From Candidatus Bathyarchaeota archaeon (lineage in GTDB: Archaea; Thermoproteota; Bathyarchaeia; 40CM-2-53-6), in the NCBI GenBank assembly GCA_005881615.1, contig VBBR01000169.1:1-37848 (forward strand): a stretch of 37,848 nt of DNA, given 5' to 3'. The notes under the pieces are model-generated. The model worked only from the letters and a program-made list of their open reading frames with translations. It had not been told where the DNA came from and did no database searches. Positions within the stretch are counted from its first letter, which is position 1. Every line of letters begins with the position of its first letter. The translations under genes and the position numbers were made by a program. Of this stretch, positions 1 through 37,848 are shown piece after piece.

Positions 1-260
1 TGTTTCCAGCTCCACGCTTACGATCAGTTACTTGAGGTGCATTGCGGGGAAGATAGTTCGTCCCAGATAAGAATATTGGCCGCCAGCAGTGGAATCTCGT
101 TTGGGCAGAAGCAGGTATTCTAGTGGATAAAAAATTGATGACCAAAGAATTCTGCCAGCAGAACATGGACAGCGGGCCAGAACCATTCTCGATCTCGCCG
201 TTGAATGGAAGCCAACTAGGGTTAACGCTATAGTCCTACCATGCCGCCCGTAATCGGAGA

Positions 261-366
261 AAGATAGGGTAGAGCAACGGTCCGATGCTCAGAGCGAGAT
301 ACGGTAGATCCGAAATCTGCTCTGATATGAGCGTTCAAGCTGTTGTATAATGACCGACCCTATCTT
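261..366. ncRNA. Candidate structured RNA (10-bp closing helix plus internal hairpins)
   Basis: AAGATAGGGT (261-270) is a perfect inverted repeat of ACCCTATCTT (357-366). Inside is hairpin AGAGC-g-AGAT-a-CGG-tagat-CCG-aa-ATCT-GCTCT (291-323) and GAGC/GCTC (272-275/287-290). No convincing ORF. Confidence 0.35.
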
Positions 367-392
367 ATCCGATCCTTAATGGTGATTGAAAA

Positions 393-506
393 TTGGCTAT
401 CAAACTATTCAGAAGAGGTTTCGTAAAACTCTTCGGAATAGCCGGCTTTCTATTGGCTCTTGTTGGAGGAGCGTTGATAGGGATCAAGAAATCCTGGATA
501 AGCTGA
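393..506 (+). CDS. Small single-TM protein (37 aa), hypothetical
   Basis: TTG start; MAIKLFRRGFVKLFGIAGFLLALVGGALIGIKKSWIS*; basic N-terminus then a hydrophobic segment. Below the ORF-track cutoff. Confidence 0.25.
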   Translation: MAIKLFRRGFVKLFGIAGFLLALVGGALIGIKKSWIS

Positions 507-662
507 TAATGAACCGGTCTCGAAAAAGCAAGCCTGGAATCCCACCCGGATAGAAATAGGATTATAGAAATTAATTTTTATGACTTTGCAGAGTCCCTGT
601 GTGCGAGAGTGGGAGAGTCAAAGTTCCGAAGGATCGAAAAGTTGTCCTTTGATTGTTCTTGG

Positions 663-770
663 TGCGGGAGGTGGGATTCGAACCCACGAACCCCTACGGG
701 ACAGGCGCCTCAGGCCTGCGCTTCCAAGACCCAACAGAGGGTCTCTTTGACCTGGCTTGGCAACTCCCGC
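663..770 (-). tRNA. tRNA-Leu (anticodon GAG) with 23-nt intron in the D-arm
   Basis: Minus strand GCGGGAGTTGCCAAGCCAGGTCAAAG-[intron]-GCGCAGGCCTGAGGCGCCTGTCCCGTAGGGGTTCGTGGGTTCGAATCCCACCTCCCGCA. Acceptor GCGGGAG/CTCCCGC, anticodon stem CAGGC/GCCTG, loop CTGAGGC, long variable arm, T-loop GGTTCGAATCC. Mature length 85 nt. Confidence 0.93.
722..744 (-). other. Noncanonical tRNA intron (D-arm, about position 23/24) with BHB motif
   Basis: Intron AGACCCTCTGTTGGGTCTTGGAA. Outer helix GACCC/GGGTC, 3-nt bulge AG^A, 4-bp central helix TCAA/TTGG, 3-nt bulge AA^G. Removal restores D-stem G10C11C12/G23G24C25. Confidence 0.88.
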
Positions 771-962
771 AGATCCAAGCTCTTCCCGCATCGCAACTCA
801 GCGAACGCAAGGCCCTAATTGGCTTTCCCCGCGTCCACCCAAATCACGCCATGATTCAACAGTACTGGAAAAACGTTTAATTCCGCCGCGACCGGTCCCA
901 CCGAACACTCAGACTAGAGCATGCTCTAGCAGACCCAAAAATCATACATGTGAACCCCCGTC

Positions 963-1409
963 ATGACCACCGCGAAGAGAAAGACCCGAAAGCTCCGAGG
1001 GTCTAGATGCCACGGCTGGGGACGCTCCGGCCAGCACCGAGACTCCGGAATGCTCGGAGGCCACGGCAACGCGGGCTGGAAACGCCACAAGTGGTCCGCT
1101 GTTATCCGTTATGACTTAAAGATGGGGAGCAGGGGCTTCCACCCTGTCCGACAGAAAACAACAAACGCGATCAACGTAAGCGACCTGGTCCTACAGCTAG
1201 ACAGGCTAATGGAAGAAGGCTCCGCGAAACAAGCGGGCAATATGGTCGAAGTCGATCTTGGAAAGGCAGGCTACCAGAAGCTGCTGGGAAACGGCGTGAT
1301 AAACCAACCGCTAAGAATAATTGTTGCGAAGACCTCCGAACGTGCCCAAGAGAAAATCGGAAGGGCAGGCGGAGAAATCGTCCTCCCAACAAAGAACAAA
1401 CAGGACTGA
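963..1409 (+). CDS. rpl15: 50S ribosomal protein L15 (uL15, archaeal)
   Basis: TRKLRGSRCHGWGRSGQHRDSGMLGGHGNAGWKRHKW; immediately upstream of secY. Confidence 0.95.
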   Translation: MTTAKRKTRKLRGSRCHGWGRSGQHRDSGMLGGHGNAGWKRHKWSAVIRYDLKMGSRGFHPVRQKTTNAINVSDLVLQLDRLMEEGSAKQAGNMVEVDLGKAGYQKLLGNGVINQPLRIIVAKTSERAQEKIGRAGGEIVLPTKNKQD

Positions 1410-1412
1410 TCA

Positions 1413-2912
1413 ATAACGGTCAGGTTTATCGAGCTATTCCAACCCCTCACCAGAATTCTCCCAGGAGTCAAATCGCCCCAGAGAGACGTCGGCTTCACCG
1501 AAAAGCTGATCTGGACCGCAATCACACTCGTCGTCTATCTGATAATGGCAGAGACCCCGATCTACGGAATCACACATACAGGGAACATTAACGACCAGTT
1601 CGGGCCGCTACGAGTCATCTTCGCGTCCAACCGTGGAACACTAGTCGAGCTTGGAATCGGACCGATCGTCACAGCCGGACTAATCCTCCAAGTGCTTTCC
1701 GGCTCAAAGATGATCAATGTTGACTTCACAAACCCAGCGGACAGAGCCTTGTTCACCGGCGCGAGTAAAGTGCTGTCGGTGTTCATGACCATCTTCGAAG
1801 GAATCGCCTTCCTAATAGGCGGGGCCTATAATGTCACGAACAGCTCGGGACAGCTAATCACGCCTAGTCTACAGTCTCAATTCCTAATCCTCGTCCAGCT
1901 AGTAGTCGCCGGAGTCGTGATTATCCTCCTAGACGAGATGCTGCAGAAGAACTGGGGCTTTGGCAGCGGAATCAGCCTTTTCATAGCCGCAGGAGTCTGC
2001 CTCTCCATAGTATGGAGCACTCTCGGGCCAATCTCGCCGGTAGCGGATGGGAAATATTTCGGCGCGATCTTCGCCTTCGCCCAGTCGCTTGGACCAGTAC
2101 TCTCGAATCCCGGAAGCTTCTCTGCATGGCAGAGCGCCCTCTACCGGGGAGGAAGCGGTCTTCCAGACATGGTCGGACTCTTCACCACCCTTGGCGTGTT
2201 CATACTAATAATCTACCTCAACGGGCTACGGGTGGAAGTCCCAGTCTCATACGCGCGATACCGGGGCTTCAGGGGACGTTTCCCGATCAAGTTCTTCTAC
2301 GTGTCCAACATACCCGTCATCTTCGCTGCCGCTCTTTTCGGAAACATCTTTTTCATAGGACAACTTCTCTTCCAAAGGTACAATCCGACCTGTTCCAGCA
2401 CAGGCCTAAACTTCTGGCTCAGCCTCTTCCCTGGCTGTTTCGTACCTACCAGCTCGACCAATGCGCAACTCGTGCCTAGCAAGGGACTCGCATATTACAC
2501 GTTTGCCCCGAGATCCATCACCGTCGTTCTTCAGGATCCGATCAGAGCCGCAGTGTACATGGGCATCTTCGTCCTCGCATGCGTCTTCTTTGCGGTAACG
2601 TGGGTGGAGGTCGGTGGAATGGATTCGAAGACGGTAGCAAAACAACTGATCGACTCGGGAATGCAGGTAGAGGGATTCAGACGCTCCGGTACTACGATAA
2701 GACAGATCCTCGACCGCTACATACCAACCGTAACCATCATGGGTGGAATCGTCATAGGAACCATAGCAGCGGGAGCAGACTTCCTCGGCGCTTTCGGCAC
2801 CGGAACAGGAATTCTACTGACAGTAGGCATCATCGAACAATACTACGAGATACTGGTCAAAGAGAGAATTACCGAAATATACCCTGGAGTCAAGGGATTC
2901 CTCGGGCAGTGA
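1413..2912 (+). CDS. secY: Preprotein translocase subunit SecY
   Basis: ORF 1545-2912 is SecY-like. The same open frame extends upstream to L15's stop, encoding ITVRFIELFQPLTRILPGVKSPQRDVGFTEKLIWTAITLVVYLI (SecY N-terminus and TM1). No ATG/GTG/TTG in that extension, so the 5' end is uncertain. Confidence 0.93.
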   Translation: MTVRFIELFQPLTRILPGVKSPQRDVGFTEKLIWTAITLVVYLIMAETPIYGITHTGNINDQFGPLRVIFASNRGTLVELGIGPIVTAGLILQVLSGSKMINVDFTNPADRALFTGASKVLSVFMTIFEGIAFLIGGAYNVTNSSGQLITPSLQSQFLILVQLVVAGVVIILLDEMLQKNWGFGSGISLFIAAGVCLSIVWSTLGPISPVADGKYFGAIFAFAQSLGPVLSNPGSFSAWQSALYRGGSGLPDMVGLFTTLGVFILIIYLNGLRVEVPVSYARYRGFRGRFPIKFFYVSNIPVIFAAALFGNIFFIGQLLFQRYNPTCSSTGLNFWLSLFPGCFVPTSSTNAQLVPSKGLAYYTFAPRSITVVLQDPIRAAVYMGIFVLACVFFAVTWVEVGGMDSKTVAKQLIDSGMQVEGFRRSGTTIRQILDRYIPTVTIMGGIVIGTIAAGADFLGAFGTGTGILLTVGIIEQYYEILVKERITEIYPGVKGFLGQ

Positions 2913-2922
2913 GCCCAAGAGC

Positions 2923-3513
2923 TTGTCACGCACAATCATAGTAGCAGGCATACCCGGGGTCGGCAAGACCACGGTTCTGCAAGAGCTTGAGACCGTCGCT
3001 CGCGAAAAGAACATTTCACTGAAGATTGTCAACTTTGGAAACGTGATGAACGAGCTGTTCAAGAAGCGCGGAAAAGCCGTCCATCGGGACCATATGCGAC
3101 GCCAGGACCTCGAGCTTCAAGCCAAGGTCCAGGAACAAGCAGCCCGCCAGATCGGAAAGACCGGCGGCAAAGCTGCAGTGGTCGTTGACACTCACATGTT
3201 CGTTAGGACCAAGGATGGAATCTGGCCTGGAACTCCTCGGAGAGTACTCGAAGAGCTGGACCCTGGCCTAATCATCCTGATCGAAGCGGATCCCGAGGAT
3301 ATTGCTAGGAGAAGGAATGCTGATAGAACACGTGAGAGAGACAGCAAGACAGTGGATGAGGCTCGTACGGACCTGGAATGGTCGAGGTACATGGCAAGCG
3401 CCAACGCTGTTCTGGCTGGCGCTCCTATCCAGATCGTTCTGAACCCTGATGGACATCAGAGACGAGCGGCAGAGGACCTATTAGCCCTAATCCAGAAGCG
3501 GACACTACCATGA
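2923..3513 (+). CDS. adkA: Archaeal-type adenylate kinase
   Basis: IIVAGIPGVGKTTVLQEL P-loop, VNFGNVM, archaeal AdkA pattern; conserved operon position after secY. Confidence 0.92.
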   Translation: MSRTIIVAGIPGVGKTTVLQELETVAREKNISLKIVNFGNVMNELFKKRGKAVHRDHMRRQDLELQAKVQEQAARQIGKTGGKAAVVVDTHMFVRTKDGIWPGTPRRVLEELDPGLIILIEADPEDIARRRNADRTRERDSKTVDEARTDLEWSRYMASANAVLAGAPIQIVLNPDGHQRRAAEDLLALIQKRTLP

Positions 3514-4064
3514 GTTTCATCGACGACATTCTCAACACCCTCGCCGCACCTCTCCGTCAGTACAGCCATCCACCCTCTGCAACACTCCTAGTGCTGGGCG
3601 CAGCAATAGTTCTGTCACTAATTACAATGTCTGCTAACAGGTTCCTTGTCAACTACAAAATGATTGCAAACTCAAGACGAGAGTACATGGCTTGGACGAG
3701 CGCGGTGCGTAAAGCCAAGAAGGACGGCGACGAGAAGGCGCTGGAGAAGCTGATGAGACGACAGTCGGCGATGATGAAGATGAGTTCGCGATCGACTTTC
3801 GAGCAGTTTAAGACGTACCCAATCACGATCGTACCTTTTCTCTTGATCTACTATACGGTCGTAAGGGCGATCGGCTCTATCCCGGTAGCATACGCACCTT
3901 TCATCCTACCGTTTACAACAACAACAGCCAACGACATGTTTTCAGTATTGTCCCTGTTCTACTGGTATCTCATCTGCTCATTTACTCTGAGTATTCCATT
4001 GTCGAGGTTGTTCGGAGTCCAATCCTCGTTCTCTATGACTCCGACGACGGGAGATTCTAGTTGA
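3510..4064 (+). CDS. DUF106 / EMC3-TMCO1-like (Oxa1 superfamily) membrane protein
   Basis: Hydrophobic N-terminus, charged cytosolic segment (NYKMIANSRREYMAWTSAVRKAKKDGDEKALEKLMRRQSAMMKM), then TMs; typical secY-adkA neighbour. Confidence 0.88.
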   Translation: MSFIDDILNTLAAPLRQYSHPPSATLLVLGAAIVLSLITMSANRFLVNYKMIANSRREYMAWTSAVRKAKKDGDEKALEKLMRRQSAMMKMSSRSTFEQFKTYPITIVPFLLIYYTVVRAIGSIPVAYAPFILPFTTTTANDMFSVLSLFYWYLICSFTLSIPLSRLFGVQSSFSMTPTTGDSS

Positions 4065-4333
4065 CGCGGCCGTCGCAGAGGACGAGTGGACGCCGAAAGA
4101 AGGTGCTTACTCTGCCGTCCGGTATTCGTACTATCCATTTTGCTCCCAAAGCGCACAAGAGTGCGCAGTGTTCCCGTTGTGGAGCGGAGTTGCATGGAGT
4201 GGTGACAGGCAGGCCGGTCGGGGTGGCAAAGAGTTCCCGCGTTCCCTCGCGTCCGTTTGCTGGAGTGTTGTGTGGCAACTGTCTGGCGTCTGAGATTAGA
4301 CGAGTTGCTCGCGCGTCAGGTTCTATCGATTGA
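4061..4333 (+). CDS. rpl34e: 50S ribosomal protein L34e
   Basis: TTG start; RTSGRRKKVLTLPSG and CSRCGAELHGV...RPFAGVLCGNCLASEIRRVAR. Confidence 0.9.
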   Translation: MTRPSQRTSGRRKKVLTLPSGIRTIHFAPKAHKSAQCSRCGAELHGVVTGRPVGVAKSSRVPSRPFAGVLCGNCLASEIRRVARASGSID

Positions 4334-4926
4334 TTGTGACCGTTAGCGGGCCGCACGGGTCTGGCAAGTCCACTTACGCGGCGAGACTGGCGGGATCGCT
4401 AGGTCTCCGTCATGTGTCAGCTGGGCTAATGTTCAGGAAACTAGCCGATGAGAGGAAGGTTTCGCTGGAAAAATTTCAGGAGCTTGCTGCCGCTGATCCG
4501 AATTTTGACCGGCTAGTAGACGAGAGGACGATGGCAGAAGCGGAGAGAGGTGATATCGTAGTTGATGGGCAGCTCGCGGGATGGGTTTTGAAGGAGATTT
4601 CTGACCTGAGAGTCCTATTGACAGCGCCCCTAGTGGTGCGGTTAGAGAGGATTGCCGCAAGAGACCACATTAGTCTGGAGGAGGCAAGAAGACAGACATT
4701 GCACAGAGAAGGAGTGCAGGCTGAAAGATATCGCAAACATTACGGGTTCAGCATAGATGACTGGTCCATATACCAACTAATCTTGGATACTAGTTTCGGC
4801 TCGATAGAGGATACCGCAGAGATCCTTCATGCCGCGGCTCTTACGGCCAAGAACGCCAAGATCGGGAATACTCCTGGCAAGAACCCTGAAGTTCAACCTA
4901 TTCCGGCTGACACGATTCACCGATAA
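4330..4926 (+). CDS. cmk: Cytidylate kinase
   Basis: TTG start; VTVSGPHGSGKSTYAARLAGSLGLRHVSAGLMFRKLA, archaeal Cmk pattern; operon position. Confidence 0.9.
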   Translation: MIVTVSGPHGSGKSTYAARLAGSLGLRHVSAGLMFRKLADERKVSLEKFQELAAADPNFDRLVDERTMAEAERGDIVVDGQLAGWVLKEISDLRVLLTAPLVVRLERIAARDHISLEEARRQTLHREGVQAERYRKHYGFSIDDWSIYQLILDTSFGSIEDTAEILHAAALTAKNAKIGNTPGKNPEVQPIPADTIHR

Positions 4927-4935
4927 ACCGTGCAC

Positions 4936-4970
4936 GGACCCGCGGCATAGTGGCTAAGGCGGACATGACC
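4936..4970 (+). other. tRNA 5'-half-like sequence (probable fragment)
   Basis: GGACCCGCGGCATAGTGGCTAAGGC resembles an archaeal tRNA acceptor plus D-arm. No U33 or anticodon loop and no matching T-arm/acceptor 3' half nearby. Confidence 0.25.
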
Positions 4971-5015
4971 TAGACAGCCCCAGCAACGATTCTCTATCGG
5001 AACCATCGTCCAGTA

Positions 5016-5250
5016 AGGTTCTGTCAAGTCTTCGGTTGTTCGAAGACTAGACTTGCTCTCATCGACTCCGGGGATTACCGTCGTCATCGGGTTCCCTTTC
5101 ATTGCTTCACTTGAGAGCCCTTGCGCCTCAGAGACACTTGACCTCTTTTCGGCAGGGAACGGTCGAACCTCAACCGCCCCCTCACGCCCGCAGCGTGGTA
5201 GCTTAGCCCATTGCCAGGCAAGAATTTTACAGTGGCCAACCAACCAGGGT
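5016..5250 (-). ncRNA. Orphan omegaRNA-like TnpB 3'-end element (truncated tnpB remnant)
   Basis: Core cgactccggggattaccgt...catcgggttccc...ttca.tgcttca shared with the 3' end of the intact tnpB. Stem pairs GCTCTCA/TGAGAGC (5055-5061/5112-5118) and CAAGTCT/AGACTTG (5025-5031/5049-5055). Minus-frame remnant LPRCGREGAVEV...EAMKGNPMTTVIPGVDESK matches the TnpB C-terminus. Confidence 0.65.
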
Positions 5251-5478
5251 ATCCCAGTTCAGACCCGTCACGCGATCAGAATCACCTCCCCCAGCGTAAC
5301 AGGGCTCATTTTGACGAACGCCCCCTAACGAATAACCGGTCACTCCGCGAACATAACGGTTAGAGACGACCGAAGAACAAGAAACAGCACCGAAAAGTTG
5401 ACAGTGCCTCCAGTAACAACATGCTCATTCCGGAGAATCTAGTCATGACCGTACATATCCCTCAGGGGTTGACCCTTC

Positions 5479-6111
5479 CTGGCAGTACAGAGCACAGAGC
5501 TAGTAGTTCAAGAGACGGGAAGTCGAAGCGCCGAACTTGTCTTCGGCTCTATAGATGGGCTGTTTTCTGTCCTCGGCATCATTTCAGCAGCAGGCTCAGC
5601 AGCACTCATACCAGTCCAAATCTTCGCAACAGGTGTGGGGGGAGCGGTCGCTGGTGCACTCTCCGTTTTCGCTGCAACCTACCTATCCGAGACGCATGAA
5701 AAGAAAACTCAGCTACTGGAAGCGATAACAAGGACGAACCGCCAGAGGTCAAGGCAAACCAACAGCAACAAGAAAAAACCGGTTCCCCTCACAGCTGATC
5801 ACCCAAAAGTCCATCGATTGTTGGGAAAAATCAATCGAAGAGCGTTAGGCTCCGGAATAGTGACGGCTATCACGTCCGCTCTCGCATCCTTGGTCTTGTT
5901 GTTTCCCCTGGTAATATTTCCCGACACGTATGCTGTAACCGCGTCAATAGTCATAGGGGTGGTATTGCTCTTCTTGCTAGGAGCATTCCGAGGAGTTACC
6001 TTGAAACAGTCGGCCACAAAATCCGCGGTGAAAATGGTCATCTTAGGAATTCTGGTAATACTGGCGAGTAAGGTCCTCGGCTCCTACGTTCTGAAACTCG
6101 TAACCCAGTAG
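5479..6111 (+). CDS. VIT1/CCC1-like metal transporter family membrane protein
   Basis: Open frame from 5473 gives ELVFGSIDGLFSVLGIISAAGSAALIPVQIFATGVGGAVAGALSVFAATYLSETHEKK, then two or three C-terminal TMs. No ATG/GTG/TTG before GTG 5635, so the start is uncertain (CTG 5479?). Confidence 0.7.
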   Translation: MAVQSTELVVQETGSRSAELVFGSIDGLFSVLGIISAAGSAALIPVQIFATGVGGAVAGALSVFAATYLSETHEKKTQLLEAITRTNRQRSRQTNSNKKKPVPLTADHPKVHRLLGKINRRALGSGIVTAITSALASLVLLFPLVIFPDTYAVTASIVIGVVLLFLLGAFRGVTLKQSATKSAVKMVILGILVILASKVLGSYVLKLVTQ

Positions 6112-7113
6112 CTACGGAATGCCACCGGCGAGAATCTTGACCAGCTTTGAAGAATCAATATTTCCACCGGACACAATGCAGACAATTTTTCCCGATCCGG
6201 CCTTGCCGGTTGTAGCTGCGGCGACAGATGCCGCTCCAGCACCTTCAGCAACAACCCTGTTGCGCTCTATCAAGAGCTTGATGGCAGCGGCAATCTCTGA
6301 GAGAGAAACGACGCGGGGGAGAAGCAGAATCCTAGCGCGCTCCCACATCTCGGGTAGAACACTTTTTCCACCGATACCGTCGACGAAACTGGGGGTTCTC
6401 TCGATCTCTTTAGCTGAGCCGGCGGCGAAGGACGCGGACAACGGCGCGGCGGTTTCTGGCTCGACCGCGTAGATTCGTGTCTGAGGTCTTTTCGCGCGGA
6501 TTGCTGATGCGATGCCTACGGATAGTCCTCCGCCTCCAAATGGTATGACAACAGAGTCGACGTCGGGAAGGTCTTCGAGGATTTCAAGGCCTGCGGTTCC
6601 GTTTCCTGCCATCATTCGGATATCGGCGAAAGGATGAATGAACACGGAGCCATCAAGGGGAGGGTATCGATGTGTGACGACGATATTCCAGACTTCGTCA
6701 AACGAGGCCTGGATGGTTTTTGCGCCGAACCTTTTGATTGCTTCCAGCTTCGTCTGTGGAGCGTTGTCGGGAACGATTACTGTACAGGGAATCTTGTTTT
6801 GACGCGCTTGCCAAGCGAGAGCTTGGGCCATGTTTCCCGCGCTACAAGTGTATACTCCACGCTTCCTCGCATCTGGACCCGCGAGGGCGATCGCGTTGCT
6901 AACGCCTCGGACTTTGAAGGAGCCTGTCGGTTGTAAGTTCTCCGGTTTCAGAAAGATCTCCGCAGACGCATCGTCAACGTTCAAACGAACGAGTGGAGTT
7001 CGCAGAACTTTTCCTTTGATCCGTTCTCTGGCTTCCTCGATAAGTTTCAGGGGGATTGGACCGCGTACTTCCGAGGTTGCAACGGTTTTTCCCGGCATTA
7101 CTAATCTGCACAA
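6112..7113 (-). CDS. Threonine dehydratase / serine racemase-like PLP enzyme (fold type II)
   Basis: KPENLQPTGSFKVRGVSNAI (PLP Lys), SAGNMAQALAWQA, PFGGGGLSVGIA, VSGGNID. Confidence 0.9.
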   Translation of the reverse strand: MCRLVMPGKTVATSEVRGPIPLKLIEEARERIKGKVLRTPLVRLNVDDASAEIFLKPENLQPTGSFKVRGVSNAIALAGPDARKRGVYTCSAGNMAQALAWQARQNKIPCTVIVPDNAPQTKLEAIKRFGAKTIQASFDEVWNIVVTHRYPPLDGSVFIHPFADIRMMAGNGTAGLEILEDLPDVDSVVIPFGGGGLSVGIASAIRAKRPQTRIYAVEPETAAPLSASFAAGSAKEIERTPSFVDGIGGKSVLPEMWERARILLLPRVVSLSEIAAAIKLLIERNRVVAEGAGAASVAAATTGKAGSGKIVCIVSGGNIDSSKLVKILAGGIP

Positions 7114-7142
7114 TGATGCTGATTCTCAACTCTTAAACACCA

Positions 7143-7562
7143 ATGAGGCATGCCGACAAGTTGGATCTTATGAAGAAGGAAGCTGTGAAAACGGGTCTGG
7201 CGCCTCTAGGTCTTCCATTTTCGCCCGCTGTTAGATTCGGAGAATTGTTGTTTGTTTCGGGGCAGGGACCGATCGACAAAACTGGGAAAGTAATCCCGGG
7301 AGACATCAAAGTGCAGACAAGGGCTACTCTGGAGAATTTCAAGAGGATTATGGAGGCGGCAGGCTCCAGTATGGACTGCGTTCTCCAGACTACGGTCTAC
7401 CTCAAGGATCTGGCAGAATATTCTGCGATGAACGAGACCTACTCCAGTTTCTTCAACGACCCCAAGCCGGCGAGGACAACTGTTCAAGCGGGCGACCTGC
7501 TCTTTGGGATGAAAGTGGAGATCCAGGGCATTGCTTGTGTCCCTGAGAAACAGAAGAAGTAG
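7143..7562 (+). CDS. RidA family (YjgF/UK114) enamine/imine deaminase
   Basis: GELLFVSGQGPIDKTGKVIPGDIKVQTRATLENFKRIMEAAGSS...PKPARTTVQAGDLLFGMKVEIQGIA; conserved Arg in ARTTVQ. Confidence 0.93.
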   Translation: MRHADKLDLMKKEAVKTGLAPLGLPFSPAVRFGELLFVSGQGPIDKTGKVIPGDIKVQTRATLENFKRIMEAAGSSMDCVLQTTVYLKDLAEYSAMNETYSSFFNDPKPARTTVQAGDLLFGMKVEIQGIACVPEKQKK

Positions 7563-7932
7563 TATCAGCAATCCTTCTCAGAGAGGGTCGTCCCTGAAGG
7601 ACAGCAAACACCAGTTCCTGTATCTTACTACCGAAGGTTGGAAGACGAAGACACCTCACAGAATCGAAATCTGGTATATCCGCCATCAAGGAAGATACTA
7701 CCTCGTATCGCAGTATCTTGATGAGGCTCACTGGGTGCAGAACATCATGAACCATCCACGAATCTCGTTTGAGGTAGACAGTGACAAGTACGTGGGACTA
7801 GGCCGAATCGTTGACCCCGAGGACGAACCAGAACTTGCAAGAAAAGTATCCGAGCTTATGGACGCAAAGTATCAGTGGAGCGATGGCCTCATCGTAGAAC
7901 TCCGACCCGAACCAGGAGCGATGCAGAAATGA
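7531..7932 (+). CDS. PNPOx-like / deazaflavin-dependent nitroreductase family protein
   Basis: FLYLTTEGWKTKTPHRIEIWYIRHQGRYYLVSQYLDEAHWVQNIMNHPRISFEV; short FMN/F420-binding split-barrel pattern. Exact start uncertain. Confidence 0.7.
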   Translation: MLVSLRNRRSSISNPSQRGSSLKDSKHQFLYLTTEGWKTKTPHRIEIWYIRHQGRYYLVSQYLDEAHWVQNIMNHPRISFEVDSDKYVGLGRIVDPEDEPELARKVSELMDAKYQWSDGLIVELRPEPGAMQK

Positions 7933-8013
7933 TCCTGAAGCTCATCTGAAGAATTCGTACCAATCTCTAGCGACCATTTGGACGATCACAGAAATGTGGA
8001 GAGAAAGAATCCC

Positions 8014-8135
8014 AGGTTCTGTTAACTCTTCGTCTGATGAGTTAGCTTCGGGGCATCGACTCCGGGGATTACCGTAGGCATCGGGTTCCCCTTCACTGCT
8101 TCAAATGCCCCGCCTTGCGCCTCCAGTAGGATGGG
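8014..8135 (-). ncRNA. Predicted omegaRNA scaffold overlapping tnpB 3' end
   Basis: Stems CGGGGCAT/ATGCCCCG (8049-8056/8105-8112), TAACTC/GAGTTA (8023-8028/8039-8044) and GCCTCC/GGAGGC upstream. Covaries with the orphan copy at 5016-5250. Confidence 0.7.
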
Positions 8136-9227
8136 AGGCCGGGAACGTGCGAACCTCACCCGTCCCCGCCGAGACAGGTTAACAGCTGCTACCCTGTCCC
8201 GGTCCATTACTACTCGACATTTACCACACCAGAGCTTGCGTTCTAGTTGTGTGTCTGATTGGAGTCTCTCCCCGCATCTCGGACAAGTCACACTGGAACC
8301 TCTGGTCTCGCTCCTGGACAAACGGATAACCGGTAGTCCAGCCCATCGCGCCTTGTACTCTATCTGCCGCTGAGCCTCTCCGAAGCTCCATCCGTTCATC
8401 CGGCCACGATACTTTCTACCCTGACCGTTACCCTTACGATAGAGGGACCGGATGCCCTCGATTTTCTCGAGAACTATTGCTGTTCTCCGCTGGACTGCCA
8501 GGGCGACGATCGTCTTTGTAGCGTTATGGAGCAGGTTACTAGTCCTAGACGTCCTTCGCTCTCCATACTTCGACGCTATTCTCGTTCTTATCCTGTCGTC
8601 GTTTCGTCTGAAAGAGGCGACGATACGCACCGAGGTCTTGGCTATTCCTACACACTTTGAGAGATCATAGTGACTTGTCTCTTGGTCGTTTCCGAACGTT
8701 AGATTGCGGAGATCACGGTCCACACCAACCGTGGAGGCACAGTTAACGGTGGGAGCATCCCGGGCGATGCAGAGACTCAGTCTGTTCCGGGTGAGAGTGA
8801 AAGAGCGAACCTTGACCCCTGACTGAGATATGATCTGGAGGGTATGATTGGTCAATGGAATGCTGAAACGTTTCCCTCTCGATACCGGAATTCTTAACCC
8901 TCCGTTCTCTATCTTGAATCCGTAGCAGGACACGAGTTGGGGTCTGACGGCGTATGGGGTCCTAGTGACATAACCTCTCCGGACAGACTTCTTCCTTGCC
9001 GCCAGGATTCCAGCGGCGCGTGATATTGCGCAGAGCTTGTAGTAGCTAGGGGAATCGTACTTGGCGAGCTGGTTGTATGAGAGGAGTGAGAGCTTTCTCA
9101 GCGATAACGCATCGTACAACAGACCGATACGCAGGGAATCGTTAACCATCCGTCTGAACAGGTCCAGCAACCGGAGAACACCAGCCACGGGAACATAGTA
9201 CTGCCAGACAGACTTGACAGCGAACAC
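8022..9227 (-). CDS. tnpB: TnpB RNA-guided endonuclease (IS1341-type, no TnpA)
   Basis: RuvC-I VGVDRDLRNLTFGND, RuvC-II IVLEKIEGI, Zn finger CPRCG...CGKC, RuvC-III DRDRVAAVNL. Confidence 0.92.
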   Translation of the reverse strand: MFAVKSVWQYYVPVAGVLRLLDLFRRMVNDSLRIGLLYDALSLRKLSLLSYNQLAKYDSPSYYKLCAISRAAGILAARKKSVRRGYVTRTPYAVRPQLVSCYGFKIENGGLRIPVSRGKRFSIPLTNHTLQIISQSGVKVRSFTLTRNRLSLCIARDAPTVNCASTVGVDRDLRNLTFGNDQETSHYDLSKCVGIAKTSVRIVASFRRNDDRIRTRIASKYGERRTSRTSNLLHNATKTIVALAVQRRTAIVLEKIEGIRSLYRKGNGQGRKYRGRMNGWSFGEAQRQIEYKARWAGLPVIRLSRSETRGSSVTCPRCGERLQSDTQLERKLWCGKCRVVMDRDRVAAVNLSRRGRVRFARSRPPILLEAQGGAFEAVKGNPMPTVIPGVDAPKLTHQTKS

Positions 9228-9336
9228 AACAAACGAGAAGCGCCATCATAGGCATAAGCCAGAGAGGCACCCGACGATAAGTTAACAGAGCCGAATCCCA
9301 CAAGGCTTATCTTGATTCCGCTCTCGCAGAAAACGC

Positions 9337-10146
9337 TTGAGAAAATTGGCAATTCGACATCTGGTCACAACAACCCTAGCAGCGTCAGCCATCATCTTTC
9401 TCTCAACCCTCAGCTTCGCGGCGGCACTTCCAGCACCCTCAATCATCGTTGCACCACGGATCCACGAAGCGAGCGTTAGCAGCACCAACTGGAGCGGATT
9501 CGCCGTTACAGGCTCCGCAGGATCTGTCAGCGACGCAAAAGGGTCTTGGGTGGTGCCAACGATCCAGGGCACATGTCCAGGCACTAATCAGTACTCTAGC
9601 TTCTGGGTCGGAATCGACGGGTACAGCTCAGGCACTGTGGAACAGACAGGAACTGACTCTGACTGCCAGAACGGGATTCCAACGTACTATGCTTGGTACG
9701 AGTTCTTCCCACATCCATCCTTCCTCATCAACAGCATCTCAGTCCATCCAGGAGACGTAATATCTGCAGAAGCACATGCGTCGGGCAACGGAAAATTCAC
9801 AGTGAGCATTACGGACACTACAACAAAACAGAGCTTTAGCACCTCGTCGACAGTTCATCGGGCACAACAGTCCTCGGCAGAATGGATCGCCGAGGCCCCA
9901 TCGAGCAGCGGCGGCATCTTACCTCTCGCAAACTTCGGAACAGTGAACTTCGGGCTCGACCACACCGGTGTGGGCAACACGTGCTTTGCTACGATCAACG
10001 GAAGTACGGCTGCTTTTGGAACGTTCGGTGCGAACGTTCAGAAGATAACAATGGTCACTAGCGGCGGCGCGACCAAGGCTTCGCCTTCGAACCCTTCAAC
10101 CGACAGCACTAGCTTCTCTGTATCATGGGTAAGTTCTGGTCCCTAA
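9337..10146 (+). CDS. Secreted peptidase G1 (eqolisin / glutamic endopeptidase)-like protein
   Basis: Signal peptide; SSTNWSGFAV, SFWVGIDGYSSGTVEQTGTDS (Gln), YYAWYEFFP, SAEWIAEAPSSSGG (Glu), LANFGTVNF. Confidence 0.82.
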   Translation: MRKLAIRHLVTTTLAASAIIFLSTLSFAAALPAPSIIVAPRIHEASVSSTNWSGFAVTGSAGSVSDAKGSWVVPTIQGTCPGTNQYSSFWVGIDGYSSGTVEQTGTDSDCQNGIPTYYAWYEFFPHPSFLINSISVHPGDVISAEAHASGNGKFTVSITDTTTKQSFSTSSTVHRAQQSSAEWIAEAPSSSGGILPLANFGTVNFGLDHTGVGNTCFATINGSTAAFGTFGANVQKITMVTSGGATKASPSNPSTDSTSFSVSWVSSGP

Positions 10147-10170
10147 ACAGGGACCAACCCCCTTTTTCCT
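10138..10170 (+). terminator. Hairpin plus T-tract terminator-like element
   Basis: GGTCCC-taaaca-GGGACC (10138-10143/10150-10155) spanning the stop codon, followed by CCCCCTTTTT. Confidence 0.5.
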
Positions 10171-10222
10171 CTGTCTGAATCTCCACATCCGAAGAGTTTA
10201 CTCTTATATCGAGCATCCAACC

Positions 10223-10693
10223 ATGCTTTCCAGAGAAGTGCTGTTGACGGTTTCAAGCCAGCTTTCAGTTGACAAGAACGTTGAGCTTATCGAGTTTCAA
10301 CGGCTGAAGGAATTGTCGGATACCGGCGCGGTCGAAGCTCTAGCGAAAGAGCTCGGCATCGTCTACGTTACCTCGATAACACGGGACGGCTGTTCAGGCT
10401 GTATGGAACAGAAGCCATTGTTCCGAGAACTTGCACGAAAGATGAAATCGGATCTCGGCGGAAACGTTCATTTCGCAAACGTTCATGTCCGGTATGCCGA
10501 AGACGATCGGAAGGAGTCTTGGAATAGCAAAAGAATCTTTCGACACGCCGCTTACCCAACGTATCTTGTGCATGTGAGATCCAAGAACGGCGTCCTCGAG
10601 GTCTACAGGGCAATTTATCCGAGTATGGAGGAGCTGGAGAAGCAGACGCGGGAATCCTTGGACCTAGCGAAGTTCTACAAAGATGCAGCTTAG
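10223..10693 (+). CDS. Thioredoxin-fold protein with CSGC motif
   Basis: VYVTSITRDGCSGCMEQKPLFRELARKMK...HAAYPTYLVHV; redox CxxC and cis-Pro-like YPT. Confidence 0.65.
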   Translation: MLSREVLLTVSSQLSVDKNVELIEFQRLKELSDTGAVEALAKELGIVYVTSITRDGCSGCMEQKPLFRELARKMKSDLGGNVHFANVHVRYAEDDRKESWNSKRIFRHAAYPTYLVHVRSKNGVLEVYRAIYPSMEELEKQTRESLDLAKFYKDAA

Positions 10694-10710
10694 AAGATAC
10701 TAGAAACCAT

Positions 10711-10965
10711 TTAGCTCGTTGCAGCTTCGAGATCGTAGAGGCCTGCGAGAGCGTCCTGTAGCGGATGGTCGTCGAACAACCGGAAGAATCCGCCTAGGAC
10801 GAGGAATAGGCCGCCGAGCTGTAGGCTGAGGACCGCTCGCTGGTAGCCGAGTATCCGGGAACCTAGGAGGAGAGACGAGAGCGTCAGGGTAAGGCCGAGG
10901 AAGGCGACGAGCTTGGTCTTTAGCATACAAGCACTACAGCATCGATCACGAGATATGGAATGCAA
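10711..10965 (-). CDS. Small membrane protein, hypothetical
   Basis: 84 aa with two hydrophobic segments (LVAFLGLTLTLSSLLLGSRILGY; AVLSLQLGGLFLVLGGFFRLF). Confidence 0.45.
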   Translation of the reverse strand: MHSISRDRCCSACMLKTKLVAFLGLTLTLSSLLLGSRILGYQRAVLSLQLGGLFLVLGGFFRLFDDHPLQDALAGLYDLEAATS

Positions 10966-11763
10966 GATTCAGCTATGATACTGACCCAACTTTCTCACGG
11001 AACTATAGTAAAAACGGGGAAGAGAGAAGGCACTTGCGCGTCGCGGGCCGCTTGAAATATACCTCCTCTTGTTAAGGGGGCCAGCTGCCTAACATTGACT
11101 CAGGGCGATTCTGTAGGATTCGAAAGAGACGATTTTCCTCCCTAGATCTCACTTTCACAGAGGTCCGCGGAGACCACTCATGCCGAGCAAACCGGTTGAG
11201 ACATACCCCCCTTTTTTCCTGGGACATTTTCTGTCCGGCACTGATAATGGGCGAGACAGGCTGATCAGGGCATCATCTGGGCTTCCATGGGTCAGTTGTT
11301 GTCTTGCGTTATCCCGGGATTCCCGAACGATTTTCAGGCTAGATTTTGTGGTTGGTTCAGATTCGAGATCGGGGCTTGTAATGGGCGATTCTCAATCGAT
11401 TCTCATTCCAGACCGGTCTTGCATCGCAGGACCAAAATCAGAATCTGGATCCTTTTTTTTCGCGACCCTGTTCATGTCGGGCTTGATTATGGGCTTGTTT
11501 CCATGAGACGGGCGTGTTTTTGACCTGTCCGGGTTTTTCGATCCCTATGGGTTTCCCCTGGGAATAAGCGTGGAAAATCGTGTTCTGGAAATCGCGGGCT
11601 TGGAATCGGGATCAGGGCTGATAAAAGGCGAGTTTTCCATGTCTTAGGCGACTTCTTGCTTCTCTTGTAGAGGGATCATGTACAATGGTGTGTTGTGTAG
11701 CCTGAAATGTGAGAGATAGCGTCGAAGAAGGCGATTGGGTCGTGTGGTTTCGACGGGTATGTC

Positions 11764-12318
11764 TTACCGGAACTTGTCAGGAAACTGCTTGACGATACCC
11801 TTGTAGAGCGCGTCCGCGAGAGTCAGTATCTCAGTGTAAATATCGTCAAAGGCTAAGATTGAATCCTTCCATTTCTTGCCGAGTACTGCCACAGCCTCCT
11901 TCTTCGTCAGATCAAGGTGCTGCTTCAACAAGTCGGAAACGTCGCGCCTAGGCCAGTTAGGGTTCGCACCGCTTAGGAACTTGGCAATCTCTTCTGCGTT
12001 ATCAGACCATTGCTTGTCTTCTTCCTGGAATTTCTGCTGGTTTCCATTCTTTGCAGCTCCGACGAGCTCGACGGCGATCTTGATGTGCTGTTTCAATAAA
12101 CCTGTAAGCTTGTTTCCGGCGTCCTTTCCATAGTACTGGGAGACAGCGTCGCCTATGTGCTCCTGATTCTTGAGCAATCTGTCTACAGCCGCATCAGCGT
12201 TTGCCGTGCCAAGTCCCGCGGCAATAATGTACTCGCGGGTATAGAATACATGGTCAGACCAGAGTTTACGCATCCCGACAGCGAGTGAGTGTTCCTTTTC
12301 ATTCATGGTAGTCTGCAT
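11764..12318 (-). CDS. Alpha-helical protein of unknown function
   Basis: 184 aa; archaeal TATA-like promoter upstream in an inverted repeat; repeated LLKQH helices (GLLKQHIKIA, DLLKQHLDLT). Confidence 0.7.
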   Translation of the reverse strand: MQTTMNEKEHSLAVGMRKLWSDHVFYTREYIIAAGLGTANADAAVDRLLKNQEHIGDAVSQYYGKDAGNKLTGLLKQHIKIAVELVGAAKNGNQQKFQEEDKQWSDNAEEIAKFLSGANPNWPRRDVSDLLKQHLDLTKKEAVAVLGKKWKDSILAFDDIYTEILTLADALYKGIVKQFPDKFR

Positions 12319-12343
12319 GATCCGAACCGCTTCCGAATTTCAC

Positions 12344-12378
12344 GTTCTCGCGTATTTAAGCGCGAAACATGCGAGAAC
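12344..12378. promoter_or_regulatory. Inverted-repeat operator around a TATA-like element
   Basis: GTTCTCGC (12344-12351) - gtatttaagcgcgaaacat - GCGAGAAC (12371-12378); minus strand spacer contains CTTAAATA. More GAGAAC half-sites at 12418-12423 and 12426-12431. Confidence 0.6.
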
Positions 12379-12475
12379 CCTCAGTTGTCCGTGCGCAAGT
12401 CCCACCGTGAAAATTTGAGAACGAGAGAACAATTGTCTATAGGCTTAAACCAGCAAGACGCGTTTTATTCCTATA

Positions 12476-12853
12476 ATGTCGAAACCTGTGTTGACCGTCG
12501 AGTTGAAAGCTTTGCAAGACCGCTCAAGCGAAGCGGCTCAATTTCTAAAATCCAAGGTCGAAGGGAAAATGAAGACCAAAGGAACGCAGCTCCAGATCGA
12601 AGGCGCAAAAACCAAAGAAGTCAAACTACTACTCCACAAGTTCCTCCACCACCAAGGGCTAAACCACTACAGGGTCCTCAGCCAGAGCGGGGTCCTGGAG
12701 GTCACCCCGCCAGAAAAACATGTAGTGCATGAACCGGAGCGCGTCGGGTCTCCACCGACTGCACCTCAAACGACCCCATACTATTTCCCGCAAACACCAG
12801 TTCTAACGACGGAGAAAAAGAAGAAGGCCAAACCCAAACACAAGCACGAATAA
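12476..12853 (+). CDS. Small basic protein, possible ribosomal protein eL22 (L22e)-like
   Basis: AAQFLKSKVEGKMKTKGTQLQIEGAKTKEVKLLLHKFLHHQGLNHYRVLSQSGVLEV resembles L22e FLKxRI...[31 protein letters not shown]. Remote. Confidence 0.45.
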   Translation: MSKPVLTVELKALQDRSSEAAQFLKSKVEGKMKTKGTQLQIEGAKTKEVKLLLHKFLHHQGLNHYRVLSQSGVLEVTPPEKHVVHEPERVGSPPTAPQTTPYYFPQTPVLTTEKKKKAKPKHKHE

Positions 12854-12863
12854 CGCGGCAGCA

Positions 12864-13319
12864 CTAGTCCCCTTTCGCTGCCTCGCCTGCCTTCAAGGGA
12901 CCAACAATCTCCACCACGTACCCTTCGGGATCTTTAAACGCAGCGGACCGCGTCCCCCACGGCCGGTTCGCCGGAGGATCGTCAAACTTCACACCCTTAG
13001 ACTTGAGAGACGAGTAAACCTCATCGACATCATTAGCCTCCAGGTGCACCTCGATCGTTGAACGGGAGAGAGGCGGGGCCTTGGTGAGCCGATGAAAGGC
13101 GAGCCGGGACCCTTTAGTGTCGAACATGATGAAGTTCTCGTTCTCCTCGGCAACTGGAAGACCGAGAGTATCCTTGTAGAGCTTCTTCACCTGATCGAAA
13201 TGGACTGCCCAGAGTGTCAGGTAAGATAGCTTGCTAAGCCTCATGAAACCGGTCCTAACTTGCCTCGTGAGATTGCGACTATTAGCATATTCGGGGGCTA
13301 ATTGAGGATTCCAGAACAT
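12864..13319 (-). CDS. VOC/glyoxalase family protein
   Basis: LSYLTLWAVHFDQVKKLYKDTLGLPVAEENENFIMFDTKGSRLAFH...FKDPEGYVVEIVGP; likely start at MRLSK (13244). Confidence 0.88.
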   Translation of the reverse strand: MFWNPQLAPEYANSRNLTRQVRTGFMRLSKLSYLTLWAVHFDQVKKLYKDTLGLPVAEENENFIMFDTKGSRLAFHRLTKAPPLSRSTIEVHLEANDVDEVYSSLKSKGVKFDDPPANRPWGTRSAAFKDPEGYVVEIVGPLKAGEAAKGD

Positions 13320-13539
13320 GACTCTATTAGGAGCGGCGACAGCGGTAGGTGGTATTAGTTTGACAAAATTTATGATGTCGCTTCGCGACGAGAACTATCG
13401 CGTCCTGACGGGGGCTGCGATAGACCGAGGAATTTCCGTGCAAGAACTTCTCCGAGCCGTAATCATACCAGACTGGGTCAAGGAGACTCCCCGAGGAATA
13501 GTCGCCGACAACTGGCCTTCTATCAGACCGCGTCGCTAA
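13318..13539 (+). CDS. Hypothetical small protein (73 aa)
   Basis: ORF with VLTGAAIDRGISVQELLRAVIIPDWV, RHH-like helical pattern; weak. Confidence 0.4.
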   Translation: MTLLGAATAVGGISLTKFMMSLRDENYRVLTGAAIDRGISVQELLRAVIIPDWVKETPRGIVADNWPSIRPRR

Positions 13540-13617
13540 TCAACCCGAGGCCGACAACTCAGTCTTCTTTATTACTATCTTATTAGGGACGACTACGAAC
13601 GAGCCGGATGAAGAAAC

Positions 13618-13785
13618 ATGGCGAAACAAGTAACATGCGACTGCGGCTTCATGCTACGCACACCATCTGATGATGAACTAGTGAAACATGTCCAGCTTCA
13701 CGCAAAAGATGCTCACAGCATGGATCTCACTCGAGAACAAGCCCTAGCACGGGCCGTTTCGGTAGAAGCAACAATACAAGCCTGA
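13618..13785 (+). CDS. DUF1059-like small protein (55 aa)
   Basis: MAKQVTCDCGFMLRTPSDDELVKHVQLHAKDAHSMDLTREQALARAVSVEATIQA*; Cys/His pattern. Absent from the ORF track because of length. Confidence 0.7.
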   Translation: MAKQVTCDCGFMLRTPSDDELVKHVQLHAKDAHSMDLTREQALARAVSVEATIQA

Positions 13786-13977
13786 AAGTTCGGGGACCCC
13801 CGCCGGAAGCCTCCTTCTTCTTTATTTCACGTGTTCAGCTAGCGACCCGACCTCTAAAACATCACGTTAGCCAGAAGATATTGAACTTGGCCCAGTTACT
13901 TAGTCGGATCTAGACCCGGTCAGAGAACGATTTTCTTATCAGCGAGAATCTGCAGACTTGGTCTGAGGGCTTAGGAC

Positions 13978-14394
13978 GTGGGAAATAGTGAATCGTTTCT
14001 CGGCGGATTTCTCGCGAGAGGCCTCACCCATATCGGATATGGAATTTACTTCACAACGAGCAGACTGATGGGCATAGACCTAGGCGCGAACGGCGGTGGT
14101 GCCTTGGGCGGCACAATGGCCGGCTTTATCCACGGTGAGCTCATGCCGCAGCTCTCTCCAGAAGAGAGCGCCAAGACGATTACGGATCTCGAACGAATGA
14201 GGGACTTCGAGATGGAGAAGAATCAGATAAGTCGAATAGAACTCAAGAAACCGGGACTGCTCGGAACCGGCCATATCGTAATTACGCCGAAAGAGGGGAA
14301 ACCGGAGAAGATTACTCTGCGGCACCGGATAGCCTACGACAGACTAATGACACTCACGCAAGCGTTCAGCCCTGAACTAGTGAGATCGTCTTAG
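13978..14394 (+). CDS. Hypothetical protein (138 aa)
   Basis: ORF with Gly-rich N-terminus and charged C-terminal domain. Confidence 0.55.
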   Translation: MGNSESFLGGFLARGLTHIGYGIYFTTSRLMGIDLGANGGGALGGTMAGFIHGELMPQLSPEESAKTITDLERMRDFEMEKNQISRIELKKPGLLGTGHIVITPKEGKPEKITLRHRIAYDRLMTLTQAFSPELVRSS

Positions 14395-14458
14395 AACCTT
14401 TATTCCTAGCAAGCGAATCGCTTGCAGCTGCTCATAAGTCTTAAGACAGTACCACGTA

Positions 14459-14530
14459 GGGGTTGAAATCAATGGGCGCGTGAGTGGTGCCTTCCACCCG
14501 TTGCGCCATACAAACCCCGGAGTAGGGAGG
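14459..14530 (+). promoter_or_regulatory. Structured 5' leader (riboswitch candidate)
   Basis: GGGGTT/AACCCC (14459-14464/14513-14518) encloses GGCGC/GCGCC (14475-14479/14503-14507) and GTGG/CCAC (14484-14487/14494-14497), followed by SD-like GGGAGG and ATG 14537. Confidence 0.4.
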
Positions 14531-14536
14531 CAAAAA

Positions 14537-15235
14537 ATGCAAGCATGCAATAGAGCAGGTCAGACTCGAGTCACAACAATAGAACTAGCGCTAACCTCAA
14601 CCCTTGCAGCTGTCTACATTGTTTCAGCATTCTTCGCCCTTACCCCGTTTATCGGTGGACCGGGATTTATCACGCTCGAAATCGTTATGCTCCCGATCGT
14701 AGCTTTTCTACTCAGGCCAATTCTCGCCACGGTTGCCGTCCTCTTCGGTAGCATAGGGTCAACATTCATCCAGACAGGCTTCTACTCGAGCTTTGGGTTT
14801 GCAGGACTATTGATTCCACTATTGGCCGTTGCGCTAGGGAGTATTGCCTTCCACTACGACTGGGGAGCAATCATTCCATGGGGGTATGTCTTGGCAGGCG
14901 CCGTTTACTACATCCTATTCTCGAAAGGAGGAACTCTCTTCTGGCTGGCACCATACATTCTCGTGATTGCCTCTCTACCGATAGCGCTGAGAGTCAGAGA
15001 ACCATACCAGCTAGGTCTGCTGGCTCTTTACACAGCAATGTCTGAGCAGGTGACGTTGAACGTCCTCAGCATTTCGCTTCTGAATCTCACAGGAGTCTTT
15101 TGGACTGGCGTCACACCGCTCATGTTCCTTGAACGGACAATAGCGACCCTCGGAGGGTTCGCGGTCATCGTCGCCCTTAAATCCCGACTTGGAGCAAGAC
15201 TCGAACTAGGACACGTCCTGAGGGAGGTGAAGTAG
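14537..15235 (+). CDS. Polytopic membrane protein, ECF transporter S-component-like
   Basis: About six TMs; ELALTSTLAAVYIVSAFF...GFITLEIVMLPIVAFLLRPILATVAVLFGSIGS. Start at ATG 14537 behind a purine-rich SD, not 14480. Confidence 0.6.
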   Translation: MQACNRAGQTRVTTIELALTSTLAAVYIVSAFFALTPFIGGPGFITLEIVMLPIVAFLLRPILATVAVLFGSIGSTFIQTGFYSSFGFAGLLIPLLAVALGSIAFHYDWGAIIPWGYVLAGAVYYILFSKGGTLFWLAPYILVIASLPIALRVREPYQLGLLALYTAMSEQVTLNVLSISLLNLTGVFWTGVTPLMFLERTIATLGGFAVIVALKSRLGARLELGHVLREVK

Positions 15236-15240
15236 AAGGC

Positions 15241-15441
15241 ATGTGCGTTACAGCAGTAGTGAAGTGTTGGCACTGCGGAGAATGGTTCGCAAAACAGGCT
15301 AACCGTGGTGAGTTCGAAAACTGCCCGTTTTGTGGAAAGGGCTTCGAACAACTCAGCGTTGAGGCACAACGGGCTGTGAAAGCGACCCTTGCGCCATTCT
15401 TCGAAGTGCCTCATCTGAAAGAGAGACCCCTCACCGCATAA
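15241..15441 (+). CDS. Small zinc-ribbon protein
   Basis: VKCWHCGEWF...ENCPFCGKGF, two CxxC. Confidence 0.65.
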   Translation: MCVTAVVKCWHCGEWFAKQANRGEFENCPFCGKGFEQLSVEAQRAVKATLAPFFEVPHLKERPLTA

Positions 15442-15517
15442 GGTGAACGTTTTCGGGTCCAATCGGGGCCTTTTTTTCAGGGGCCCTCTCCCTAGTTTGA
15501 ATCGGTTGAAATTATTT

Positions 15518-16600
15518 TCAGGCGAGTTTTATCTGCTTACCTTCTGCAGGCTTTAGGTCAGATAGCCTAACTCCAACTAGCCTCATCTTTCGTCGATCTT
15601 TCTCGAACTCTCGAAATAGCAACGTCACATATTCCCGGATGACTCCCAAGTCATCTACATATCCGGTGTGAGTTTTTTCCCGGGTAAACGTTACGAACCC
15701 TTCGAACCGGACCTTGATCCCAACAGTCCGATACCACAAACCTTCACCCAAGAGTCTGTCGTGAACCTCGTGACTCAGAGACTCTAACGCGTCACGGACC
15801 ATAGTCTTGTTCTGAATATCTCTCTCAAAAGTTTGCTCAACACTAATCGATTTCCGCAGACCCCTTTCTTCCACAGGTGTTTCCTCGATTCCGTTCGCTA
15901 TGGCCCAGAGCCATACACCGCCTTTTCCAAACCAATCTGTGAGCTTCTTCGCCTCTACCTCTCGCAATTGACCTATAGTTTCGATCCCCTTTTCATGGAG
16001 AAATTCAGTTGTCTTCTTGCCCACGCCGCTGATCCTATTGACGGGTAGCGGTTCGAGAAATTTGTCGACCTGTTCTGGCTGAACCGCGGTAAGTCCGTCT
16101 GGCTTCTGCATGTCCGAGGCCATCTTCGAAATGGACTTGCTTGGAGATATCCCGACGCTGACGGTAAGGCCTTCTCGTTCTTTCAAGGCCTCTTTCACTT
16201 TGAAAGCTAGCAGTTTCGCGTCATCGTAGGTCTTGCATCTCTTGCTGACGTCCATGTAGGCTTCGTCGATGCTGGTCTGTTCGAAAGTATCCGCAAAGTC
16301 CCGCATGATATTCATCACTCTCTCCGAGGTTTCTCCATAGAGTTCGAAGTCGGGCGGGACGTAGATTCCTTGAGGGCATAGTTTCCAGGCCATACTGATC
16401 GGCATACCGGATCGAACCCCAAACTTTCGGGCCTCGTAGGAACAGGAGGTTACGACTCCACGGCCCTTGCCATTTTTCGGGTCGGCACCCACGATCAATG
16501 GCTTACCTCTTAGTGAAGGGTCCCGATGGATCTCGCAAGACGGATAGAAAGCGTCCAGATCGCAGTGAAGAATTATTCTAGACATAGAGTTGGCGGACAT
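15518..16600 (-). CDS. dinB: DNA polymerase IV (Y-family)
   Basis: IILHCDLDAFYPSCEIHRDPSLRGKPLIVG, YEARKFGVRSGMP, TSIDEAYMDVS, SVGISPSKSISKMASDMQKP. Confidence 0.96.
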   Translation of the reverse strand: MSANSMSRIILHCDLDAFYPSCEIHRDPSLRGKPLIVGADPKNGKGRGVVTSCSYEARKFGVRSGMPISMAWKLCPQGIYVPPDFELYGETSERVMNIMRDFADTFEQTSIDEAYMDVSKRCKTYDDAKLLAFKVKEALKEREGLTVSVGISPSKSISKMASDMQKPDGLTAVQPEQVDKFLEPLPVNRISGVGKKTTEFLHEKGIETIGQLREVEAKKLTDWFGKGGVWLWAIANGIEETPVEERGLRKSISVEQTFERDIQNKTMVRDALESLSHEVHDRLLGEGLWYRTVGIKVRFEGFVTFTREKTHTGYVDDLGVIREYVTLLFREFEKDRRKMRLVGVRLSDLKPAEGKQIKLA

Positions 16601-16603
16601 TTT

Positions 16604-16993
16604 CTAGCTTTCGAAGTTGTAGGCAAAGCCGGGGTGTCTCGTGGGCTTCAACAAACCAGTTTCCGAATCGACTTTCAGCCCAAAGTCTTCGAGGACCTTC
16701 GCTCCCAATACGGGGGAGGCACCCTCGTAGGCCGCGGCTAGAGTTACGTTCTCGCGGCCGTGAGCCGAGACTATTACCGAATAGATTGGAGCCTCAACAA
16801 TGCTACCGCCTTCCAGTTCCAGCTTCGCCTTCAGGGATTCTGATGAAGCACCCACCTCAAACAAGATATCAGCCGGCAGAATCGTGAAGAAGACCGTCGG
16901 GTCAATTGAAACTCCGGAAATATCTCTCTGGCCTCTCTCGCCTTTGACCGAAGCTCTCGTAAAAGCCGCGGACACAGCTCCAACCTGCAGCAT
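16604..16993 (-). CDS. Clan AA (retropepsin-like) aspartyl-protease-fold protein, degenerate catalytic motif
   Basis: SIDPTVFFTILPADIL at the D-[ST]-G position and VLGAKVLEDFGLKVDSETGLLKP C-terminal motif. Confidence 0.55.
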   Translation of the reverse strand: MLQVGAVSAAFTRASVKGERGQRDISGVSIDPTVFFTILPADILFEVGASSESLKAKLELEGGSIVEAPIYSVIVSAHGRENVTLAAAYEGASPVLGAKVLEDFGLKVDSETGLLKPTRHPGFAYNFES

Positions 16994-17092
16994 AGTAATG
17001 GTTCCCCTACCAGATAAGCTTCAGAGTAGGCCGTTGCTTCGAAAACAGTCAAGCAGCCTGCTTCTGTTCTGCCCTTTTGAGATTTGGGCCCA

Positions 17093-17566
17093 TCATCTCA
17101 TGATAGAAGTGCCAACATACGCATAGGTTTCGGGTATGCCCATTTCTAGCAGCGTCGAGTGACGACAGTAGCCATCGACAAGAAGATTCTCTTCACGCGC
17201 CAAAACTATCGGCCAAATAACCGCCCTGCGTGCCTCCAACGCTCCACGCAACTCCAACCGGCGTTCTTTCAGTCGCTCCGCGAACTTTCGACCAGTCTTG
17301 ACGTCAGAAGAGTTCAGGATCAGAGGATCCAGTCGCACATCGTTGATGCTGACAACTTCCAGCCTCCACTTCCGTTTTGGAAGCGAGTTAAGCAAGGCGT
17401 CGTCACTTGGGTCCCGTCCCATGCTCTCCAAATCCGCTTCGAGTTCCCGCCGGACCTCCGTGTTGATGAGGTCATGGATATCATCTGAATCCTCAAACAC
17501 CCGATATTCGATGCTGCGAAGTCGACGCACCGTTGTCAGGTTCTCCGTTGTAGGACCAACTATCAT
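17093..17566 (-). CDS. ParB/sulfiredoxin-like domain protein
   Basis: RLDPLILNSSDVKTGRKFAERLKERRLELRGALEARRAVIWPIVLAREENLLVDGYCRHSTLLEMGIPETYAYVG. Confidence 0.65.
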   Translation of the reverse strand: MIVGPTTENLTTVRRLRSIEYRVFEDSDDIHDLINTEVRRELEADLESMGRDPSDDALLNSLPKRKWRLEVVSINDVRLDPLILNSSDVKTGRKFAERLKERRLELRGALEARRAVIWPIVLAREENLLVDGYCRHSTLLEMGIPETYAYVGTSIMR

Positions 17567-17748
17567 GGTATCGAGGCGCCTTCGACAGCGGAACAGTCGG
17601 TCATTGTTTCATCTCTAACTGCTCCTGTCCCACTCTTAAGACTCACTCCTCAGACAAACTGCGCGATCGCTTAGAAACAGTTTCGGTCGTCTCAACAAGA
17701 AATTGACCATTAACCCTTTTACAGTAGGCGGCGGTCGAAGGTTCAGTC

Positions 17749-20700
17749 GTGCAAGTTCTAGAGAACCGGCCCAGCCAGGTCTATTCGAAGAAGATCGAGG
17801 ATGAATACAATCGGCAGTACGGAATCGCGTCAGAGGCCCGGTCCAAAGGACTCGACCCCTCGTGGAAGGTTGAATCACAGACAACCTATGATCTTGCTGA
17901 GCGTGTGGAGAAATCAGTCGGACCAATCGGCGTCGCCGCTCGAATCCGAGAATTGAGCAAGCTAATCTCCCGTGAAGAAACGGCGCTCAAGATTAGCGAA
18001 GACATCGTTCTAGGCCACTTCGGAAGCCTTGAACCTGAAGACGCCGCCGAACAAGCAATTCGGACGGCGCTAGCGGTGTTAGATGAGGCCGTGACGGTGG
18101 CGCCAATACAAGGAATCCACGACGTCAAGATCCGAACTAACGTGGATGGATCAAAGCACCTAGCCGTCTACTTTGCGGGCCCAATGCGGGCGGCCGGCGG
18201 GACGGAGATGGGCTTGACCATGATCGTCGCCGACTACGTACGTCGACAACTGAACATTCCACCTTATCATGCCTCAGAACAGGAAGCGATGAGATTCGTC
18301 GAAGAACTACGCTTGTACGAGCGATCTATCGCCCGTTTCCAGTATCGGAACCCGGATAGCGTGCTCAAAGACGCGATTATGCGTCTAACCGTCGAGCCAA
18401 ACGGAGTCGAGACAGACCCCGTCGAGGTGACGGTCAACCGGAATCTGATGAGGATAGAGACAAACAGGGTCAGGGGGGGAACACTGCGGGTGGTAAATGA
18501 TGGGCTGCTCGGAAGATCAACCAAGGTTCTGAAGATCGTTGAGAAGCTAGGCCTGGAAGGCTGGGGATGGCTAGCTATGATGAAGACCTCGTCTTCAGAA
18601 GGAGAAGAGGCGAAGGAATTCATGTTTATGGAAGATGTCGTAGGAGGGCGCCCAATCTTCGCCTTCCCCGGTGCGGCAGGAGGATTCAGAATTCGGTATG
18701 GCCGTTCGCGAAACACTGGAATGGCATCCGTTGGCGTTCACCCAGCTACTATGGAAGTTCTCGGAGGCTTTCTGGCAGTAGGGGTCCAAATGAGACTGGA
18801 ACGGCCCGGGAAGGCAGGCATAGTCAACGCGGTCGATAGCATCGAGCCTCCCATCGTGAAGCTCATCGATGGATCAGTGATGAGGATAGAGTCACCTCAA
18901 GAAGCAAAAGCACTCCGGGACAGGATCGAGAAGATACTATTCGTTGGCGATCTGATGGTTGGATACGGTGAGTTTCTTGAGAACAATCGGGCCCTGGTCC
19001 CGTCAGGATTTGTCGAGTGTTGGTGGGCGCAATTACTGGAAGAGAAGCTACGCGACCGGAAGACCACCAACGAAACACCAGCGCTGAATATCTCAGCTGA
19101 ACGGATACATGAATTCGCGAAGAACCCGTTCTCCGTCAGACCGCGAGCCAGCGAAGCAATCAGATTGTCCCAGAACCTCGGGATTCCCCTGCACCCGGCC
19201 TACACGCACTTCTGGAGCCAAGTTACAGTCGAGGACATACATTACCTCCGAGAGAAACTCATCCACTACCTCGACGAGTCCGGCGTCCTGCCTTATGACG
19301 GAAAACTGAAGGATATTCTAGAACAGGCTCGAATGCCACACAAAATGGTCGCTGGAGCAATCCAGCTCCAAGATGACGGTGCCTTAGTTCTCCGGACGAT
19401 TCTGAAACTTGACACTCCGGGAACACATGTCAAGGGAGACAGCTCGCTAGAAGCGCTGAGCCTACTAGCGGGATTTCCAATAAAGAACAAGGCACCGATC
19501 TTCGTCGGCGCCCGCATGGGACGTCCCGAAAAGGCCAAAGAGAGAATCATGACTCCGCGCGTCCACGGGCTATTTCCAACCGGCCAAGCTGGCGGCCCAC
19601 GCCGTGATGTGATAGAGGCATCGAAGAAATCGGTCGTAACTTTGGAACTAGTTGACCGAGCCTGTGCGGAGTGTGGTCGGTGGGAATCGAAGCTCAGATG
19701 TCCCGCTTGCGGACTAGAGACGCGGATGAGCGTAACCTGTTCAAAATGTGGCCAAGCATCACACGATTCGTCATCCACTTGCAACGGATCGCTCGTCGCA
19801 TACCGCAGCGTCAACGTAAACCTAGTCGAAATGCTGGAAGAAGCAGTTGGGAGGCTCAAGCTGGGAAAAATCGAAGGGTCGGTGAAGGGAGTGAAGGGAT
19901 TGATCAACAGGACCCGAATGCCCGAGCCCTTAGAGAAGGCATTGTTACGCGCCAAATCAGATGTCTCTGTGTTCAAAGACGGGACCCTGCGGTTTGACGC
20001 GTCGAACGCTATACTAACCCAGTTCAGACCGGGGGAAATTGGGCTGAGCCTGGAGAAAGCCCACGAGATAGGGTACACAAGGGACATGGACGGTCACGAG
20101 CTCTCGGACCCAAGACAGTTGTGCGCTTTGGAGATACAGGACCTCGTTGTCTCGGAGGCTTGCGGCGAGTACTTGTTGAAAGTGTCTCGGTTCCTAGACG
20201 ACCTCCTTACCGCCTACTATGGAATGGAGAAGCTCTACAAGGCGTCGAGAAGGGAGGACCTGATCGGGCATCTTGTCGTCGGGTTATCACCGCATACATC
20301 AGTCGGTGCAGTGGGAAGAATCGTCGGATTCACCAAAGCAAGCGTTTGCTATGCCCACCCGCTCTACCATGCTGCGAAGCGGCGAGACTGCGACGGAGAC
20401 GAGGATTCCGTGTCGCTTTTGCTAGATGTGCTGCTGAACTTCTCTAGGGAATACCTTCCTGACAGGATAGGGGGCCTAATGGACGCGCCCCTACTGCTTG
20501 CGCCGTTGCTGAATGCGACCGAGGTAGCGCGACAAGCATTCAACATTGAAACCATCACTGCTTTCCCCCTCGCTTTCTACGAGAAAACGCTAGTCGGAGC
20601 GAATCCCAAGGAGATCGAAGATCTCGTCTCAACACTCAACAACGTCCGAGAATCTTCCTCGGGCAACTGGAACATCGGGTTTACCCACCCGACAGAAGAT

Positions 20701-21153
20701 CTAGATCGAGCGCGATTGACTAGCGCCTACAAGGAATTACCAACAATGCTAGACAAAGTCAAGGAGCAGCTGGATCTCGCAGATAAGATCGTGGCCGTGA
20801 AGGGAGAAGAGGTTGCTAGGAAAGTTCTAGGAACACATATTCTGCGAGACTTGGTAGGTAACCTGCGAACGTTCACTTCTCAGAGGTCTCGATGCTCAAA
20901 GTGCAACTGGAAACCGCGTCGAGCACCCTTGAAAGGGGTCTGCGTTAAGTGCGGAGGCAAATTGGGACCTACTGTATTCAAGGCGGGCGTTGAGAAATAC
21001 TTGCAAGTTGCCTTTGACATGGTCAAACGATACAACGTCGGTGAGTACTACCGTCAGAGACTTGCCTTGATCAAAGTCGAATTGGACGAGACGTTCAGAC
21101 CTGCTGAGGAAGATAGGACGCAGACGAGGCTTTTGGTGGGCGATTTCGCCTAG
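17749..21153 (+). CDS. polC: DNA polymerase II (PolD) large subunit DP2
   Basis: AVYFAGPMRAAGGTEMGLTMIVADYVR, MGRPEKAKERIM, HPLYHAAKRRDCDGDEDSVSLLLDVLLNFSREYLPDRIGG, C-terminal zinc fingers. No intein. Confidence 0.97.
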   Translation: MQVLENRPSQVYSKKIEDEYNRQYGIASEARSKGLDPSWKVESQTTYDLAERVEKSVGPIGVAARIRELSKLISREETALKISEDIVLGHFGSLEPEDAAEQAIRTALAVLDEAVTVAPIQGIHDVKIRTNVDGSKHLAVYFAGPMRAAGGTEMGLTMIVADYVRRQLNIPPYHASEQEAMRFVEELRLYERSIARFQYRNPDSVLKDAIMRLTVEPNGVETDPVEVTVNRNLMRIETNRVRGGTLRVVNDGLLGRSTKVLKIVEKLGLEGWGWLAMMKTSSSEGEEAKEFMFMEDVVGGRPIFAFPGAAGGFRIRYGRSRNTGMASVGVHPATMEVLGGFLAVGVQMRLERPGKAGIVNAVDSIEPPIVKLIDGSVMRIESPQEAKALRDRIEKILFVGDLMVGYGEFLENNRALVPSGFVECWWAQLLEEKLRDRKTTNETPALNISAERIHEFAKNPFSVRPRASEAIRLSQNLGIPLHPAYTHFWSQVTVEDIHYLREKLIHYLDESGVLPYDGKLKDILEQARMPHKMVAGAIQLQDDGALVLRTILKLDTPGTHVKGDSSLEALSLLAGFPIKNKAPIFVGARMGRPEKAKERIMTPRVHGLFPTGQAGGPRRDVIEASKKSVVTLELVDRACAECGRWESKLRCPACGLETRMSVTCSKCGQASHDSSSTCNGSLVAYRSVNVNLVEMLEEAVGRLKLGKIEGSVKGVKGLINRTRMPEPLEKALLRAKSDVSVFKDGTLRFDASNAILTQFRPGEIGLSLEKAHEIGYTRDMDGHELSDPRQLCALEIQDLVVSEACGEYLLKVSRFLDDLLTAYYGMEKLYKASRREDLIGHLVVGLSPHTSVGAVGRIVGFTKASVCYAHPLYHAAKRRDCDGDEDSVSLLLDVLLNFSREYLPDRIGGLMDAPLLLAPLLNATEVARQAFNIETITAFPLAFYEKTLVGANPKEIEDLVSTLNNVRESSSGNWNIGFTHPTEDLDRARLTSAYKELPTMLDKVKEQLDLADKIVAVKGEEVARKVLGTHILRDLVGNLRTFTSQRSRCSKCNWKPRRAPLKGVCVKCGGKLGPTVFKAGVEKYLQVAFDMVKRYNVGEYYRQRLALIKVELDETFRPAEEDRTQTRLLVGDFA

Positions 21154-21169
21154 AAAAGAGCTGCAAAGC

Positions 21170-21433
21170 GTGACACCGCCCTATCATCCACGAGCTTACA
21201 TTTCCGGAATGAGAAACGTCAACCGAGGACTCGCTTCCAGATCAAAAATCATCGAGACCTTGGAGAAGGGAAGGACACGAATCGTCGAGATTAGTGAGAA
21301 GACTGGCCTCACCGAAAGCTGTGTTAGCCATCACCTTAGACTTCTACTCAAACAAAGAGTTGTTTCGGCTGCGGCGGTTGGGCGGGGAAACCGGTGGACC
21401 CTGACAAAGTACGGACAGGAAAAACTAGGCTGA
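21170..21433 (+). CDS. Winged helix-turn-helix regulator
   Basis: RSKIIETLEKGRTRIVEISEKTGLTESCVSHHLRLLLKQRVVSAAAVGRGNRWTLT. Confidence 0.75.
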   Translation: MTPPYHPRAYISGMRNVNRGLASRSKIIETLEKGRTRIVEISEKTGLTESCVSHHLRLLLKQRVVSAAAVGRGNRWTLTKYGQEKLG

Positions 21434-21496
21434 ACGCCCACCAACTTAGGACTCCACGAAAAAAAAGGGGATAGTTGACGATGTCGCGTCCCTGAA

Positions 21497-22072
21497 CTAA
21501 TCGTCGCCTTGGTCGTTCTCGTTATCGCTCTCGTGCTCGTGCACTAGCTGGCCCCTGATCTCGCCACTCGGGTTGGCAGTTGTGTGGACGTTGACGTAGG
21601 TATTGCCCGCGAGGAGGGCTTTGACGAAGTCGTCCCAGCTCGTAATTGACGGGCTGGCCTGGGTGTTGAGGTCTGAGGCTGTCCGGGTTCCCTCGGCAAG
21701 GGTCTTGCAACCGTGGGGTGATGAGAAGAGGACACCATGGACGAAGGGAATTACGACCGGCCCATTCGTCCCTGCGGCGCCGACGTGGATGTGCGATGCT
21801 GTCACGTTGACGATGTCGCAGACTATCACCTGGAAGTCGATCGCGGTGCCATTGTCGACGAGTCTAACTGTTGCCATTCCGAATGCCTCTGTGGCTACAG
21901 GACCTACCTGCTGGCTTCCAGTGAGGTCGATGTGAAATGTGACTTGATGGACCTCGTTGTGTTCGTCGGACGTTTCATGCCCCTGATGTTCCGCAATCGC
22001 TGGGGCTACTTGGACGATCGCCACGAAGACCGCTAGAGAGACGAGAAGAACTATCGACAATTGTTTTTTCAA
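21497..22072 (-). CDS. Secreted CHRD-domain protein
   Basis: TTG start with GGAGG upstream; LKKQLSIVLLVSLAVFVAIVQVAPAIA signal; FHIDLTGSQQVGPVATEAFGMATVRL...ASHIHVGAAGTNGPVV...YVNVHTTANPSGEIRGQL. Confidence 0.9.
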   Translation of the reverse strand: MKKQLSIVLLVSLAVFVAIVQVAPAIAEHQGHETSDEHNEVHQVTFHIDLTGSQQVGPVATEAFGMATVRLVDNGTAIDFQVIVCDIVNVTASHIHVGAAGTNGPVVIPFVHGVLFSSPHGCKTLAEGTRTASDLNTQASPSITSWDDFVKALLAGNTYVNVHTTANPSGEIRGQLVHEHESDNENDQGDD

Positions 22073-22218
22073 ACTAAAACCTCCGTAGCTCCCGTATCTT
22101 CCTGCATGAGGATTTATGATTTTTCTAGGCAAGACCGACTCTGGGATAGACGAGGATAGAGAGAGCTGTTCATAGAATCCTGAGAATCGGCCACGTTCCC
22201 GAGAGGGAAGATGGTCCG

Positions 22219-22974
22219 CTACTGAGCGGACGCTGCAGAAGGTGGTTCCCCTTGGATCTTCACGGTGACAGAGACAGCTCGGTCGTCTGCATTCTCTACA
22301 ACGAAGAACCATTTTCCGTTTGAGGGCGCAGTAAATTCGAGTGTCGCAGTTTCAACACCTTCTTCGCCTGTCTCGCTCCAGAATTCCTCGCCCTGATCCA
22401 GGTTGTCCAGATTGTCCTCGTCGAGGAGGTAGACGTTGACAAGGCCTGTTGCTGTGACCTCGCCTGAAAAATCCTTCCCAGCGTCGAGTTCTACATCATA
22501 CTCCGTATAGTCACCCTTGGCAATCGTCGGGTTGAAGTTGGGACCCAGTTTGACCGCAGGTGGTCTTGTCGGGAGTGCGACCCTTGGCAACCCCGGTCTC
22601 AGAGTGGAAGTTGTAGGCGCTGTGAGCTTAGGGCTAGCTTTTGGTCCGAGACTCCTGGCTGGCTCTGGTTCGGGTGGCGTCTTTTGATCAGTTCTTGTGG
22701 ATGACGAATGGCTTTGAGGAGAGTGATTCTCCGCAGTTCGGTGTTGTGAAATCTTCGCCTCGGTTTGGGAGTGATGCGCTGTCGCAGGAATCCTTGGAGG
22801 AAGGTGCGATGTCATAGGCCCCTTAGGCGGACTAATATTGGCCAGCAACGGAAGCACAAGCGAGACAAGGATCAGAACACCCGCGACCGGCCATGATATA
22901 GCCTGAACAAAGGCCACGACTGTCACGACTATTGCGACGATGTTGCCGAGAAGTAGCAGGGGTCTAGAGCTCAT
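22219..22974 (-). CDS. Membrane-anchored protein with Pro/Ser/Thr-rich linker and C-terminal beta domain
   Basis: Two N-terminal TMs, low-complexity linker, then GDYTEYDVELDAGKDFSGEVTATGLVNVYLLDEDNL...GKWFFVVENAD. Confidence 0.6.
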   Translation of the reverse strand: MSSRPLLLLGNIVAIVVTVVAFVQAISWPVAGVLILVSLVLPLLANISPPKGPMTSHLPPRIPATAHHSQTEAKISQHRTAENHSPQSHSSSTRTDQKTPPEPEPARSLGPKASPKLTAPTTSTLRPGLPRVALPTRPPAVKLGPNFNPTIAKGDYTEYDVELDAGKDFSGEVTATGLVNVYLLDEDNLDNLDQGEEFWSETGEEGVETATLEFTAPSNGKWFFVVENADDRAVSVTVKIQGEPPSAASAQ

Positions 22975-23127
22975 GTCCTTTACCGGAATGACCTGACATA
23001 TCCAGGCTCGTTCAAAATGGAATTGTAACCCGGAAAGCTCGAGGGCGGAGGTGTGGGATTCTTCTATCTCGGCAATTCTTCGCGTCGAGTTCCTTAGTCT
23101 GTGCTATCACTTCAGCGGGACAAGGCC

Positions 23128-23454
23128 CTAATCTTGTAGCTTCGTCTTTGCATGCTTCAGTGTCCAGGCCCGTGCGAAATATGATACAGCAATAGCTGGA
23201 AGCAGGACCAAGCCGACAAGCGCTAACAGGGAACTGAGCATAATCTCCCCGGTAGCCACAGTGGGCTGCTTGTTCATCGTACCGGGTTGGTATGATTGGG
23301 TTGAGGTGGTTACCCCAGGATTGGAGCCAGAGGTTGTCGAAGTCTGAGTTGACCGTGCGAGAACCCCAGGCAGAATGACCAGCCCTAGGCCGATCAGCAC
23401 GCCCAGCGTCAGACCTAATCCAGCTCTCGTTCGTCTCCCGAGTCCTATTCTCAA
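23128..23454 (-). CDS. Small membrane protein (two TMs)
   Basis: LGLTLGVLIGLGLVILPGVLA and IMLSSLLALVGLVLLPAIAVSYFAR with Ser/Thr-rich loop. Confidence 0.6.
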   Translation of the reverse strand: MRIGLGRRTRAGLGLTLGVLIGLGLVILPGVLARSTQTSTTSGSNPGVTTSTQSYQPGTMNKQPTVATGEIMLSSLLALVGLVLLPAIAVSYFARAWTLKHAKTKLQD

Positions 23455-23535
23455 GCCCTCTGCTCCCCTTCTTCCATGATACTCATGGGACTAGGCTCCG
23501 CATAATCCCACAGGTTAGAACAGTCCGATCCGTTA

Positions 23536-23982
23536 TCAGAACGGCCTCGACCTCCACGCTCGCAAGGTCTCGCTCCACGAGACAACAACTGCCGAGACGC
23601 CAAAAACGAATGCCATGATATTGTGCGTGGAAAAATCTGGTTGGTATATGATAGGATATAGTGCGAGCATGACCGTGAACATGGTTGAGTAGAACATGTA
23701 TCGTGGAAGCATGAATCCCAAAACCCCGACAAAGTTCCGCAAAACCCCGACCTTCACCAGCTCGATCAGGTGATATTCGCCGGTCGAGTCCTTCTCTAGC
23801 AGTCCCAGATCCTTCAGTTTCTCCAGATGATGCAAGGCAACACTAGGGCTACTCAAGCCCAAAGCTCGCTGAACAGGCCTAACACCAACAACCTGCTTCT
23901 TTGACCCGAGGATATGCCAGTAGACACGCAAAGTCACGCCTTTCAGCTCAGACTCGATAACCCTCTCTCGTTCTTCCGCCAT
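23536..23982 (-). CDS. Membrane-associated winged-HTH regulator
   Basis: LRVYWHILGSKKQVVGVRPVQRALGLSSPSVALHHLEKLKDLGLLEKDSTGEYHL followed by TMs. Confidence 0.8.
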   Translation of the reverse strand: MAEERERVIESELKGVTLRVYWHILGSKKQVVGVRPVQRALGLSSPSVALHHLEKLKDLGLLEKDSTGEYHLIELVKVGVLRNFVGVLGFMLPRYMFYSTMFTVMLALYPIIYQPDFSTHNIMAFVFGVSAVVVSWSETLRAWRSRPF

Positions 23983-24050
23983 GAATCCTTGATCCTCCAG
24001 ACGGCGAAGGAAATCCTCTGCTTCAATACAAGCTTACCCGTGCAAAAGAA

Positions 24051-24072
24051 GGTGTTCGGGTTTCCGAACACC
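24051..24072. promoter_or_regulatory. Palindromic operator in divergent promoter
   Basis: GGTGTTCGG-gttt-CCGAACACC, perfect 9-bp inverted repeat, plus nearby GTTCTAAACAC, between the wHTH gene and the secreted beta-propeller gene. Confidence 0.6.
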
Positions 24073-24128
24073 ATGTTCTAAACACTGGGATTAAGCCCCC
24101 ACCCCACCCTACCATATGACGAACAAGA

Positions 24129-26024
24129 ATGATACTCCGCAAAGCAACAACAGCATACCTACTCATCCTCGCCAGCCTCACACTCATCCCGGTCTCCGTC
24201 TATCTCACAAGTCCAACGGCCCATGCAATGATCCCATTCACATCATACCAAGACCTACAGGAATTCGTTCACACGAGTAGCTGCGCTAGCCCAACCCCGA
24301 GCCTCTACAACCGAGGCGGGCTCACCACCAGTCCTACACCAGCAGGCCTCGCGACCGCCCAATCAAATAGCGGCTCAAGCCAGACTCCCGCTCACTCTGA
24401 GACTAACCAGCAGGTGTCAGGCGTTGACGAGCTTGACACGGTTAAGAACGATGGTCAGTACATCTACACGATAACAAACAACACGGTCGCCATCGTCCAA
24501 GCTTACCCCGCAACGAACGCCGCTCTCGTCTCCAAAGTCACCGTTAACGGGACTTTGCAAGGAATCTTCACCGTTGACAACAGACTCGTCGTTGTAAGCC
24601 AAGAACCGGGATACCCCTATGCGTACTACGGCGGAGGTGCGAAGCCTCCTACATTAGACACTGGTATCGCCAAACCTAGCGGCATTGCAACAATCTACCC
24701 GATTGGATTCTCAGGGACCACTTCGCTGTTCGTCTTCGACATAAACAACCATGCCAGCCCGGTGCTCACGACCAGAGTTGAGGTAAACGGAACCTTAGCT
24801 GGTGCCCGTCTAGTCGGAAACTACGTGTATCTTGTGGCTACACAGCCAGTCTTCTGCTACGGCGAGATCTTGCTCCCAGAGCAGATCATCAATGGTCAAG
24901 TAGTTAGGGCTACGCCTGTGCAAGTCTATCATTCGGACATTATCGACCAAGGCTACAGTTTCACCAGCATCGTTGGGTTTGATGCGACGCAAGGCAGTCC
25001 CAGCACCACTGCCAAGATCTATCTGATCGGAACGACTAGCACGATCTACGTTTCACTCCACGACATCTATCTCACACAGCCGGTATGGAGCCAGAGCCAG
25101 CAGACAATTGTACACCGTATCAGCATCGACGGTCTCGCAATCGCCTACATGGCTACAGGCGCTGTACCCGGACATGTCTTGAACCAGTTCTCCATGGACG
25201 AATACAACGGATACCTGCGCATCGCATCAACCAACTGTTGCAGCCAGAATGGCGGCCCCATGCCACTCGCATACGCGCCAGTCAGCCAGCAAGAGACAAA
25301 CGTGTACGTTCTCGACAAGGGCCTCCACACCACTGGAAGACTCGAGGGACTCTCACCGGGCGAACAGATCTATTCCGCCCGGTTCATGGGTGACAAAGCC
25401 TACCTCGTCACCTACAAACGAACAGACCCCCTCTTCGTCATCGGCCTCCAAGACCCTGCGAAGCCCACCGTGCTCGGCCAGCTCAACGTGACAGGCGTCT
25501 CCGACTATCTACAACCATACGACGAGACACATCTCATCGGAATCGGACAGTCAGGCACGGACGTTGCGTGGGAGAACGCGGTCCGGTTCACAGGTATCAA
25601 GATCAGCCTCTTCAATGTCACAGACCCCAAACAACCAACTGAGACAAGTCGATACCTGATCGGTGGTCCCGGAACCAGCTCGCCTGCAATCACCGACCAC
25701 AAAGCAGTCCTCTTTGACAGGACACTCAACCTCCTCGTGATCCCAGTCGAGGTAACCGCGCAACCACAGAACGCAACGTACTGGTATTCGTACCAGCCTA
25801 TATGGCAAGGAGCCTACGTCTTCAATATCACACCTGACAAAGGCTTCGTCTTTAGGGGCGGAATAACACAACTGCAAAGCGGCCAACTACCAACATGGCA
25901 AGACAACAACCTCTTCATCACCAGAACACTCTACATTGGAAACGTGCTATACACCATCTCAAACAACATGGTGGAAATGAACAGCCTCACAGACCTGTCA
26001 GAACTAGGCTCAGTCGGCCTATAG
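24129..26024 (+). CDS. Secreted beta-propeller domain protein (PF09826-like)
   Basis: Signal peptide; SETNQQVSGVDELDTVKNDGQYIYTITNNTVAIVQAYP and repeated propeller blades. Confidence 0.9.
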   Translation: MILRKATTAYLLILASLTLIPVSVYLTSPTAHAMIPFTSYQDLQEFVHTSSCASPTPSLYNRGGLTTSPTPAGLATAQSNSGSSQTPAHSETNQQVSGVDELDTVKNDGQYIYTITNNTVAIVQAYPATNAALVSKVTVNGTLQGIFTVDNRLVVVSQEPGYPYAYYGGGAKPPTLDTGIAKPSGIATIYPIGFSGTTSLFVFDINNHASPVLTTRVEVNGTLAGARLVGNYVYLVATQPVFCYGEILLPEQIINGQVVRATPVQVYHSDIIDQGYSFTSIVGFDATQGSPSTTAKIYLIGTTSTIYVSLHDIYLTQPVWSQSQQTIVHRISIDGLAIAYMATGAVPGHVLNQFSMDEYNGYLRIASTNCCSQNGGPMPLAYAPVSQQETNVYVLDKGLHTTGRLEGLSPGEQIYSARFMGDKAYLVTYKRTDPLFVIGLQDPAKPTVLGQLNVTGVSDYLQPYDETHLIGIGQSGTDVAWENAVRFTGIKISLFNVTDPKQPTETSRYLIGGPGTSSPAITDHKAVLFDRTLNLLVIPVEVTAQPQNATYWYSYQPIWQGAYVFNITPDKGFVFRGGITQLQSGQLPTWQDNNLFITRTLYIGNVLYTISNNMVEMNSLTDLSELGSVGL

Positions 26025-26039
26025 CATAAAGACCCAAAA

Positions 26040-26065
26040 AACCCTTCCCGTTTTTTTTTCTCTCT
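26040..26065 (+). terminator. T-rich termination tract
   Basis: cccttcccgtttttttttctctc downstream of the beta-propeller gene. Confidence 0.45.
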
Positions 26066-26138
26066 TAGCCAGTTACTGGTCTCACACGGACCAGCCCAGG
26101 CAGCACGGCTTTGAAAATCGAGGACGAGTTCTGAGTTG

Positions 26139-26483
26139 CTAGATGTTCCAGCTTCGTTTCAGGACAGGCTTGATCCGAATATAGGTTCCAGGTCCCATGT
26201 ATCCCGTATGCTTGACGATGTCCGCCTTTCCTTGAAGCTTAATCCCGCGCGGAGCCCAGGGTTTCACAGTCTTGAGATCATCCACAACGAACGAGGCCCG
26301 AGGATTCTCAAGCACGTTCTTGTACTTCATGGTGTTCGTGACGTCCCTGCCGCTGACGTAGATGTATTCGCCGTCAATATCGAAGCTGACCGCGGCGACG
26401 TCGGGCCTTCCAGACTTGGATGCGGTCCCGATCCTAGCTAGTGGCTGAGATTTCAGATAGGTCAATTCCTTCTCGGAAAACAA
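26139..26483 (-). CDS. PPOX-class F420/FMN-dependent split-barrel protein
   Basis: LTYLKSQPLARIGTASKSGRPDVAAVSFDIDGEYIYVSGRDVTNTMKYKNVLENPRASFVVDD. Confidence 0.85.
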   Translation of the reverse strand: MFSEKELTYLKSQPLARIGTASKSGRPDVAAVSFDIDGEYIYVSGRDVTNTMKYKNVLENPRASFVVDDLKTVKPWAPRGIKLQGKADIVKHTGYMGPGTYIRIKPVLKRSWNI

Positions 26484-26627
26484 TCGCTCACGACTCCTTC
26501 AGAGAGGTCCACCTCTGGACTATTTAGCGTGTCTTGGGGGTTAGCCTCGCAGACAAGTGTCTCTCTCGATGGAGTCGATCGGCTCCGCTGAGTGAGCATA
26601 GAAAAAAGGGGGGTTAGTAATGTGTGC

Positions 26628-28439
26628 TTAGAGCTGGCTAACGAGTGGAACGTTTCTTTTCGGCACGAGTCCTCGGCCTCTTACTCGGAAAGGTGGCGGC
26701 CCGCTGAAAGGAAGGGTCTGCAGGAACTGTGGCTTCTGCCGTGCCTGTGTAACGGCTTCAAAGCCGGAGGCGAGCTTGATTAGTGTGGGCTCATTGAATG
26801 CTGTGCCGATGAACGATATTCCGACTGGAACGCCGAAGGTCATACCCGCTGGGACATTGATGATTGGATAGCCTACTATAGCCGCCGGCGAGGACGTTCC
26901 GAAGACGAAGTGGTCGCTATTGATTAGGTCAGTGGGCCAAGCTGGGTTGTCGGTCCCGGCGATTAGTGCGTCAAGGTTGTTGTTGTCTAGTAGTTGGTCT
27001 ATTCCCTCCGTCGCTCCGATCTTCTGGTCGATGGCTAGCGAGTCGTTGTACGACAAGCCGAGTGGTTGTATGGCGTTCGGGTCCGAGCTGAACGTGTTTG
27101 CCAGATCGAATATTTCCTGTGCAAAGAAGGGCATCTCTTGGTTGGCATTGGCGTTGTTGAAGTCGATTAGGGCCTGGAGTGTTGGGCTGGAAATTGGCAT
27201 GCCTGTTCGGGTGTTGAGATAGTTTGCTATGTCTGTCTTGAAATCGAACAGTAGCACGGTAAACTCTGCTGTGCCGCTATTGATGTCGGCGAGGTGCGGG
27301 AAGGACACCGGGTCCACTAAGCTCGCGCCTGCATTCTGAATTGCCGCAACCGCCGAGTCGAAGATCGCGTCTGCATGTGGGCTGAATCCTTCGAAGTCTC
27401 TAACAACTCCTATTCTGGCGCCTTTGAGGCCTTTGGAGTTCAAGAAGGCTCTATAGTCGACTGGCGGAGCAGGCCTCGGTTGGCCAAGCTTGCCGAGCGG
27501 GCTAGTGCTGGTAGCAGGATCGCGCGGGTCAGGAGTCCTCTGCACGATAGCTGTCAATACGGTTGCCGCGTCTGCAACTGTTCGAGCGTGGGGGCCAACT
27601 GTATCCTGGGTATGCGAGATGGGAATTACGCCGGCTCGACTAACAAGGCCAACAGTTGGTTTGATGCCTACGACTCCGTTAGCGTTCGCTGGGCAGACGA
27701 TGCTGCCATCAGTCTCAGTGCCTATGGAAACCGTGGTCAAGTTGCCAGAAGTTGCTGCTCCGGACCCAGAACTGGAGCCACACGGGTTGCGGTCAATCGC
27801 GTAGGGGTTGTTGCACTGGCCGCCGCGTCCTGACCAGCCGCTGGAGGAGAAGAACGAGCGGAAGTTGGCCCACTCGCTCAAATTGGTTTTGCCTAAGATT
27901 ATTGCACCGGCGGCACGAAGATGTGCGGCGATTGTTGAATCCTGAAGGGCGGGCGTCCCGACCAGGGCTAGTGAGCCTGCTGCCGTCTGCATTTGGTCGT
28001 GGGTGTCGATGTTATCCTTCAAGAGGATAGGTATGCCGTGGAGTATGCCAGTGAAGGGCGGGGTTTGTGCATCGAGCTGATGGGCTATTGTCAATGCGTC
28101 TGGGTTCAGTTGAAGAAGCGAGTTGAGCCTCGGGCCGCTCTGGTCGAGAGCACTAATCCGATTCTCGTACATGTTCACGACGGAGGTTGCGGTCAATGTT
28201 CCGGCCGCATATTGTGCTTCAAGTTGCGCTATGGTAACCTCCTCGATGCCGGGGCTTGGCGGGCTCTGAGGTAACAGAACGGGTGTTGTTGCAGGTGAAG
28301 GGAGGGACGGGATTTTCCCCAGCAAGCCGCTGGCTCCAGCTACAGCTGCCACACCGGCCCCGTACTTGAGAAAGTCTCGCCTTGAAACCCTTCTCCTCGT
28401 CACTGTCTCGTGATTGCTGTTTTCGGTTTCGTCGGTCAA
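26628..28439 (-). CDS. Tat-exported amidase (amidase signature family)
   Basis: RRRVSRRDFLKYGAGVAAVAGASG Tat signal; ILLKDNI, NPCGSSSGSGAATSGNLTTVSIGTETDGSIVCPA (Lys, cis-Ser, Ser). Confidence 0.95.
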   Translation of the reverse strand: MTDETENSNHETVTRRRVSRRDFLKYGAGVAAVAGASGLLGKIPSLPSPATTPVLLPQSPPSPGIEEVTIAQLEAQYAAGTLTATSVVNMYENRISALDQSGPRLNSLLQLNPDALTIAHQLDAQTPPFTGILHGIPILLKDNIDTHDQMQTAAGSLALVGTPALQDSTIAAHLRAAGAIILGKTNLSEWANFRSFFSSSGWSGRGGQCNNPYAIDRNPCGSSSGSGAATSGNLTTVSIGTETDGSIVCPANANGVVGIKPTVGLVSRAGVIPISHTQDTVGPHARTVADAATVLTAIVQRTPDPRDPATSTSPLGKLGQPRPAPPVDYRAFLNSKGLKGARIGVVRDFEGFSPHADAIFDSAVAAIQNAGASLVDPVSFPHLADINSGTAEFTVLLFDFKTDIANYLNTRTGMPISSPTLQALIDFNNANANQEMPFFAQEIFDLANTFSSDPNAIQPLGLSYNDSLAIDQKIGATEGIDQLLDNNNLDALIAGTDNPAWPTDLINSDHFVFGTSSPAAIVGYPIINVPAGMTFGVPVGISFIGTAFNEPTLIKLASGFEAVTQARQKPQFLQTLPFSGPPPFRVRGRGLVPKRNVPLVSQL

Positions 28440-28640
28440 TATTTCATTCTCCTAGAAAGACCGTAGAGGGGTAGTAGCTTGGCGAAGAATTTTTAACAGT
28501 TTCGGGCCCGCTTCTGTACAAGATATAAGGCGCCAACCGTAGCCTGAAGTTTCAGACTGAAATTAGGCATGATATGGTGTCGGTCAGCCCTATGCAACCA
28601 ATATTGTGACCTGCATCCGACAGACCTGAGAGTCCCGGAT

Positions 28641-29522
28641 TCACTTCTGGAACTCTGCCATGCTGCTCTGCAAAGGTCCAGGTTCCTTAGACAACTCTTT
28701 CCAGTCAAGTTCGGCTAGCCCTGCGAGTCGTCGGAACTCGTTCACTGACCCCGGCCCGAAACCTGCGAAATGATTGTTGAAGAAGATGAAGCCCTGCTTG
28801 AACAGGTTAGACTTCTCCTCTAGAGCGGTGTACCATTTCCGCATCACTTCGCCCTGATCCCGTTGCTTCCCACCAAAGTTGGTAATCGACCGATCGCCCA
28901 CCATCCGGAGATAAGCCACGTCAGACGTGGCCTCGGGCGGAGTGGACGCGTACTGGTTTTCCGACCAGGCAAGACTGACATTGTTTGTCTCAAGCAGCTT
29001 GTAGATGTCAGGTTTGAACCATGATTTGTTGCGAAATTCTATGGCGTGCACGTATTTCTTGTCCGTCTGTCCGAGGAATGTCTCGAGCGCCTCTTTGTCC
29101 TTCTTGTAGCTGAACGACGGTGGAAGCTGGATTACCAAGGCTCCAAGCTTCTCCCGGAGTTCTGACATAGCCTTGTAAAACCGTTCGAGCTGTGCCTGAC
29201 TGTCTCGCAGTTTCAGCTCGTGCGTGATCTTCTTCGGAAACTTCGCCGTGAAAAGAAAACCGTCAGGAGTCACACGTTTCCAATTGGACACCATAAAGGG
29301 CGAAGGCGTCCGGTAGTAACTCGAATCAATTTCGACGGTGTTGAAAACTTGTGAATACATCCGAAGATAATCAGCAGGCTTAGTGTCCCTAGGATAGAAG
29401 GGCCCGACCCAATCCTGATAGGACCACCCGCTGCACCCGATTCTCAGCTTCTTTGCATCAAAAGACAAAGGGCCCAGATAGCACTCTAGCCGCTTGTTAA
29501 AAGGGCTCTTGACCGAAAGCAC
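28641..29522 (-). CDS. DUF72 family protein
   Basis: LRIGCSGWSYQDWVGPFYPRDTKPADYLRMYSQVFNTVEIDSSYYRTP; YVHAIEFRNKSW; YLRMVGDR; FFNNHFAG. Confidence 0.93.
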   Translation of the reverse strand: MLSVKSPFNKRLECYLGPLSFDAKKLRIGCSGWSYQDWVGPFYPRDTKPADYLRMYSQVFNTVEIDSSYYRTPSPFMVSNWKRVTPDGFLFTAKFPKKITHELKLRDSQAQLERFYKAMSELREKLGALVIQLPPSFSYKKDKEALETFLGQTDKKYVHAIEFRNKSWFKPDIYKLLETNNVSLAWSENQYASTPPEATSDVAYLRMVGDRSITNFGGKQRDQGEVMRKWYTALEEKSNLFKQGFIFFNNHFAGFGPGSVNEFRRLAGLAELDWKELSKEPGPLQSSMAEFQK

Positions 29523-30347
29523 CTAGAACATAGGTGTGTTAGAGAAGACGATACCCTGCTGCGTGATCTGGTAGAAGTATCCCCGTGAAGGCGTGGGGTT
29601 ACGACCGATTCTCAACACCTTTAACGTGCCCCCCTTCAACAAGACCTCTCCCTGTCGTTTCCTCATCTCGATCACCCCATCCGCCAGGTTCGCGGTCGCG
29701 TTTTCCACGTTCACATCGACAACCTCCGTGTGCAAGACCGAGATTGTTACCGCACGCGCGATTTGCGTTGCAAAACGCATGACCTGAACATACTGGTAGA
29801 CACGCCTCGCTTCTGCTAGCAGGAAAAATGGGGTGATAGAGTCCATCACGATCACCTTGGGTCCAACGCTAGGCTTCATTGCAAAGCTCCTGCCTAGAGC
29901 GAGGAGGTCCTGAAACCTCAATGTCTCCTCCAGGATATCACCCGGGTCCATCTTGGGAAGAGACTCAGCAAGCTTCTGAGCCCCCAGTGAGAACATGTCG
30001 ACAAACTCGAGACGTCCTTCATCTTCGATCTTCGTTACTGCGATGTGATGGTCCTCAAGGCCTAGCTTCACCACATCAGCGGGATCGTCTATGCAGTAGT
30101 AGAGAAGTTGGCATCCCTGCCGGAGGAAATTCGCGACTAGCTCTCGGACGAGAGCGGATTTGCCGCTTCCTATCGGACCCATTAAAGCGACACTGGACGG
30201 CCGAGGGAAACCTCCTCCGCTGACCTTGTCAAGAATAGGAATGCCTGTCGGCTGCACTGCCTCTATTCTGTGATCAACTGGGGACGGTTTCAACGGTCGC
30301 TGTTTTCCGTGTCCACCAGACAAGTGCTCTAGTTCGAAAGGGGCCAT
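29523..30347 (-). CDS. KaiC/RecA-superfamily ATPase
   Basis: GIPILDKVSGGGFPRPSSVALMGPIGSGKSALVRELVANFLRQG, PKVIVMDSITPFFLL. Confidence 0.85.
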   Translation of the reverse strand: MAPFELEHLSGGHGKQRPLKPSPVDHRIEAVQPTGIPILDKVSGGGFPRPSSVALMGPIGSGKSALVRELVANFLRQGCQLLYYCIDDPADVVKLGLEDHHIAVTKIEDEGRLEFVDMFSLGAQKLAESLPKMDPGDILEETLRFQDLLALGRSFAMKPSVGPKVIVMDSITPFFLLAEARRVYQYVQVMRFATQIARAVTISVLHTEVVDVNVENATANLADGVIEMRKRQGEVLLKGGTLKVLRIGRNPTPSRGYFYQITQQGIVFSNTPMF

Positions 30348-30379
30348 GTAACTTGGACCTGTATCCTAAAGTGACAATA

Positions 30380-31027
30380 TCACTTGCTCGACCGGAGCTT
30401 GGCCAAGCTTAGAACGAATGTCCCGCAGAAAATTCCCAGAAAAACTCCGCCGAGGACATCACTCGGGAAGTGCAATCCCAAGATTACCATCGAGACGCCT
30501 GTTGAGATCGCGAGGACAATGAAGGGAATACGCCAAGCGGGATACCTTGACCATATCACCGTGGCGACCGTAAAGGCGTTTGTGGTGTGTCCGGAAGGGA
30601 ATCCCGGATTGGTTGGAAGTTCACCACGCGCACTGATTCCGAGTGAAGGCACCTGAAAGGGTCTTGGAAGGTTGAAAACCGTTTTCAACACGTCCGTAAG
30701 AGCCATTGCAGTAACCATCGCCACGGCCAGTATGAGCGAGCTGGTCCATTCATTACTGTCTTTGCGGAAGACATAGAGCCAGAAAACCAGTGAGACCCAG
30801 ATGAGATCACCCACTGTCGCTATTCCATAGATTAGAGGTACAAGGGTATTACCGGATATGAGATTGTAGATGGTAATAGAGAGGTAGGTGTCTGTTGATG
30901 TTCCGAGAATCCGCAGACCAAATGCAAGGACGAATCCTACGATGCAAACTAGGATTGTTCGTTCTGCGGCCCTCAGGCTCTTTGCCCAGGATCTTAGGTC
31001 CAGCCCTGCTCTTCCTAGTAGAGACAT
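30380..31027 (-). CDS. PAP2 superfamily phosphatase
   Basis: KTVFNLPRPFQ, NPGFPSGHTTNAF, LGLHFPSDVLGGVFLG. Confidence 0.93.
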   Translation of the reverse strand: MSLLGRAGLDLRSWAKSLRAAERTILVCIVGFVLAFGLRILGTSTDTYLSITIYNLISGNTLVPLIYGIATVGDLIWVSLVFWLYVFRKDSNEWTSSLILAVAMVTAMALTDVLKTVFNLPRPFQVPSLGISARGELPTNPGFPSGHTTNAFTVATVIWSRYPAWRIPFIVLAISTGVSMVILGLHFPSDVLGGVFLGIFCGTFVLSLAKLRSSK

Positions 31028-31115
31028 CTGGAAAGGCCTGGTTGTTCAGTTATCATAATGCGAATGGTTTGAGCCCTCACTTTTATTAGCACCGCACGGG
31101 CGGTCTCGTTCTCCC

Positions 31116-32012
31116 ATGCTCATACTAGGCGGCTCGGCAAGCCAACCGCTCGCGGAGAAAGTCGCAAAGGAACTCGGCCAAGAAGCTGGGCAGTTGGAAA
31201 TCAAACGTTTTCCTGACGGCGAAAAATATCTCCGAATTCATGGTGACGTCAAGGACCAGGACATCGTAGCGATTCAGTCTCTCTATCGGACACCTGATGA
31301 GTACATATTCGAACTTCTTCTGCTGATCGATACGCTCAGAGACATGGGAGCCCACTCTATCACCGTCGTAGCCCCATACCTCGCCTACGCTCGGCAAGAC
31401 TCACGATTCTATCCGGGGGAAGCAGTCAGCTCCGCATCGGTAGCTAGGCTTCTAGAAGCTGCGGGAACAACATCGTTCCTTACAATTGACTGCCACCTTC
31501 ACAGGCTGGGAGATGTTGCGAAGGTCTTCAAGATCCCGGCCCGCAACCTCACCGCAATGCATGAGCTAGGAAAGTACGCACTAGATCATTTCAAACCACA
31601 CAACCCTATCGTGATCGGGCCCGATGAGGAGGCTGGCCAGTGGGCTGCAGTTGTGGCGAAGGAGCTGGACGCTGAGCATACGACGTTTCGGAAAGTACGA
31701 GTTCGAAAAGAGGGCATGACTGCATCGAAGGTTGAGGTTGACACGGGAGACGTGGACTTGAGGGGCCGAGACGCTATCTTCGCTGACGACATCATCAGCA
31801 CCGGTGGAACTATAGCGGAGGCGGCGAAGGCTTGCAAGAAAAAGGGGGCAAGACGTGTCTTCGTACTCTGTACCCATCCCGTTCTCGCGAACGGTGCGCT
31901 AGACCGTATCAAGAGAGCTGGAGCAGTGAAAGTGATTGGCACTGATACGATGCCCAGCCCGATAAGCAAGGTGTCGGTGGCGCCTGTTATCGCTGCCGCG
32001 TTGAAGAGCTAA
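31116..32012 (+). CDS. prs: Ribose-phosphate pyrophosphokinase
   Basis: VKDQDIVAIQSLYRTPDEYIFELLLLIDTLRDMGAHSITVVAPYLAYARQDSRFYPGEAVSS; RDAIFADDIISTGGTIAEAA. Confidence 0.96.
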   Translation: MLILGGSASQPLAEKVAKELGQEAGQLEIKRFPDGEKYLRIHGDVKDQDIVAIQSLYRTPDEYIFELLLLIDTLRDMGAHSITVVAPYLAYARQDSRFYPGEAVSSASVARLLEAAGTTSFLTIDCHLHRLGDVAKVFKIPARNLTAMHELGKYALDHFKPHNPIVIGPDEEAGQWAAVVAKELDAEHTTFRKVRVRKEGMTASKVEVDTGDVDLRGRDAIFADDIISTGGTIAEAAKACKKKGARRVFVLCTHPVLANGALDRIKRAGAVKVIGTDTMPSPISKVSVAPVIAAALKS

Positions 32013-32074
32013 AAGCACATTTCCACCTGCGATGACGGTGGCATTGTCCGCTCTGACTGGGAGAAAGGCGTAGT

Positions 32075-33022
32075 TTGCCGCCGGATCTCGTTGTTACAGG
32101 AGCTCTAAACTGGGATGTCAACCTCTTCGTCAAGCGGCTTCCCCGGCCCGGCGAAGAGGTGGTCGTGGAGAAAGTTGACCGGGTTCCAGGAGGAAAAGGT
32201 GGGAATGTCTCGGTTGCAGCCTCTCGAATCCTCGGCCAGAGAAAAGTGGCCTTGTTGGCGTGTGTAGGGAAGGATGAGATCGGCAAGAAACAAGTCTCGA
32301 TTCTCAAACAGGATGGCGTGGACACGTCTGCGGTCCAGACATTGACCAAGCTTGAGTCGGGACAGGCTTACATTACAGTTGACGAGAAGGGTAGGAACAA
32401 TATTGAGACACATTTCGGGGCGAATGCCGGGCTGAAGCGGGACCACATTATGCTCCCAGAGGTTCAGAATCTTTTCGGTAATTGCCGGATGATGGTCGTC
32501 ATAGACCCACCGCGACACGTCGCCGGGAGAATCCTCTCGGAAGGACGCCGCCTCCGACGATCCGTCCTCTGGCATCCAGGCGTCTTGACAAGATTCGGAA
32601 TGAAAGAGTTTACCGGCGAAATGGAGGGTTTGGACTATCTGGTATTGAACGAGCATGAGGCGCTGGCGTTTTCCGGTACACGCAGTCTTGCAGAATCAGT
32701 CGCTGCATTCAACAAGGTCGCGCCGAAAATGAGGGTTATCGTCACGTTAGGAGGCAAGGGGTTCGCGTTTTATGATAAGGAGAAACAGTTGAAGATGAAA
32801 AGCGTCAACCAAGCAAAAATGGGACGGAAGATCGTCAACACGACCGGTTGCGGCGACGCATTCGTCGGAGCCTTTGCAGCCTACAAGGTACTGGGCCTTA
32901 CTGACATCGAGGCGCTTAAGCATGGAAACATGGCAGCAGCGCTAAAGGCTGGTAGGCCGGAGACTAGAGGAAGCCCGACCCGGAAAGAGCTTGAAGAGTT
33001 CTACCAGAAATACTCGGCCTGA
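32075..33022 (+). CDS. PfkB family carbohydrate/nucleoside kinase
   Basis: TTG start; DLVVTGALNWDVNLFVKRLPRPGEEV...PGGKGGNVSVAASRILG; NTTGCGDAFVGAFAAYKV. Confidence 0.92.
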   Translation: MPPDLVVTGALNWDVNLFVKRLPRPGEEVVVEKVDRVPGGKGGNVSVAASRILGQRKVALLACVGKDEIGKKQVSILKQDGVDTSAVQTLTKLESGQAYITVDEKGRNNIETHFGANAGLKRDHIMLPEVQNLFGNCRMMVVIDPPRHVAGRILSEGRRLRRSVLWHPGVLTRFGMKEFTGEMEGLDYLVLNEHEALAFSGTRSLAESVAAFNKVAPKMRVIVTLGGKGFAFYDKEKQLKMKSVNQAKMGRKIVNTTGCGDAFVGAFAAYKVLGLTDIEALKHGNMAAALKAGRPETRGSPTRKELEEFYQKYSA

Positions 33023-33135
33023 CGCGATTCCATCTCAACTGGTTCTCGATTGTATGGCTGGGTTCTATTAGGATTCTGCAGAGTTCGCTTTAATTGCCGG
33101 ACCTCTAATCCTTCCTCCAACGGGGTTTCGACGAA

Positions 33136-34248
33136 TTGGCAACTACCATCGAGGTCGCGAACTGGGATCAGGCTGTCGCCTGGCTCTTGAAGAATGAGAA
33201 TCCAGGCGTTCGATACTGGACATTCAAGGATATTCTTGGAAGATCCGAGAGCGATGCCGAGGTTGTAGCAACCTTGAATGGGATAGCATCTTGGGGTCCC
33301 GTAGCCGAATATCTGAGAGAACAACACCCAGCGGGTTACTGGGGCGATGGGGAGGATGTGTATTGGCCTAAGTGGAAGGCGACTGTTTGGGCGTTAATGT
33401 TGATGGCTGAGATGGGCGTTCCGGGAACACATTCTTCGATTAGGAAAGGCGGCGAGTATTTTCTACGAGTCATGGACGGACAGGATCGATCGTGGCCTCC
33501 GCCAAAATATCCTGATGAGGATCTGCGAGGTTGGCGTTTGGTCTGGGAGCCCTGTGTAACCGGCAACATGGCACGGACACTCGCAGAGTTTGGATTTGAA
33601 AACGATCCCCGCGTACGCGAGATGTTTGAATGGCTTGTGAAGAACCAGCGTGAGGATGGAGGATGGAACTGCGAGACTGAGAAACGAAATGGTGTTGGGG
33701 TGGTCCACCATAGCTCGTTCATGTCGACGATAGAGCCGTTGTGGGCGTTTTCCTCCTTGGACCCTCAGAAATGGCCGCGTGGCGGGCGGGAAGCGGTGGA
33801 AAAAGGAGTGGAGTTCTTGCTCATGCACCGCCTGTTCAAGAGCGATACATCCGGCAAGGTGATTCTTCCGGAATGGACGCAACTGCATTTTCCGCTATTC
33901 TACTTCTATGACATCCTCCATGGATTGCGAGTTGTAACAGCGCTTGGGTTCGGTGGAGATGATCGGACCGAGGACGCTCGGGAGTTGTTATTGTCGAAAC
34001 GGTTGCCAGACTGGACTTGGCCTATGGAGGCGACATATCTTCGAGCACTAAGGCGGAACTTCGTGAAGGACAAGAAGACTGGACAATGGCATTCCGTGCA
34101 GGAGGAAGGCATCGACATTTCCAATGTCTACAAGAGCGCTGGAAAAGTCGTTGATGTTCCGGACATCTACTCAAGCCTGGGCGAGGTGGGAAAGCCCAAT
34201 CCCTGGGTGACCCTGAACGCTCTTAGAGCGCTGAAAGGCCGCGACTGA
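33136..34248 (+). CDS. Squalene-cyclase/prenyltransferase-like alpha-toroid protein
   Basis: WLVKNQREDGGWNC fits QW motif QxxDGxW; repeated Trp-rich helical pairs. Confidence 0.75.
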   Translation: MATTIEVANWDQAVAWLLKNENPGVRYWTFKDILGRSESDAEVVATLNGIASWGPVAEYLREQHPAGYWGDGEDVYWPKWKATVWALMLMAEMGVPGTHSSIRKGGEYFLRVMDGQDRSWPPPKYPDEDLRGWRLVWEPCVTGNMARTLAEFGFENDPRVREMFEWLVKNQREDGGWNCETEKRNGVGVVHHSSFMSTIEPLWAFSSLDPQKWPRGGREAVEKGVEFLLMHRLFKSDTSGKVILPEWTQLHFPLFYFYDILHGLRVVTALGFGGDDRTEDARELLLSKRLPDWTWPMEATYLRALRRNFVKDKKTGQWHSVQEEGIDISNVYKSAGKVVDVPDIYSSLGEVGKPNPWVTLNALRALKGRD

Positions 34249-34579
34249 GCAGATCCCCACTGGAGGACCGTCTTGAAGCGCCCCCATGAGAATCGGCGGC
34301 TTTCACGAAGGAAGGAACGGTAGGCAGAGGCTGGTAAACGTGGATTCTATGAGTCTTCACGAAGGGCGGGGCCCGGGAAAAACCGACCCCTAAAGAGATA
34401 CAACTGGCGCCGGAAGATTGTCCTCAATGAGATTGCTAGTGCTCATACGTCCGACCGTCAGTTCTTATTGCGAACGGCATTCTCCAGTCGAGTTGAAAAT
34501 CCTAACTGGATCTGCAGTGCAACACGTAATGCAGCGGGCACTACCTTGAAAGATTATGGATTCCACGAATGCAAAATGG

Positions 34580-35389
34580 TCACGTCGTGGATCCTTTCCC
34601 GTCGATATCTGTAAACCCGTACTCTTTCGCGAGTGCTGGGGCTTGAAACGCGTGGCCGGTTTTCTCCATAATTCGAGGATCATTAGCCAAGGCTGCCACT
34701 GCTCGGCCATTGAATAAAGGCGACCAAGAATTGGTCAAGTCAGGAAACAGGTCGGGGTGAGCCAGAACTCCCTCGGTCCGGGTCAGTCTCGGCCACAGTG
34801 AAACAACTGCGACATTGTGCTTGCGCAACTCTTCCGCCGCTCCCTTTGTGAACATGTCGACCCCGGCCTTCACGACATTGTAAGAAACATTACCGGTATA
34901 CTTGACCGCTCCCATAGAGGATACGTTGACGATCAAACCTTTCATTTGACGTGTCATCATTCTCGAAGCGAAACTGCTTGCTACATAATACGAACGAAGT
35001 CCGACATTGTGCATCATGTCCCACTCTTCGGTCGGTAACTCCCAAAATGGAAGATCTTCCCGCGGCCCGTAGTCCAAAGAATAGAGGGTGGCATTGTTAA
35101 CTAGAATATCCAACTTGTCTTGTTCTTTCTGTACACGTCTGAAAACCGCCTCCGTTTCAGAGTCCGATCGATGATCGCATGTCACGGCGATGCCATGCCC
35201 TCCGATTTTGGAAATTTCCTCTGAAGTCGCGGTGACGGACCCTGGCCGCTTGCTATCTCCATTCCGAAGGGTCCTTCCCGTCACATAAACTGTGGAACCT
35301 GCTTCGCCTAGGCCTAGCGCGATACCCCTACCAATGCCCCGACTCGCACCCGTAACAACGGCGATCTTTCCCTTGAGCTTTGCTGGCAT
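34580..35389 (-). CDS. Short-chain dehydrogenase/reductase (DHRS1-like)
   Basis: GKIAVVTGASRGIGRGIALGLGEAGSTVYVTGRT, LVNNATLY, SYNVVKAGVDMF. Confidence 0.92.
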   Translation of the reverse strand: MPAKLKGKIAVVTGASRGIGRGIALGLGEAGSTVYVTGRTLRNGDSKRPGSVTATSEEISKIGGHGIAVTCDHRSDSETEAVFRRVQKEQDKLDILVNNATLYSLDYGPREDLPFWELPTEEWDMMHNVGLRSYYVASSFASRMMTRQMKGLIVNVSSMGAVKYTGNVSYNVVKAGVDMFTKGAAEELRKHNVAVVSLWPRLTRTEGVLAHPDLFPDLTNSWSPLFNGRAVAALANDPRIMEKTGHAFQAPALAKEYGFTDIDGKGSTT

Positions 35390-35576
35390 AGGAACCAGGC
35401 ACCGTACTCTCGAGGACTAAAAAGTAGGTATTCAGGGCTGAGTTCTGTTGCCCCCGCTCGCGAAGAGCCCCGTAAACGATTCCGAACAAACGCCCAACAG
35501 GCCCTCAAGCAATGGAGGAGAGTGCAAAGAACCAACCTGTTAGGTAACAACTCGATTATGTCCGGGACCTTTCCCA

Positions 35577-35909
35577 TTGGGCTATTCTATGGGCCTCCTG
35601 GTAAAGTTCGAGAGAATCATCGAGTCGTTGATGAGCCTCGTATCACTCGTAGGCTTTGCGAGCACGCTCCTGCTTCTCTACATCTTCCTCACCACGCCTC
35701 CAATAACGACGATCACAGAAACGGGGGTTGGGGTCCAAGGCATCTACACCTACAAGATTACGAATATCGCCATTCAGGGGGTTCCTTTCTTCTGGGTCTT
35801 TACAAGCTTGATTTCATTGTCTGCCGGGCACACGTACAAGTCTGCCAAGCATCTCTTCCTTCACGCCAAAGGCAAACATCCACCTCCACATGTAGCAGAC
35901 CCGAAATAG
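35577..35909 (+). CDS. Small membrane protein (two TMs), hypothetical
   Basis: LVSLVGFASTLLLLYIFL and GVPFFWVFTSLISLSAGH segments. Confidence 0.5.
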   Translation: MGYSMGLLVKFERIIESLMSLVSLVGFASTLLLLYIFLTTPPITTITETGVGVQGIYTYKITNIAIQGVPFFWVFTSLISLSAGHTYKSAKHLFLHAKGKHPPPHVADPK

Positions 35910-35959
35910 CCTAGAAACTAGATCGGAAAGATCGCGCAGCGCCTAGTCTGCGTTTTCAT

Positions 35960-36112
35960 TTACGATTTGGCCTTAGACGGGTCTTTCTGCTCCTTCCAAG
36001 TCGACCCGCAAACGTGGCAATTGTGATACCTGAACTCGTCTGTTTCGCCAGATGAACGAGTACATGGCCCTGTTGTACCGCAGACGGGGCACGTGTGAGT
36101 TGTCTGCTCCAA
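35960..36112 (-). CDS. Small zinc-ribbon protein (50 aa)
   Basis: TTG start; LEQTTHTCPVCGTTGPCTRSSGETDEFRYHNCHVCGSTWKEQKDPSKAKS*; not in ORF track. Confidence 0.55.
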   Translation of the reverse strand: MEQTTHTCPVCGTTGPCTRSSGETDEFRYHNCHVCGSTWKEQKDPSKAKS

Positions 36113-36133
36113 CGTCCTGGTCGGTTCCGAGGT

Positions 36134-37435
36134 TTATCCGACCCTGATTATGTCTTCCTGTGGCTTAGATAGTTGTTGGTAGCCGCTCGCTGTGACCAGA
36201 ACATCCTGTTCCAGATTACATGTTCCAAGCTTGCTTGTGACTGAGGGTTCGATCGTGAAGACCATGTCTCTCTGAACGGGTTTCTCGACCTGCTTGCCAT
36301 ACCTGTTCGGCCACCTTGGTCCGAGGAGAGGACCAATCTCGTGAGTGCTCCGACCCAAGACGTGTCCCAGAGCATGTTTGTACTCCGGGTAGCCCTTCTT
36401 GACAATTAGCTTTCTGCCAGCACTATCGACTTTGTAACCCACAGTTCCTGGCTTCAGAGCTGCGAGAGCCGCATCATTTGCAGCTCTAGCGGTCTCGAAC
36501 ATGCGCTTCACCGAGCTAGGAATATTTCCGGGACCAACGAAATAGACTCGCTGGATGTCACTGCAATAGCCTTCATAGTTGACTCCGAAATCGAGTTTGA
36601 CGAAATCGCCGTTCCGAATAGTGGTATTGTGATAGCCTATGTGGCCCATGGGATCGCCGCCAACGTTCACAGATGGACAACGGTCAAAAGCCCAGGCGGT
36701 CGATAGACTCCTTTGGGCGAGAAGCTTGTGGGCGAACTCATGTACGTACCTGTCCTTCTTGCCGGGTCTGATAGCACTCTCGACCTCGTCATAGATCTTC
36801 TCGCACTCGACTATCGCTTTCTTCACAAGTTCGACCTCCTCCGGGACAAGCCTCGCGCGCAACGCAATAGCCAAGTCTTCCCCTGACACGAACCCTTTGG
36901 AATATCCCTTCAATGCCCGTTTGAGATATGCTTCCATGCCGCTCGTTATACCATCTGCAGCGCCTTCGTCGTAACTTGAGTTGACGGCGATACTCTTCGG
37001 CTTCCTTTTTCCGATTATCTGTTTCAGCTTGGGAGCGGCGCCCTCGCTTGCGTATCCAACGACCTCGTCGTAGAACTTGTTCTGCCGAATCGTATCAACC
37101 TCCAAGCCTCCCACAACAGCAGTCTTCGTACCATCCTGGTCGATTATCGCCGCGGACCTCCATGTCAGATCGCTGAACCTCAGATCCTGAGCCAGTGGAT
37201 CCTCGTTCCCTTCCCTAGTGAAGGTGATCCAGAGGTCTATTCCCTGTTCCTTCATCGTTTGCTGAATCCATTTCAGCTTCTTCCTGAGAAATTCCATCTT
37301 GAGGGGGGCTTTGTCGAGCTTCACAGAGAATGATCTGTACGGGAATTGACTTATTGCTTTCTGTTTTGACGACCGTTGCGCGTCGCCCGGAAGGGCCGGC
37401 GCTCCAACGCGTAGGAATGCTGCTTTAGGGTCCAA
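36134..37435 (-). CDS. M24 family (Xaa-Pro) peptidase
   Basis: HIGYHNTTIRNGDFVKLDFGVNYEGYCSDIQRVYFVG, HALGHVLGRSTHEIGP, MVFTIEPSV, EQDVLVT; likely start MEFLRKK (37297). Confidence 0.92.
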   Translation of the reverse strand: MDPKAAFLRVGAPALPGDAQRSSKQKAISQFPYRSFSVKLDKAPLKMEFLRKKLKWIQQTMKEQGIDLWITFTREGNEDPLAQDLRFSDLTWRSAAIIDQDGTKTAVVGGLEVDTIRQNKFYDEVVGYASEGAAPKLKQIIGKRKPKSIAVNSSYDEGAADGITSGMEAYLKRALKGYSKGFVSGEDLAIALRARLVPEEVELVKKAIVECEKIYDEVESAIRPGKKDRYVHEFAHKLLAQRSLSTAWAFDRCPSVNVGGDPMGHIGYHNTTIRNGDFVKLDFGVNYEGYCSDIQRVYFVGPGNIPSSVKRMFETARAANDAALAALKPGTVGYKVDSAGRKLIVKKGYPEYKHALGHVLGRSTHEIGPLLGPRWPNRYGKQVEKPVQRDMVFTIEPSVTSKLGTCNLEQDVLVTASGYQQLSKPQEDIIRVG

Positions 37436-37489
37436 TCAAGTTCGACTCAACGCTAAGGCTATTAGTGCTGGACTCTGAAATGGATCCCG

Positions 37490-37848
37490 ATGCAAACAGG
37501 GCAGTACTCGACCAGCCAGTTCGCCATGGACGTCGACACGTGCGTCCGGAAATACCCAAACGAGTCAGAAGTTCTGAGACAGATAGAACCGCTCCTCGAG
37601 AAACTCATCAAGAGCCCCGGATCGGTTCCATCCGAAGCTTTCACGCCGAGAAAGGATAGGTTCGCGATGACCCTTATCCATATGCCGAGGGACGAGATGT
37701 TCTCGATAATCGGAGGAGTCTGGCATCCCGGCCAGACAACTCCAATCCACGACCACTTGACATGGGCACTTATTGGGGTCTATGATGGGGAAGAGCGGGA
37801 AGCACTGTTCCGCAGAACCGATGATGGATCGAATTCCAATATTGCGAA
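37490..37848 (+). CDS. Cupin / cysteine-dioxygenase-like protein (truncated by window end)
   Basis: MQTGQYSTSQFAMDVDTCVRKYPNESEVLRQIEPLLEKLIKS...MFSIIGGVWHPGQTTPIHDHLTWALIGVYDGEEREALFRR. Open to the window end, so missed by the ORF track. Confidence 0.8.
   Translation, partial: MQTGQYSTSQFAMDVDTCVRKYPNESEVLRQIEPLLEKLIKSPGSVPSEAFTPRKDRFAMTLIHMPRDEMFSIIGGVWHPGQTTPIHDHLTWALIGVYDGEEREALFRRTDDGSNSNIA

Follow-up and report, generated by a model that had tools for sequence, protein, structure and literature searches.

Does an omegaRNA-like sequence that stands without a TnpB body represent what is left of a tnpB gene after decay in place, or did it arrive as an element of its own? This question is raised by a locus on the minus strand of the window, that is, the whole 37,848-nt stretch of DNA analysed here, which belongs to a 'Candidatus Bathyarchaeota' MAG of 2.23 Mb (193 contigs, 89% complete) whose relatives are mainly soil 'Candidatus Bathyarchaeota' MAGs. 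Our analysis makes it likely that the locus is a MITE of IS6 type with an omegaRNA as its cargo, which an IS6-like transposase moves and whose RNA is presumably transcribed and served in trans by a TnpB.

Borders, insertion and copies of the orphan element

A motif-free de novo search, which looked for inverted ends flanked by repeats, delimited the orphan as a 392-nt element with a perfect 8/8 target duplication (TSD), TCCAGTAA, and assigned the TnpB-bearing element its own 8/8 duplication, GAATCCCA (Table 1). Both the left and the right border of the orphan are sharp in the alignment of TnpB-less copies. An earlier sequence-only reading of the window had set the borders at 5016-5250; they have to be redrawn at 5017-5408, the left end having been overlooked along with the features that mark the locus as an element, namely the inverted repeats at its ends (TIRs), the 8-bp duplication and the TAM-like motif.

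Table 1. Coordinates of the features of the orphan element and of the TnpB-bearing element in the window.
Feature	Position	Strand	Remarks
Non-autonomous element, complete, 392 nt, family B	5017..5408	-	omegaRNA-like sequence, no gene; sharp ends in copies, TIR, 8/8 TSD
TSD TCCAGTAA, right-end side of orphan	5009..5016	.	single copy in empty sites
TSD TCCAGTAA, left-end side of orphan	5409..5416	.	single copy in empty sites
Right-end TIR of orphan	5017..5038	-	plus strand GGTTCTGTCAAGTCTTCGGTTG; doubles as 3' arm of terminal hairpin
Left-end TIR of orphan	5390..5408	-	element sense GGCACTGTCAACTTTTCGG
omegaRNA-like scaffold of orphan	5017..5240	-	3' 224 nt; from divergence profile, structure and covariation
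TAM-like TTG	5417..5419	-	directly before TSD, left-end side of orphan
Predicted guide	4997..5016	-	flank 3' of right end; first 20 nt TTACTGGACGATGGTTCCGA; begins with TSD
TnpB-bearing element, 1278 nt	8015..9292	-	same kind of ends as orphan; empty site in 2 congeners
TSD GAATCCCA of TnpB element	8007..8014	.	8/8
TSD GAATCCCA of TnpB element	9293..9300	.	followed by CAAGG on plus strand, TTG on element strand
tnpB, 401 aa	8022..9227	-	RuvC D170/E254/D344 and zinc ribbon intact; 3' end overlaps omegaRNA and right end

When the flanks of the orphan are joined without the element, they match contiguously in nine congeners, where TCCAGTAA occurs once, and the joined flanks of the TnpB element match two congeners contiguously. 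Therefore, both are insertions in this lineage and not remnants decaying in place. The common end AGGTTCTGT, previously ascribed to both copies, is indeed shared, except that its first A belongs to the TSD of the respective copy, as the final base of TCCAGTAA and of GAATCCCA; the sharing of this A is a coincidence, and the element proper starts at GGTTCTGT. The TnpB codons that had been taken for a remaining C-terminus are not open, as in the tnpB-derived part the EAxKGNP..TVIPGVD motif is in another frame than the GRLRFDRS motif upstream of it. A D7 repeat (5327-5340 vs 8321-8334), considered as additional tnpB homology, was dropped. A VIT1-like gene (window 5420-6111) begins immediately downstream of the left end of the orphan. 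Because its frame continues upstream beyond the GTG listed at 5635, where it starts is uncertain, and the insertion may have affected this start.

The full-length 392-nt element is found in six congeners (G004, G005, G011, G013, G014 and G015) at 78-86% identity. The genome itself holds about 33 copies of the shared 3' end, about a dozen of them with a TnpB zinc-ribbon domain nearby, these counts being lower bounds since copies were gathered by search. The smallest copy seen, on contig C87 (L013), is a 147-nt element with both ends, an 8/8 duplication and the 3' RNA core, and extends scarcely beyond that core and its ends. A 292-nt derivative on contig C140 (L046, 1799-2090) is a rare RNA-less copy, the one copy that lost the RNA core, with both ends, an 8/8 duplication and TTG. 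TnpB elements with the same kind of ends (GGTTCTGTTAACTCTTCG-like) were found in Bathyarchaeota, in Thaumarchaeota and on two Asgard contigs; in these other archaea they measure about 1.2-1.35 kb, have 7/8-8/8 duplications, and TnpB is the only recognised gene. The two Asgard contigs (L203 and L221, Asgard group archaeon LC30) carry 1.2-kb TnpB elements with TIR-like ends and 8/8 duplications, both preceded by TTG.

The omegaRNA-like scaffold and TnpB

The core that the orphan had been said to share with the tnpB copy is real, with 84% identity across 70 nt between 5060-5129 and 8054-8123, and so is the swapped stem with about five compensated pairs. This stem, P1, reads GCTCTCA/TGAGAGC in the orphan and GGGGCAT/ATGCCCC in the TnpB copy, and the pairing is kept. 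In a set of 60 distinct sequences, drawn from the genome itself, its congeners and other archaea, five P1 pairs are altered on both sides; compensated cells, which count sequences and not evolutionary events, number 132 compared with 58.8 in shuffles (0/500 as high), and the covariation score of P1 is 0.334 compared with 0.02-0.17 for slid partners. The signal comes mostly from one split between two families, with extra pair types (A-U, G-U) in other lineages. Substitutions in P1 inside the TnpB-less family are one-sided, and the claim of compensation holds between the families but not within that of the orphan.

Hairpin P0 and the terminal hairpin show compensatory changes within the TnpB-less family (23 cells vs 8.2 shuffled, 0/500). 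The earlier suggestion that the terminal hairpin covaries is upheld to this extent, although the hairpin overlaps the transposon inverted repeat, so that RNA and DNA constraints are mixed there and a constraint at the DNA level is possible. In 36 copies, divergence is mostly 2-15% in the 3' 224 nt and 12-33% in most 20-nt blocks of the 5' part, and singleton changes are distributed fairly evenly along the element.

These data support an omegaRNA-like fold under structural constraint. Judged by sequence comparison, the scaffold appears to be a conserved structured RNA that ends at the right end and is homologous to the RNA of TnpB elements. Conservation and covariation across copies bear out the view that this TnpB-less locus holds a structurally constrained RNA and is not a case of plain decay. 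An Rfam scan matched no family to the scaffold and found only a tRNA. The latter, a 108-nt feature at window 663-770 on the minus strand, was not reported by ARAGORN in its bacterial setting and is therefore probably intron-bearing.

Concerning the protein that might use such an RNA, the window TnpB scores 57.7 bits against PF07282 (cut-off 26.3) and 89.7 bits against NF040570, under the cut-off of 100; all three RuvC residues of an OMEGA nuclease are present, together with a zinc ribbon of the form CPRC..CGKC. The orphan scaffold is nearest to GRLRFDRS-type TnpB elements (80-83%), and its identity to the scaffold of the window TnpB 3 kb away is 78%. A GRLRFDRS-type TnpB with 61% identity to the window TnpB is encoded in the same genome (L016, contig C4:16642-17817), and its zinc ribbon is damaged, CPKY replacing CPxC; this protein, the closest that the genome has to the likely parent of the orphan, may be impaired. 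Use of the orphan RNA in trans by a TnpB is plausible, given the intact catalytic residues and zinc ribbon of the window protein, but the nearest scaffolds belong to the GRLRFDRS type and not to the neighbour 3 kb away that had been proposed as the partner.

Transposon ends and the one-sided TAM-like motif

The TIRs GGTTCTGTTAAC and GGCACTGTCAAC fit the description of IS6 in having a GG tip, G at position 7 and cTGTt, and the 8-bp target duplication is complete (8/8) in both window elements and in many relatives. IS6 elements are described as having GG tips, the motif cTGTt and duplications of 8 bp (PMC7986276), and archaeal IS6-like elements have GG, G7 and TIRs of at least 18 bp; Harmer and Hall held that these archaeal members should form a separate family (PMC6807381). 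MITEs with IS6 ends are already known (PMC7986276, PMC6807381).

IS6-like transposases (PF13610) were found in congeners and in the class, within elements that have a GGTTCTGTTAA-like TIR and an 8-bp TSD. Their best NCBIfam match is IS6 (124.9 for L119, where the cut-off is 125, and 102.8 for L118 of congener G005). The element L121 of congener G005 encodes an IS6-like DDE transposase between TIRs of the form GGTTCTGTTAGGTCTCCGG, with the 8/8 TSD AGCGAAGA, and congener G011 has one degraded IS6-like copy with the TIR GGTTCTGTTAACTCTT; wherever the ends of these elements could be delimited, in G005 and elsewhere in the class, they are GGTTCTGT-like and accompanied by 8-bp duplications. In a genome of the same order (G025, contig C37), two IS6-like elements, L122 and L119, lie back to back with TGCCGCGA common to the neighbours, an arrangement that resembles a tandem array on one duplicated target. 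An IS6-like transposase was found neither in this genome (89% complete) nor inside the orphan and TnpB elements, so the mover is deduced from the ends and duplications. The ends match IS6-like DDE elements and not Y1 (IS200/605) or IS607 elements. An IS200/IS605 element, which would have a Y1 TnpA, palindromic ends and no TSD, does not agree with the TIR, the 8-bp TSD and the failure to detect Y1 TnpA (PF01797; 0/16 genomes of the genus), and an IS607 element, with a serine recombinase and neither TIR nor TSD, does not agree with the TIR and TSD, as judged from the ends. The ISL3 transposase (8-bp TSD, GGCTCT tips), for which we searched because of the TIR, was not detected in this genome.

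The flanks were compared in 38 insertions with 7-8 matching duplication bases, a set compiled by hand (29, minus one member of a likely orthologous pair, plus 10) whose exact counts could shift by one or two; many of the automatic end calls that had few matching TSD bases are erroneous or reflect decayed ends, and such calls were kept out of the count. The triplet before the duplication is TTR in 28/38 and NTR in 35/38 insertions on the left-end side, compared with 2/38 and 6/38 on the right-end side (Fisher p 5e-10 for TTR and 9e-12 for NTR). When the TnpB-less copies only are considered, TTR stands on the left in 14/17 and on the right in 1/17 (Fisher p 1e-5). Eight IS6-like elements used as a control, mostly from other lineages and with T-rich flanks, have TTR on 2 of their 16 sides.

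In the empty sites of congeners, the orphan's 3' flank TTACTGGACGATGGTTCCGATAGAG follows TTG (36/36 nt match in two congeners and 34/36 in a third). Since the TAM-like triplet is seen on one side only, that of the left end, the empty site is what a guide made from the 3' flank would target, and the motif would lie directly before this predicted target. With DDE ends that are nearly symmetric, a target motif would be expected on either side. A motif on one side, adjacent to the guide, is predicted by survival or homing that depends on TnpB; an asymmetric target preference built into the transposase could also give this bias.

Proposed mechanism, alternatives and known systems

In the mechanism that we propose, an IS6-like DDE transposase would move the gene-less element in trans, and transcription toward the right end would run on past it, making the flank the guide. 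Each insertion would then yield a new guide against its own empty site, and a TnpB from a sister element would load the MITE RNA and cut unoccupied alleles, with the result that element-bearing alleles would be kept or copied in; TnpB-bearing elements of the same type would act likewise in cis. The occupied site would be protected, since its right junction has no TAM (ACC precedes the flank) and its left junction has just 8 nt in common with the guide. For the mechanism to work, the 8-bp duplication must have a TAM immediately in front of it at the left end, as was seen in the insertions.

A wider reading, which we offer tentatively, is that in archaea an IS6-type DDE transposon took up a prokaryotic TnpB-omegaRNA unit and that the gene-less omegaRNA MITEs are RNA-only homing parasites, using in trans an IS6-like transposase and the TnpB nuclease of a sister element, whose surviving insertions are set by empty-site cutting and not by transposase preference. 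TnpB has been treated as going together with a Y1 or serine TnpA. Since the TAM coincides with the target site of these enzymes themselves, it is hard to separate out an effect of TnpB on the places in which elements persist. A TAM on one side despite near-symmetric DDE ends offers a natural test of whether RNA-guided empty-site cutting shapes the spread of elements. Trans-acting omegaRNAs have been proposed for IscB, and a family consisting of guide RNA only provides material for testing such use in trans.

The same element might instead be passive, a MITE that arose from a TnpB element by internal deletion and is mobilised by the IS6-like transposase, its RNA a disused leftover of the parent and its left TTR a product of transposase target choice with non-equivalent ends. 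The precedent of IS6-ended MITEs (PMC7986276, PMC6807381), the one-sided P1 changes within the family, the fairly even spread of singleton changes and the left-side TTG that L046 still has without an RNA core would all fit. This account is nevertheless unlikely in our view: across species, the RNA part is several times more conserved than the bulk of the 5' part, compensation is seen in P0 and the terminal hairpin within the TnpB-less family, and the eight IS6-like elements lack the left-sided TTR.

Two further accounts have to be set against the ends of the element. Derivation from an IS200/IS605 element, as a PATE moved by Y1 TnpA, would agree with the terminal hairpin at the orphan's right end, with TnpB and omegaRNA being typical of IS200/605, and with a PATE of Halanaerobium made up of an LE hairpin, the last 58 nt of tnpB and RE (PMC7290912); it becomes very improbable because Y1 elements have neither TIRs nor target duplications (PMC3627910), both of which the orphan has, and Y1 TnpA went undetected in 16 genomes of the genus. 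Decay in place of a full tnpB copy to its 3' end, whether as a remnant or as a domesticated orphan RNA, is hardly credible. Homology to the tnpB 3' end speaks for it, and the sequence-only reading had framed the orphan in this way, but both ends are complete with an 8/8 duplication and the same 392-nt structure occurs at many sites in several species. With copies in six congeners and empty sites in nine, the orphan arrived as a 392-nt element.

Compared with the OMEGA systems of IS200/IS605 and IS607, this arrangement likewise has a TnpB with RuvC and zinc ribbon, a scaffold that overlaps the tnpB 3' end and stops at the right end, and a TAM-like motif before the empty site. It differs in having TIRs and 8-bp duplications, so that neither Y1 nor serine TnpA is indicated, in a guide that would open with the duplicated 8 nt, and in a left junction that retains the TAM and 8 nt of the target. 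With IS6 and its MITEs it shares GG tips, G7, cTGTt and 8-bp duplications, and the IS6-like transposase of the clade has the same kind of TIR; here, however, the elements carry tnpB plus omegaRNA, or the omegaRNA by itself, they enclose no transposase, and the insertions adjoin a left-sided TTR. The PATE-like IS605 derivative of Halanaerobium is also short and non-autonomous and keeps the tnpB end and the right end (PMC7290912), but it is a single copy with IS605 palindromic ends and no TIR or TSD.

In the openly licensed literature searched, we found no report of a prokaryotic TnpB on IS6 or other DDE ends, which is weak evidence of novelty, or of a multi-copy MITE consisting of guide RNA only; within that literature, a TnpB-type arrangement on DDE ends was found described only for Fanzors. 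Eukaryotic DDE transposons carry Fanzor1 and some Fanzor2, which are TnpB homologues, and these too are bounded by TIR and TSD and include Fanzor-only copies (PMC3627910, PMC10711439). The elements described here differ in their archaeal host, their IS6-type ends, the presence of TnpB itself and the additional copies with guide RNA only, and would represent an archaeal counterpart to the way in which DDE transposons of eukaryotes captured Fanzors.
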